From Siphonodentalium dalli (taxonomy: Eukaryota > Mollusca > Scaphopoda > Gadilida > Siphonodentaliidae): a stretch of DNA of 64,000 bases. Below, piece after piece: positions 1 to 64,000 of this stretch. The position numbers and the translations under genes are program-made. The stretch is from contig CP136065.1 of assembly GCA_032622095.1 (NCBI GenBank), positions 27,289,141 to 27,353,140 of the forward strand, read 5' to 3'. Under the pieces are notes generated by a model. That model saw nothing but the letters and a program-made list of their open reading frames with translations, searched no databases and was not told where the DNA came from. Positions within the stretch are counted from its first letter, which is position 1. Every line of letters starts with the position of its first letter.

Positions 1-466
1 ATAGCCGTGGGGTGCATTCCGTGACGTGTGGTGTAGGAGGAATCCGTCCTGGTGGTATTATTCCGGCCGTACCACGTAATGCATTGGCCTGTGGGTACGG
101 CTTAACTCATGGTCCACTTTGGTCCTTTAGAAATCTCTTCAAGACGGGTGGTTGAGTTGACCCGGCTCAATCAATTGGCTAGTGACGCCTCTCCATGGTG
201 TTTCAGATATATTGTTCGTCTGATGTTTTTAACGTACTGTTTTCTGAAGTATGGTGTTTCTGTTCACTCCCGACTTTGGTTGGTGTTCGTCCTCATGATT
301 GTTGAATGTTGATTCCTGTATTGTTCACGCCTGTTCACTGTGGGTAAGTACGGGAGGCTGCTACACGCAGTGACAGAACTGGTAACCGCTTCAGCTTTGT
401 TTCTTTGGTCCGACGAGAATTCAAAGTGTAGCCCGCTGGGCTAGTTTCGATTTGTTTGCCTTTTAT
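1..466. other. no gene recognised; LINE-proximal flank
   Basis: No supported ORF or RNA gene. The stretch is richer in G and T than the rest of the window and directly precedes the LINE ORF1 relic that starts at the ATG at 467, so it may be that element's 5' untranslated part. This is an inference from position only. Confidence 0.3.
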
Positions 467-1450
467 ATGGCAACTCAAGCCAAAAAACCACGACATAATC
501 GTAAGAATGATGACTCACTTAGTTCCAATGATGCTGGGGTATTCCCTCAGTACTTGGTTCTTACCTTCCACCCTTATATTAACCCTTTACCCAACAGAAG
601 GGCCCTGTGCCAATACATTCTCTTATATATGCGAGTCGACCATAGGTCGCCTCGCATATATAAGAGAATGCATTGGCTTAACACATTTTTTTAGGCCAAT
701 GCATTCTCTTATATATGCGAGGCGACCTATGGTCGACTCGCATATATAAGAGAATGCATTGGCACAGGGCATAACTGTAACTATCACAATGTGGTCAAGG
801 AGCCGGTTCCAATGATATCCATATTTGTATGGTTCTATTGAGACAGACCGAAGATATTTTAGGCTGTTGAAGCTTTATTTGGGCGGTTTTGGCCGGTTTG
901 TTGGGTAAAGGGTTGGGCAAAGATCTTCTGTATTTGTCATTGATAACATACTTCAAAGTTTTGCTGGACAATTGAAATCTGTCAAACCAATCAGGACCGG
1001 GCCAGTGACTTTGCTTTGTTACAGTTAACAGCTATCGCACAAACACCACTCACGGTTGCACCTCGCAAAACATTGAATAGTAGCACAGCAATTTTGGTCA
1101 TGGCCAGGAACATTGTAAAAGTAAAGAAACCATATGTGCACACTGTTCTGTTTCTGTTCATGATCATACGAATTGTACTAAACCAAAAAAAAAATCAAAC
1201 TGTCAAGGTTCACATGCTGCACTGGATCGTTCATGTCCCATTTGGGACTATTACTATTAGTTAATAATTCAACGGTTTAAGACTGAGAAACATCTATCAT
1301 ATTTCGATGCAAAGACAATAGTTGGTGCTCGACCATCAATTCAACAAGTGGCATACTCTGCTGTCATTTCCATAAAATGTCTGATGATGCCAGCACTCAA
1401 ACAGACAACGGCCAGACTGTATCACGGGGCGATATATCATTCGAATTATG
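467..1450 (+). pseudogene. LINE ORF1 (gag-like) relic, Jockey/CR1-like, split by a MITE
   Basis: An ORF1 nucleic-acid-binding protein of a non-LTR retrotransposon, broken by frameshifts and stops. The start is placed at the ATG at 467 (MATQAKKPRHNR, basic). The frame stays open to the TTAA at 579 and resumes after the MITE as SSVFVIDNILQSFAG, then APRKTLNSS, typical of the region before the zinc knuckles. In another frame at about 1085-1250 are cysteine knuckles: GHGQEHCKSK, ICAHCSVSVHDHTNC and NCQGSHAALDRSCPIW. The last has the spacing C-x3-H-x6-C. A further shift gives FKTEKHLSYFDAKT and then a STQTDNGQ segment, a common ORF1 tail. Such proteins bind the element's RNA in RNP particles. No linked ORF2 follows, because another MITE begins at 1479. 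Family assignment rests on remembered motif patterns. Confidence 0.72.
583..912. mobile_element. MITE family A, copy 1 (TTAA-flanked, piggyBac-like ends)
   Basis: Inserted in the LINE ORF1. The left end is TTAA (579-582) then CCCTTTACCCAACA. The right end is TGTTGGGTAAAGGG followed by TTGG, a decayed TTAA. Inside are two copies of a long palindrome (about 608-678 and 694-768) that begin or end CCCTGTGCC/GGCACAGGG. A short AT spacer separates them, and about 140 bp of unique sequence follows. No coding capacity. TTAA target duplication with CCC-starting ends is the hallmark of piggyBac-type elements. The assignment to that superfamily is inferred. Confidence 0.85.
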
Positions 1451-1478
1451 ATTGTGACGAGTGTGTAATTTATGTATA

Positions 1479-1938
1479 TGTAACCCGCCATATCAAACCC
1501 AGTCGTAAGTCGGGATTTTTTTTACCCTGTGCCAATGCATTCTCTTATATATGCGAGTCGACCATAGGTCGCCTCGCATATATAAGAGAATGCATTGGCC
1601 AAACAATTTTTTACAATTTTAATAAATTTTTTCTTGTATTCTTTAACAATTTTATAATTTCACCCATACAGAGCCCCAGACAAACATGAACAGACGACAC
1701 TCTTCTATATGTTTCTATATATGTGTGAGGCTCCCTGTAGGGTAATGGCTGTTTTTTATTTTATGTCCTAAAAATTGTAAGAAACATTTATTTTAAAAAA
1801 ATGAAAAAAAATTGTTAGGCCAATGCATTCTCTTATATATGCGAGGCGACCTATGGTCGACTCGCATATATAAGAGAATGCATTGGCACAGGGTAAAAAA
1901 ATCCCGACTTACGACCGGATTTGATATGGCGGGTCACA
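1479..1938. mobile_element. MITE family B, copy 1
   Basis: The terminal inverted repeats are TGTAACCCGCCATATC at the left and GATATGGCGGGTCACA at the right. They continue inward through CAGTCGTAAGTCGGGATTTT to the same CCCTGTGCC palindrome found in family A, present once near each end. The centre contains ACAGAGCCCCAGACAAAC and an AT-rich stretch shared with copies at 25624, 26389, 27358, 52983 and 62223. Non-coding. The target-site duplication cannot be fixed because the flanks are AT-rich. Confidence 0.85.
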
Positions 1939-2700
1939 AATTTTAAACCTTGGAATGGGACGACTGAACTCGTTTCTGGTCCGACTGTACTTCGTCTTCT
2001 TAGTCAGACTGTATCGCGCAATGGCGCATTGTTGTGAGTGTCATTGGCAGATACCAACTTTGTCAATGCTCTTATCTATTGGCGGCAACTTTGTAACTTT
2101 GTTACATGCCTGGTAATCAGATGGCCTGTAATGATGTGCAATAACCGAACCTTCATGTGTGATTGGAATGGATACAATGTATATGTAGGCCCATATTGCT
2201 TGCATGCAAACCTTATTCGCGATTATGTACTGTTGAATGTTTGTGTTACTATAAGTATAACGCCAACATGCATTCAATGGAGCTGTGTGATAAACAGAAT
2301 TTATTACACGATCCTACCATTATTCCATTCAATAAACCCATTCTATAAATTTTGATATTAAACGTTCGTTTAATAACAGGAAATAGTGCCAGGTGACCTT
2401 TGACTTCCGGTTTACGGTCTTTTAACATTCCGTACGCTACGTCTCAAAAATACTATGACTTCCAATATTTTTCCAACAAACTATCATGACTGAAGAATTT
2501 GAAAAGTTATGTTATTAAATATACGCCATTAAAAGCGCCAAATAGTCTTTATTTATCTGGGACTATTTCTTTACGCGGGCAAACAACGAATAGTTACGTG
2601 AAACGTCATCGCATGTCTTATAGAAGCCGATGTTAGTTTCTCGTTCCATTTGTTGATTTAAGTATGTTTTGTCGATGTTTTGGATCATGTAATAAATAGA
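1939..2700. other. unannotated AT-rich spacer
   Basis: No gene, repeat or structured RNA recognised. The short open frames on both strands near 2040-2350 show no recognisable motif. Confidence 0.4.
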
Positions 2701-2845
2701 ATCTACAACTCGTCCCCAGTTTATAGCGGAAATTACAAAACTCGTCCAGTAAATTAGGTCTGGACCTCGCCAAAGGCTCGGTCCAGACCTAATTTACTGG
2801 ACTCGTTTTGTAAATTCCGCTATAAACTGGGGACTCGTTGTAGAT
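2701..2845. repeat. 145-bp foldback palindrome
   Basis: Two arms of about 66 bp (2701-2766 and 2780-2845) are near-perfect reverse complements around a 13-base loop. The only arm mismatches lie mainly in two blocks that read ACTCGT on both arms, so four ACTCGT copies keep the same orientation inside an otherwise inverted structure. The outermost bases ATCTACAAC and GTTGTAGAT are complementary. No ORF. It is a foldback MITE or a solitary hairpin, and no target duplication is evident. Confidence 0.8.
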
Positions 2846-4190
2846 CCTCTATATATGCTATAGCCAATCAACACAAGACCTACCTGTGAACTTTATTCCA
2901 CAACGGACACATTTGTACAAATATTATCCAATTATTTCTCTTCATGCATTTTTTCAACATTGGTTCTCCACATAATTTCATTATCATTATTGTGTATATA
3001 TGTCACACGTGTATGGATTACTGCTTCATTAATTTTTTTCGGAATATTTTAGTCCTTATGTATGTTAGATGTGGCTTCTCAATTCTTAATAGCAATGTAT
3101 AGTGTAGCTTATAAATTATGTCGTATTTGTATGGCCTCCTACGTTTTCGTGTTCTACATGTAGTTATTTAGGCACTCTGTTCTAAGACTTGTCATTCTCT
3201 GTATTTCCAGGTTGAAATAAAACATTATACATCCTTGGCGTGGCACATTTACTTCCTGAGCGAAACACAGACCAACATATTTCGTGTATCACAAGCGACA
3301 CAACTTAGACGTAACTGATATACCTCATGTCCCAGAACATGCACCACGGGCCACGGAAACTTCTATACTGGCGATGCACCCTAGCTCACACACAATACAC
3401 TAAAGTTGAGCCAGTTTCTGCAAAACAGTCTAATCTAGTTGGTGATATTGCTCCACGACAAACATCGCCTGTTTTTATCGAAACAAAAATAGCCTAAGTC
3501 TCCAACGTTTAAACTCTCATATTTGATCAAAATTTGGCCAGATGCTTGATAAAAACGATTTACACGAAAAGGCACCAAACAGTATTTGTGGTTTGAGGCT
3601 GTCGGTTGTGTGAAAGATGACATTCTTCTGTCTCACCCACCTGACCGCCAGCTTGCATTGATAAAGGTTCATGTGCGATTCATCAAATATTATAAATACC
3701 TTATCAATGCAAAATCTTATGTTAAAAAGTACCTTACATACTTCGATATCAGCCTTAGTAATTTCTTGTTATTTATTTGCTATTTATTACGTGTTCTTGC
3801 ACTACTTTTATACGTAGTATAGTACGCTTGCACACTAGACAGTTCTTGAATTTACCTGACTCCAAGTGGAAACATTCTTCTTTGGGTGTTTTATTTGTAC
3901 ATAGCTCATTGTTTTAATATAATCCATATAATCTTATTTATTTACACATTTCTATCTACACGATATTTTTAATACCTATACTCAGGTCCTGAATTTTCTT
4001 GATATATGAAACAAATGGCATTTGTGGTATACCGTGCGTTGAATCTGCCTTTAAATATTGTGGCGAAACCCCACCCCCAATACAACATCCATCCCCAGAT
4101 GCATCAGCTCCCACTGATTCAACCCAAATCGACATGTAACATAAGCAACAAGGAGTTACTGAATTAATGTATCCATATAATTATTTAACA
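2846..4190. other. no gene recognised
   Basis: AT-rich spacer with short unsupported ORFs on both strands. No repeat shared with the rest of the window was noticed before the Helitron 3' end at 4191. Confidence 0.4.
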
Positions 4191-4512
4191 CTAGCAGATG
4201 TGCCGGACTTCGTCCGGGCTATTTAGGGATTTTTTGTGATCTCCTGCGTCTGGGCAGAAAGAAAAAAACTATTGTTCGATCGGTCCAGAAACATGCCAAA
4301 ATGAGCGTAAATGAGCGAGGTCAAGGTCAAGTACACAGTCGCACGTGAAATTTGACCCCCCCCCCATATTGTTACCGGGATCAAAGTAGGCCTACATGCC
4401 AGATTTGAGTCGGATCGGTCGAGCAGTTTTCGGGTCTATGACACACACGCATACATACATACATACATACATACATACATACATACATACATACATACAC
4501 ACATACATACAT

Positions 4513-4547
<35 letters not shown>

Positions 4548-4602
4548 TACATACATACATACAGACAGACAGACAGACAGAAGTTCCACAAAATATAATA
4601 GA
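4191..4602 (-). mobile_element. non-autonomous Helitron (minus strand)
   Basis: Read on the minus strand, it starts TCTATTATATTTTGTGGAAC (from 4602) and ends with a GC-rich hairpin (CCGGAC, loop GAA, GTCCGG) about 10 nt before a terminal CTAG at 4191-4194, with host T next. A TC start, 3' hairpin, CTAG end and lack of inverted repeats are the Helitron hallmarks. The start and the hairpin match the elements at 50765 and 51641. Near the 5' end it carries an expanded ACAT/AC/AGAC microsatellite. No Rep/helicase ORF is present. Confidence 0.8.
4440..4582. repeat. compound microsatellite (ACAT)n (AC)n (AGAC)n
   Basis: Uninterrupted CATA, CA and CAGA tracts inside the 4191-4602 Helitron. Open frames reading through both strands are artefacts of the repeat. 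Confidence 0.97.
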
Positions 4603-4975
4603 CTACGTCGGTAATCGATGAACTTGTAGCGGTGCGTGCCCGTTTGACGTACGCGTAAATTTATTGTGTATACACTGGTAGCCCCAACCCCACCCCTGGC
4701 AGGTGGCATGAACTATACATTAGCTCTTTTTGCATCGTACTCATATTGTTGCCAGTTCGTGTGTATATGTTTTGCTATCATTGGGAAGAGCAGTCAGTGT
4801 ATAATCATGATGTACTGTTCTTGAAATACCATTGTATAATGGTGATGAGAAATAAAAGAATATGTACCGCACACAATATAATGCATTTTTAAACCTTACA
4901 ATAAGTACTATTCTCTATATTGTACCCAGTCTGAGTGAGGAATTTCGTATGTTTTGTAAGGAACAGTACAACTTA

Positions 4976-5420
4976 ATTAAGTATTACTTAGTCTGAACAA
5001 GCCTGAGTTCAGTGTGCCTGTCATTTGCAGAATGGGGTCCACAGAGGGTGAATTTAGTGACGCTATCCCGCATAGCGGGCTAACATCACTAAATTTACCC
5101 TCTGTGGACCTCATTCTGCCTAGGCCTCATCTTCTCTGGAAAGTTTCTTTATTATCAAATTTCTATAGAAACTTCTTCACATAGATTATATTCCTTTTTT
5201 AATCGAGTCGAGGTTACCAATGGGTGTACATCACAATATTCCCCATTTGGGAACTTCAATCTGAGTCTATGTCTCCCATAGCAGATGAGGCTATGCAGAA
5301 TTAGGTCCACAGAGGGTGAATTTGTTGATGCTAGCCCATTATGCGGGATAGGGTAACTAAATTCACCCTCTGGGGACCTCATTCTGCAAATGACAGGCTT
5401 GAGTTTGAATGAACTGAGAC
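4976..5420. mobile_element. nested foldback element
   Basis: The outer inverted arms are about 5002-5050 and 5371-5410 (AAGCCTG...GTCATTTGCAGAATG against its complement). Two inner palindromes, about 5028-5119 and 5295-5396, are both built from GGTCCACAGAGGGTGAATTT with a CCCGCATAGCGGG-like centre. The two inner palindromes are diverged copies of one another, so the element looks like a MITE whose arms were themselves hairpins. Non-coding. Confidence 0.75.
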
Positions 5421-5512
5421 TACTTTGCGCGTCCGATAGTCATGTCTACATGTATTACATCTTTTGAATCAAATTCCGTTATAGAAGAGCAACGGGGCGG
5501 AAGTCGGTCCAA

Positions 5513-5673
5513 AAACAGCATCATCCCAACCGATATCCCAAGCTGTTGTGGACCGAAACTTGGTCTATCTTAGATTGTTTGTTTCATGCCGAAGACAAAT
5601 CGGGGCCCGCTTTTTCTAAATAACACTTGAATAGTATTTGTGTCACATACAAACCGTATAAAAAGTATTTATC
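5513..5673. repeat. left copy of about 160-bp direct repeat
   Basis: Begins ACAGCATCATCCCAACCGAT and ends GTATTTATCGAC. A second copy in the same orientation lies at 7960-8125. The pair encloses the hairpin array and the LINE insertion. Differences between the copies are a few substitutions and short indels. Confidence 0.85.
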
Positions 5674-5785
5674 GACTACTTTGCGCGTCCGATAGTCTGA
5701 AACAAATAGCAGAGAATCACGTTGATTAAACAAATTATTACGTCAGTGTCAGCCAATCACAAATCGCGACATGCAGGACTATCCT

Positions 5786-6878
5786 TAAGCAGAGAATACA
5801 TTGGCCTAGCAATATTTACCTTGACCTTGTAAGCCAGTGTATTCTCTTATATATGCGAGTCTCCCATATGGAGCATCGCATAAATAAGAGAATATTGGCC
5901 TAACAATATTTACCTTGACCTTGCATGTAAGCCAGTGTGTTCTCTTATATATGCGAGTCTCCCATATGGAGCATCGCATAAATAAGAGAATATTGGCCTA
6001 ACAATATTTACCTTGACCATGTAAGCCAGTGCCTTCTCTTATATATGCGAGTCTCCCATATGGAGCATCGCATAAATAAGAGAATATTGGCCTAACAATA
6101 TTTACCTTGACCATGTAAGCCAGTGTATTCTCTTATATATGCGAGTCTCCCATATGGAGCATCGCATAAATAAGAGAATACATTGGCCTAACAATATTTA
6201 CCTTGACCGTGCATGTAAGCCAGTGTGTTCTCTTATATATGCGAGTCTCCCATATGGAGCATCGCATAAATAAGAGAATATCGGCCTAACAATATTTACC
6301 TTGACCACGTAAGCCAGTGCGTTCTCTTATATATGCGAGTCTCCAATATGGAGCATCGCATAAATAAGAGAATATTGGCCTAACAATATTTACCTTGACC
6401 ATGTAAGCCAGTGCCTTCTCTTATAAATGCGAGTATCCCATATGGAGCAACGCATAAATAAGAGAATATTGGCCTAACAATATTTACCTTGACCATGTAA
6501 GCCAGTGTGTTCTCTTATATATGCGAGTCTCCCATATGGAGCATCGCATAAATAAGAGAATATTGGCCTAACAATATTTACCTTGACCATGTAAGCCAGT
6601 GTGTTCTCTTATATATGCGAGTCTCCCATATGGAGCAACGCATAAATAAAAGAATATTGGCCTAACAATATTTACCTTGACCTTGCATGTAAGCCAGTGC
6701 GTTCTCTTATATATGCGAGTCTCCCATATGGAGCATCGCATAAATAAGAGAATATTGGCCTAACAATATTTACCTTGACCATGTAAGTCAGTGTGTTCTC
6801 TTATAAATGCGAGTCTCCCATATGGAGAATCGCATAAATAAGATAATACATTGGCCTAACAGTATTTACCTTGACCAT
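5786..6878. repeat. tandem array of MITE-derived hairpins (about 11 units, 92-101 bp)
   Basis: Each unit contains a hairpin (TTCTCTTATATATGCGAG ... CTCCCATATGGAG ... CGCATAAATAAGAGAA) and a spacer, GGCCTAACAATATTTACC then TTGACCATGTAAGCCAGTG. Complete units begin near 5841, 5940, 6034, 6128, 6229, 6322, 6416, 6510, 6604, 6702 and 6796. Length differences come mostly from an optional TGCATG in the spacer. The same hairpin-spacer-hairpin order exists once, dispersed, at 21670-21819, so the array is probably a tandem expansion of that MITE type. Confidence 0.93.
6854..6878. repeat. 25-bp target-site duplication, left copy
   Basis: GCCTAACAGTATTTACC followed by TTGACCAT, identical to 7898-7922. 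Both carry a G (AACAGTATT) where most of the other array spacers have A, which supports duplication during insertion of the LINE rather than ordinary array repeats. Confidence 0.85.
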
Positions 6879-7323
6879 TGAAATAGACCCGAGGCACCAA
6901 GTGCAACTGTCGCAGTTCGCTGATGACTTGGGTCTGTGGATCACCAATGGCAGTACAAAACATGTGGACCATGCAACGAGTTAATCTTCTCAGACGGCTG
7001 AGGGGAACTTCATCGGGAGCTAGCATGGCCACTCTGCTTAGAGTCTTCAAAACGTTTGTAAGACCTATCATGGAATACGCATCGGTGGTCAGCAACCTGG
7101 CATCAAATCGCGCGATCCAAATGCTCCAGGTGGTCCAAAACAAAGCCCTGAGAATGGCACTGCAAGCACCGTATCACACTCGTATTGTAGATCTGCATAC
7201 CATCGCTGATATGGAACCCATCAGAGAGCGCCTGCGCAATCTGGCGGAAAGTACACTGGCGAGAATGGACGGCAGTGACATCATGAGGGAGTGTTTACAA
7301 CGCAAACAGCTTCCCTGTGGCTG
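6879..7323 (+). pseudogene. LINE ORF2 reverse transcriptase fragment, Jockey/CR1-like
   Basis: The first frame reads EIDPRHQVQLSQFADDLGLW, containing the catalytic F-A-D-D box of LINE reverse transcriptases. The reading then shifts to VNLLRRLRGTSSGASMATLL, and further on VRPIMEYAS, LQVVQNKALRMALQAPYHT and ADMEPIRERLRNLAESTLARM, the post-palm thumb and linker region. Roughly 100 residues normally found between the FADD box and the thumb are missing, so the copy has an internal deletion besides its 5' truncation. The stop is at about 7322. RT activity would copy the element RNA at the nick. This copy cannot encode a working enzyme. Confidence 0.85.
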
Positions 7324-7324
7324 A

Positions 7325-7620
7325 AAAGACCCGCAGTTCAATGTGGTTATTGGACCGTCCCGGGTTTTAGGATACGCAGTCAAGCAGGCTATGCTAGACC
7401 GTCCCGTATCCCGCTTCAGAAAAGACCTGCAGTCCAATAAGGTGTATTGGACCGTCCCGGGCGGTAACAGAAGAGAACACGCAGTCCAGTGGAATCACTG
7501 GACCGTCAGGTACTCTCTTAGCAGCCCGCAATCCAATGCCTCCATTGGAAGGTCCCGGGCGTGGACAACCAACTGAAAATGCGCAATCCAGCATCATCGC
7601 TGGATCGTCCCGCATTTTTC
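7325..7620 (+). ncRNA. six tandem two-stem hairpins with conserved CA/CGUCC internal loop (LINE 3' region)
   Basis: Six successive units fold the same way: a variable outer stem, a 5' CA facing a 3' CGTCC internal loop, an inner stem of 7-8 bp and a 4-6 nt apical loop. Inner stems are at 7336-7342/7349-7355, 7379-7386/7392-7399, 7432-7439/7445-7452, 7484-7491/7496-7503, 7532-7538/7543-7549 and 7586-7592/7599-7605. Outer stems differ completely in sequence yet stay paired, for example GGATACG/CGTATCC in unit 2, GCCCG/CGGGC in unit 5 and AAAATGCG/CGCATTTT in unit 6. Deviations: unit 1 has a GU pair and one bulge, unit 2 an A-A mismatch, unit 4 CGTCA with interrupted outer pairing, unit 5 GGTCC. 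Such compensatory change implies selection on RNA (or cruciform) structure. Function unknown; binding by the element's own RT or ORF1 is a guess. Confidence 0.75.
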
Positions 7621-7897
7621 AAGATGCCGAGACAAGGCAAATATCAAGGCAAAGGTCAAGGCAAAAGTACAAGGCAAAGACAAAAGACCAAGTGAAGATA
7701 CAAGACAAGACAAGATTCAAGACACCTACGACGCTGACCGATCCCGACCTCAAGACTTCTCCACCCGATCCGCGGCCTGACTTTCGAAGATACATTACCA
7801 AAGAAGATTCAAGACAGGGCGTAAGGGCGACCTCCGGGCGAGCCCACCACCGTCCTCGTGCCGCCCTTCGGGCGGGCACGCAAATCCTGTTCCTGCT

Positions 7898-7959
7898 GCC
7901 TAACAGTATTTACCTTGACCATGTAAGCCAGTGCGTCCTCTTATAAATGCGAGTCTCCC
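7898..7959. repeat. right target-site duplication plus remnant of the hairpin array
   Basis: 7898-7922 repeats the 25-bp duplication. 7923-7959 continues the array unit as far as GCGAGTCTCCC, where it breaks into the right direct repeat. This shows the LINE landed inside the array. Confidence 0.85.
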
Positions 7960-8125
7960 TAACAGCATCATCCCAACCGATATCCCAAGCTGTTGTGGAC
8001 CGAGAAGACTTGGAATACCTTAGATTGTTTGTTTCATGCTGAAGACAAATCGGGGCCCGCTTTTTCTAAATAACACTTGAATAGTATTTGTGTCATAAAA
8101 GACCGTATAAAAAGTATTTATCGAC
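7960..8125. repeat. right copy of about 160-bp direct repeat
   Basis: Matches 5513-5673 in the same orientation, from ACAGCATCATCCCAACCGAT to GTATTTATCGAC. It marks the right edge of the 2.6-kb array and LINE block. Confidence 0.85.
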
Positions 8126-9083
8126 CTAGTTTGATTCCTGGATATAGGACCCGGATGTTACAGGGCGAGCATGATGTCATACTTCAGAACGCCTCATGGT
8201 TTTATCTTCCTTACTTATAGTACAGAGGCCAAAACCACAAAAAACCTCTAGAAGTAATTTTTGTCGACATATGAATGTATATAACTGAAACCTTTTCTAA
8301 TGTATAAAGGGACACCTCATGGTCACTCCACGCCCGGTAGTCAAACCGTACAGGTGTGCGGGGCCATACAAGGGGCATAACTCTGTCGCCCATAGAAAAC
8401 AAAATCTAAAAATACATAATTGGTCTCTATCGATTAACAATACTATTTAAAGATGAGATTTTTTAGCTGATTTCTTCTAAATAGATAGAAGTAAAGATGT
8501 ACTAATATGTATTGAGCTGTAAAATTATATATTTTAAAACATTAATGTCATTTTCAGACATTTTAATAGGAAAAATTGTCATTTTTTGGCATTTTCTACA
8601 GTATATTCCTTTAAAATTATGTATTTTTGTCTGCAGGACATATTATAAAGCAACATGTATTCCATAAAAATACTATTAGCCTTTAGCATGTCAGATAAGG
8701 CCAACTTTTTTATTTTGCTGCTTTACGGATTTTTTTTAACATTGTTTTGGTAGGGTCGGTCGACAAAAAAAAATAGAAAAAAAAATGTTGAATAATTAAA
8801 AAAAAATTTGACATTTGCTAAGGTGGTAATTGTGTCTTCATAATTCTCCGTCAGTCACTTACAGAGAACTGTTTTCGGACGTATATCACAAAATTCAAAT
8901 CCAGTGCTATTATTTGAAACATAGCTCAGATTGTTGAATAAAATTGAATAAATCCAGAAATAAAGAGTTTGTTTTTGTTCAACATTTTAATTATTAAATA
9001 AGTGTACTCCCCCATTCAGTTATAATATATACATTGAAAAATTCCATTGTTCATCTGGATGGATGTCATGGAAAAATAAGTAA
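8126..9083. other. AT-rich spacer
   Basis: No gene recognised. Several A and T homopolymer tracts occur at 8750-8810. The region ends at the reading frame of the nuclease-like relic. Confidence 0.4.
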
Positions 9084-12000
9084 CCCACAGATAATATAGG
9101 TACTCTATTATCCACAGAAGAAAATGAAGCAGTGATGGCTTCGGATACTTCTGCCTTGAATAATCTCATCAGTCTGGTCGATTTTGGCTTTCAGCAAGGA
9201 CGTGTGTTTCAAATGGATGCAGTCGTACACAAATATGAAGAGCTCATATCTAAGAATTGTCCAACAAGTGCCAACAATATTCACTCAAGTACACTGAAAC
9301 TCAAACTCCAAGCACACTATGGCCCGGAAATTATATTTCGCAGACAGAGAAATAAGACAGTCCCAAGCTTGGTGTTTTCTTCATGCACAAACGATAATAG
9401 TATCGAGGAGCTGAACAATTTGTTTGAATCAACAGACAATGAACTTCTATGTAATTTTCAAGCTGATGCATCGGTGAATCAAGATAGTGATACTAGTATT
9501 ATGAAAGAATTCTACCATGTAGCATTGAGAGTTCACACCGATATGAAATCATCGTCAAAACACATAGGTTACTCTATTTCTACAAAGGCAGATGAGGACT
9601 GTATTCTTGATAGCTTGTATACTCTTCTTAGCTTAATCCTGGATCCAAATCAAGATGAGTTGACTCTTAGTCGTAAGAAGAAGTCTGATACTCATCAAAA
9701 GATTCTAAGTCTTGGCCAAGATATTGTATATGCTAAGTTCAATGGTAATCGGAATACTCCAAAGCATATAGCTACTGGATTAGTTGTTCACCATATAACT
9801 AGGTCAAAGTTTCTTGTGAACTTTCTATATGTTGGTGGTCATAGCATTTCTTATGAAACTGCTCAGCGAATTGACACTACGTAAGCAAATGCTCAGATAG
9901 AGAGATACCAATTAAACAATTCAACTTTCATTCCCAACAATTTACAGAAAGGTCAATTTATTCAATTTGCTGCAGATAACCTGGACATCATTGAGGAGAC
10001 TCTAGATGGAAAAGGAACCTTCCATGATACACAAATGGCAGCTTTTCAGAGAGCCGTAGACAAACCGGAAGACAGCACTGCTTCATGCAAAATACAGAGG
10101 AGTGATAGAATACAACCTGGATTCCAACTTTCCTACAGTTCATGCAGAATTTAAGAATGGTAACTTCGTCATAAAAGAAACAAGCGAGAAGTTTAACCAA
10201 GTGTCGGTTGATATGGCCCTAGAACACATTAATCTGAAATGCAAGACATCAGGCGGTTTAGTTGGTATAACTAGGAATAGGACTGCTTTGGACCGCTGGA
10301 TGCTAACATGTGGTGAAAGGCCCAAAAACGTTGAAGATGGATGTTCCTTGATCGGAATGAAGACTGGTGCAACTATCAATATGGCAACAGATAGGTACTC
10401 TCCAAAGATCAAGAAAGATGAAGAAGATGTACAGAAGGTGAAATCAAAGGTAGAACAATTCAACCCGTTTTCTCGAAGAGACAACAACCTTATGTGTATT
10501 TCAACTAATGATTTGGCTACCGAGGACATTAAAGATGATTTGTTTTCTGTCGTTGAAACCGGGATGTCAATTGTAGAGAAGTTTGTGATTATATGATGGC
10601 CATAACGTTGATTTTTACAGTCCTACTAGTATTACTCTCAACAAGAGCAAAACACTGTCTATAAAGGTGAAAAAGAACAATAGTGAGTGTCATCTTGTCT
10701 GACGGTTACTAAGTGCTGTAGATAGTGGAAGGGATATTGATATTCCATCCATCGTTCAATTTGAACTCAACAAGACACCAATGCCAATTGCTTCACTAGA
10801 TGGACAGCTCCATTCCACAAATGAAGCCGCATTACTTCACATTCTATCCGACCAATACTCATTGAACGAACTTCCAGATTCTCCTAAGACAACATGCTAT
10901 GTAGTTGATAGTATGGCACTTCTTCAAGCTAGGCCCTAATTAAAAAGGTATTTGTTTGTCCTCGCCCCGACCGACTCGATTTTAACGGCCGACTGGAAAT
11001 TCTTTTATTGAGATTGAAAATTTTTTTTTTTTTTTTTTTAAACAGCATAATTATTTATTGTTCTTGTTGTGTTTTTCCAACTATTAAATTTTTAATTTGT
11101 TATCAAATTAATCCCTGACTATTTATTAATATTGATACCCTCGGCCTGCACCATGGAGGGGACCCTTAATATGCCATTCCACCTTGCGAAAAAAAAAATC
11201 CCTACCTACTAGTACCTACCCACCTGAAAATGTTTGGGTAGGGGTGTGGACAAACAAACAATTAATTTTGGCCCTATTGGTAAACCAAACCACTCTGAAA
11301 CATTTGGAGATCTTGCAGATGTCTTCACAAATATAGTGTTGAAATACTTCAGGACAAATGGATGTAATCGAGTCGATATTGTCTTTGACAATTATTCAGC
11401 AGCCTCCACAAAATTTGGGACACGCCATAAGAGAAATCAGTCAACCAGATACACAAACTTGTTGATAGAAGAGATCTTCCACTGCCACATTCCTGGGTAA
11501 CATTCATTAGATCATTAGAAAATAAGAAAAGCCTTCTGCAGTTCCTGACCAGTGAATTACTCAAGAAAGGTGTTGATCTACCAATCGGAAATAGCGTTAG
11601 TGTAGCTGGTGGCTGTGCTGACTATCAGATAGCTATCTCTGGACATCAACTGGATTCCCCATTAGATCATCTAAACTCGTCTCACGAAGAAGCTGATACC
11701 AGATTGCTATTACAAATTCAAGATGCTGCAACAAAAGGAAATGCTAGAGTAATAGTCCAAGTCATGACACAGTTGTCCTTGACTCCTTGTATTGCTTCTC
11801 TATCACCTGCGAATTCTTGATGGGGAAATTATTATGAGTACAGGGACTGAGGAGAAACCTAAATACCTCCCAATTAATGATATAGAAAAGAATTTTCCTG
11901 CATCAGTAATTAATGGTTTGCCAATTTACCATGCAGTTACAGGATGTGATACAACCAGTCAACTATATGGAAAAGGGAAGAAGTCTACTTGGAAGAGATG

Positions 12001-12229
12001 CATGACCCCTTCCCTGCTACAACCTATTGACCTGTATGGTCAGTTTGATCAACTTCTGGCCGAAAAGTTTATCATGCAACTTTATTCTCTATCATCAAAT
12101 GCATGTGGTGTGAATGAACTCAGGGCTGAAATGTTCCATCAACTAACAGACTTATCAAAACTTCCACCAACTAAAGATTGTTTGCATCAACATCTACTCC
12201 GCAGTCACTCGCCTGTAAATGTCAGCTGA
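9084..12229 (+). pseudogene. decayed transposon-like gene with FEN/XPG-like nuclease motifs
   Basis: A long intron-free relic of a multi-copy gene family that I recognise from aquatic-animal genomes but for which I know no established name or function. The best start is the ATG at 9135 (MASDTSALNNLISLVDFGFQ); the frame is open from 9084. A TAA at 9882 follows YVGGHSISYETAQRIDTT, and the frame continues as FIQFAADNLDIIEETLDGKG. After a shift near 10100 come VHAEFKNGNFVIKETSEKFN and GGLVGITRNRTALDRWMLT. A further shift near 10596 leads to PSIVQFELNKTPMPIASLDG. A foreign stretch (about 10936-11250) then interrupts it. The last part has FGDLADVFTN, RVDIVFDNYSAAS, EEADTRLLLQIQDAATKG, a shifted HDTVVL and AVTGCDTTSQLYGKGKK. 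The order E-A-D, D-T-x-V, G-C-D then G-x-G-K resembles the acidic metal-binding sites of FEN1/XPG nucleases. That resemblance is inference. Confidence 0.7.
10936..11250. mobile_element. unclassified insertion within the nuclease-like relic
   Basis: The coding reading stops after SMALLQAR at about 10937 and resumes with TINFGPIGKPNHSETFGDLA near 11258. Between lie a run of about 20 T, AT-rich sequence, a GCACCATGGAGGGGACCC segment and short inverted blocks CCTACCTACTAGTACC / GGGTAGGGG. No ORF and no clear terminal repeats. Edges are approximate. Confidence 0.45.
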
Positions 12230-13130
12230 CAAATACAATCTGGACAATATAGTGGACAATTGTGACAGTGACTCATCCTTGGATGATACACATGATTGAA
12301 CTGTTTAAAACAATGTGAAATTCTGGTATTCAAATTTTAAAATGAAAATATAAATTATGAATCTCAAATTCAAACAATTTTGTATAAAATTTGCATATTT
12401 TAGTGAATAGTCACATTGTTTGAAGTGATGTTGTTATTCAATGAACCCACCACAATCTGATATAAATATAAGCAGACTTCCAGGAATGACCTATTATACA
12501 TATTTTTATGTTTTATCGGATTATACCAAAATATAGAAAATTTCGTGATTTTTATTTTTTTTAGGGGGAGGGGTAGTATATTTCTAATAATGTTCAAACT
12601 ATTGTATGTATGACATTATGTTCTATCCTATTATTAAGGGAATAAATCAAGGCAAATGTTTAGACCATAAACTCCATGTAAGGATAAAAAATTCTTGGGG
12701 AAAAAATAATTTTAAATTTGATAAAATATCAAAATTTCTTATTTTTTTTCTCCAAATAATTGAACTTTTTTAGTAAAAAAATATTTCTACTAAATTATTT
12801 AATTATTTGGATGCATTTTCAGGTAGAATATCCATAGTATTACACATGAAAACAATTTGGATGTTCTTAGTATTCAAAAATTTGAATAAATAACTTTTTA
12901 TTAAAAAATAGTGTTTTTTGGACGTTAAATCTACATATTTGACCAAATAAACTCGCCGCACACCTTAAACTGTTGACTACCAGTATTGGATGGTCCACAG
13001 ATACACTGCCTAATAGAAAAAAATGGTTTCAGTTATATACATTCCGATGTCGACGAAATTATTTTTTTCTTGCCTGGTACTATTAGGTTACATTTATGAG
13101 CATACTATGGCCACAAAATCGAACAAAATT
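12230..13130. other. AT-rich spacer
   Basis: Nothing recognised apart from A/T homopolymers. The only ORF (minus strand, 12400-12597) is low-complexity and unsupported. Confidence 0.4.
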
Positions 13131-13169
13131 TAGGCCAAGTTTAAAGGCCTTCTGGCTGCAGGGTGTGGC

Positions 13170-13510
13170 GACGGATTCAAATGTGAAATCCAATATAGCC
13201 GCTGACGGTCATGTTTTTTAACGAAAGTTGAGGGCACCCCGAAAATCCATATGCAGTATTGAGTGACAATCGGATAATGGTTGTGTCCTCCAGCCAGACG
13301 AAGTATTTCATCATGCATAGAGTAAACTCCAAGATGGCCGCTGGTGGCCATGTTTTTAACGAATTTTGGAAAACCCGAAGACCCATATGAAGTATTTAGT
13401 GACAATTATAAGGGCATGGCGAAGGATTTAGTCATGCAAGAGTAAAAATACATGATGGCAATTATGGGGCATGTTTTTCCAACGAAATTCAGAACAATTT
13501 GATGACAACC
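13170..13510. repeat. tandem repeat of about 125 bp, three diverged units
   Basis: Recurring blocks: GATGGC followed by (GGTGGC)CATGTTTTT, then AACGAA, ACCCGAAGACCCATATG and AGTATTTAGTGACAAT. They appear at about 13195-13260, 13335-13400 and 13450-13500 with many substitutions. The same GATGGCCGC / GCCATCTTG words recur in the big inverted element at 37-41 kb and near 58.8 kb. Confidence 0.6.
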
Positions 13511-13848
13511 CATCTCAATAGTTCAAACTCGACTTTATCAAGTTGAGCTAACAGCGAAAAGCAACATTTAATTTTTTGTTTTGTTTTTTTGAGAAACAGC
13601 TTTTTTTTTAGTAGGGATATCTGTAAATCAAATAATAAAATGTAAAAGTTGCGTGCATCACCGTTCAATGTGCGATCATAATGATCTCCATTTAAGATTG
13701 GTGCTGCTATTGTTGCGTTCCTTGCAGTATGAATGCAAGTTGATGTGAAGACCAGGGCGGAACGTGAACGCTTGGAACTTGAAAGAGTTCCACACATAAT
13801 CTGATAGATCAACTTGCGTCCATACTCCAAAAAATCACAACGAAACCA

Positions 13849-14320
13849 GGGTCCGCGAAGTTAGCACAACAATCAATATTCGATCAACATTCGTGTGAAG
13901 TTAGCACAACAGTCAACATTCGACATCCGATCATCAGTTTATGCTGTGCCCTTTCTACCCCGAGTCAAAAATCCCTGAAAAATGACAGTCCGAATGTTGA
14001 ACAGCTCTCTGTTCAATATTCGCCAGTGAAAACCACACATGCTATGGTGATTTAAAGAACCATCTGGGAGTGTACACATCCCTGCATCCGATCTTGGGTA
14101 TATGATGTGCCCTCTATCGATGTCTGAATTAAAATTCCTCAGAAATGAGTATCGAATAGTCTTTATTTGATAGGGTGCTATATATATGACCCACTTATTC
14201 CATTCACGTTTAAAAAACTTATGTACAAGAAAAATTGAATGTTGAACGAATGTTGAACGTTGTGCTAACTTCACACGAATGTTGAACGACTGTTGAATAT
14301 TGTTCTAACTTCACGAACCC
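13849..14320. mobile_element. MITE with about 70-bp terminal inverted repeats
   Basis: The left end GGGTCCGCGAAGTTAGCACA and the right end (complement GGGTTCGTGAAGTTAGAACA) extend inward through two further GTGAAGTTAGCACAAC blocks each, with ATTCAACATTCG-like sub-repeats. The centre is non-coding, though it also contains inverted TATGATGTGCCCTCT / ATGCTGTGCCCTTT-like words. Target duplication not resolved. Confidence 0.8.
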
Positions 14321-16090
14321 CAAACATCAAAATTCATTTTTTATTATTACTCAACTAAGAACTTATATTTGTTCAATCTATGTTCACGCCATAATTAGTG
14401 ACCATTATAAGAATAGTATGGTGGTCATTGGACATGGCTAGGGGCTTTGCGTTGGGAGGGGTGCCACCTTGGAATTCATAATCGCAACTCCCCCTTGAAC
14501 CAGACCAAATAACATGTTTGATTTCCCCCAGCTGTCCCCCACATGCCTGAAAGGTAGCCTATTCTGAATGGATGAATAGTCTAGTGGCCACTAGCCTGGG
14601 CGGTATTAGCCACAGAGCCCAGTATGAGAACAGTTTTATATCTGAACTTGAAAATTGCTAAATCCGAGTATCTAGACTGGCCTCAACAAGCTTTCCAAGT
14701 GTTGGAAAATTCCAAATTGATGGCCATATCGGTCCAATTATTTTGCCAAAGGTAGGTCAATATGCAACTGTTGGTCTAAAAACAACAAATTCCCCACTAA
14801 TAAATTGTAGGGAAATCAATCTACGAGAACACCTATTGTTGGTGTTAAATTCCCAACTGAAGTTGGGTCAGGTATGGAATTTCCAACTTTTGAAAATCGT
14901 GATAAATTTTTCACCCCACCCCCCCCCCCCCCCCCATGTCGCTCTGTCCTTGTGGTGGTCATGTATCGACGTGTTCATAGAGGAAGTTTTAATCCGTTTT
15001 TGAATTTCAAAGGATTGGCTCTGGTAAAGAGCGTCCATGCTTTCGTTTCAGAACAATTTCAGGTTAAACATAAATAGCGTTTTCGATTATGATATTTTGT
15101 ATTCGTGTTCAGCGTAACATTAGTAAATTACTGAATGCGGTGTTTTAGATTTTCGCGACGCATGTGCTATACGAATGACCGGGATTGGAATATCATTTCA
15201 ATTTTCTTTTGACTGTATAAGCTGAAATTGGATTAGGAAATATTGACTAATTTAGCGTTAAATCGGACCGTGATTCCATATAATATGGACACCGGTTGTG
15301 GTGCGACGTCACACGTCGTTATTTCAACCAACAACACAGCAGTTAAGAGGCTGTCGACATATGTGGTGAGAGGAGATGGGGGTCAAACTTTGTCAAACTT
15401 TTCAACAGTTGGAAATTTCATCAATTGGAGAAATAAAAATAAAAATTTGATACTTTGATGTTCCCATCAGTATATTGTGGAATGAGTTATTTAGACTGAA
15501 AGTAGAATATTTGCTATTTCCGTTAATTTTTTAGACTGATTAAATCGCACTCAGTTGGAAATTTCCAACAATATTGGGTTGTCGTGCTTAAATTTGAAAC
15601 TGTGTGTTACCGTGAGAGAATGTAACTGGATTTAACAGTACTTGGTATTGTTGGTCTTCTTCTGTTGGGGCTGGGCGGTGTGGGCTAGGGAGGGGTGAAG
15701 TTGAAAATTCTAAGATCGACACCACAACGGTGTCCTGTCGTAGCCACGACCATGTCTGCATAATTTGGAATTCAGTCATTTGCGACGGAATTAACAATAT
15801 GTAAATGCAGCATACAGAGAATACATGTTCTGTTTGAATGCCGAAATATCTCACTCGTGTATGGAAACAAATATCGAATCTTCACGATCGAGCGGCTACG
15901 AGCCGCGAGTGAAAATGAGATATTTATTTCCAGACACGAATGAGATGTTTCAGGTATTCAAACAAATCTGTACGTATTCGTTTTGTTATATGCTCAAAGT
16001 TGCCCAATTATGCCGAATTTTGATTTTAATAGTACAACAAATTGAACATTATACTCGGAAAGAAACAACTGGTTAACCCAAACCACAGAC
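14321..16090. other. no gene recognised; poly-C tract and short palindromes
   Basis: Contains a 17-base C run at 14919-14935 and repeated TTGGAAATT/AATTTCCAAC words (14700-15600). A foldback near 15840-15955 has GAGATATTT and AAATATCTC flanking TCGAGCGGCTACGAGCCGCGAG. The ORFs here are short, overlap on both strands and carry no known motif. Confidence 0.45.
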
Positions 16091-16315
16091 AAGCTACAGT
16101 GAAATAACGAAAGCTACCGTGAAATAACGAAAGCTACAGTGAAATAACGAAAGCTACCGTGAAATAACGAAAGCTACCGTGAAATAACGAAAGCTACAGT
16201 GAAATAACTAAAGCTACCGTGATATAACGAAAGATACAGTGAAATAACGAAAGCTACCGTGAAATAACGAAAGCTACCGTGAAATAACGAAAGCTACAGT
16301 GAAATAATGAAAGCT
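16091..16315. repeat. 20-bp minisatellite, 11 copies with a five-unit higher-order pattern
   Basis: The unit is AAGCTAC(A/C)GTGAAATAACG. The variable base runs A,C,A,C,C,A,C,A,C,C,A, so two complete five-unit blocks (100 bp) are followed by the start of a third. A few private changes (AACTA, GATAT, AGATA) occur only in the second block. The array ends where AAGCTTATTTCGCTGTGGCT breaks the unit. Confidence 0.95.
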
Positions 16316-17356
16316 TATTTCGCTGTGGCTTCTAAAAGATACATACGACTATCTACGTTTCGTAATTTTTCGCTGCTATATATAGGCAAGCATATATTAA
16401 AAGTGGATATCATTAAGTACGCATATAGACACTTTAACGGGTTTTCATAATTTAATTATCATCATTATATACAGTCTGTACAGTTATAATACATGCAACA
16501 GGACGGTGTCAGCTTCTGAAACATTGTCGGACAAATGAAGCACCGACGTAAATAGAATATTTCAAATATATACAAACTTAGCACACAACCAACAATTATA
16601 ATTATGTTTAGCACAATATATCCGTCATGAATTGTTCAAGAAGGTATCACCAAGAACGGGACTATTTAATAGTCATGGCAATGGGTGAAAGGTGTAATTC
16701 ATCGTCCATTAATAGATGTATGGTAATCGATAATCGCCCACGACTTCTTCTGTTATTCTGCTGTGATATCATATACAGACAACCAGGTATCAACATGCAA
16801 TGTATAATGTTATAGACCACGTATATAAACGCAAAACTGTTTGTATGCTTCAATTAAATTGAAAAACGGCTTTATCTTCAATTTAGTGTGTTTGCCATTT
16901 CTAATTTAGTTCAATTTAGTTGGAAGACGGACGAAAGAAGTTTAATATTACTACAGATGCAGACGTCATGTGTCTCATGTGTGTAAAATGGCGAACGGTT
17001 CCAGTTTTGGGTCTGTTCTGTTTTGAAAAGACTGAAAAGTTTTTTTTCGTATAGATTGCGTAGAATGTTCATAATTTCGCGTTTTATCTCACGTTTTCAA
17101 TAACACCGAGAAGGTCATTTGTTGACCACGAGCATTATATCATTATGTCTTTATGTGTGAAAAGCACTGGATTGTTTCACGTATAGGTCGGCATAACAGC
17201 AAGTATAATATTTGAACTACTATTCGTAAAATCCAAACAGTCCTATTAGAATAGTTCAAGTGGACACGTGTCGACGTCAACATTGCATAATAAATATCTT
17301 TGAGAACAACCTAATATTCATGACATTCGTCGAGTGACAAAGTCAGTCTATAACTG
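16316..17356. other. SoxE 3' flank / probable 3' UTR
   Basis: Lies directly downstream of the SoxE stop codon on the minus strand. No AATAAA was found by eye on the minus strand here. Variant ATTAAA signals occur near 16939 and 16665. The extent of the 3' UTR cannot be fixed from sequence alone. Confidence 0.35.
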
Positions 17357-17799
17357 TCATTTTCCAGAATATGCACAGCTCGGCAAAAACGATTGCTGCG
17401 ATGGTCCAACAAGGCTAGACTGGTGCATTAAGTCATCGGCCGCCAGGCTCGCATTCGTCATGAGTGACGTGTACGACTCGCATTTCGATGAGATTGGTGA
17501 TGGAGGTGGTGTTTTCTTGGTTGACGTCTGCGGGTGACTTCCGGTTTGTGAGTAGTGTGGCGGGCCGTTCAAATTAAGAAACATGCACGATTGATTGTCC
17601 GACATGGAGTTTGACAACGGCGCGAAGGTGAACATGTTGTTAGGAGGATAAGAATAGAATGGATTCATCTGTCCATAGAGATTCATGCCACTGATGGTGG
17701 GCGATGCGATATTGTCCAGATTACCAGATAGAAACTTGTAGAATCCTTGAATTCCGTCACTGTGGCTGTCGTATGATGAGGGTGCACTGTGGTGTCCTT
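17357..17799 (-). CDS. SoxE: SoxE coding exon 3 with stop
   Basis: The acceptor CTTTCCACAG|AAGGACACC keeps phase with exon 2 (G+AA gives Glu). It encodes [20 protein letters not shown] onward: Tyr/Pro/Asn-rich, then [11 protein letters not shown], ending PSCAYSGK with TGA at 17359-17357. Confidence 0.92.
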
Positions 17800-20700
17800 C
17801 TGTGGAAAGATAATACAATGCTCAAGACATTTTATGGGAAGTATACAAAAAGATTAAATATTGTACAAATTCTCTGAATAGAGTCTGAGTAATAGAATAA
17901 TGGTATTTACGTTGTTGATTCACTCTTGTACCTGTCGAAGGCTGTATAATTAAACCTTGATAGACCTCAAAATGTGTTAATTTAAAGAGAATTTCTAAAG
18001 CTTACATATATATGGATGTATATAATATAGAACGCAATATCGTCTGAAGGAATAGTCCAACGGTACATTATATGAGTTTGCTGTTATGGTCCTCTTGTTA
18101 TTAATACTTAATGTGTCCAATATATCAACAATGGTAGTCAAACTAGAGCCCAAACTCAATATCCCAGAACTGCAGATGCATCTTTAAAATTGTAGATTAT
18201 CCATATAGAGCTAAATATTAACCATTTATATACTAATACTAAATTCTCCCAGTCAGTTCAAATGTGTACATAATGATGGTCTATTATTGATTTGAAGGGG
18301 TGTTAAAGCGAGCGATAAAAGCAGACGACAGATAATTAAAAGTGCAACAGGAGCCCTATTTAATGAACTTACTATCTGAACATTTCCTAAGGGTGAAGGG
18401 AACTGCACAATGCATTCCGACCATCCTAACCGGCCTGCGGCCGGAAACTACACAACAACAACATTTCCTATTGGATAACTACTCATCAACCATGCTGTAT
18501 TGTAGACATTGTTAACGTGGGTATACTATATTAATACATGCAATAAGAGAAGCTACTCGATGAGAAATGGCGAAGTTTGATCAAGAGGTGAAGGATGACG
18601 GCGATGGTGGCGATGACGATGGGATGATGGTGATGATGTGACAATGTATGGAAGTCACCAGCCCGCTTGCATGTAAAACACAGGGTAGTTGTATATATTA
18701 TATATATTATTTATTTATTTATTTATTTCCTTCTGTCCATCATTGGTAAAAAAAATACCTTTTTCACTCAATGTCCCATAATTATGATATGTTGAATCAG
18801 AGAATAAATAAATATATATAGATTGGTCATTATCGCCCTGCTGTACTTCATATTCTAAAATATGTGTACTGACAAGAGTTATACTCAAATCCGAGTGAAT
18901 ATCTGGCAGACAAAGTGAATAATTGTGGAAAATAACTCAATTCCAATATTCTAAGAGACAGCGAGGAAAAAGAAATGTTTATAGTTTACTCAAACATAGA
19001 TCAACCGCCATTGAATGTAGAACACATTTTTCCGCATTATACACGTAGTTATACTGTGCCACATGCGAGTCGCTATTAAATATTGCTAGAAACTCACCTT
19101 TATTATTTTCCTGTTCCGGTGTGACTGGTGGAGTTGGTATGGTGCCATAATGCATGTTCAGAGGAGCGTTCTGTGGTGATCTCATTGTCAAGTGGCTATA
19201 AGGTGTATTTTGTTGGTGTGGGTTCATAATGTAGTTCTGGTTCACATCAGAACATCCGCCGGACACCGATTTGATGTTCTTTTTGCGCCGGGGTTGATAT
19301 TTATATTCCGGATGCTCTTTCTTGTGCAGGAGTCGGATTCGATCCGCCTCTTCAATGAACGGCTTCTTCTCATCTTCATTTAGAACTCTGAAATCAACAG
19401 GAAATAAATAGTATGAGAAACGTTACAGACATTCCCAAAACTCAATCTGAAGTTTAATGATGCTGGGCCTCTTTCCTAAAATTTCTGTATTATACGTCTA
19501 GGTTGTAAAACAAGAAGTTTGACTCAAAGAGACGAGTCAATATAACCTTGTCACTATAGAAAGGATTTTTTGTCACATTATTTTCTACGAAATGGGACGG
19601 AAAATGCGGCTAAGTTTTATAACTAATTAGTTTCCTAATTAAAAATTGTGCTGTTGTCGTTGTTGTTGAAAGTGACTCCGATATAGAACATCTTTAATTA
19701 TAAGCTTCTTGTCAAATTATAACCATTCCTCGTCATACACATGTCGCTTGAGGAGCACATAAGAAAGTTACCTATCAACTGTTTGTCGAATTTAGCATCT
19801 GAACAATCCTACAGTCCTTCACGGGATATGGGTGACATTGCTCTCACATCCGTATATCATTGAACCAGTATTGACTATAGTTTGCATATAGACCATTTCC
19901 AGTCTAAGTTTAATTATGGGTACGTGAGAATATGAATGGTTACTTGGGGTATCCCATAATGACACTTTGTCTGAGAGAAAAAACAATTAATGAACATAAC
20001 ACGGGTACAACTTGCACCCGAATCCCGAAGTACGGGAGCAATTAGTCGATGTCGCTGTTTGCTCATGTAAAGGACTGAACCTAGACCTAAATGGGAAGAT
20101 CCATTCAGATAGTGTCTCTTGCACATTATAAATTGTTGCACATGTACATCGATTATCATTGGGGGTATATATGTCCTGTTGAACTTCAGGGTTCAAATAC
20201 GTCGACTTGTTAGGAGACATACCTAAGAGTAATAAAGTATACTGTTAACGTGGCCCCAGTTAAACTTCGAAATCCTGAACAATGGTAATTTATGACATAG
20301 TTTTTTTCAACGTTCGACGCGACCAAAAGCATTCAATTAATGTGACATTGCATATTAAATATAGAATAGTATAGACTTCAAAGGATCCGCGTAGTTCTTC
20401 CATAGATCAAGACAAATTAATTCATCAAACGTCTGACTTATACTTCCATTATGCGTGTACAATGTCGTGTTATAACATTGCATTTAAGTACAAACAGCGG
20501 CGTTCATTATATTATTACGAAAAGAAAGCTAATAAGAACCATAGCACTTCACACCTCAAACCGATCAGTTAAGTTAAATGTCAGATTAAATGACGGGTAT
20601 CGCTTGTCAATCTCGGGAGTTATGAGTCTCCTCGGTGTATGACTGGTGCGTGGTTACGTGCTCTCAGACGCAGTGAGAGAACTAATGCGAAAAAAATCAG

Positions 20701-23700
20701 GTGACCGGGAAAAGATTTCGGGGCAACTGATGCAAGGCAGAGTTCAGTCCCCTCGCTATACTGGTCTATAATGCCATCACAAACAAAGAATGTAATTAGA
20801 GCTAACATTTTAAATTAAGACGTGTGTCGGTTACAATTCATTCTGATTTGATCTGCCATATTTCCAAATGAATATGGGCAGTTCGGTTTCTCAGAATAGT
20901 GCAGAATTAATTGTAACCAACCGAAGTCTTAAATAAAAAAAAAAGTGTTCAAACCAGCGTAGCGAGGGGACTGAACTCTGCCTTCCAGATATGGACTTTC
21001 TCATACGATACCAACACCAAACAATTCAGGTCTACGAAAACGGAGATATTTACGAGGTGTTACAAATGCGTTCATACTTCAGATAATGGCGCTGAGTGAG
21101 TCATATTAAAGCAGCCTGTTCTATTAAAAATAAGCTCACATAGGACCTATTTCAAAAACACAAATAAGCCCATATCAGCATTATTTGTATCTGAAGTAAG
21201 CTATTTTTATGTGAACTTAAATCGACTAACCAGATGTACGCTTTTTATAGTGTTTATTCTCTTTGGCCCGCGTCATAAAACGGAATAACGCGTGTAAGTC
21301 CACTTGGGCCTATTTCTGAATCAAATAATTCTAATATGAACCTATGTGACTATTTGGGTCCAATATGGACCTATTTGAACGAGGATATGTTGATTAAAGA
21401 TGAATGGAGGCTTTTGAGCTAACTTTGCGGAACTTCTCCCTCTTTTCGTTTAAACTCTGGTATATGAAATAACAGTCTTGGAACGGAAAGTTATATATAA
21501 GAAGAAAAAACGCTATCTCAAGTTGTTTGATATCAATGTTTGTTTCATATATTTATTTAATTTCTATAATTTAGAGGGACAGCAAAATTGTGCCAATTTA
21601 TCAATTACAAGTCACATTTGGTGTTCATCCTTTCGTGACGGGGCTTCGCTGGTGCAGCATTAAACATCCTGTGCCAGTTTATTCTCTTATATATGCGAGT
21701 CTCCCATATGGATGCTCGTATATCTAAGAGAATGCACTGGCTTACAACGTCAAGGTAAATAGTTTTAGGCCAAAGTATTCTCTTATATGCGATATAAGAG
21801 AATGTATTGGCACAGGGTTTCCGCAATATTTCAAGAAGCTCCAATCATGGAAGGGTTAACTGTTATAACTGGCATTCAATTACACGAAACCATAAGTGAC
21901 GTTGAATTAGAGGTTATATAATTATGGTCATGTAGCTGGGCGTATGAAGCCATGGATATAGACATCTTAATTTCTGATTCCTTATTTTGTCGAATTGCTT
22001 ACAAAAATTCCATGTTTCGTTACAGAAGAGCTGAACGACGCATACAAGGAAGAAACGAAACGACTGCATCCGACACGTGCAACCTCTTTTATGAGAGTTT
22101 CCTTTTCCGATTTGTCGGCTTTCAATCTTACTAACTTAATTACCTACAACATAATCGTCGGCATTCAATGAGCAATGATAGACTTACGACGGAAGCACAT
22201 ATATACGCGCCTCCTTTATATAAAAAACACGAGTTTGTTATGAATCTTATACTTCAAACGTGCCCACAAAAAAACCTCAAGAAACGTAGGTGGCGGTAAA
22301 TGGTTTCATATGCTGCTATAGATTGGGCTATTGCATCACTCCAAGCATGAATCGGCAGTATTATTCAACAACAATCGATCCTAAACGAAAATATATTGAA
22401 TTTACAGACAAATATGCATATATAAAAGAAAAGTAATAAGTCGGCTTATTCATACTACATAATTCGGAAGATGAAACACTTGCGTCTTTGATTAAGTGTT
22501 GCTATCCCGCCGTTGTAATTAGTATACCCAACGAATTTTTAATTAAAAAACTGAGCACCACGCTATAGAATTTGGATAGTTTTTAAGTCACCTACGTAGT
22601 TTGAAGCTTTCCGCTTCTAAGAGTCTGGAGTGTCATCACAGAACGTAGAATTGCAGATTTGATGGGGTCGATGCAGATGTTAAAATGAATCTTTGATTTT
22701 CATAAAACTACGAAATATCACGCGATGATTCGGCGAATAGTTGTGTGTGTGGCGTTTGGACAAAGTTGAAAAATATTAAGTTATGACGTTTGAGGTGGAT
22801 GATCAAAGATTGAAGTAAACCATCATACATTTTGGTGGTAAAATACTCAGAATACCTGTTCCAGGACCAAAATATATGTATAAATAGCTGAATATGAGAT
22901 GAAATGATATAAATTATATACTCAATATATAATGTTCATTCTCAGAAATATGATACTCTTTCAGAAAGCCCGACATTCGGAAAATCCCTTATTCAGAAGT
23001 ACCGGTATCGATGAGGTGTCTCTACCAGAGGGATAATACTCAAAAGACCCCATAGATATATAACAAAAAAACATCTCGTTGTTGCGACCTTATTTTATCA
23101 AAAAGGAACCCGGTGACTCATTCGGTAGGCTGAATAGCGCATTAGGCCTCAACAAGCCGCCGCCCAGCGATGCATGACCAAGCTAGTTCTCTTCCAGATA
23201 AGCGAAGACTTGTGATCCATACAAAAGGGTTAACCTGGTAGGTTGTTTAACCCAACAAAACGGCCAAAACCGGCCAAATAAAGCTTCAACAGCCTAAAAT
23301 ATCTTCGGTCTGTCTCAATAGAACCAAACAAATATGGATATCATTGGAACCGGCTCATTGACCACATTGTGATAGTTACAGTTATGCCCTGTGCCAATGC
23401 ATTCTCTTATATATGCGAGTCGACCATAGGTCTTTTAACAATTTTATAATTTTTAATGTGTTAAGCCAATGCATTCTCTTATATATGCGAGGCGACCTAT
23501 GGTCGACTCGCATATCTAAGAGAATGCATTGGCACAGGGCCCTTCTGTTGGGTAAAGGGTTAATGATAAAAAAAAATCAGCAGACGTAAAGATAAAACAA
23601 GTGAAGAAGTCCTATTCATTGGAGGAAAATAATAATACATTTTTTTCTCCAATATCAACAGAAACAGTGTTATAAACCACTGACTTTCATTTTACAGTCT

Positions 23701-26700
23701 TGTATATTACAAGTGTAGAAGTTTTATAGTATTGGCCTCTGGTCTATTGACCTCACAGTTCAAATCTCTGTTATAATTACACCCGGGTGCATGTTACGCC
23801 ACATTATATTTGTATAGCCAAAATAATTAATCTCATTGGGGTCAAAAATTTCAATAATAAGTGCGGTCCCCGAGTGCAGCATGTTCGTTGGATTTAATAT
23901 TACGAAAGGTGAGTCATGTGACATTCGATATAACCACAGAACGACTGTTTCCCCGGGGCATATACCGCACTATATATGGCCCGGAGGCGCCAATAATACC
24001 ATATATAATACCGAATGAACCTCATATGTTTATACTGATTTTCCTGAAATATGAAATTAGCACATTGTGGTGAAGATACTAACGCTGTATTCATCACTGT
24101 CATTATATTAATAGTAATTAGTTGGTCACATTCCCGTAAATATGATTATTCGAGTGTTGTCACACAGTATGGTGTCCTTTTCTGAAATGTCAGATCAGCA
24201 GATTGGAAAATGTTTAGAGGAAAGCGATGAAGTTGGTTCCAAAAATCAAACATCTATCTTACTGTGAAAGACTCGTTAAACTTAATAAATTAATATTAAT
24301 TGATTATTACCTATATATTGTGTTGACAACCCCAATTAGTGTTATAAAGGCAATTGTGAGAGGGTGTTATACATAAGTGGATCGAACTTGTACTCCAATC
24401 CCAATGTCATTTTGTGTTGCAATATACTTATTGGTAATATATATGTTTAAAGTAAAATTAATCTTATGAGCTGTAAATATCGCCGGTTTAGAGGAGATTT
24501 AATCGACATTTTCAAAACAATCAAAGGGTATTATACAATTTAGATCGAAACACTTTTTTTTTTACCAAAGAGGCTTATCTGCAAAAACACGTGGACATTC
24601 GTTAAAGTTAAGATATAAAATGTAACTATGAAAATCTAAAAAAAAATCTTCTCCACATAACGCGCTCTTCTATATATATAGCAAGAAATATAAAAACTAT
24701 GATTAACTGACGATCTTCTGTTTTCATTAAGATATGTCACCTATATACTAATTGTAATTGTTACCGGGACAAACAGTCACGAGACGTGCAATGCAGGTTG
24801 ACTATGTTGATGATGATGATGATTATATGGCACCGAGTACCCGGTATACAGAATTAACGAAATTTCAGACAAAACATTATCTGACGATCTTTTGTTTGCA
24901 TCATGATATGTCACCTAGTTTGTAATAATTACCGGGACAAAATATCACGATGGTGATGATTATATGTCACCAATATTTAGAGGAATTGTAATTTGTCTAC
25001 CCGGTAAACAGAATTAACGAAGTTTCAAATAAACTTCTTAAAGATGTTAATATTCATGGTTTCACGCCATTTTTTACAAAACCGGTTTTGCTTATTATTT
25101 AGATTTTGGAATGAGTAATGCCACACGAAAGACAACATATGGTATGACGCTGAATTCTGTATCCATTTATTCCATATAGGTTTGGTGTTTCAGAGGGACA
25201 GCTAACATTATTTTGTTAAGCTTTCTGTAATATAATATCTGTCTTTTGTGTATACTATAAGTCTAGTTTATATGTCCCATTGGTGTCCAGCATTTTTTTT
25301 AGTGAAACAGGGCGAAAAGTGTTGTTAAATTAAATATTGTATTTCCTAGTTGTGACTGGAGATCTGGAACCTTGAATAAATCTTTAAATTGGCCGCTGAT
25401 TTTAGCTAGATCACCCTGGGTCACGGACAAGTTTTTGGACAATGGCAATATTTCGGTTCAAATTTGTTGGTTATTTCGTTTGTTTTCGCTTCACATTGAA
25501 TTTTTTTTTTTTTTATAGCAGAATAGATTAATTCAAATATAATGTTTAACAGACTTACGCATTCCCGATATGACGAAAAAATACCATTGGCACGGTGTAT
25601 GGTTAAATAACGGTTTCGCCATATGTGACCCGCCATAACAAATCCAGTCGTAAGTCGGGATTTTTTTACCCTGTGCCAATGCATTTTCTTATATATGCGA
25701 GTCGACCATAGGTCGCCTCGCATATATAAGAGAATGCATTGGCCTAACAATTTTAATAATTTTTTCTTGTATTCTTTAACAATTTTATAATTTCACCCAT
25801 ACAGAGCCCCAGACAAACACGAGCAGACGACACCCTTCTATATGCTTCTATATATGTGTGGGGCTCCCTGCAGGGTAATGGATGTTTTTTATTTTATGTC
25901 CTAAAAATTGTAATCATTAGCATTACACGGACATGGTTCATTCGAGCTTCCAAATTGTGACTACGCTGTTTGGTAGGAGGTATAAGATAGGTTGACAAAT
26001 AACGAAAGTTTGATATATACCCGCTTCATATGCTCTGAAAAATACTTGCCATGGTCACAGCCATTTTCCAGCTGTTTTCAATTTTTCGTACATACGTGAA
26101 ATAAACGCTCTTATGTTTACCATATCAGGAACAGACTAAAAAGGAAGTCGCTTTTCTGTTCCATGCCGTACAAATGGCTGTTTTGTGTTTGGGACCCAAA
26201 CATCGTGATAAAGGTACTATATCTTATAACTTCAATGGGTCTTTCTGGGACTTATTAAGCTCGTAGAAAGGTAGTTCAAACCGGGAAAACCAACCAAAAG
26301 CGAATATTTGTATGTGTATTATGGAGCGTAAACCGCCATGTGGCTTTAGATACTTTATTTTAAAGATGGTCTATCTCATCCTAATTTTTGTGACCCGCCA
26401 TATCAAATCCAGTCGTAAGTCGGGATTTTGTTTACACTGTGCCAATGCATTCTCTTATATATGCGAGTCGACCATAGGTCGCCTCGCATATATAAGAGAA
26501 TGCATTGGCCTAACAATTTTTTATCATTTATTTTAAATAAATGTTTCTTATAATTTTTAGGACATAAAATAAAAAACATCCATTACCCTGCAGGGAGCCC
26601 CACATATATATATAGAAGCATATAGAAGAGTGTCGTCTGGTCATGTTTGTCTGGGGCTCTGTATGGGTGAAATTATAAAATTGTTAAAGAATACAAGAAA

Positions 26701-29700
26701 AAATTATTAAAATTGTAAAAAATTGTTAGGCCAATGCATTCTCTTATATATGCGAGGCGACCTATGGTCGACTCGCATATATAAGAGAATGCATTGGCAC
26801 AGGGTAAAAAAATATACAACTTCCGGGGTAAACCAGTAATAAATACGAATCGAAGACAACAGTCCGGAAACGCTTCTATCAAATAATATTGGTTTTATTT
26901 CGATTTTTCTGGTATAATACATTTCGGGACAGTTATGCGAGCTATTTTTAAAACATAAAACATTTTAAAACAGGAACTTCAATCGCAATCGGATCGTAGC
27001 AAGAGGGAGAACTCTATTTAAGTAGCACTCTACGTCAAGGCAAAACTAATTTCGCTGCAGACAGTTTCGTTAAAAATAAATGTTGTTGTTGTAATTGTGG
27101 CCCGGAAGAGTTATACCATCTTTAAATTCTGAATTCCAATACGATATATATTTTCAGTACCCAGCTAGAGCACGATATAAACAGGTCTCTTTTGTGATTG
27201 TGTTTTTCATTGATCAAATTACGGTGCATCAACTATAGGATTTAGGTGTACAATGCTAGGCTACATATTTGGAACTCAAGGTGAACTCTTAATTACAATA
27301 AATGTTCATAAAATAATCAAATGAAGCTCGTGAGTAATTTATGATATACATTAGAATTTTTTTTACCCTGTGCCAATGCATTCTCTTATATATGCGAGTC
27401 GACCATAGGTCGCCTCGCATATATAAGAGAATGCATTGGCCTAACAATTTTTTATCATTTTTTTTAAATAAATGTTTCTTACAATTTTTAGGACATAAAA
27501 TAAATAACATCCATTACCCTGCAGGGAGCCCCACACATATATAGAAGCATATAGAAGAGTGTCGTCTGCTCTCATGTTTGTCTGGGGCTCTGTATGGGTG
27601 AAATTATAAAATTGTTAAAGAATACAAGAAAAAATTATTAATATTGTAAAAAATTGTTAGGCCAATGCATTCTCTTATATATGCGAGGCGACCTATGGTC
27701 GACTCGCATATATAAGAGAATGCATTGGCACAGGGTAAAAAAAATGTGACCGGCAAACATTCTCAAAAGTTCAAATTTAGTTATTTTTGCACGATAACGA
27801 GGACCCGGAAGTGGATTTAGGATTTACTCAAGGGAACCAGAATACGTCGGGTTTTCGTCTGCATCCCCGCGGAGTAATTAATTGCTAACCAGTGATCATA
27901 AACAGGAAATTAAGATGTTAGAAAGAGCCGCTCGGAAGGAACTACTCGGACATATGGTAACTCATAAGTGTGGTCATATCCAGGGCGGTCATTCGCGGAA
28001 CCGACGTGTAAGTAACTTCAAACGCAATGCTTAATGAGGTTAGTTTCAAGTGGTCTACTATAGTAGCCAAGTCAAAGAAAGTTCTTATCGGCAAATCGTC
28101 TGCACCACTAATGAAAATGTAATGAAAATCCACTTCCACAAATGCTGGGAAACTTTTGTAACTACTACTGTCTCATGCAATTCAATGTGAAGAATTAAAA
28201 TTGCATTTACCGGTCCACTAATTTTTGTTACATGAGGAATTAATAAAAAGACACTCCGATGAAACTTCGTTTTTTGTGATAGGTCACGCTTTTGACGACA
28301 ATCTTATGATATGTTGGGTGCTATGCATCACATCCAAACATTGTCATTTTGGCGGTCAACTGCTTGGCAATAACGTCAGCCAATTCCTTCAGGACAAAAC
28401 ATGTTATTAGTGTCATTTGAAACTGAATGATTGCAAGTTCTGAGATCACTGAGGATCCATTGAAGATGCTCCATGTCTTCATGGCATTACATTATATACT
28501 GATGATCCGCTAACTTTGTCAGTACTAAACAGATTTTCCACTCGGATATAAATGTATACATTTCAAGACTCTACTAATAGTTTTGGAGGGGTTTTCAGGA
28601 AAAATAATCAGACGGCAGATAATAAGTATAGAGGGAGTCGTGTGTATTGGAGGGAAATATTCAGATAATAAGTTCAACAAATACCTTTGTTGCACTTATT
28701 ATCTGAACATTTCCTACGGGAACTACTCGCCAATGAGTATTTAGTATAGAAAGAGTTAAAGATGCTCTATTTATTCCTGGCACTACTGTCTACAACAACA
28801 ACAACAACAACAACATTTCTAGGAAACTCATTTTGACGGCATCTTAGAACGTTTGTTCCCAAACAGACACATGAGAAACAATCTGATGTTACAAATATGT
28901 TTACATAAAAGAGTTTTATAAGATAAATTTTAAATCAAAATCTAGCAATGTTCTAAAAATAGCCATAAAACTGTCCCGATTCATAAACAAAATAATACAT
29001 AGAAAAATTAATTATCTAATCAGACAGAAGCGGCAATTGACTGATTTCCCTGACACATAATTATTATCTAGCACCCCCCTCCCCCGATTCTATACATAAA
29101 CTTCAGAGAAGATATACACAATCTTTAAGTAAATCATTTATTTTAAATCCACTGGCACATCTCAGATCCGTTAAATTTTTCTACGTGTACTTGTTTTCAA
29201 AGAATATAGGTCGATGATTGAACGATATTTCCACATGCAGAACATTTATTGCAGATACAACTGAAGTTGTTATATTTGAATATTAGGTATACGAGTATTC
29301 TGAATTTCAGAATTTGTGTTCTCTTATTTTCATAACTCGATTAACCTTAAATTTTTTTCCAACTCTCATAAAGAATTTTGTTGTATTTCCACATCATAGA
29401 ACGATATTTAATAATGTGTGTTACTTTTTCCTCTTAATAGGGAAAAAAATTACTTTCTGTGCGGAAATTTGAAAGCATGTATAATGAATTCACTCCAAAA
29501 AACGACGAATGACTGATACATTTATATAGTAGTATGTTTTGACCTCCCTCTTCCAGTGGTGCACACGTATAATACACGCATAATCCAAAATATATGAGCT
29601 GTATTTTTGACAAATTCTGTCACAATTTAGAACTGATTTACCAGATATGACAGTGTGGGTATCGAAAATACTCATATTCATTGAGGGAAAGGTGCTTCTG

Positions 29701-31644
29701 AAAAACTGGAAAATCTCAAGGGTTCTAATGACGAAAACTTGGGTACCGAAATTTCATATCTGATGATCTATATGTAGACAAGTTAATGATGTTTTTCGAT
29801 CACTTTTATAAACGTTCGTTAAATTAGTTCGATAAAATCATATGAGCTCTAGGGGACGCATAACTATGCGAATTAAATGGGCATAACTCTGAATCTTAAT
29901 GACTTATTTAAAGTACGTTGAGAATCATATGAGATGGAAAAGCATTTGGTGAAATTGAAATGACCAAAAATAAAAGGAGTTTCGTGGAAATGCAGCAGTA
30001 ATTCATGATGTTGGTTTTAAACAAAACCACCGATTCTGGCGAGTCTTAATAATTAATAATATTTCGTCGATAGTGTGTAGAAAATTGACAGACTATTATT
30101 CATTACATGCACATGGTAATAAAATATAAGTAAGGTTGTCTAGCATATACAATATTTACGAGCATGGTAACTATATATAGGAAATTGGGAATAATAGGCA
30201 CGATTGGGTCATTTTAAGATCTTCCCGTACACACTAATACTTTCCAGAATGCATAAGTTCTTCAATATGGACTACACATTCATCTAAAAGACTTATTTAG
30301 GTCATCATAATCATCGAAAAGATCCAATATTTGACAACAAATCAAGCATTTGTATACTATAATATTGTGTCTTTATATCGACCTCAACATTCAAGTCTCA
30401 AATTGAACAGAGTAGCCACTTCCGTTTATCAAATTAGGCCGATTAATACATAAAAGACTTCAATATGGACAACACATGCATCTAAACGAGTTATATAAGT
30501 AATGATAATCATCGAACAGATCCAAAATTTGACAATAATTCTAGCATTTGACAATAAAGAGCGCTGTGGTACACTGCTGTAGCTTATTTCTTTAAACGGT
30601 ATTAATCAGGAGAATTCGCCTAACCTCTGTGCAAACATTGAACATAGTAATAACAATTACTTCAGTATGTTTTTCTGGTGCATACGAAGTCTGTATTTAA
30701 GTACATGTATTTCAAATATTGTGTCTGCCTAGTTTCTGCCTAGTTTATTATACGAACATGACAAAAACAAGAGAGTGTTGGGTTTAAACAGTCATGCATG
30801 TCTCGTTTGAACATTAAATTTATGTTTACGTAATTTGAAAGAGGGATAATATGAACGATAAATACACGAAATATGTATGTTCAGGCTTTAAATACTCTGC
30901 AAAAACTTGCCATAGAAAATATCCAACCGTGTTCAATGTTTTAGCAGCAGGAGTGAGACATTTTTACCATTTAAGGAATAAACTAACAAATAACGCTCTT
31001 TATTGTACCGTGCTGAATAAAAATCGGTGCCACACTGACTTGAATAAGTCATTCTGAGGTATATAAATTCGGTATACAAGTATATTTCACGCATTTATCG
31101 AACTATTTTGACCCCCGGAACAGGGCCAAAATGTGACACAAGCTAGCATTACTAGGAATAAGTTGGTACTGTTTTGTGTGTGTAACCCTTTATATACTAA
31201 ATAGATTATACCATTCAGTTAAAAATTGTGCAACGGGATTGTCTATTATTCATTTAGATGGACGTTAAGGTGGTAAAAGCAGATGGCCGTTTATTGAACT
31301 TATTATCTGAACATTTCACATGGGATAACTACTAATTAATGATGTTTTAGTATAGAAAGGGTTAAGTTATTTAATATTTGAACTAACCTCCAGAGTTTTC
31401 CCAGCGCCTTACTCAGATCTGCGTTGTGAATGTTAGGGTACTGGTCCGAAATCTTCTTCCTGGCCGCCTGAGCCCAAACCATGAACGCATTCATCGGTCG
31501 CTTGATGTGGTTCTTCTTAGATTTTACCTCTCGTCGATCGGAAATAGGGTCCAAACTCCAGTCATATCCCTTTAATAGGGAGGAAACAGCGGTCTGAAGG
31601 CTGTCACCTTGTCGGTCAGTTTCTTTAGAGGATATGTCCGCCAT
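17357..31644 (-). CDS. SoxE: SoxE-family HMG-box transcription factor, three coding exons
   Basis: A nuclear DNA-binding regulator of the Sox8/9/10 group, whose members control cell-fate programmes by bending DNA at ACAAT-type sites. The coding exons (minus strand) are 31644-31388, 19387-19098 and 17799-17357, giving 990 nt and 329 residues. Introns are about 12.0 kb and 1.3 kb. Residues 19-31 ([13 protein letters not shown]) match the SoxE dimerisation region. Residues about 46-125 form the HMG box, starting [19 protein letters not shown] and, after the first intron, [32 protein letters not shown]. Intron 1 interrupts the HMG box at LGKLWR/VLNE, the position typical of SoxE genes. The C-terminus is Ser/Thr/Pro-rich ([11 protein letters not shown]) and could be the activation region. 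It is shorter than vertebrate SoxE proteins (about 450-510). The ATG at 31644 has AAA before it and is the first in-frame ATG. The family call is firm; orthology to one vertebrate gene is not implied. Confidence 0.95.
18222..18511. mobile_element. MITE family T copy (TTAA flanks) in SoxE intron 2
   Basis: Flanked by TTAA at 18218-18221 and 18512-18515. The left end CCATTTATATACTAA is a worn form of CCCTTTCTATACTAAA. Shared internal words include GGTCTATTATTGATTTG, GCAGACGACAGATAAT and TATCTGAACATTTCCT. It contains a 72-bp secondary insertion (18389-18460). Confidence 0.65.
18389..18460 (+). mobile_element. 72-bp SINE-like insertion with (CAA)n tail
   Basis: Bounded by a 9-bp direct repeat ACATTTCCT (18380-18388 and 18461-18469). 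The insert carries a strong hairpin CCGGCC-TGC-GGCCGG and ends CACAACAACA. (CAA)n tracts followed by ACATTT also occur at 28797-28820, 42580-42600 and 44210-44226, and a (CAA)n tract at 50629-50650. Short size, terminal simple-repeat tail and target duplication suggest retroposition. No tRNA boxes were seen. Confidence 0.55.
19098..19387 (-). CDS. SoxE: SoxE coding exon 2
   Basis: The acceptor TTGATTTCAG|AGTTCTAAATG completes Arg86 and continues [18 protein letters not shown], the second half of the HMG box, then a basic tail ([12 protein letters not shown]) and an Asn/Gln/Pro-rich stretch ending [12 protein letters not shown]. The donor is AAAG|GTGAGT at 19098/19097. Reading on past 19098 gives an open but intronic extension. 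Confidence 0.93.
20735..20983. mobile_element. foldback MITE, 249 bp
   Basis: Ends GGCAGAGTTCAGTCCCCTCG / CGAGGGGACTGAACTCTGCC. The inverted arms continue after a short gap with TAAGAC(T)TCGGTTGGTTACAATT. Non-coding. Confidence 0.8.
21670..21819. mobile_element. single-copy hairpin-spacer-hairpin MITE (type C)
   Basis: CCTGTGCCAGTTTATTCTC at the left and GAGAATGTATTGGCACAGG at the right enclose two hairpins. The spacer (TACAACGTCAAGGTAAATAG) is the reverse complement of the spacer in the 5.8-6.9 kb array. It links the family A/B palindrome to that array. Confidence 0.8.
23251..23559. mobile_element. MITE family A, copy 2
   Basis: Reverse orientation to copy 1. It ends GGGCCCTTCTGTTGGGTAAAGGG then TTAA (23560-23563). 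The left end is shortened to TTAA-CCCAACA. The left palindrome is truncated (about 23391-23433) and the right one (about 23466-23539) is complete. Confidence 0.85.
24709..25045. repeat. tandem duplication, about 180-bp unit, two copies
   Basis: Shared order of blocks: CTGACGATCTTCTGTTTTCA, GATATGTCACCTA, TTACCGGGACAAA, GATGATGATTATATG, ACCCGGTATACAGAATTAAC, GAAATTTCA. Copies start at about 24709 and 24880. Confidence 0.75.
25624..25913. mobile_element. MITE family B, copy 2 (right end missing)
   Basis: TGTGACCCGCC start, one complete CCCTGTGCC palindrome and the central ACAGAGCCCCAGACAAAC region. It stops after GTCCTAAAAATTGTAA, lacking the right palindrome and terminal repeat. Confidence 0.8.
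26389..26812. mobile_element. MITE family B, copy 3 (right terminal repeat missing)
   Basis: Starts TGTGACCCGCCATATCAAAT with the core in the opposite orientation to copy 1. Both palindromes are intact. It ends GGCACAGGGTAAAAAAAT without the GTCGGGATTT...GGGTCACA terminal segment. Confidence 0.8.
27358..27744. mobile_element. MITE family B core without outer terminal repeats
   Basis: Starts TTTTTTTTACCCTGTGCC and ends GGCACAGGGTAAAAAAAA. The outer TGTGACCCGCC ends are absent on both sides, so the CCCTGTGCC-bounded core stands alone. Confidence 0.8.
28540..28755. mobile_element. MITE family T copy
   Basis: The right end TTTAGTATAGAAAGAG is followed by TTAA (28756-28759). Internal ATTCAGATAATAAGTTCAAC and its inverted partner TTATTATCTGAACATTTCC are diagnostic of the family. 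The left end is worn, so the start is approximate. Confidence 0.6.
30250..30550. repeat. direct duplication, about 100-bp unit separated by about 95 bp
   Basis: TTCAATATGGACTACACATTC, ATCTAAAAGACTTAT, TAATCATCGAA and AGATCCAATATTTGACAA recur in order at about 30260-30350 and 30457-30550. Confidence 0.7.
31186..31361. mobile_element. MITE family T copy, 26 bp from the SoxE exon 1 donor
   Basis: Left end CCCTTTATATACTAAA, right end TTTTAGTATAGAAAGGG followed by TTAA (31362-31365). The left flank is GTAA. It sits within intron 1 immediately downstream of exon 1, close enough to affect splicing signals. Confidence 0.8.
31388..31644 (-). CDS. SoxE: SoxE coding exon 1
   Basis: Encodes residues 1-85 and two bases of codon 86: an acidic/Ser leader, the dimerisation segment and the first half of the HMG box. 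The donor reads TGGAG|GTTAGT at 31388/31387. Confidence 0.93.
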
Positions 31645-31735
31645 TTTGAGTTCACAGTGCAAAGACCAGACGACAATATGCTTGTTGAAAATGAACAGAG
31701 ATGCTTATCTTCCAACGTATTAACACAACTATCAC

Positions 31736-31741
31736 TTTATA
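31736..31741 (-). promoter_or_regulatory. candidate TATA box of SoxE
   Basis: TATAAA on the minus strand (CTATAAAGTG), 97 nt upstream of the start codon. It would place transcription start near 31710 and give a 5' leader of about 65 nt. This is position and motif evidence only. Confidence 0.35.
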
Positions 31742-34713
31742 GATCGGAGGCACGTGTTATGTTTTGATGAATGAAGACAGTGTATGCTGGTGCTGCATTT
31801 TATTAGACAGAAGGCGTGGCTTCTGGCTTTAAATTTATTCCACGGACGGCCCCCTGCCTGCTAATGAGCCCATCTCTTTTGACATCCCAGTTAAAGAATT
31901 TATGAGTATCTTGTCGAAGAGCAGTTTCTGAGGATTTATGACCTTAAGAATTCCGTGACATATTACGTAATCCTGCCTCTTCATTGGGATTACCATAACG
32001 GCCGAGTTGTGTAACGAGGTACGCGGTGTAAACAGTCTATTGAAGAACAAATCAATTGAACATCGAACTAGCTTCACACACCTCAAATTTAAAGTAAATG
32101 ACATTATTTAAATATCGTTTGGTTCAATTATTTCAAAATCTACAAGAAAGTCTCAAAGGCATTTACGTGAGGTCTATTTTTTTCATAATGTGTAAATAAT
32201 ATAATAAACATTGTTACGTTTTAATAGCTTGATGTGTCGTGATCACAGACTCCCCGGACAATTTCAAGAACTTTCCAGTCAAAAACGAAATGGATAATTT
32301 TGCTTTATAACCTGTCACATTTCAAAGATTCCAGTCCGAAATTGGTAAAAATTAATATCATGTATACTTTTTAAAGCTTATACTAAATATTTTCCATAAG
32401 ACCAAGTTGGTAATCTTTTTTTTTTTAAATAAATGAAAAAGAAGAGAGAAAAAAATTGACACCAACAATAGTTGTACAACCGTTTTTTTTTCTGTCGTGT
32501 ATTTTCCCATTCTTTTCTCTGTTCTCCTTGTGATGCGCATATCGCGGGGATTTTGCAAAAGGAATCACGGTTATAGAAAACGGATGAACATAAAAGTATG
32601 GCTTCGTCGACTGGATGATCAGGACATTTAGCCACATGACATACTACTTCGATATTGCTTTTTGGAGATGTGAGGTTTGTCCAATCTCGATCACATGGTC
32701 CTGCTATAATGGTATGACGCTGGTGGTTCCTGCTGACTTAAAGATGTCATGTCCGATCGGTTTATATAACCAGAACAGGATTAGATCCGACCCATCAGCC
32801 CATTAATAATAGGAAATATTGATGGCCATGTATCGACTTTCAAAACAATAAGTTTTAACACGATTTGAACTTTTGTCAGCCAATGCAACAAAAAAATCCA
32901 ATGATTGCATTTTATAAAGAGCGTTCATGCTTCAGTCAAACAAGAGTGGTAGATAATAAAGAGGTGTCTAACTTATTAGCTCTTGTGTTAGATCATGCCA
33001 TGAATATCTACTCTGGCTTAAGACCCGTATGGATTATATTCCACCAGTTCAAAAACTTGGAACATGTTTAAGTCTTGGCAGGAAACCTTATAAAGTCGAA
33101 AAATAACTCGGAGAATATATTTCTTTGTTAATACATGTTGTTGAATAGTTTATTCGCCAGTAAGCCAAGATACTAGCTCGATGTTACATTATTTGAGGGA
33201 CTTTGGTGTGATTTTGCTTTGCAGCACTTACAATTGTGAAATTTTTCCAGGGTAATTAATTCCCATGTTTTTTGTTGTGTTTTTTTTGCGATATCGGGTC
33301 ACTAAAAAAGCATGCAATTTCGAGCTGGGACCACCCCATACTTCGAAGTAGATTTATCGAGAAACAAATATAAACAAAGAAATATATTGCCTGCATTGTT
33401 TGTGAAATTTTATAAAGTTCCCTGTCAGAAAATCAAAAAGTTCCCAGATTTGTACTGGTGGAATATGATCTCTACGTATGTTAGCCAGAGTAGAGATTCG
33501 TGGCATGATCTACTATTGAGTTTGTTATTGATGTATTACTTATGGGTTATTGGAAACTTGGCTGGGGAAATTCTAAATCATTTGGTATAAAAATCGGACC
33601 CAAAATCATAACCCGAGAACACCAGCATTTAACACTATGGTGATTTCCTAACTTTTATATCCCCAAAACCCACCATCAGTAGATTGGTCATTAGATAAGG
33701 CAGTCGGCGCTCTTATAAACCGATTAGCACATTGTTGTAAGTAACTGCGGGAGTCCCTTATCAGAATCGCCGACCATCCGAGAAATGGGCCGATTATCAA
33801 AGAGTTCTCACACGTAGACGAGAAACCTGCAAATACGTTCGCAGCCGACTCTCATGTATGTGAGAAGAACTATACGATTTATCAAATGTCGCAAAAAATG
33901 GACCCTGGTGAAACGTGCTGCCCTTCTGGTAATAAAGTGTTTTACAACTCCACATACACATATAAATCATTCAATCTAAATTATAATCCCATCCCAAGTA
34001 CAAGTATATTATATATAAGATAAGAGTAGACACCATCCCTTGGCCACATGAGTATCAACCTATACCTGTATAATAAGGTACATGTGCTATATGAAACACA
34101 TCCATGTCATCTGTATAAATATTTTATTTTTATTTTGCATCTATACACTATATCTGACACTTTGGCTTCAGTTAACTTTCCCATGTGTTGTACTGGTGGA
34201 ATGTGGCCTCTACGTGTGTAGCTAAAGCATGGTCTACGCAAAACAACATATATAATTATATACTCCATCCGAGTCGACACCAAATTAGTCAAAATATCTT
34301 CCCTAAATCAATTTCTCGCTTTTCATGAAATTAAAACATGCATGAACATTAATTGCAATCAACGTAATTCTTCAGCAATCGTCGCAGATATAGGCACCAC
34401 AACGACCACGCAGGAACAAGTAATACAATGAGATGAGAATAAGCATGAAATAATATTTTTAAGAACGATCCTTAATATTCTCAGCCAATGTGAACAAAAC
34501 AACAAACGCTCTTTATCGTGTGCAAGCCATTGATATTTTTCACCCTCAATAAAAAAGTGAAAACCTTGTCAAACTGACTGTTGAAATGTGACATCTGGAC
34601 ATAACAATCTCATACGAATGGGTTCAACGCGTATGATTTTTCATTGATATCTTGTATAGAAAACGCCCAAAATTGTAGTTTCATGGAGTCAAGTTGGATG
34701 GGACATATTTAAA
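31742..34713. other. SoxE upstream region, no gene recognised
   Basis: AT-rich flank of the SoxE 5' end. AAAGAGCGTT occurs at 32916-32925. The open frames (for example 33312-33590) show no family motif. Promoter or enhancer content cannot be judged by eye. Confidence 0.35.
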
Positions 34714-35227
34714 GATACGGGCGGTGTTGGCTGTGGGAGTGCTGTTAAAATATTCAGCTCCGTCAAAAACCGCCATAAACAGAAAGAATAGTAAAATTTA
34801 AACATACCTTGTTCTTATACCAATCAGAACTATGGCAAAAACAGTATGTTATTGTCAAATGTTTTTTAATTGTTATGTAAACAAAAGCAAAACACGTTAC
34901 AGAACCTGGCTTTTGTTTAGATCCAGATATGGTAAACATAAAGAGCGTTATTTGTTACTGTTTTCCTGATATGGAAATAATAAAGAGCGTTTATATCATT
35001 TGTGTGTGATTAACCAATATAATTGCGCTGTGTTATGTATACAGAAGCAACACTTATGTAACACGACCAGGTTCTTGTTTCCGTACACCATCGTACGTAT
35101 TGACAACAATATACTATTTACTCGCGGATTATGTTTGGCATATGAACAAAACTATATATATTTTAATATTCCTTCTGTTGATGGCGATCTGAACAAATAT
35201 GAAAATTACTGCAACGAACGCCTTTTA
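34714..35227. mobile_element. MITE family D copy 1 (TTAA-type, about 500 bp)
   Basis: Bounded by TTAA at both ends (AGATACGGGCGGTGTTGGC after the left one, CGAACGCCT before the right one). It is homologous along most of its length to 54712-55204: CAAAAACCGCCA, AACAGTATGTTATTGTCA, TTATGTAAACAAAAGCA, and two AAAGAGCGTT words (34940, 34982). Confidence 0.7.
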
Positions 35228-36540
35228 ATGTTCAACTATTTTAACCAATCAAAATTATATTTAGTGAAATGTACATGTATGTGGCTTTCTGAATAAATAC
35301 TGAGTATTTCCTAATTTAATTCAAACTTTAGACTAAAAACGAACTCAAACACACTCCTCGTCCGTGTGACGACGCCAGTTATGGCCTGCTGTGAACTCAA
35401 ATAATTATGACATTGAACTCTGTAGGCCTATAAGGAAGAAGGCAATAACGCATGTTTGATTTGTATATTTTTTCAATGATTCCCACAGTGACTAACGGTA
35501 TTATATCCTCGCTTTTACCAATAAATGGTCGGCGAATCCAGTGAATTGCAGGCGATGAAATATCATGCCGCGGTAAACTATTGGAAAGTTTACAACCCAA
35601 TCAAATCTCATCCTTCTTAGTAATACCTTTCGAAATGACCGCCGTAACGGAAATACTGTTCGCTATGCTGGTCATAAAATTAATTTCTTCGAGTATGCTA
35701 TTCAATGGCATAACAACGCCACTGTATTCATTAATTAGCTTTTAGGGTAGACAGCAACCATGCAATGACATCGTTAAAGCCGTTTATAATAGCATTAGTC
35801 GCGGTCAACCTTGTGTCCGGGCTTTAGGCAGCGTTCACGTGTCCACTGACAAATTTGTCCGCTAATTATTTGCAGGCATTTCATATGACAACATATGAGA
35901 GGCAACATGCATATTCAATGCATCTTTACCAATTAACGACATGAGAAGTAAAATCCATGTAGTTCCACAGGTAACGGTGTTAATGACATTAACCTTCAAA
36001 TATATATGTATACCTTACTCGTAATTAAATTCGCGCAGTAGTGTTTTTAATTGAGCGAAAAATAATACGACTTCTGAATTTATGCCAAACCGTGGAGAAA
36101 ATAACACGTTTATAAGTTCGTGAGTTACATATATTACGAAGATTGGATTGATCGAAAAGACAATTATATTCACACGCGGCAATACAATACAATTATTGAT
36201 ATGTAAAGCGATATATAATTGTAAAATCTTCCGACGTTTCAATGCCTGTAAAAATACTCATATTCCAGACCGAAGGTGCACGAAGGCACGTCTCCATACC
36301 CACAACCATGCATGGTGGCGCCATGGTCATAATGGTCTGAGTTATTGGTGTGAACCTAACTATTTAAAATACAAGCAGCGATTTTTTTTCCTGGGCATCC
36401 TACGCGGTTTCTTCTTTCGAGATCATTTTAATGATCTCCACAACTATTTAAATATCAGAATAATTACTTGGAGCAATCGTCACCACAAAATCATAATGCA
36501 GTTATGTTCAACTCGATGTAAATTTCCGTCGTGGTGTACT
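35228..36540. other. no gene recognised
   Basis: AT-rich spacer between MITEs. Only short unsupported ORFs on both strands. Confidence 0.35.
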
Positions 36541-36544
36541 TTAA

Positions 36545-36740
36545 CGCTTTCTATACTAAAGCATTATTGATGATTATAGTTATCCAATAGGAAATCCCAT
36601 ATGTCGTTTGTTGAACTTATTATCTAAACATTTCCCTCAATAAATATGTAGGCTCCCTCTGCACTTTTATTTATCTGTCGTCTGCTTTTATCACCTTAAC
36701 ATCCATCCCAATGAATAATAGACCATTCCGATGGAAGTTC
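36545..36740. mobile_element. MITE family T copy (right end lost)
   Basis: TTAA (36541-36544) then CGCTTTCTATACTAAA. Internal AACTTATTATCTAAACATTTCC and TTATCTGTCGTCTGC blocks are present. The right terminal repeat is not found. Confidence 0.65.
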
Positions 36741-36964
36741 TTGTCATTTCTATTTTAAAATTTTAAAACGTTGACACAGCAGATGGTATGTGATAGGCGA
36801 TGGATGCTGATATTCCATACGTGCAGGATTGGCAGTGTAGTCTTTTTGATTTTGTGACCGATACATTGGCCGCGGACACACGTACCACAGTAGCGATGGT
36901 ATAGTAGGTGTGACAATTTATTATGCTGGAGTTTGGTGACAATTGGTCGTCAAAATTAATATGC

Positions 36965-39900
36965 CACAGCTAGCGGAGTAGATTAGTAAAATAATTGTTC
37001 ACTTCGTGACTAATGCATGAAATTTTGCACATATGTACATATTCATATACTATTTAGATATGGAGCCACGCTGAAATATAACTTTAAACCCTCTTTTAAG
37101 GGGTTTTCCTAATTTAAAGAGCGTTTCGTGGTTATATAATTTATCAAAAGTCACAATTAATCTTACAATGGAATCTGCGATTTAAAATTAGGCATATACA
37201 GTAAATATGTCTCTGGGAGATATAATGGAACATTTTTAGGGTGAAATTGGAACTCCAGGTTCAAGATGACCGTCAAAATGGCAGCCGTAAGTGGACAAAT
37301 TGACGATTTTTCAATAATATCATCTAGACCAGTTTCTTCGGTATGGAACTGGTTCGGAAGTGTGACTTTATTTTGTATTGTTCATGTTAACTGATCACTG
37401 GAGTAATGAAATATGCCATTCATGAGATCGCAGCCCCCTCCGATCACTCAATAATTCGATTTGACAGAACGCTGTCTGAAATTTCACAAAAAGTCACCAT
37501 TTGGATTCTAGTCATATTTCAACAAGAAATGAGCAGAACTGTGAAAAGTAATTGAGGCATACCATTGCTCATGAATATTTCAACACAATGGAGCCAAAAT
37601 TGTCACTTTGGCTAAAATGGCTGTCAAAATGGCGGCCAAAATATGGAAAATGGTAAATATTGTCCCAGATTGCGATGCAATCGATTAAAAGTCGAGGATG
37701 ATGAATAAAATTGGCTATTCTGTCATATATGTACATTGAATACTAACATTTTTGATGCATTTTGGATAAGTGGTACTATTATATTACCAAAATTATTGGA
37801 ATTTTCTCTCAAAATCGGCAAATTATTCTCTAGTGTTAATTGTTTTGATCCGTCTTAAATTCGTCACATTGATGTTTTTTTAGAAAAATATAAAAGCTGG
37901 CTTGCAAAATGTCCACAAAATTTGGTAGAAAAGTTGATATTTTCAAATATATACCGGAAATTATTCTCTGCTCTTCTGTAGGCCTTTTAGAAAGTCAAAC
38001 CAGGAGATTAGTGAAAACTGCTTAACCACATCAAATTCTAGACCATCGGCATCAACATTGATTGACTAATGTCATGAAAAACGCTTCCTCCATTGTGCAT
38101 ATAAAAGGCCACCAAGATGAAGAAATCTCTGACATTACCTCCCAATCGATTAACATACAATTGAGTTATTATGGAAAGTGATAGCCACCTACGGTCCAAC
38201 TGTACAACTCACCATGACAACGCAATCATGTTATTTATAGTGCACCACACAACTGACCATGTAGCCAATCCCTTTATACACATCACCCATGACCGTACAA
38301 CCACAATTGGGTTTACCCGTAAACCACATACATGAATACACAGCCATGGGTCACCATTCAGGTACACCAGGTATACTCTTACACTTCACCATACACATAT
38401 AGTCACTTCCTGTATACATATTCACCATATTCGTGATTGTAAGTCACTTCTTGTATACCTATTCGCCTCACCATTGGCCATACACTCACTCCCTGTATAT
38501 CTATTTGCCAAATTTATGGCCATATATCCACTCAAGATATACATATACACTGCAACCATAACCGTAGAGTAACTCCGTGTATGCATATACCCATGACCAA
38601 TGGCCATACAGCCATTTTATATATACAAGTGCCCCGCACACATGGCCATTCACACACTCCAGGCTTGAATATATTCCGCACTCAAGACAATTCAGCCAGA
38701 ACGTTCGTGAGCATACAGCCACTCATTGTTTAACAATTCACCTCACAATTGGCATCCAATCAATCACTGTATGCATTTCGGCCACACCCATATACCCAAT
38801 ACATATATACTATGTACATACACACCCACCAATGCCGATTATAGAATCACTCCAGGTATACACTGACACCTCATCATTGACCATACATACCTTCTAGATA
38901 TAGCAATACAGCGCGCATCACCTCACCATTGGCCATACAGTCACTCCCTGTATACCTTTTTTTTCACACCCATGACCATACACCCACTCATCATATACAT
39001 AATACACCCTACCCATTACCATAGAGTCAATCCAGGTATACACAAACACATCACCAATGGATATACCAATACCCCGCACGACCAATCGTACACTCCAGAT
39101 TTGCAAATAAACCTCGCCCATGAGAATTCAGCCACTCCATGTATACTCACACCCCATCCATGATCAAACAGCTACTCTCTGTATACCTATACACCAATGA
39201 CAATACAGTCACAGCAGTGATTTATATACATCACATATACAACCATGACAACAAGGACACTACATATATACCCACACACCGCCAATGACTATCCAGCTAT
39301 ATATATATATATATACTCCAGGTATGCATATATACTTCAACAATCATGACCGTACAGTCATTCCATGTACACCTATATACATTACACATAAGCATACAAC
39401 CACTCCCTATTTATTCATACACACACAGTCCCACATATGATCATACAGTCAACATATGTATACATATACACCCACCCATGACAATAGTCACCAAGGTACG
39501 CATGTATATCCCACACATGACCATATAGTCGCTATATATATACATAAACGCACAGATGAACATACAGCTACAATCATTACACCCATACACCATTTCATTA
39601 ACCACACAAGCAATCATTGTATATATATTCACCTCATGACCATACACTCACCCCTGTATACCTATACATCTCACCATAGACACACCACACAATCACCATA
39701 TAGCCACTCCTTCGCACATCAATAACCATCCACTAACGCCATGTAGAACTATTCACCTTATCTATGACCGCACATTCACTCATTGGCTGCCATTTTGACA
39801 TACACCATATATTAAGTTGATTTTCATGCTAATTGGCTAAATTCCATATACTGTTATACAGTACATCATTTAAAAGGAATTTGTCATGCCTCAGAGAATG

Positions 39901-41060
39901 AAACATGTAGTAGTCATTGGATTAAGCATAACATGGTAATAACCAAGTGAGTTGTAATTTGCTAACTCTTGGGAACAGAGAATAATGTTTGGGATATATG
40001 TAAAAAAAAACTTTCTTTAAAAAAAAAACCAAATTGGTTGCCATTTTGGAAGCCATCTTGAGTAATTTTGTCTAAAAACACAATCGTGTGACGCATTTAA
40101 GACAGATACAACAATAAACATCTTTGACACCAAAGATACTTCCATTTACTTGAATAAATGGCCCAAACATGAAAAGTTTTTTTTTGCCAAATTTGATGTA
40201 AAGTTTGTGATATAAAAATCCAATAATTCTGGTAATTTCTGTGGTTACATTAGTAACACTTAACCAATGTGCATCAGAAATGTTAGCATTTAAAGTATAT
40301 AAGACAGAATATCCAATTGTATTCATCGACCACAAACTTGTAAGCGATTACATGGCATGCTGGGCCAATATTTACCATTTTGGCAACCATTTTCAGACCA
40401 AGTGACAATTTTGGTTCCATTGAGTTGAAATATTCATAAGTTATGGTATGCCTCACTTAGTTTACACAGTTCTGTCCATTTCTTGTTAAAATATGACTAG
40501 AATCCTAACGGTGACTTTTGGTGAAATTTCATACCAAGTTCTGTAAAATATAATTTTTGAGGGATCGGAAGGGACTAGGACCCCACGAATAGCATATTTC
40601 ATTGCTCCAATGATCAGTTAATATGAATAATACCAAAATAAATTCACAATTCTGAACCAGTTCCATACAGCAGAAACTGATCTAGAAGATATTAGTGAAA
40701 AAATGTCAAAGTTTCCACTTACGGCTACCATTTTTACGGCCATCTTGATGGGAGTTATAATTTTACCCCAAAAATGTGTCATTATATATCGCATAATCAT
40801 ACTTAATGTATATGCCGAATTTTAAATCACATATTTCATGATAAGATTAATTGCGACATTTAATAAATTAAATAATCACTAAACGCTCTTTAAATTCGGA
40901 AAACCCCTTAAAAGGGGGGTTAAAGTGATATTTCAGCATGGCTCCATATCTAATATCAATTAGTATGTGGATATGCACATATGTCCACATTTTCATGCTT
41001 TAGTCACAAATTGAACAATTGCCTTGAAAATTTGACTTAATCTACACCACTAAGCTAGCC
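36965..41060. mobile_element. 4.1-kb element with about 0.9-1 kb terminal inverted repeats and minisatellite core
   Basis: The left arm (about 36965-37900) and right arm (about 40065-41060) are diverged reverse complements along their length. Examples are GATATGGAGCCACGCTGAAAT with its inverse near 40930-40950, TTAAGGGGTTTTCC with GGAAAACCCCTTAA, and AAATGGTAAATATTG with CAATATTTACCATTT. AAAGAGCGTT sits in the matching place of each arm (37116 and 40882). The centre is a degenerate minisatellite. No transposase-like ORF was recognised. Long arms around tandem repeats recall Foldback-type elements; that classification is inferred. Confidence 0.75.
38165..39790. repeat. degenerate minisatellite (CACTCC-TGTATACATATACACC... 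units)
   Basis: Loosely periodic CA-rich units of about 40-65 bp built from ACTCCCTGTATACCTATACA, CCTCACCATTGGCC and ATACAGCCACT. Open frames across it on both strands are repeat artefacts rich in Tyr, Thr, His and Ile. Confidence 0.85.
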
Positions 41061-42534
41061 ATGTCGCCCACTGCATATTCGCCCAATGAGTCTCCAAGTT
41101 CGTTATAATCAGCCTTTTTCTGGTTTTGGTTCTTGCTTTGTTCGCGTTGTTTATTCCAGGTCATATCAATAAAACGTGCATGATACTACGTGCATGACAT
41201 GTGAGTGAATGAGGGATTTCCACGGTCAAACACAATTATGTACGATCGATCGTGCAGTTATATATACCGTAGAGAATACAATGTAGCAAAACGTAATGAG
41301 TAGAGATCAACCTTGGTGAAACGCAATTGGTAAATTTGGTCCAGTCGACTCATTGTGCGGAAACTCAGCGGGCAATATGGCTTGCTATGGCACAGAATTA
41401 TGACAACCAATTGTCACCAAACTCCACCATAATAAATTGTCACACCAACTATGCCATCGCTAGTGTGATGCGTGTGTCCGCAGCCATTCTCATTCTTCCA
41501 AAAAACATTTCACAACTTGCCATAAGAATGACCCCAACTGTTGTGTTAGCCGTGGTGCAGAAAAGCTTGGCTTTGCAAACCCGTTATGCATGCACGGGTT
41601 CTTTAGTCTTAGTCGTGATGGTACTGATGTGGATGACAACTTAACTTTGGCTGAATATGGATCAACACACATTCGCGTTCTCCTGCAGCAAGGGGTGAGC
41701 CCCGGGGAGGGGGTGAAAAGACTGTTATCAGTAGGTGATGTGCCCAGTACTCAGACAGATCGCTGTTCTAATCACGATGTCTCCGTTGCTGACGCTAACA
41801 GATTGGCCTTGCCAAGTACATAAAATTCACCACTTGAGTTTATTGAATTAAAACTGTCAATGTTATTTTTCAACTTTCGAATCAAATTGCCCGAGTCTGA
41901 ACTGTCCCTCTACGTGTGTGAGACGAGTGAACATACAGTACAAAACCCTGCAATTTTACAATGGATCAATATTAATCTATAATTTGAAGTGATTTTCTTT
42001 ATCAGTTACAGATTTTCTTCAAGTGCGTCATTAACACAGTAAACTTTTCCCGAACATTTTGGTATTTGTTTTGGTTTGTGATAAGCTATGCCAATTACAA
42101 ATAACAGAAATGAAAAAGATTCTATAATTACAATCATGGGTATATAATATATGATCATTTCTGACTATGATTTTTTTGTTTTATCAATGTGCCCCATAGC
42201 GACGAGTGGACCCACTCAGCAGGAACCACGACCCGCTCCCAGTATGCACCACTAATAAAGTATGACATTGTTTGAGATACCTTTCGAAAACACCGACGTG
42301 GCGGAAAGTGTTCGATATGCCGGCCATAAAATCAATGTCTTCGATTATGTTTTGCAATGACACAACAAAGCCGCTTTCTTCATTAATTTGTTCTTCGTGT
42401 AGACACTAACCGTGTGCTGACATCGTTAACACCATTTCTAATTACATTCGTCGTGGTCACCAATATATTCCCAGTTTATGATCAGACGATGTATTTGGAA
42501 GAACTATGTGCAAGTTCATATGTTTTCTAATGTA
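41061..42534. other. no gene firmly recognised
   Basis: Contains unsupported overlapping ORFs at 41327-41823. One frame is Cys/His-bearing (CDACVRSH...CHKNDPNC) but has internal stops. Otherwise AT-rich spacer. Confidence 0.35.
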
Positions 42535-42538
42535 TTAA

Positions 42539-42959
42539 AGGTACTCAATCCGGTCAGAGGGTCCACATATCATCAAGATATAACAACAACAACAACATTT
42601 CTTCAAAATACGGTTTAGTTATCAGAATCGATTAATTGCAAGAAAGTAATTCTAACAACGGTCAACTATGGTATCAAATTTCTCAAAACGTGTTATTTAT
42701 CAACATTTTGTTCAACGAAATATGACGGTATTATCGCTTGTTTTAAGAGTTATTCAGCTTCATCCGCAATTTTGACCAAGACCATCCTTTTGACGGCGTG
42801 TTTCTAGGCCACAAGCAATTGAAATAACAAACTTCAAAAATCGATATATGATCACTCTGAGCTTTGATGGGTAGGTTCCTCGACGCTAATAAAATATTTT
42901 GTTTACTCCCGAAGCCGAAGAAAACGTAATTTAGGGGTGTTTAATCGGATTGAGTACCT
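42539..42959. mobile_element. MITE family Q copy 1 (TTAA-flanked)
   Basis: TTAA (42535-42538), then AGGTACTCAATCCGG; the right end is CGGATTGAGTACCT followed by TTAA (42960-42963). Internal landmarks are ACAACAACATTTCTTC, ATCAGAATCGATTAAT, TCACTCTGAGCTTTGATGGG. Non-coding, 421 bp. Confidence 0.85.
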
Positions 42960-42963
42960 TTAA

Positions 42964-44170
42964 ACGTATATTATGTCCGATTCGAGACAATAAAACCACC
43001 ATCACTTCGTTTCAATTGACGGAATAAGACGGAACAGAGCGCTTCGTGTTTGTCTATTCCTGATATGGCATAAATAAAGAGCGTTTATTTCACGTCTTTG
43101 CGAACAATTGATAATAGCTGGGAAATGGCATGTGAACTTTGGAATGTAATTTTTTTTTTATCATGCGAACCCGGTATATCAATAGTTCGCGTATTTGTCA
43201 CCCTGTCCAATTCTTATACATATATAGGCCCTACCTCCTTCCAAATTACTTACAGACATAATTTGGAAGTTCGGATTACCAATGGGCTCAGGGTTCAAAA
43301 TCGACAGCCATAGGTATATTTTATGTCCATGCATGTAACACCGAAGTTGCAACATATACTCATATACCGTACCGGTAATAGTATAAATATATAAATCAAT
43401 GCATTTTATATACACAGAAGGCATATATGGAATATGCAAAGGACTATGGAGCATGGAATGTATTTGAAATATTGCAAATGTATTGACATGCAGTTCAAAT
43501 GTTAGATTTAAAATTCAAAATATATTACATATAGTTGGATTATAAAAGTAAATTCCTCATAGCCCTTCCTCATCCATGCATGAAAGTTTCAAATGAGAAC
43601 GCCCACGTATCCAAAATCTGAATGAATGATCGAGCTCCATGGAAACATTACTGAGGTTGTTTTGGAAGCAGTTCTACAAATTTAGATATAGTGCCTTCCG
43701 AGCTATAGACGATGTTAGCTACTTCCTGCATGGGCAATGATAAAACGCTGAACAAAAACTTCATGAAGTCACAGAAAGTTATAGAAATTCACAGCTATTT
43801 TAATATTTTCGCACGGAAATGAAATAATGTTCTTTATTCATACCATATAAGGAATAGACTTGAAATAATGCTCTTTATTGTTTCATGCTAGCAACGAATT
43901 AAAATTCTAAATGGCTTTTACTTGGGGTATAAAATCCACCAAAACGCTTGAGTGTTTCACATATTAATCGACCTATTTTGAAATCCTGATATGGACCGAA
44001 ATGACGCACAAGCGATCATTACTGCATGAGTAGGCCTACAATTTGCACTTCAAGAATCCATCGGCACACCCTGCAGGCCGCAGTTATTGGAGATTTTTGT
44101 TTTTAATGAAAGGCATGTTTAGGATCACCTCTAGATGGGTGCTATCGAATTTGAACAATTTGCGATGAAA
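42964..44170. other. no gene recognised; AAAGAGCGTT module
   Basis: Contains CCTGATATGGCATAAATAAA immediately followed by GAGCGTTTATTTC (43059-43091) and a related CTTTATT-containing stretch near 43830-43880. Otherwise unassigned AT-rich DNA. Confidence 0.4.
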
Positions 44171-44539
44171 AGGTACTCAATCCCATTCGATGGTCCCCTT
44201 ATAATCAGATTCCAACAACAACATTTTTAGAAATGCCGCTTCAGTTATCACAATCGATTAACTGCCCAAAAATAATGCTAACCACTGTCAACTATAGTGT
44301 AAATTGTTGGCCATATTACCAACAGAAAGCCTCTAGATTTTGGAGTTATTCATCTTCATCCGCAATTTGGTCCGAGACCGTAGGCTCGTCGACTTTTTAC
44401 TGGGCCACTATTAATTCTCGATGTTGAAAAATAATAGATATCAAAAATCGATATCTAATAACTCTGAGCATTGGTATTTGTTTACTACCGAATCCAAATA
44501 AACAGTAATTGAGGGGAGCTTAATCGGATTATGCATCTT
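44171..44539. mobile_element. MITE family Q copy 2 (worn ends)
   Basis: Starts AGGTACTCAATCCCATTCGA and ends near CGGATTATGCATCTTC. Internal blocks align with 42539-42959, including CACAATCGATTAACTGCC and ATAACTCTGAGC. TTAA duplication is not preserved. Confidence 0.75.
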
Positions 44540-44749
44540 CAAAAAAAATGTTATTTGTCTATTTTGTTTTGTGAATAAAACAATGAAGAAAAATGAGATT
44601 GGAGGACAAGTGTGCATTGTCTTACATAAGGGATATAATCAACTTGTCTCCCAATTTCATAACGAACGTTCGTTGCTCTATTTTTCCTGACATATGGTAT
44701 AACAAAGACCGTATGGTCCAGTGCTCTGTGGGCAGCTGAGAGCAGTTAA

Positions 44750-45008
44750 CACTTTCTATACTAAATACTAATTGATGAGTAGTTATCCCGTAGGAAATGT
44801 TCAGATAAAAAGTTAACAAATCTCCATCGTTTGTTGAAGTTATTATCTGAACATTTCCCTCCAATGAATAGGACTCGTTCAGAGTCCTTCTGCACTTTTA
44901 TTATCTATCGTCTGCTAATATCTCCTGAAAATTCCTCCAGAATAATAACAGACCATTCCAATATATACTTTTATAACTGAATGGAATAACCCATTTAGTA
45001 TAAAAGGG
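44750..45008. mobile_element. MITE family T copy, both TTAA present
   Basis: TTAA (44746-44749) then CACTTTCTATACTAAATA; right end TTTAGTATAAAAGGG then TTAA (45009-45012). It is the best-preserved 259-bp member, with the inverted pair GTTCAGATAAAAAGTT / AGTTATTATCTGAAC. Confidence 0.85.
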
Positions 45009-45053
45009 TTAAAGTGGCTCGTAATAATCTCCTCCTTTGGTCGCGTTCCTTAA

Positions 45054-45411
45054 AGGTACACAATCCGATGCGATGGTCCCCGTATCATCAGATTCAAACA
45101 ACAACAAAATTTCTTCAAACGACGCGTTAGATATCAGAGTCGATTAATAACAAAAAATAATGCTATTCACTGTAAGTTCTAGTATAATATCTTCCAAAAT
45201 GTGTTATATATCAACATTTTCCTCAGCGCAATTTGGTATCGAGAGTATGTCGGTCGGCTCGTCGAATATTTGCTAGGCCACCAAATATTCAAAAATCTAT
45301 ATCTGATAACTCTGAGCTTTGATGGGTGGGTTCCTCACTCGAATCAAATATTTTGTACCCCTAAAGCCAAAGAAATAGTAATTTAGGATCGTTAATTCGG
45401 ATTATGTATCT
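45054..45411. mobile_element. MITE family Q copy 3, both TTAA present
   Basis: TTAA (45050-45053) then AGGTACACAATCCGATGCGA; right end TCGGATTATGTATCT then TTAA (45412-45415). Internal blocks match copies 1 and 2. Confidence 0.85.
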
Positions 45412-45884
45412 TTAATTGTATCGATATTGGCCGATAAATACACGGAGTTCTTATATACAAACTACCTGTATGTGTTTCTAAACTCACGAGACTCGTCATC
45501 TCAGAGAGAAAGAGGATTTGGACACATCTTGTAAGGGACATGTAAGGCCTTCTCGGCGGGTAAATATGTAAAAAATCATAAAAATTTGTAAAACAATCAT
45601 CACTTTGTTCTTATATTCACTATCAATAATTCGTTGGATAATGAAATAACTCAAAATTTATTTTTGTACCCCGATTTTATAGAGAAAGTTCAAGGAAGAA
45701 ATACGCCATGTTTAACTATTTATATATATATTTAATAAATAAAAGAAATAATTAGCCAGCTTCAATAGATTCGGGGATAACCCAAAATCGAATTTGAGAG
45801 AGAAAAATTTATATTGAAAAATAGTGCTTGAGATGATTAGAACTCGCTTCACCGATTTTCAGCTCGTTTTGCGAACATATTTAA

Positions 45885-46276
45885 CCCTTTACCCAACAGA
45901 AGGGCCCTGTGCCAATGCATTCTCTTATATATGCGAGTCGACCATAGGTCGCCTCGCATATATAAGAGAATGCATTGGCTTAACACATTAAATTTTTTTA
46001 AATTGTTAAAGAATGTAAGAAAAAATGGTAAAAAGTGTTAAAAAAAGATTTTTTTTAGGCCAATGCATTCTCTTATATATGCGAGGCGACCTATGGTCGA
46101 CTCGCATATATAAGAGAATGCATTGGCACAGGGCATAACTATAACCATCACAATGTTGTCAATGAGCCGGTTCCAATGATATCCATATTTGTATGGTTTT
46201 ATTAAGACAGACCCAAGATATTTTAGGCTGTTGAAGCTTTATTTGGCCGGTTTTGGCCGGTTTGTTGGGTAAAGGG
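45885..46276. mobile_element. MITE family A, copy 3, intact with perfect TTAA duplication
   Basis: TTAA (45881-45884), CCCTTTACCCAACA...TGTTGGGTAAAGGG, TTAA (46277-46280). 392 bp, two complete CCCTGTGCC palindromes and the GGCTGTTGAAGCTTTATTTG tail. It is the reference member for the family. Confidence 0.93.
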
Positions 46277-46280
46277 TTAA

Positions 46281-48133
46281 AGTTATCTACAAATCAATGA
46301 AATCAGTTAATCTTAGCTCTAAATCACTTCAGGCTAGCTTCAATTTATGTAAGGTAGCTTTAAGTCCATATCCTTCCAGTCAAACTTTTTTTCCGCACGG
46401 GCTTTTTATAAAGGCATTTCATGTTTTGTTTAATGTTATAATTTGTTGACTACAAGGCGTTTGATCACTGCGGCAGCAGAATTGAACTAAAACGGCGATA
46501 ACCAAGATACTTCTTGTTGTGTGTGTGCTGGTCTTATTGTGACGCTGCAGTCGGGGTCATTTCGAGAATTGAAATTTCGATTTAATTTGATATCTATACT
46601 AAGACAGTCATAAATTTCCGACTCAATTCAGTAATATATCTAGCTAATCGTCACCTGTTCATTGGTGCCTAATAAATCTCTTTGATATTTACCGTCAATA
46701 TGGTGGGTGGTAAATGATTCCAGATCTCTGCTCGACGGAGACCGGATCACGTGCGGGGATGGTGTTAGCACGTTGTCGACAATTCTAGCGATACCCAGAG
46801 AGCCCGCGGGAATATGCGAACATTAAAGATTCGCCAGGAAGTGTTCACTCCAAGATTAAACGGCATTAATTGCATGCGTTTATTAGCGCGCAGTTTTATG
46901 AAATTTGTCAAAACTATAAGCTATGCCCAATTTATGAAATCCTATAGATGGATGACATTTGATACGGTCTATTAGTGGCAACAGTCGGCGTAGTAATATC
47001 TTCACCGATGTAGTATATGCTACATGCAGATACAAACAACTAAATATTCCCTCAATAGGTGATAGTATTAACTAAAGTCCCCCGGCGATGAGTTAAGCCA
47101 ATAAAGGGTCCAAATTGTCATTTGTTGCTTTAAACGTCGCCCGGTGTACCATTAATTTTGGTGAAAACAAAAGCACACCTTCCGGAGTTTGTTTCTAAAC
47201 TTAAATCTTGTATTCCCACACTACGCAACTTTCTGCAGAAAAATAAGCAGCATAAAAATATACCCAAGCCCCTTTGAGAAGGCTTTTTTGGAGGAAAAAT
47301 CACAATAAAACAACATAATGTCTGAAAAGATGAATCAGTATTGAGTGTTTATGTCTATCAGATTATTGCAAAAGTGGTTGAATATTATTTATGTTGTTTT
47401 TGGCCCTTCACGTGATAAAATATAGTTCTGCAAATGGCTAACAAAAAAACTAAAATATAAAATGAAAAATTAAATGTTTTTTCTCTCGCAAACAGTAATG
47501 ATTTCAGACAGTAGACAGAGTATAGACCCTAGTTAGAAAAAAACTATCTTTTTAATTATTACCGCATGTTTATACAAAATTAGAATATATATCTCATATT
47601 GTGAGGGTAATGTGTGTTGTTATAGTTCTATAGCATACATTGGTTATAAAGGATGATATTTTCCATAAGATTGATAGTTTGAAAATTCACGAATGGGCCG
47701 CGTAACACAATTTCATGACCCCAGACTCTTCCGGTCCATTTATAAAAAAAAATGATCGCCATATTTACGTAGGGTATCTGTATGTGGTTCGCTGCCGAAT
47801 CCAATTCTGGCAAGATGGGTGTGATTTTATATTTCCGCGTCGTATTCTATAATGTTATGGATCGTTCGCCCGTCCATGCATCCACTTCGTATCCGGCTAT
47901 ATAACTCCAATTTCGATGAAATGGAACAAAAATGAAATGCATTGTTTAGTGCGCTGCGGTCTGATGAGTTTTTGTCTGATTAGTTTCCGGGGCATAAGTC
48001 TAGTTTGGGCTGCTTCATAACCGCCGGATTGCTTGATAACTATCAAAAACGTGTATGAGACTGAAAGGGCGCAGAATGCACGATATGTTCGAATTGTGGA
48101 TTTTTCCGATGATTTTGTCGAAGTATTGAACCG
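46281..48133. other. no gene recognised
   Basis: Spacer with no shared repeat or supported ORF noticed. Confidence 0.35.
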
Positions 48134-48137
48134 TTAA

Positions 48138-48318
48138 CCCTTTCTGTACTATCTGGTCTATTATTGATTTGGAGGGGTGTGCATGTAATATAAGCAGACG
48201 ACAAGATAATAATAGTGCAGATCGACGGAGTCCTATTTATTGAGGGAAATTAAACAAGCGAACTTATTATCTGAACATTTTCTGAGGGATAACTACTCAT
48301 CAATGAGTGTTTAGTATA
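48138..48318. mobile_element. MITE family T copy (right end worn)
   Basis: TTAA (48134-48137), CCCTTTCTGTACTATCTGG; internal GCAGACGACAAGATAATAAT and AACTTATTATCTGAACATTT. It ends near TTTAGTATA without the CCCTTT complement. Confidence 0.7.
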
Positions 48319-50764
48319 CGCTACGTTGACATTGCAGCTTTTTGTTTGCGGAAATTAACTTCAGTTAGCGTTCATTTGTCATCACCAAACTTGGTTTGAA
48401 GCTGATCTGGCTTAAATTATGTGTCCAGTTCTGACCAGGATTTGGTTCAATGTCTATAAAAGATTTGTTGCTAGAGTTTGCATTTATCCATACATATTTT
48501 GGTTTCCGGGTGATATCTTATTCGAATGTTGTGCGAAACAAACAACGAACATGGTGATTATGCCAAGCCTTGTGTACTTGTTTTAGTTTTGGAAACTTGT
48601 TTTCGATGTTCACCAAAAGGAACAATGTCAAGAACATGCACACTTAATGTTTTATTTATTTATAATTATTTAGGACAACCTATAATCCCACATACAGGGT
48701 AAATATTCATCACGGGATTGCTGCGTGGTTATACCAGTCCACTTCTCTTGTCTTCTGTCTTTGAAATTATTAAAAATTCGGTATTAATAAATCCTGCGCA
48801 TAGAACCTGTTTGGATTGCACTAAAGCCTTGCGTTGTAAATTTTACTGACATCCAGCTGTGCCTCTGCCGATGTGGCTTTTGCATTGGCAAATAATTATT
48901 TGAACTTTATGCTACATTCATCCGAATAAATGGACCCGAAATGACAACAAAAGTAAACCAATCAGAAGGCGTACGTGTGCCTATAATCAACATAGTAAGG
49001 TGTTCTGTTGTTCCATTCCAAAACAAGTCGTTGCATATAACCAGGATCGAATCCACGGTGTCTTGCGTTTTGCGGTAGACCTTACTGAAAGATGCCATTA
49101 TTTGTCCGCTACACAAGCATGTCTGATAAAAGATATCTGAGTCTATCAGTTTGTCTGGGAATAACGTTCTCCAGTGTTTGTCATGCCCTTGCCCTGTAAT
49201 ACTCCCGCATGCACGTATGTTATATAGCTCAACCAATTAGGCACAAATATATAAACCCCGACGGTCTCAAAGGATTTATCAAAGACGTTCATAAGAGGTG
49301 TAAATTATGCACACCTGTTTACGCCGCTTTAATATATTCCGTCAAATTCTGAAGGAATTCCTCTGAGAAAATTATTTTATGAAAGCGTATAACTTTACCG
49401 AAATTAGAGACTGTCCACCTTAGAAACTTGCTAGAATACGGACAGACTGTCGCAGACGTCAAAACTTCAAATTGTCAACCATTGTTCCCCTTCTTTTGCA
49501 GAGAAGATATTGGAGAAAAATTGCAGGATTTGAAGGTGCGTCAATGACAGATGAGCACAGAAGCTCTATTATCCTCTTTGCTATCGGATATCAAACACTA
49601 CCACACTTGAGCGATGCTAGATATCAAAGAAAAGAACATAAGAGTTGAAGTTTTTCTGAAGGGTCGGTAAATTGCTCCAGAGATTTCCTCCATTGGTTAC
49701 ATAATATTGCGGATAATTTCGTCGATGCTCAAAGAGACTAATTATAACATGGGGCTGGTCTGTAGAAGCGACACAGTTAGGTAACAGCTTCAACTGTTCG
49801 CTCAATATATTCAAGAGATTTTCAAATTTCTCCATACTTACATTAAAGACGGCACAAAGTCCAGGTTAATGTAGTTCTATTCAGACCACTTATGTGGCAT
49901 ATTGAATCGTTCTGTGTTGAGGCTGTCTTGCGTTTACGGTTCTATGTGTAATGCGGCGATACTCGATCAGAAAGGGGTCCTAATTAGTGACGTAGTTATC
50001 GATGCCTTTGCTTCGCTAATTATCGCCCTTTAATCTTCCATTTTCCTCGAAATCTTCACAAGCGTATATTAGCTTCCCAACAACTGTGGAATAAGATAGA
50101 TAATTACGCTGTAAGAATTTCTTCAATTAAGAAAACTTATTTTTTATTCTGCTTGTCCTTAGTAAATGTTCGTAAGTCTGGTCTGCGGGGAAATGGAAAT
50201 GCTTATATGATATCTTCAACGAGTAGTTATGTAAGAACCCGTCTAGTTGCTATTTTGACGAACACAATACGTCTGGGCTTTTCCCTAACACACGTGCATA
50301 TCATTATTAGCTTAAACACAATTGGTCAAGTGCCCCTGCCTGTCTGCTATGATGTTGGGGTCCTGCTAAATTTCTATGATGCTGGTATGGCAAACTGATG
50401 CCGTTACAAAAACGTATCGTTATTTTTCTAAATGGATATGCTCAGATACGAACACCGCGAAAATGACAACTTTTTTTAGAACAAATAACGGTACTTTTTG
50501 TTTGTTAACAGCATCAGTTTGCCCTAACAACATCATATCAATTCAGCAGGATCAACCAGCATCATAGCACATTAGCAGGGCCATTTGGCCAGGAGTATTA
50601 AAGATGCATTCATGGTTGCAGTCCTTCGGTTACAACAACAACAACAACACATAATCTAAACAAGAAAACCTTAGTCAGGAATGGTAATGCCATCTAGATC
50701 ATATTATTACGCATATATAAAATATATTGGAGCTTTAATGTAGTGATTGTGAAAAATGTCTATA
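48319..50764. other. no gene firmly recognised; (CAA)n tract at 50629-50650
   Basis: Two minus-strand ORFs (48907-49236 and 49617-49835) have ordinary amino-acid composition but no recognisable domain and no convincing splice partner. The CAACAACAACAACAAC tract at 50629-50650 follows TTGCAGTCCTTCGGTTA and resembles the tail of the 18389 insertion. Confidence 0.35.
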
Positions 50765-51640
50765 TCTATTATATATTTTGAAAGATCTGTGTGTGTGTGT
50801 GTGTATGTGTTTGTTTGTTTGTTTGTGTGTGTGTTTGAAATCGATGGACTCCAAAACGACTAAGCCAATTTCGATGAAATTTGGTATTTTAGGGTATTTT
50901 CGGCCGGAGACGAACATAGGCATATTTATTTGTCCGTGCGAGGTCAACTTTTCACGTGCGGAGGTCAAATCTGTTTTTACGCCGTTTTTGCGCTAATATA
51001 TTTCAGTTCGGTGCTCACAAATCGATTCGATATAGCGCGAATAATAAATTGCCAGTCATATAATTTGCACGGTTAGAATCTGTGTGGCTTCATCTTTCCA
51101 ACGATATATAATATGTATGTATCCGTTTTAGTTATCTGCCTCAATTATTAGGTACAAGTGGTACGATGCTTTTATCGGGATAAAATCAATGCGTAATTTC
51201 TATGACGTCGTCGGAGGTCATAAAGTTAGATTACGTTAACTCTCACCCTGCCGATGCATTTGACTGTGTCGCGTTAACTCATCACCGGCCGAGGTATCCG
51301 CAAATGACATTGGGCTATATATCTCGGAAACGGGTGTAGCTATCGCCTTGAAATTTGGTATGTGAATGTATCTTGCCCCGGATACGAATTTTATCGGGTC
51401 GCCGAGCACGCGCGACGCCAGCTTCGCGCATGCGCAGACGAGATCTCGGAAACGGGTTGAGATATTGACTTTAAATTTGGTATGTGAATGTATCTTGCCC
51501 CGGATACGAATTTTATCGGGTCGCCGAGCACGCGCGACACCAGCTTCGCGCATGCGCAGACCAGATCTAGGAAACGGGTGGAGCAATCGACTTGAAATTT
51601 GGTTTTTGAATAGCCCGGACGAAGTCGGGTCACCTTCTAG
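50765..51640 (+). mobile_element. non-autonomous Helitron, copy 1 of a head-to-tail pair
   Basis: Starts TCTATTATATATTTTGAAAG after host A and ends with the hairpin CCCGGAC-GAA-GTCGGG (51614-51629), then TCACCTTCTAG (CTAG 51637-51640). A (TG)n/(TGTT)n microsatellite follows the 5' end. The body has two tandem copies of a block around GAATTTTATCGGGTCGCCGA and GCATGCGCAGACCAGATCT. Short ORFs on both strands are repeat-derived. Confidence 0.82.
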
Positions 51641-52385
51641 TCTATTATATATTTTGGAAGATCTGTCTGTGTGTGTGTCTGTGTGTGTGTCTGTAATCGA
51701 TGGAAACGAAAACGGCCCAGCCGATTTCGATGAAACTTGGTATGTGGGGGTGTTTTCGGCCGGGCAGTGACATAGGCCTATTAATTTACCCGTGCGACGT
51801 GACATTGACCTTGACATCGGGTAATTTCAAGGTCAAACGCCCGAATATCACGGGATTTCGATGAAACTTGGTATGTGGGGGTACCTTCGGCCGTGAAGTG
51901 GCATAAACCTATTAATTTGCCCGTGCGACGTGGCCTTGACCTTGAAATCGGGTCAGTTCAAGGTCAAACGCCCGAATATCACGGTATTTCGATGAAACTT
52001 GGTATGTGGTGGGTACTTTCGTATGGGGAGTCTCATAAGCATATTCATTTGCCCGTGCGACGTGACCTTGACCTTGAAATTGGGTCAATTCAAGGTCAAA
52101 TCGCCAATTTTGATGGGATTTCGACGAAATTTTATACATAGGGTTACTTTTGTCCACTGAGTGTTTTGGAAGGGTCAAATCGTGACCCCGACCTGAACTT
52201 GACCTTCAAAATGGTCAATTCAATGTCAAATCGGGTAAAACCGGATGGATTTCGACGGGCACGTTTGTCGGGTACTTTTGTCCGGGCAGTGTTTTGGACT
52301 GGTCAAATCGTGACCCCACTTGACCATGACCTTCAAAATGGACAATTCAAGGTCAAAGCCCGGACGAAATCGGGTCACATTCTAG
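51641..52385 (+). mobile_element. non-autonomous Helitron, copy 2, with about 130-bp tandem core
   Basis: Begins TCTATTATATATTTTGGAAG directly after copy 1's CTAG. It ends CCCGGACGAAATCGGG + TCACATTCTAG (CTAG 52382-52385), with host T next. The core is four to five diverged units containing GATTTCGATGAAACTTGGTA, GTGCGACGTG and TTGACCTTGA...TTCAAGGTCAA. Microsatellite plus tandem core recalls Helitron-like repeats known from bivalves; that comparison is from memory. Confidence 0.82.
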
Positions 52386-52982
52386 TAGGTATATATAATT
52401 GATTTATATGTAATTTTTGTGTATATGTGTATAGTATGTGCTTGGTTAGAAAGCATATGAACACATTTTTTTAATCGGATGATTTGTTCACAAAGGGTGC
52501 ATATATTCCAATTGGTTGAAAGGTTCATCGCCAAACATGCAACGGCAATTGCATTGATACACCAATATATTATTGGTTATATTCAAACACCCATTGCCAA
52601 CAAAATGACAAACGCCTTGACGATTGACATGTTATTATGTTGACGTGTTGCAAATAAACTAAACTGTTATTTTCTCCGTTCTCGTATACGACATTAGAAT
52701 TGTTTTTCAGCTGGCATTTATCTTTTCTTTGTTATTTGTTCTAATTTATATCGAAATAGAGGTCTGCAATTGACTGACAGAAGCCAATATGCATTTAACA
52801 TTTCAGATTACAAATGAAAAAAATTCCTCGCGATATGAATCTGATTCGTCGTGCGAAATCTCACAGCATGAATGCGTTTTTTTTGTGCCACGTTAAATCT
52901 GACGAGAACTTTTTTTTAGAACAAATAATTTTGGAGAGCCGGTCAGTTTGCTGAATGCCTTTCTGAACTTAAATATATATAT
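52386..52982. other. no gene recognised
   Basis: AT-rich spacer between the Helitron pair and a family B MITE. Confidence 0.35.
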
Positions 52983-53399
52983 GTGACCCGCCATATCAAA
53001 TCCAGTCGTAAGTCGGGATTTTTTTACCCTGTGCCAATGCATTCTCTTATATATTCCATAGGTCGCCACGCATATATAAGAGAATGCATTGGTCTAACAA
53101 TTTTTTACAATTTTAATAATTTTTCTTGTATTCTTTAACAATTTTATAATTTCACCCATACACTCTTCTATATGCTTCTATATATGTGTGGGGCTCCCTG
53201 CAGGGTAATGGATGTTTTTTATTTTATGTCCTAAAAATTATAAGAAACATTTATTTTTAAAAAAATGATAAAAAAATTGTTAGGCCAATGCATTCTCTTA
53301 TATTCTCTTATGGTCGACTCGCATATATAAGAGAATGCATTTTTGGCACAGGATAAAAAAAATCCCGACTTACGACTGGATTTGATATGGCGGGTCACA
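52983..53399. mobile_element. MITE family B, copy with complete terminal repeats
   Basis: TGTGACCCGCCATATCAAAT at the left and GATATGGCGGGTCACA at the right. Both palindromes have internal deletions (TATATTCCATAGG at the left; TTCTCTTATATTCTCTTATGG at the right). Confidence 0.85.
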
Positions 53400-53939
53400 T
53401 ATATAAATTATGATAATGTAATTATGGTAAGGTAATGTGAACCAGTCAATGAATTTTATAAACTTGTTAAATGTCCATGCGCAGCTTTTATCTCAATGTG
53501 GAGTTTAATTTGACTTCTTCACGGTAAACTGAAAATTGGCTCAGGAAATTCTGACTTATTTCTTGTCAAATCTGACCGGAAATCATATATTTAACATTAG
53601 GAGATATTAAGTATCCTGCTTCAATATTGATGGCTGTTTGTAGTTCTTCGGGAGATTATGCCAATATTGCCACATCATCTGCAACTGTTGGAGCTCCCAA
53701 ATATATGCCAAAAATACACGCTTCTATTCTGGTTGTCTGATGAGCATTGAGAAGGTCGTTGTTCCACCTCTTATATAGTGTGATTGATAGCTTATCGTCT
53801 TGTGTAATTCCTTTCCAGATTTGAAGGAATGTCCCAGCGTTTGTTACCAGTTGACTTGTGATTAACTTAGTTTGGAGTGCTTGAATGAGTATTTTTTTTA
53901 CTATAGAAACAGGCTCCGTCCGTCCGTCCGTCAGTTCGC

Positions 53940-54700
53940 CCGTCACACTTTTGAGTACCTTCATGGTGTAATCATCTCCTCCTACAGTTTTGATCCTAGA
54001 GATTTGAAACTTCAGAATATTGTTGCCCATATATTGAAGATCTGGAACATATATATAGATGACGGAAAAATTATTTTTTTACAGAGTTATATTAACCCTT
54101 TTCGACTTAGAATATTTCAACATATTTTATAATTGTCTGTATGAGGGTATCTTCATGGTGTAATCAACTCCTCCTACATATTCCATCCCACAGATTTGAA
54201 ACTTCAGAATATTGTTGCCCATATATTGAAGATCTGGAACATGTATATAGATGATGGAAAAAATATTTTTTGACAGAGTTATTAACCCTTTTCGACTTAG
54301 AAAATTTCAACATTTTTTATAAATTTCTGTATGAGGGTACCTTCATGGTGTAATCAACTCCTCCTACAGTTTTGATCGTAGATATTTGAAACTTCAGAAT
54401 ATTGTTGCCCATATATTGAAGATGTGCAACATGTATATAGATGACGGAATTTTTTTTTTTTTACAGAGTTATTAACCCTTTTCGACTTAGAAAATTTCAA
54501 CATTTTTTTATAATTTTCTGTATGAGGGTACCTTCATGGTGTAATCAACTCCTCCTACAGTTTTGATCGTAGATATTTGAAACTTCAGAGTATTGTTACC
54601 CACATATTGGAGATGTGCAACATGTATATAGATGACGGAAATATTATTTTTTACGGAGTTATCAACCCTTTTCAACTTAGAAAATTTCAACATTTTTTTA
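53940..54700. repeat. about 190-bp satellite block, four units
   Basis: Units begin with TACCTTCATGGTGTAATCA at about 53956, 54147, 54338 and 54529. Each continues TTTGAAACTTCAGAATATTG, CATATATTGAAGAT, ATATAGATGACGGAA, AACCCTTTTCGACTTAG. The block is led by GTCCGTCCGTCCGTCAGTTC. It lies inside the LINE relic. The paralogous copy at 60060-60440 has only two units. Confidence 0.85.
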
Positions 54701-54711
54701 AATTTCTTTAA

Positions 54712-55204
54712 AGGTACGGTTGGCCTTGGCGGTGGGTATCCTAGAAAAATATTTCCACCCGTCAAAAACCGCCACAAACAGAATGAACATCAAAATGTAG
54801 ACAGACTTTGTCCGTATACAAATAAGAAATATCGCATAAACAGTATGTTATTGTCATTTGTTTGACCATTGTTATGTAAACAAAAGCATAAAAAGTAACT
54901 TTTCTGGTGTTTGTTATATTATGATGGTAAACATAAAGAGCGTTCTTTGTTGGTGAATTCCTGATATGGAACAAATAAAAAGCGTTTATGCCATTTTTGT
55001 GTGATTAGCCAGTAGCATTGTGCTGTCTTCTGTGATACAATCAGGCTCTTGATTAGGTAAAATATAGTATGTCTTTATGATAGCATGTTGTTTACGCGAT
55101 AGTCATGGTATATATGAACGAAACTGTATGTATTTTAATGTTTTTCTGTTTACGGTGATTAGAACAAATATGAATATTTTCGACAACTAAGGCCTCACGT
55201 GCCT
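54712..55204. mobile_element. MITE family D copy 2, TTAA insertion with empty site in the paralogue
   Basis: TTAA (54708-54711), AGGTACGGTTGGCCTTGG ... CTAAGGCCTCACGTGCCT, TTAA (55205-55208). The related sequence at 60440-60460 reads straight through (TTTCTTTAACAAAGCGG), giving a single TTAA where the 493-bp element sits here. Confidence 0.85.
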
Positions 55205-55780
55205 TTAACAAAGCGGCATTGACTTGCCACGTTTTCGGGGGACACTGTGGTCTGCTGACCTTTTATTCATTAAGAAGTTCACTGTGATAGATCTTCCTCA
55301 TCAGATGTGGATATTAAACTTAATTCGTCAAAGACTTTCGTTGCATCCAGTGTCACTGATGCTACTGGTTTCTTCATATATGTGACCTCATTAATTACTT
55401 CTGATATGATGAGTGCGGCATGGGATTGTGAGATCTGAAACCGGAAAAAAGAGTGTTTTGGTTGATATAAGACAGTCATCAATTTTGATGTGGATGATCG
55501 TTTCAAGGATTTTGCTGACTACCATGGGGGACCGTTATGCCTCTGTAATTTCATGGGATGGTCGAATCCTAATCCTTCTTTTGAATTGGGGTGAGGATTC
55601 CTTCTTTCGGTAGGTCGGGTATCTTCTTCATTGTAAGAATGCCATTGATAAGGGTAGCTATGTAATCCTTTACTAGGACTCCCCCTAACTTAAGATGTTT
55701 TGCCGTCATTCATAACTGATCAAGGGATTTTCCGCTGTCTAGCTTCGTCACAGTCCTTATGTCCTCAGCATCGACCTTAA

Positions 55781-56134
55781 CCCTTTACCCAACAAAACGG
55801 CCAAAAACGCCCAAATAAAGCTTCAACAGCCTAAAATATCTTCGGTCTGTCTCAATAACACCATACAAATATGGATATCATTGGAACCGGTTCATTGACC
55901 ACATTGTGATGGTTACAGTTATGCCCTGTGCCAATGCATTCTCTTATATATGCGAGTCGAGTCAGTCGACCATAAGTCGCCTCGCATATATAAGAGAATG
56001 CATTGGCCTAAATTTTTTTTATCATTTGTAATGTGTTAAGCCAATGCATTCTCTTATATATGCGAGGCGACCTATGGTCGACTCGCATATATAAGAGAAT
56101 GCATTGGCACAGGGCCGTTCTGTTGGGTAAAGGG
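55781..56134. mobile_element. MITE family A, copy 4, TTAA insertion with empty site in the paralogue
   Basis: TTAA (55777-55780), CCCTTTACCCAACA ... TGTTGGGTAAAGGG, TTAA (56135-56138). The LINE paralogue near 61070-61080 reads CAGCATCGACCTTAACT with no insert. The left palindrome carries an extra GAGTCAGTC-like duplication. Confidence 0.93.
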
Positions 56135-56807
56135 TTAACTGGCTCTTCAAAATCCCATCTGATATGATATTGTTGATAACAATAGTGTCCAGTTCTGCTA
56201 GCTTATTGAAGTCTTCGTCGAAGCAATGGTTAATATCCGGGGTGGATCATTTACTAAAATGTTCCGTCCAACCTTTCAAGATTTCTTCATCTGTATATAA
56301 AAGCTGATCGTCAACAATAAGTAGTTGGTTACTTACTTGCACTGCTGCCCATGTCGCTTTACTAGCTTGAAGAATATTTTGTTGTCCATTTCGATGCTGT
56401 CGTTATTTCTTCATATACCTGCTGTCTGTTTTGGCTTTCAATTGTCTTTGCTCTCTTCGTAAATTCCTCTTTGCCACCACCATGTTGTTGTATAGTATTT
56501 TACTTGTGTGGCCTGATTTGTTCCAGCGATGAAATGCCAGTTTGGAGATTGAAGAGGTCCCTATTATGTATTCAGTCCATGTACGTTTCCTTTTCTTCGT
56601 ATCTGGTATTGCAGCGTTATGATTAGGAATGGTTCGACGTGTGGCTTCATTGAAAGCATTACCTAGATTGGTCAACAGCAGGCTGATGCCAAATTCTGAC
56701 TTGGCTTCCTGTATGATGTTTGACCCTCCTAACAGCAACTCATCAATTGCTTCAAGATATGTTATTTTGTCACATTTGGCTTCAATTGGCTTTCTCATTA
56801 GGTTCAA

Positions 56808-58431
56808 CTTCTCCGAACTTCAGGTATACCAACTATATAGCGTTGGTATGTAATCCTATGTCCGTAGTACATAATTTTGCTGTTATGCGACAGTGATAAG
56901 ACGTATTGTTTCCATGGTTTCCTTCATTAGTACATTCGTTAAGTCAACATATCATCGAACATATAAAGTGAAATAGGTACATAATGTGACCATTTGATTC
57001 TAAGATAAGCAGATAATGGAGTCATGTCCGTTATTATGGTTTTATGTCGCGGGCCACAGTGAAAACAAATGTTAGAGAGCGTACACCTGAAAAGTCGTGA
57101 GTTGGCTTATTTGTGTTATTTTCCGCACATAATCTGCTTACAATTGCCTCTTTATGAGTAGATAATGTGATTAAATCTCCCCTCGTTTTCAGCACATTAT
57201 CGACTTAACGTGAAGCGATTCTCAGCACATTATCTACAAGCAAGTTATATTAAAAGCAGATAATGTGAGGATTTTCGGTACGAACAGGCTTGTTAAGAAG
57301 TCGTTTTTCAGAAGTCTGGTGTAGAAGAAATAATCGATGAGTGATTCTCTGGACCCATCGTGATGCAGGATTGTTGATTCCAGAGGGTAGTCCCCATGTA
57401 GTGATAGCTACATAGTTGAGTCTTCATATAGATTTGATAAGGCTGACTCATTTTCGTTTGGTGGGAGTCGATGTATGGAACCATGCATATCCCCTGCATA
57501 CTGGTGCTACGAGCTGGGAATCTTTATATTTCATTATTAGATTAGATTGTATTTTATTTTATGACTAGACAATATACATGTAGAAACATTCAAGACAAAA
57601 AGAGTTTAACAATAATGTATAATGTACATAGCAGTTTTGAATAATATATGAGTAGAAGTGTTTTGATGCTGTATACAGGGTCGGAGAAAAATTTATTGAG
57701 GTGGTCATGCATTCCACACAGGCTAGCCGTCGGGGATTACACCACTTAGAATGCACTATTAGCAGGCTTTGTGGTTCCCGGAGAAAAAAGGATATTGTGA
57801 TTGAAATACATATGATTATTTCGTTGATAGATTCTATGCACATGTTGTAAAGTATGTTATCTTTCTATGTTCTTCTGCTGGGCAAAAATGCAAGTAGGAG
57901 TACCTGAGATGTTTCTATATGTATTACTGTAATGATGTGGTCACCATCTGGAAGACTTTTGATCGTATTATCCAAATTATTCTTCCATATAAAAGATATT
58001 CCTCACTGACCTCTTTTCCTTTCCTTATGATTCATTGGGTCATCTTCATCCACAAATCTCGAATAGTGGTGAGTGAACATCTTATCCAAATATTTTTCCT
58101 CAAATTTATAGAGCTAATGTTCTTGTATAAGAATGTCATTTGAATGCGATAACTTTCAGAAACAACACATGTTGGTTCCCACTGGGTGGAGAAGTAAACT
58201 TTATTTATACTTGTCTACGTTCTGTTACATTTGGATCCCAGAGCAACCAAATCAAGCGGAATGATAACAATAGCTATCGCGTACACGATAGTATTCACCA
58301 CGCGGAACTTTGTTATGATCAGCGACCTTATGAACCAAACACAATGACATTTAGCATGCATCAATCTGTTTAGTATTTGGTTTAGATAGAGTTACCCCTA
58401 ATGTTTTAGATGTTGATATTTGCCCGATTGT

Positions 58432-58433
<2 letters not shown>
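56808..58433. other. no gene recognised; cluster of CACATTATCTGC-type repeats
   Basis: At 57120-57280, TAATCTGCTTACA, GTAGATAATGTGA, CAGCACATTATCGAC, CAGCACATTATCTAC and AGCAGATAATGTGA recur in both orientations, a small inverted-repeat cluster. The remainder is unassigned. Confidence 0.45.
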
Positions 58434-58526
<93 letters not shown>

Positions 58527-58571
58527 CCCTCCCCCCTCTCTCTCTCCCCCTCTCTCTCTCTCTCTCTCTCG
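58434..58571. repeat. (CT)n microsatellite
   Basis: Nearly pure CT repeats with a few TA and CCC interruptions. Serine/leucine and arginine/glutamate ORFs across it are artefacts. Confidence 0.98.
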
Positions 58572-59050
58572 ATTTATGACTTGTGGGTTGTGGAGCGACT
58601 GATGGCACGCAAATCCTGTCACTGCTGCTCGTAAAATAGCATCTCGCTATCCCAACATCTTAGCTGATTTACGTACGATGAAACATGGACTACGTTGACT
58701 AAATGATACTCTATATATAACCAACATTCTCCATACGTTTGAACCAAACTTCATACAGATCTTCGGGGTGATGTTTTGATGAGAGCTATCGAATTTGAAC
58801 GATTTTCGATAAAAAGAGATGGCCACGGCAGCCATCTTGGGTTTTACTCTTGTGCATGACTAAATCTTTGGCACGCTCTGCAACCAACATTTTTCATATG
58901 AATCTTCAGGGTTTCATCATCAATTAAATCCCTTCTTGTTATTACATTAACTAACTGCAACGAATGACATTTTCCAAATTGCTCCCACTCCATTTCGAGC
59001 TACATTGTATATCAAGGCACTATAAAAAAAAGTATCCGTGACTCGAAAAT
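58572..59050. other. LINE 3'-end-like fragment and GCCATCTTG repeat
   Basis: GGCACGCAAATCCTGT followed by CACTGCTG (58604-58627) matches the 3' end of the LINE at 7874-7897. GGCAGCCATCTTGGGTTTTA (about 58829) belongs to the repeat type at 13.2-13.5 kb. No gene recognised. Confidence 0.5.
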
Positions 59051-59053
59051 TAA

Positions 59054-59520
59054 ATGGGCCTTTTTACCATTTGAGTGCCACGGGCCGATCTCATCGGCCC
59101 TAATTTACGGTGTGTAAAATCGGCCCTAAAATAATAAAAAATACAATTTTTTTTTATTTTTTTTTTATAATCTTTTTTTTTTGGGGTTGAATTTTGTTTG
59201 GGTATGCTTAAGCATGCTATAGCGAATTTAAAAACAAACTGGATAACACCTTAGGGGCATGTTATAACTCAAAACTATCACCAAGTATTATAGTAATAAT
59301 TTTGATGCCCATAAAAAAACATAATATTCCCTGGCACTAAACCTACTAAATAAGTCTGTTAAAGAATATAAGAAAAAATTATTAAAATTGTAAAAAATTG
59401 TAAAAAATAATAACAAAAGATGAAAAATTGTTAGACCTATGGTCGACTCGCATATATAAGAGAATGCATTGGCACAGGGTATATGGGTTGATACAAAAAT
59501 CGGACCTGGCACTCAAAGGG
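59054..59520. mobile_element. TTAA-flanked element with TTTGAGTGCCA ends
   Basis: TTAA at 59050-59053 and 59521-59524. The right end complement reads CCCTTTGAGTGCCAGG; the left end shows TTTGAGTGCCACGGGCCGAT about 17 bp in. It contains a truncated family B piece (about 59340-59480) ending GGCACAGGG. Poly-T tracts in the centre. Non-coding. Confidence 0.6.
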
Positions 59521-59850
59521 TTAATTCTTTCGTTTCACATATTCCATTATTCAGTTTCACTTGATCTTGCTGTTGAACGGTTGAAGATTATGATGTTACT
59601 CTTGGAAGCATTTATCTTTATCCTATCCAGCTTCAATATTGATGGCTGTTTGTAGTTCTTCGGGAGATTATGCCAATATTGCTACAGCATCTGCAACTGT
59701 TGGAGCTCCCAAATATATGCCAAAAATACACGCTTCTATTCTGGTTGTCTGATGAGCATTGAGAAGGTCGTTGTTCCACCTCTTATATAGTGTGATTGAT
59801 AGCTTATCGTCTTGTGTAATTCCTTGTCCAGATTTGAAGGACTGTCCCAG

Positions 59851-59960
59851 CGTTTGTTACCATACGTTTGTTACCATACGTTTGTTACCATACCTTTGTT
59901 ACCATACGTTTGTTACCATACGTTTGTTACCATACGTTTGTTACCATACGTTTGTTACCA
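59851..59960. repeat. 14-bp minisatellite, about 8 copies
   Basis: The unit is CGTTTGTTACCATA. The paralogous LINE copy has a single CGTTTGTTACCAG at about 53838, so the tract expanded in this copy only. Confidence 0.95.
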
Positions 59961-60059
59961 GTTGACTATTGTGATTAACTTAGTTTGGAGTGCTTGAATG
60001 AGTATTTTTTTTTACTATAGAAACAGGCTCCGTCCGTCCGTTCGTCCGCCCGTCCGTCA

Positions 60060-60440
60060 GTTCGCCCGTCACACTTTTGAGTACCTTCATGGTGTAATCA
60101 TCTGCTCCTACAGATTTCATCCCAGATATTTGAAACTTCAGAATATTGTTGCCCATATATTGAAGATGTGCAAGATGTATTTAGATGACGGAAATATTAT
60201 TTTTTGACAGAGTTATTAACCCTTTTCGACTTTTTCAACATTTTTTATAATTTTCTGTATGAGGGTACCTTCATGGTGTAATCAACTTCTCCTACAGTTT
60301 TGATCGTAGATATTTGAAACTTCAGAGTATTGTTACCCACATATTGGAGATGTGCAACATGTATATAGATGACGGAAATATATATTTTTTTTACGGAGTT
60401 ATTAACCCTTTTCAACTTAGAAAATTTCAACATTTTTTTT
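60060..60440. repeat. about 190-bp satellite, two units
   Basis: Same units as 53940-54700 (TACCTTCATGGTGTAATCA starts at about 60081 and 60266), within LINE copy 2. Confidence 0.85.
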
Positions 60441-61134
60441 TATTTCTTTAACAAAGCGGTATCGAGTTGCCACGTTTTCGGGGGACACTGTGGTCTGCTG
60501 ACCTTTTATTCATTTATAAGTTCACTGTGATAGATCTTCCTCATCAGAAGTGGATATTAAACTTACTATCTATCTATAGGTTTCTCCTAACCTTCATTAT
60601 ACTGAAGTTTTAAAGGAGGCTTCGTCAAAGGCTTTCGTTGCATCCAGTGTCACTGATGCTACTGGTTTCTTCATATATGTGACCTCATTCATTACTTCTG
60701 ATATGATGAGTGCGGCATGGGATTGTGAGATCTGAACCCCGAAAAAAGAGTGTTTTGGTTGATATAAGACAGTCATCAATTTTGATGTGGATGATCGTTT
60801 CAAGGATTTTGCTGACTACCATGGGGGACCGTTATGCCTCTGTAATTTCATGGGATGGTCGAATCCTAATCCTTCTTTTGAATTGGGGTGAGGATTCCTT
60901 CTTTCGGTAGGTCGGGTATCTTCTTCATTGTAAGAATGCCATTGATAAGGGTAGCTATGTACTCCATTACTAGGACTCCCCCTAGCTTAAGATGTTTTGC
61001 CGTCATTCATAAGTGATCAAGGGATATTCCGCTGTCTAGCTTCGTCACAGTCCTTATGTCCTCAGCATCGACCTTAACTCGTTTGGGACGTGATTCTTTT
61101 GAGAAAACATTACTCACAGACGAGATTGTTTGCA

Positions 61135-61870
61135 GAAATGCTTACTTTTATTTTTATAATTTTATAGCAATCTATGCGTTTATACAATGTTGGGTCAGAC
61201 CATTTGCCATGGCAAAATTCTCCGCGTGACAACATATACTATATTGGTGATCATCCGTAGTCTATAAATCTTCTAGAAATTTTGGGTAGATAGGCCTACC
61301 ATCAATTGCGACCGGTTGCCATAGCAACCTATTTTCGGAAATTTATGCGTTTGGGGGCTGTAATTTCGCTATTTGACGATATGTTTGCGACATTTTGAAT
61401 CAAATATAAATGATTTCCAAAGTTAAATGATCCAGGAATATTTTGCCAGCATCTGGAACTAGTCCTGCTCAAAAATCACCCATCACCGACAGAGAGCGCA
61501 TTTCAAAATGGCCGTCAAACCCCCGTTTTCTAACGTTAAAATGCTTACTTTTATATCATTTTATAGCAATGTATGCGCTGATTTAATGCTGGGTCAGACC
61601 ATTTGTCATGACATAATTCTCCACGTGACAACTCATAGTATATGGGTGATCATCCGTGGTCTATAAATTTTCCAAACATTTTGGGTAGATACCACCAAAT
61701 TGCGACCGGTTGGCATGGCAACCGATTTTCGGAAAATTATGCGTTTGGGGGCAGTAATTTGACTATACGAGATATCTGCATGCGACATTTTGAATCAAAT
61801 GTAATTAATTTCCACAAAAAAAAAGGATCCAGAAATATACTTAAATTTATCTCGCTTCTTGTTCCTTCCG
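61135..61870. repeat. direct duplication of a roughly 400-bp block with X-box-like palindromes
   Basis: AATGCTTACTTTTAT, GGGTCAGACCATTTG, CGTGACAAC, TTTTGGGTAGATA, TGCGACCGGTTG, GGAAA-TTATGCGTTTGGGGGC and CGACATTTTGAATCAAAT recur in order at about 61137-61420 and 61538-61805. Each copy holds a palindrome: GGTTGCCATAGCAACC (61314-61329) and CGGTTGGCATGGCAACCG (61707-61724). Confidence 0.85.
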
Positions 61871-61950
61871 CTGAAGGGGTCAAAATTCACCTGCCATGGT
61901 GATTGCCAACCGAAAACTTGCCTACGCGTCTACGTCTTATGCTACTGAGC

Positions 61951-62005
61951 GCCGCCATTTTGGAACAATGACGTCATGAATCATGGCACGCGACCCCCAC
62001 GTGAC
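61951..62005. promoter_or_regulatory. cluster of YY1-, CRE- and E-box-like sites
   Basis: GCCGCCATTTTGG (61951-61963), the palindromic CRE ATGACGTCAT (61968-61977) and CACGTGAC (61998-62005) lie within 55 bp of GC-richer DNA. It looks promoter-like but no gene is seen next to it. It may be part of a repeat. Confidence 0.3.
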
Positions 62006-62222
62006 GCCAAAAATAGGTTACATCTTAGTGGACCCCTCACTGGGTGATCAGCCTATATCGAATACATGGTACTGTGCGCAAAACATTTTATTTTAAAAGT
62101 TGTGGAGCGACTGGTGCTGACATTCTTCTCTTATGTCGTTGAATTTGTGCAGATGGTTCTGATGTTGAACATTCTGATAGTGCCGTTGAAAATTCTTCTC
62201 GTACATGGTTGAATTTGTATAT

Positions 62223-62672
62223 GTGACCCGCCATATCAAATCCAGTCGGAAGTCGGGATTTTTTTACCCTGTGCCAATGCATTCTCTTATATATGCGAGT
62301 CGACCATAGGTCGCCTCGCATATATAAGAGAATGCATTGGCCTAACAATTTTTTATCATTTTTTTTAAATAAATGTTTCTTTCAATTTTTAGGACATAAA
62401 ATAAAAAAAACATCCATTACCCTGCAGGGAGCCCCACACATATATATAAGCACATAGAAGAGTGTCGTCTGCTCATGTTTGTCTGGGGCTCTGTATGGGT
62501 GAAATTATAAAATTGTTAAAGAATACAAGAAAAAAATATTAAAATTGTTAGGCCAATGCATTCTCTTATATATGCGAGGCGACCTATGGTCGACTCGCAT
62601 ATATAAGAGAATGCATTGGCACAGGGTAAAAAAAATCCCGACTTCCGACTGGATTTGATATGGCGGGTCACA
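62223..62672. mobile_element. MITE family B, full-length copy
   Basis: TGTGACCCGCCATATCAAAT ... GATATGGCGGGTCACA, 450 bp, both CCCTGTGCC palindromes intact, core in the orientation of the 26389 copy. The arms share the change GTCGGAAGTC/GACTTCCGAC, consistent with homogenised terminal repeats. Confidence 0.93.
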
Positions 62673-62989
62673 TATATGATTCTGCTGTTGAACACATTGT
62701 GATATTCCCTCGAGTGAGGAGATGTATAACTGTTGGGGATCCATCGTCGATTTGTACGTCTCTTCGGTCATACAATTTTCCCTGCTGAGTTCCTTCTTAA
62801 ATTCCTGTTTGTGTTTGTTGTGTGTTTCATGCTTCGTAAGTAATTGTAGGAAACAGTACGTGTGGGGCTTTTGAAGTGCTCTCTTGTCGCAAAGTTGTAA
62901 TTTTGTTCATTTTTGTCTTTATGTTGTAACATAATTTTACCAACCGAACATACCCATAGTAGGCTATACTTAAAGTATCTAATCAACAA

Positions 62990-63350
62990 GGCGGACAAAA
63001 GCCCGTTGGGGAAATGTCTGGCCCTGATATATTTATAAAGTGGACCCAGCTTTATTCTACATATTTCTAAATAACATGTTCTACTTCGTGAAGGAGAGCT
63101 CCCTATATAACTATGCAGATGATAACACAATTTCTTTCTCGCATAGGGACCCTGATTTTTTTTCGGAAGACTCTGGAGTCAGACAACCTTCACCTCATTT
63201 AGTGAAGACCAATCAAGAGAAGTAACGTTCCAAGCAATACCATTGGGTTCAGATAGTAAACTTATATCACTGGCATCGATGCTGAACATGTTATATCCCG
63301 TGTATCGAAGAAGTGAAGTGGCTTGGTGTCACCCTGGAATATAGGCTAAA
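62990..63350 (+). pseudogene. LINE reverse transcriptase relic (YADD box), plus strand
   Basis: The frame from 63040 reads DPALFYIFLNNMFYFVKESS then LYNYADDNTISFSHRD, the LINE RT palm with the Y-A-D-D catalytic box. After frameshifts, TNQEK...FQAIPLG and IEEVKWLGVTLEYRLNI match the post-palm region. The upstream GVPQGS-type block is only faintly recognisable. Short and disrupted. It is a different LINE lineage from the minus-strand pair, whose box is ADDV. Confidence 0.8.
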
Positions 63351-63749
63351 TATTAAAGGGGGTACTGTACCCCAATTTCAATAAATTCCCGGTGACAATA
63401 GCAATCTAATATCAATATAATAGTATAAAATAACTAATTTGAGTCGACGATGTCTACTGAAAACGTTCCGGTTAACAGGCTATCATAAAAGTAAAATTGA
63501 ATTATTTAATATAAATTAATTTATGGCTGGAGTCATAAAGGAATCAGGGAGCTAAATGTGTTCTAGAGTCGGGGAACGAGTACACCGTGGAATGCTAAAG
63601 GTGAAGGTAACCGAAGAATGACCTTCACATGATACATGCGACACGTTATTAAAGGATGACATCGCGTTTATTTGATTTGTACATCATATCTAAATAATTT
63701 AAACTGGTGAATGAATGGGGGAATGGATTTTTGTGAGCGGGAAATTTAT

Positions 63750-64000
63750 TTAACTAGCTGCTGTAGTTCTGGATTTGTCCAGATCAAATTTGGCTGTGGG
63801 ATAGCCCTGTCGTACACTTGGGGATTTATTTAAAAAAATAAACACATGACCTATGATTTTTCTACCATTTTCGTGATCAACTGGTGTCAATCTAGCCGGG
63901 TAAACATCACTGATATGGCCTGCAGGCTTCAATTCAGTGAATTTGGCCGAAACGTTAACACTGTCGCCTATGGGAAACCATTTAGTTCCGTGATTCATAT
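63750..64000 (-). CDS. unidentified ORF, partial at the window edge
   Basis: An open frame of at least 82 codons on the minus strand, running off the right edge and ending at TAG/TAA near 63750. The peptide includes WFPIGDSVNVSAKFTEL, GHISDVYPARLTPVDHENGR and KIIGHVFIFLNKS. Its composition is ordinary and not repeat-like, so it may be the last exon of a gene lying beyond 64000. No domain is recognised, and an ATG at 63998 need not be the start. Confidence 0.3.
   Translation of the reverse strand, partial: MNHGTKWFPIGDSVNVSAKFTELKPAGHISDVYPARLTPVDHENGRKIIGHVFIFLNKSPSVRQGYPTAKFDLDKSRTTAAS

Follow-up and report, generated by a model that had tools for sequence, protein, structure and literature searches.

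A row of two-stem hairpins follows ORF2 in a LINE copy

We identified six tandem two-stem hairpins with a nearly constant internal loop in the 3' region of a LINE copy and consider it somewhat probable that they form a multivalent RNA element, under selection in one LINE lineage, whose stems pair and whose loop is read by a putative protein (the ORF1 protein, ORF1p, as the first candidate and a host factor as the second). The copy occupies positions 6872-7899 of the window, the 64,000-nt stretch of Siphonodentalium dalli DNA analyzed here. Sequence alignment with a sister copy (L002) revealed a 5' truncation and an internal deletion relative to that copy and an identity of 93% over 6966-7899, and it placed the LINE 3' end at about 7899. 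The TGA at 7322-7324 closes ORF2, and the arm of the first hairpin begins directly 3' of this stop codon (Table 1). The C-terminus of ORF2 (...MRECLQRKQLLCG-stop, as read in copy L009) is presumably Jockey-like. In another sister copy (L011), ORF2 matched PF14529 (9.2e-20), PF03372 (3.2e-17) and PF00078 (1.4e-37), that is, endonuclease (APE-type) and RT domains, and ORF1 had CX2CX4HX4C (CCHC) motifs recognizable by eye. Type I ORF1 in the Jockey superfamily carries an RRM and, after it, CCHC zinc knuckles; in a Pfam comparison of three ORF1 pieces, RRM had no match and all CCHC-type matches stayed under the Pfam cut-offs (best E 0.00049). The A-rich linker downstream of the hairpins contains a tandem repeat (7633-7679). 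A satellite array with a 94-bp repeat (5791-6878) surrounds the LINE copy, and, by eye, similar sequence appears again after position 7900.

Table 1. Features of the LINE copy and its hairpin array (window positions)
Feature	Position	Strand	Basis
LINE ORF2 3' end, C-terminal part of the RT protein	6966-7324	+	homology to L002
Hairpin unit 1, type A	7328-7366	+	cmsearch, 50.4 bits
Hairpin unit 2, type B, inner stem with an A/A mismatch	7371-7410	+	cmsearch, 52.6 bits
Hairpin unit 3, type A	7424-7463	+	cmsearch, 45.8 bits
Hairpin unit 4, type B, loop here CGTCA	7476-7514	+	cmsearch, 38.0 bits
Hairpin unit 5, type A, loop GGTCC	7523-7561	+	cmsearch, 44.4 bits
Hairpin unit 6, type B	7578-7616	+	cmsearch, 53.5 bits
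A-rich linker, CAAGGCAAAG-type (CAAGG-type), length varying from copy to copy	7620-7725	+	alignment of copies
LINE 3' tail, conserved	7726-7899	+	homology to L002, which stops at 7899
Terminal 3' hairpin, 22 nt, unlike the array units, likely RT-recognition hairpin	7858-7879	+	five sister copies

The first-pass annotation of the window had described six tandem two-stem hairpins, and a covariance model confirmed them. Built from the six units of L002 rather than from those of the window, the model matched all six window units (E 1.2e-6 to 2.7e-10) and gave in the 64 kb only three other matches, all of them weak, antisense echoes of the same six units. A scan with strict rules (inner stem perfect over at least 6 and outer stem over at least 4, CA / NGTCC loop) recovered three of the six window units. 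It had no match in the rest of the window, whichever the strand, or in 2000 dinucleotide shuffles. The folding energy of the 316-nt region that holds the array (7315-7630, + strand) had a z score of -4.3 and was below that of all 100 shuffles; the reverse complement of the same region folded more stably than the sense strand (z of -5.9 vs. -4.3) and was also below all 100 shuffles. Among the six L002 units, pairing holds in 92.4% of the stem cells, and two-sided changes are seen in 13 cells, compared with 5.0 in shuffles. Sliding the partner strand of these units by 1 to 3 columns lowered pairing to 17-41%, and the number of further pair types was not raised (10 vs. 10.7 in shuffles).

Successive units in the window are spaced by 43, 53, 52, 47 and 55 nt and belong to two types that, by eye, alternate in the order ABABAB. 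Type A has the outer stem CCCG/CGGG and the inner stem CCAATA/TATTGG; type B has (A)TACG/CGTA(T) or relatives as the outer stem and CCAG(N)/..CTGG as the inner one. The alternation may stop neighboring arms from pairing with each other. The internal loop had been described as an invariant CA/CGUCC, which holds for most units and fails in unit 4 (CGUCA) and unit 5 (GGUCC); the CGUCA variant is private to this copy among 30 aligned copies and the GGUCC variant is common to them. The related claim that both stems vary applies to the outer stem and the upper inner pairs and not to the lower inner pairs (UCCA/UGGA), which are nearly fixed. When the six window units are folded to minimum energy, each of them pairs the first C of CA with the G of (C/G)GUCC. 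This leaves a three-base UCC bulge in units 1, 2, 5 and 6 and a shifted bulge in units 3 and 4, which bear copy-private changes. Because of this pairing, an alternative drawing of the loop has an A.C mismatch and a UCC bulge of 3 nt.

Conservation of the loop core and pairing of the stems

To describe the units beyond the window we used a main set of 91 distinct units (of 97, from 21 loci) and a wider set of 127 distinct units (of 134, from 36 loci). The contrast between a constant loop and changing stems was borne out in the 91 units, with a mean conservation of 97% for CA and 95% for GUCC vs. 62% for the upper inner and 59% for the distal outer pairs; the adjoining outer pairs (91%), lower inner stem (86%) and apical loop (51%) complete the profile. 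The C-G pair between the first C of CA and the G of CGUCC is intact in 81 of these units, and the A of CA faces C in 71, G in 14 and U in 4. Stem cells pair in 87.7% of cases in the main set (78.3% when shuffled) and in 87.3% in the wider set (78.7% when shuffled), and cells with two-sided changes number 167 vs. 72 and 220 vs. 100, respectively, in shuffles that ignore relatedness and alignments that were fitted to the model.

The co-variation proposed for the stems stands as a comparison between units, in which two-sided changes exceed those in shuffles; over the phylogenetic background it is weak and reaches one pair at best. For the latter we used our own R-scape-like test, which corrects for the tree by reassigning substitutions to random columns. 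With 91 units, one of 741 column pairs, a stem pair, reached E 0.03. With 127 units, none did so among all column pairs, and testing the stem pairs only retrieved one of 13 (E 0.003). The 127-unit tree contained 6 kept double changes for 2.3 expected (12 of 400 simulations were as high), and its 119 pair breaks were not clearly lower than the 129.7 of the null (59 of 400 simulations were as low). Because tree-corrected covariation is weak, the term co-varying rests mainly on the between-unit comparison, where it largely tracks the split into two unit types. This split, together with noise from dead copies, may blunt the tree-corrected test.

We also separated inherited changes, on internal branches, from the mostly post-insertion changes on terminal ones, using 56 distinct arrays (76 before removing duplicates) and one tree with one random resolution of ties. 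The 36 sites of the loop core had 1 internal and 17 terminal substitutions, compared with 43 and 101 in the 91 sites of linkers and apical loops (Fisher p 0.027; p 0.052 for the loop core against all other sites). Expressed per site, internal-branch substitutions were 0.028 in the loop core, 0.42 in the apical loops and 0.51 in the linkers, and the core was relaxed on terminal branches. Pair-breaking events were likewise rarer among the inherited changes (13 of 31 internal vs. 81 of 122 terminal pair events, p 0.022), in counts that leave out 6 internal and 6 terminal changes between unpaired states. Two double changes were kept on internal branches, one from A-T to G-C in unit 3 and one from G-C to A-T in unit 4. 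The inner stem contains more G.U than A.C appositions (102 vs. 36, or 61 vs. 35 without the first pair, which holds 41 G.U), as expected from selection on the sense RNA. Counter to a clean sense-RNA reading are the outer stem, where A.C outnumbers G.U (74 vs. 36), and the better folding of the minus strand.

Distribution of the array across the genome

In the 2.2-Gb genome (2.23 Gb in 9 contigs searched), a two-arm pattern of the hairpin had 169 exact matches (86 + 83) and its reversed control had none. The placement in a LINE 3' region given by the first-pass annotation was examined with a query that consisted of the last 72 nt of ORF2 alone and hence had no bias towards hairpins. Among the best 40 of 120 candidates, at least one unit lay downstream of all 40 ORF2-end matches and at least two lay downstream of 37, as judged by retrieving and scanning 10 loci (L219-L228, all with at least two units) and from adjoining array or pattern matches in the other 30. 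A single pattern match is known at the remaining three (C5:239156663, C5:215050822 and C3:227374804). The annotation had named full-length copies without hairpins as evidence against its reading; none of these 40 loci, which are close relatives by construction, lacked a unit. Some arrays are damaged: unit 3 is interrupted in L226, some of the array is lost in L227 and the first unit of L228 is shortened. These broken or lost units and the variation in unit number count against reading the array as a selected element.

DNA searches with older arrays identified diverged relatives that carry the same hairpin and are about 66-80% identical in most aligned pieces. A joint scan of 36 loci yielded 134 units at E 0.006 or better, with 1 to 7 units per locus passing the model. 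By eye, the end of ORF2 is recognizable before the array in L229, L231, L235, L238, L240, L248, L249, L250 and L253. In some of these relatives about 100 nt separate the stop codon from the array and a B unit comes first; thus, an array directly after the stop codon is not general. Where the ORF2 end is in view and decayed units are counted, arrays of the relatives have, by eye, from about 5 to about 15 units in which the two types again alternate, with about 10 in L231 and about 15 in L235 and its continuation L252, five hybrid units included. The hybrid units, also seen by eye, lie head to tail at about 60-360 of L252 and join a type A 5' arm to a type B 3' arm, which indicates that arrays can expand and mix arms.

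We searched for units in the 1.4 kb downstream of the RT domain at five other RT loci of the same genome and found none there. These controls, presumably other LINEs, came from a PF00078 search in which the best 150 of 38730 candidates were scored; the reading frame of one (L257) breaks early, so its true 3' region possibly falls outside the 1.4 kb. Outside the genome, the two-arm pattern matched 20 stretches of viral contigs and at least 118 stretches of prokaryotic genome contigs, one match in each. Both are about the numbers expected by chance in a rough estimate from 17 fixed bases and 11 gap lengths, and we rejected these stretches as relatives. A tblastn search of the viral contigs for a relative of the RT part of ORF2 gave none. 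By eye, two loci (L236 and L241) have in common the non-LINE sequence before and after the LINE 3' end; this LINE tail is therefore seemingly carried within another repeat. In L063, an unrelated element is inserted in ORF2 (about 783-1246) and has 1196 candidate matches, some of them spaced by about 1.35 kb. Matches to L063:880-1370 (40 listed) were dropped as relatives, because most of that query is the inserted element.

Comparison with known RNA elements

Structured LINE 3' UTRs are already known. A search of the open-access literature, with subscription journals outside its scope, returned no description of a tandem array of internal-loop hairpins in a LINE 3' UTR, which is weak evidence of absence. 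Rfam 15 had no match at the gathering threshold in the window, none at E 10 or better in 7300-7920 and none at E 1 or better over 10 array-bearing loci. The units resemble the twister-sister-like ribozymes of human LINE-1 and OR4K15 in having two stems and a conserved asymmetric internal loop with CA, yet the ribozyme loops have 5 and 6 nt (PMC11620745, in excerpt). Their core strands at the C-A cleavage site, GCUCA(A/U) and GC(U/A)AG in letters that we inferred in part from the residues named in that excerpt, are missing from the sense strand of the array: GCTCA and GCAAG are absent in 7325-7619, and GCTAG occurs once (7393, inner stem of unit 2) without GCTCA. By these inferred loop letters we rejected a ribozyme of this type. 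One copy (L011) has a 157-aa reading frame that stays open through some of the array. A coding function was dismissed as well, since the unit spacings are not multiples of three and the 157-aa product has no Pfam match.

Candidate readers of the array

A near-constant loop, stems that pair, repetition and persistence during LINE diversification are together the pattern expected of a multivalent protein-binding RNA. In a LINE lineage whose ORF1 has putative zinc knuckles and whose ORF2 has endonuclease and RT domains, each unit would present the same docking surface, composed of the outer stem, the A.C mismatch with the UCC bulge and the inner stem. The stems would serve as spacers that need only to pair, the loop would be the part that is read and several units in a row would provide many binding sites on one RNA. 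The data show the array, its conservation and variable copy number, its linkage to this LINE and signs of selection on loop and pairing. We infer that a protein binds, which one it may be and with what effect: the reader would be a protein whose presence on its RNA the element requires, preferably the ORF1 (gag-like) protein, which would nucleate the RNP in cis, or else a host export or localization factor. Retroviruses and RNA phages have multi-hairpin export or packaging signals (RRE, CTE, MS2-type), which are similar in carrying several protein-binding hairpins or loops per RNA, the binder being putative in our case. We propose ORF1p as the reader tentatively; a role in binding the transcript has been suggested for RRM and CCHC domains of ORF1 (PMC4120745, in excerpt). 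It is equally a possibility that we hold loosely that this LINE lineage has a dedicated, repeated packaging signal, a row of hairpins with the same loop and varying stems that is distinct from the RT-recognition hairpin and bound cooperatively by its own ORF1p.

It has long been asked how the proteins of a LINE find the RNA of their own element (cis-preference), and the signals known to us are of two kinds, 3' hairpins and poly(A) tails. If the packaging reading is true, cis-preference would be encoded in the RNA by the copy number of docking hairpins. If the reader is instead a host factor, the array would offer a clue to the export or germline placement of unspliced LINE RNA. With its near-fixed loop, varying stems and natural copy-number variants, the array is a ready test object for separating binding from folding.

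A host factor is, in our judgment, a rather unlikely reader. On this explanation the hairpins would be recognized by host RNA export or localization machinery, in the manner of retroviral transport elements and of Egl/BicD localization hairpins, and would take the unspliced LINE RNA to a site from which it can pass to the offspring. That the loop core is kept in relatives whose arrays are about 66-80% identical in aligned pieces could be explained by a host binder that changes slowly, but localization hairpins are not known to form tandem arrays with a fixed loop, and this counts against the explanation. There is precedent in Egl, which directly recognizes localization signals in the grk, hairy, K10 and I-element RNAs (PMC6114517, in excerpt). 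The I-element and gurken hairpins (Egl/BicD) and the HeT-A 3' UTR hairpin are comparable as hairpins of germline-moved LINE RNAs, but the excerpted text does not describe tandem rows of them that share a fixed asymmetric loop, and mutation of the HeT-A hairpin left HeT-A localization unaffected, indicating an Egl-Gag interaction instead (PMC6114517). Still less probable is a passive minisatellite, a functionless palindromic repeat spread by tandem duplication and slippage in which conserved bases reflect recent common descent. The two alternating unit types, the one array expanded by five hybrid units (L252), the variable unit number and the weak tree-corrected covariation are what such a repeat would produce. 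Arguing against it are the uneven spread of substitutions, fewest in the loop core on internal branches and relaxed on terminal ones, the pairing retained in 87% of cells even when old, diverged units are counted, and the persistence of the array over several LINE families.

The first-pass annotation had named recruitment of the RT, recruitment of ORF1p and packaging as possible roles. The first would make the array part of the target that ORF2p recognizes to start target-primed reverse transcription, and we regard it as improbable. Stringent LINEs require a 3' stem-loop recognized by ORF2p (PMC4176376, in excerpt), and the presence of at least one unit in the 3' region of all 40 ORF2-end loci (best 40 of 120 candidates) fits such a requirement. 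UnaL2, ZfL2-1 and ZfL2-2 likewise have a structured hairpin in the LINE 3' UTR with an unpaired part that is conserved; theirs, however, is a 3'-tail stem-loop read by ORF2p (PMC4176376, in excerpt), whereas the present LINE has both a terminal hairpin and, upstream of it, a row of units. A single stem-loop near the 3' end, as in stringent LINEs, is found at 7858-7879 and does not describe the array. Five sister copies have this terminal hairpin at a distance of about 20 nt from the 3' end, and variants of it occur in the relatives L236, L239 and L241; it contains a one-base bulge in the five copies and L241 and an internal loop in the L236 and L239 variants. Its pattern matched 8 of 17 loci (five main-family copies plus three relatives) and none of the other nine, at some of which, by eye, the retrieved stretch ends earlier or the sequence has decayed. 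LINE RTs reportedly bind near the 3' end (PMC4176376, in excerpt), which is where this separate hairpin lies, and for this reason RT recruitment seems the least likely of the three roles. The near-constancy of the array loop between families also argues against it, since the loop-reading region varies between LINEs of the L2 clade according to the same excerpt. In L007 (2027-2047; the same in L011), the terminal hairpin has given way to 21 nt that repeat the unit 2 region in inverted orientation, a replacement that resembles the outcome of a template switch.
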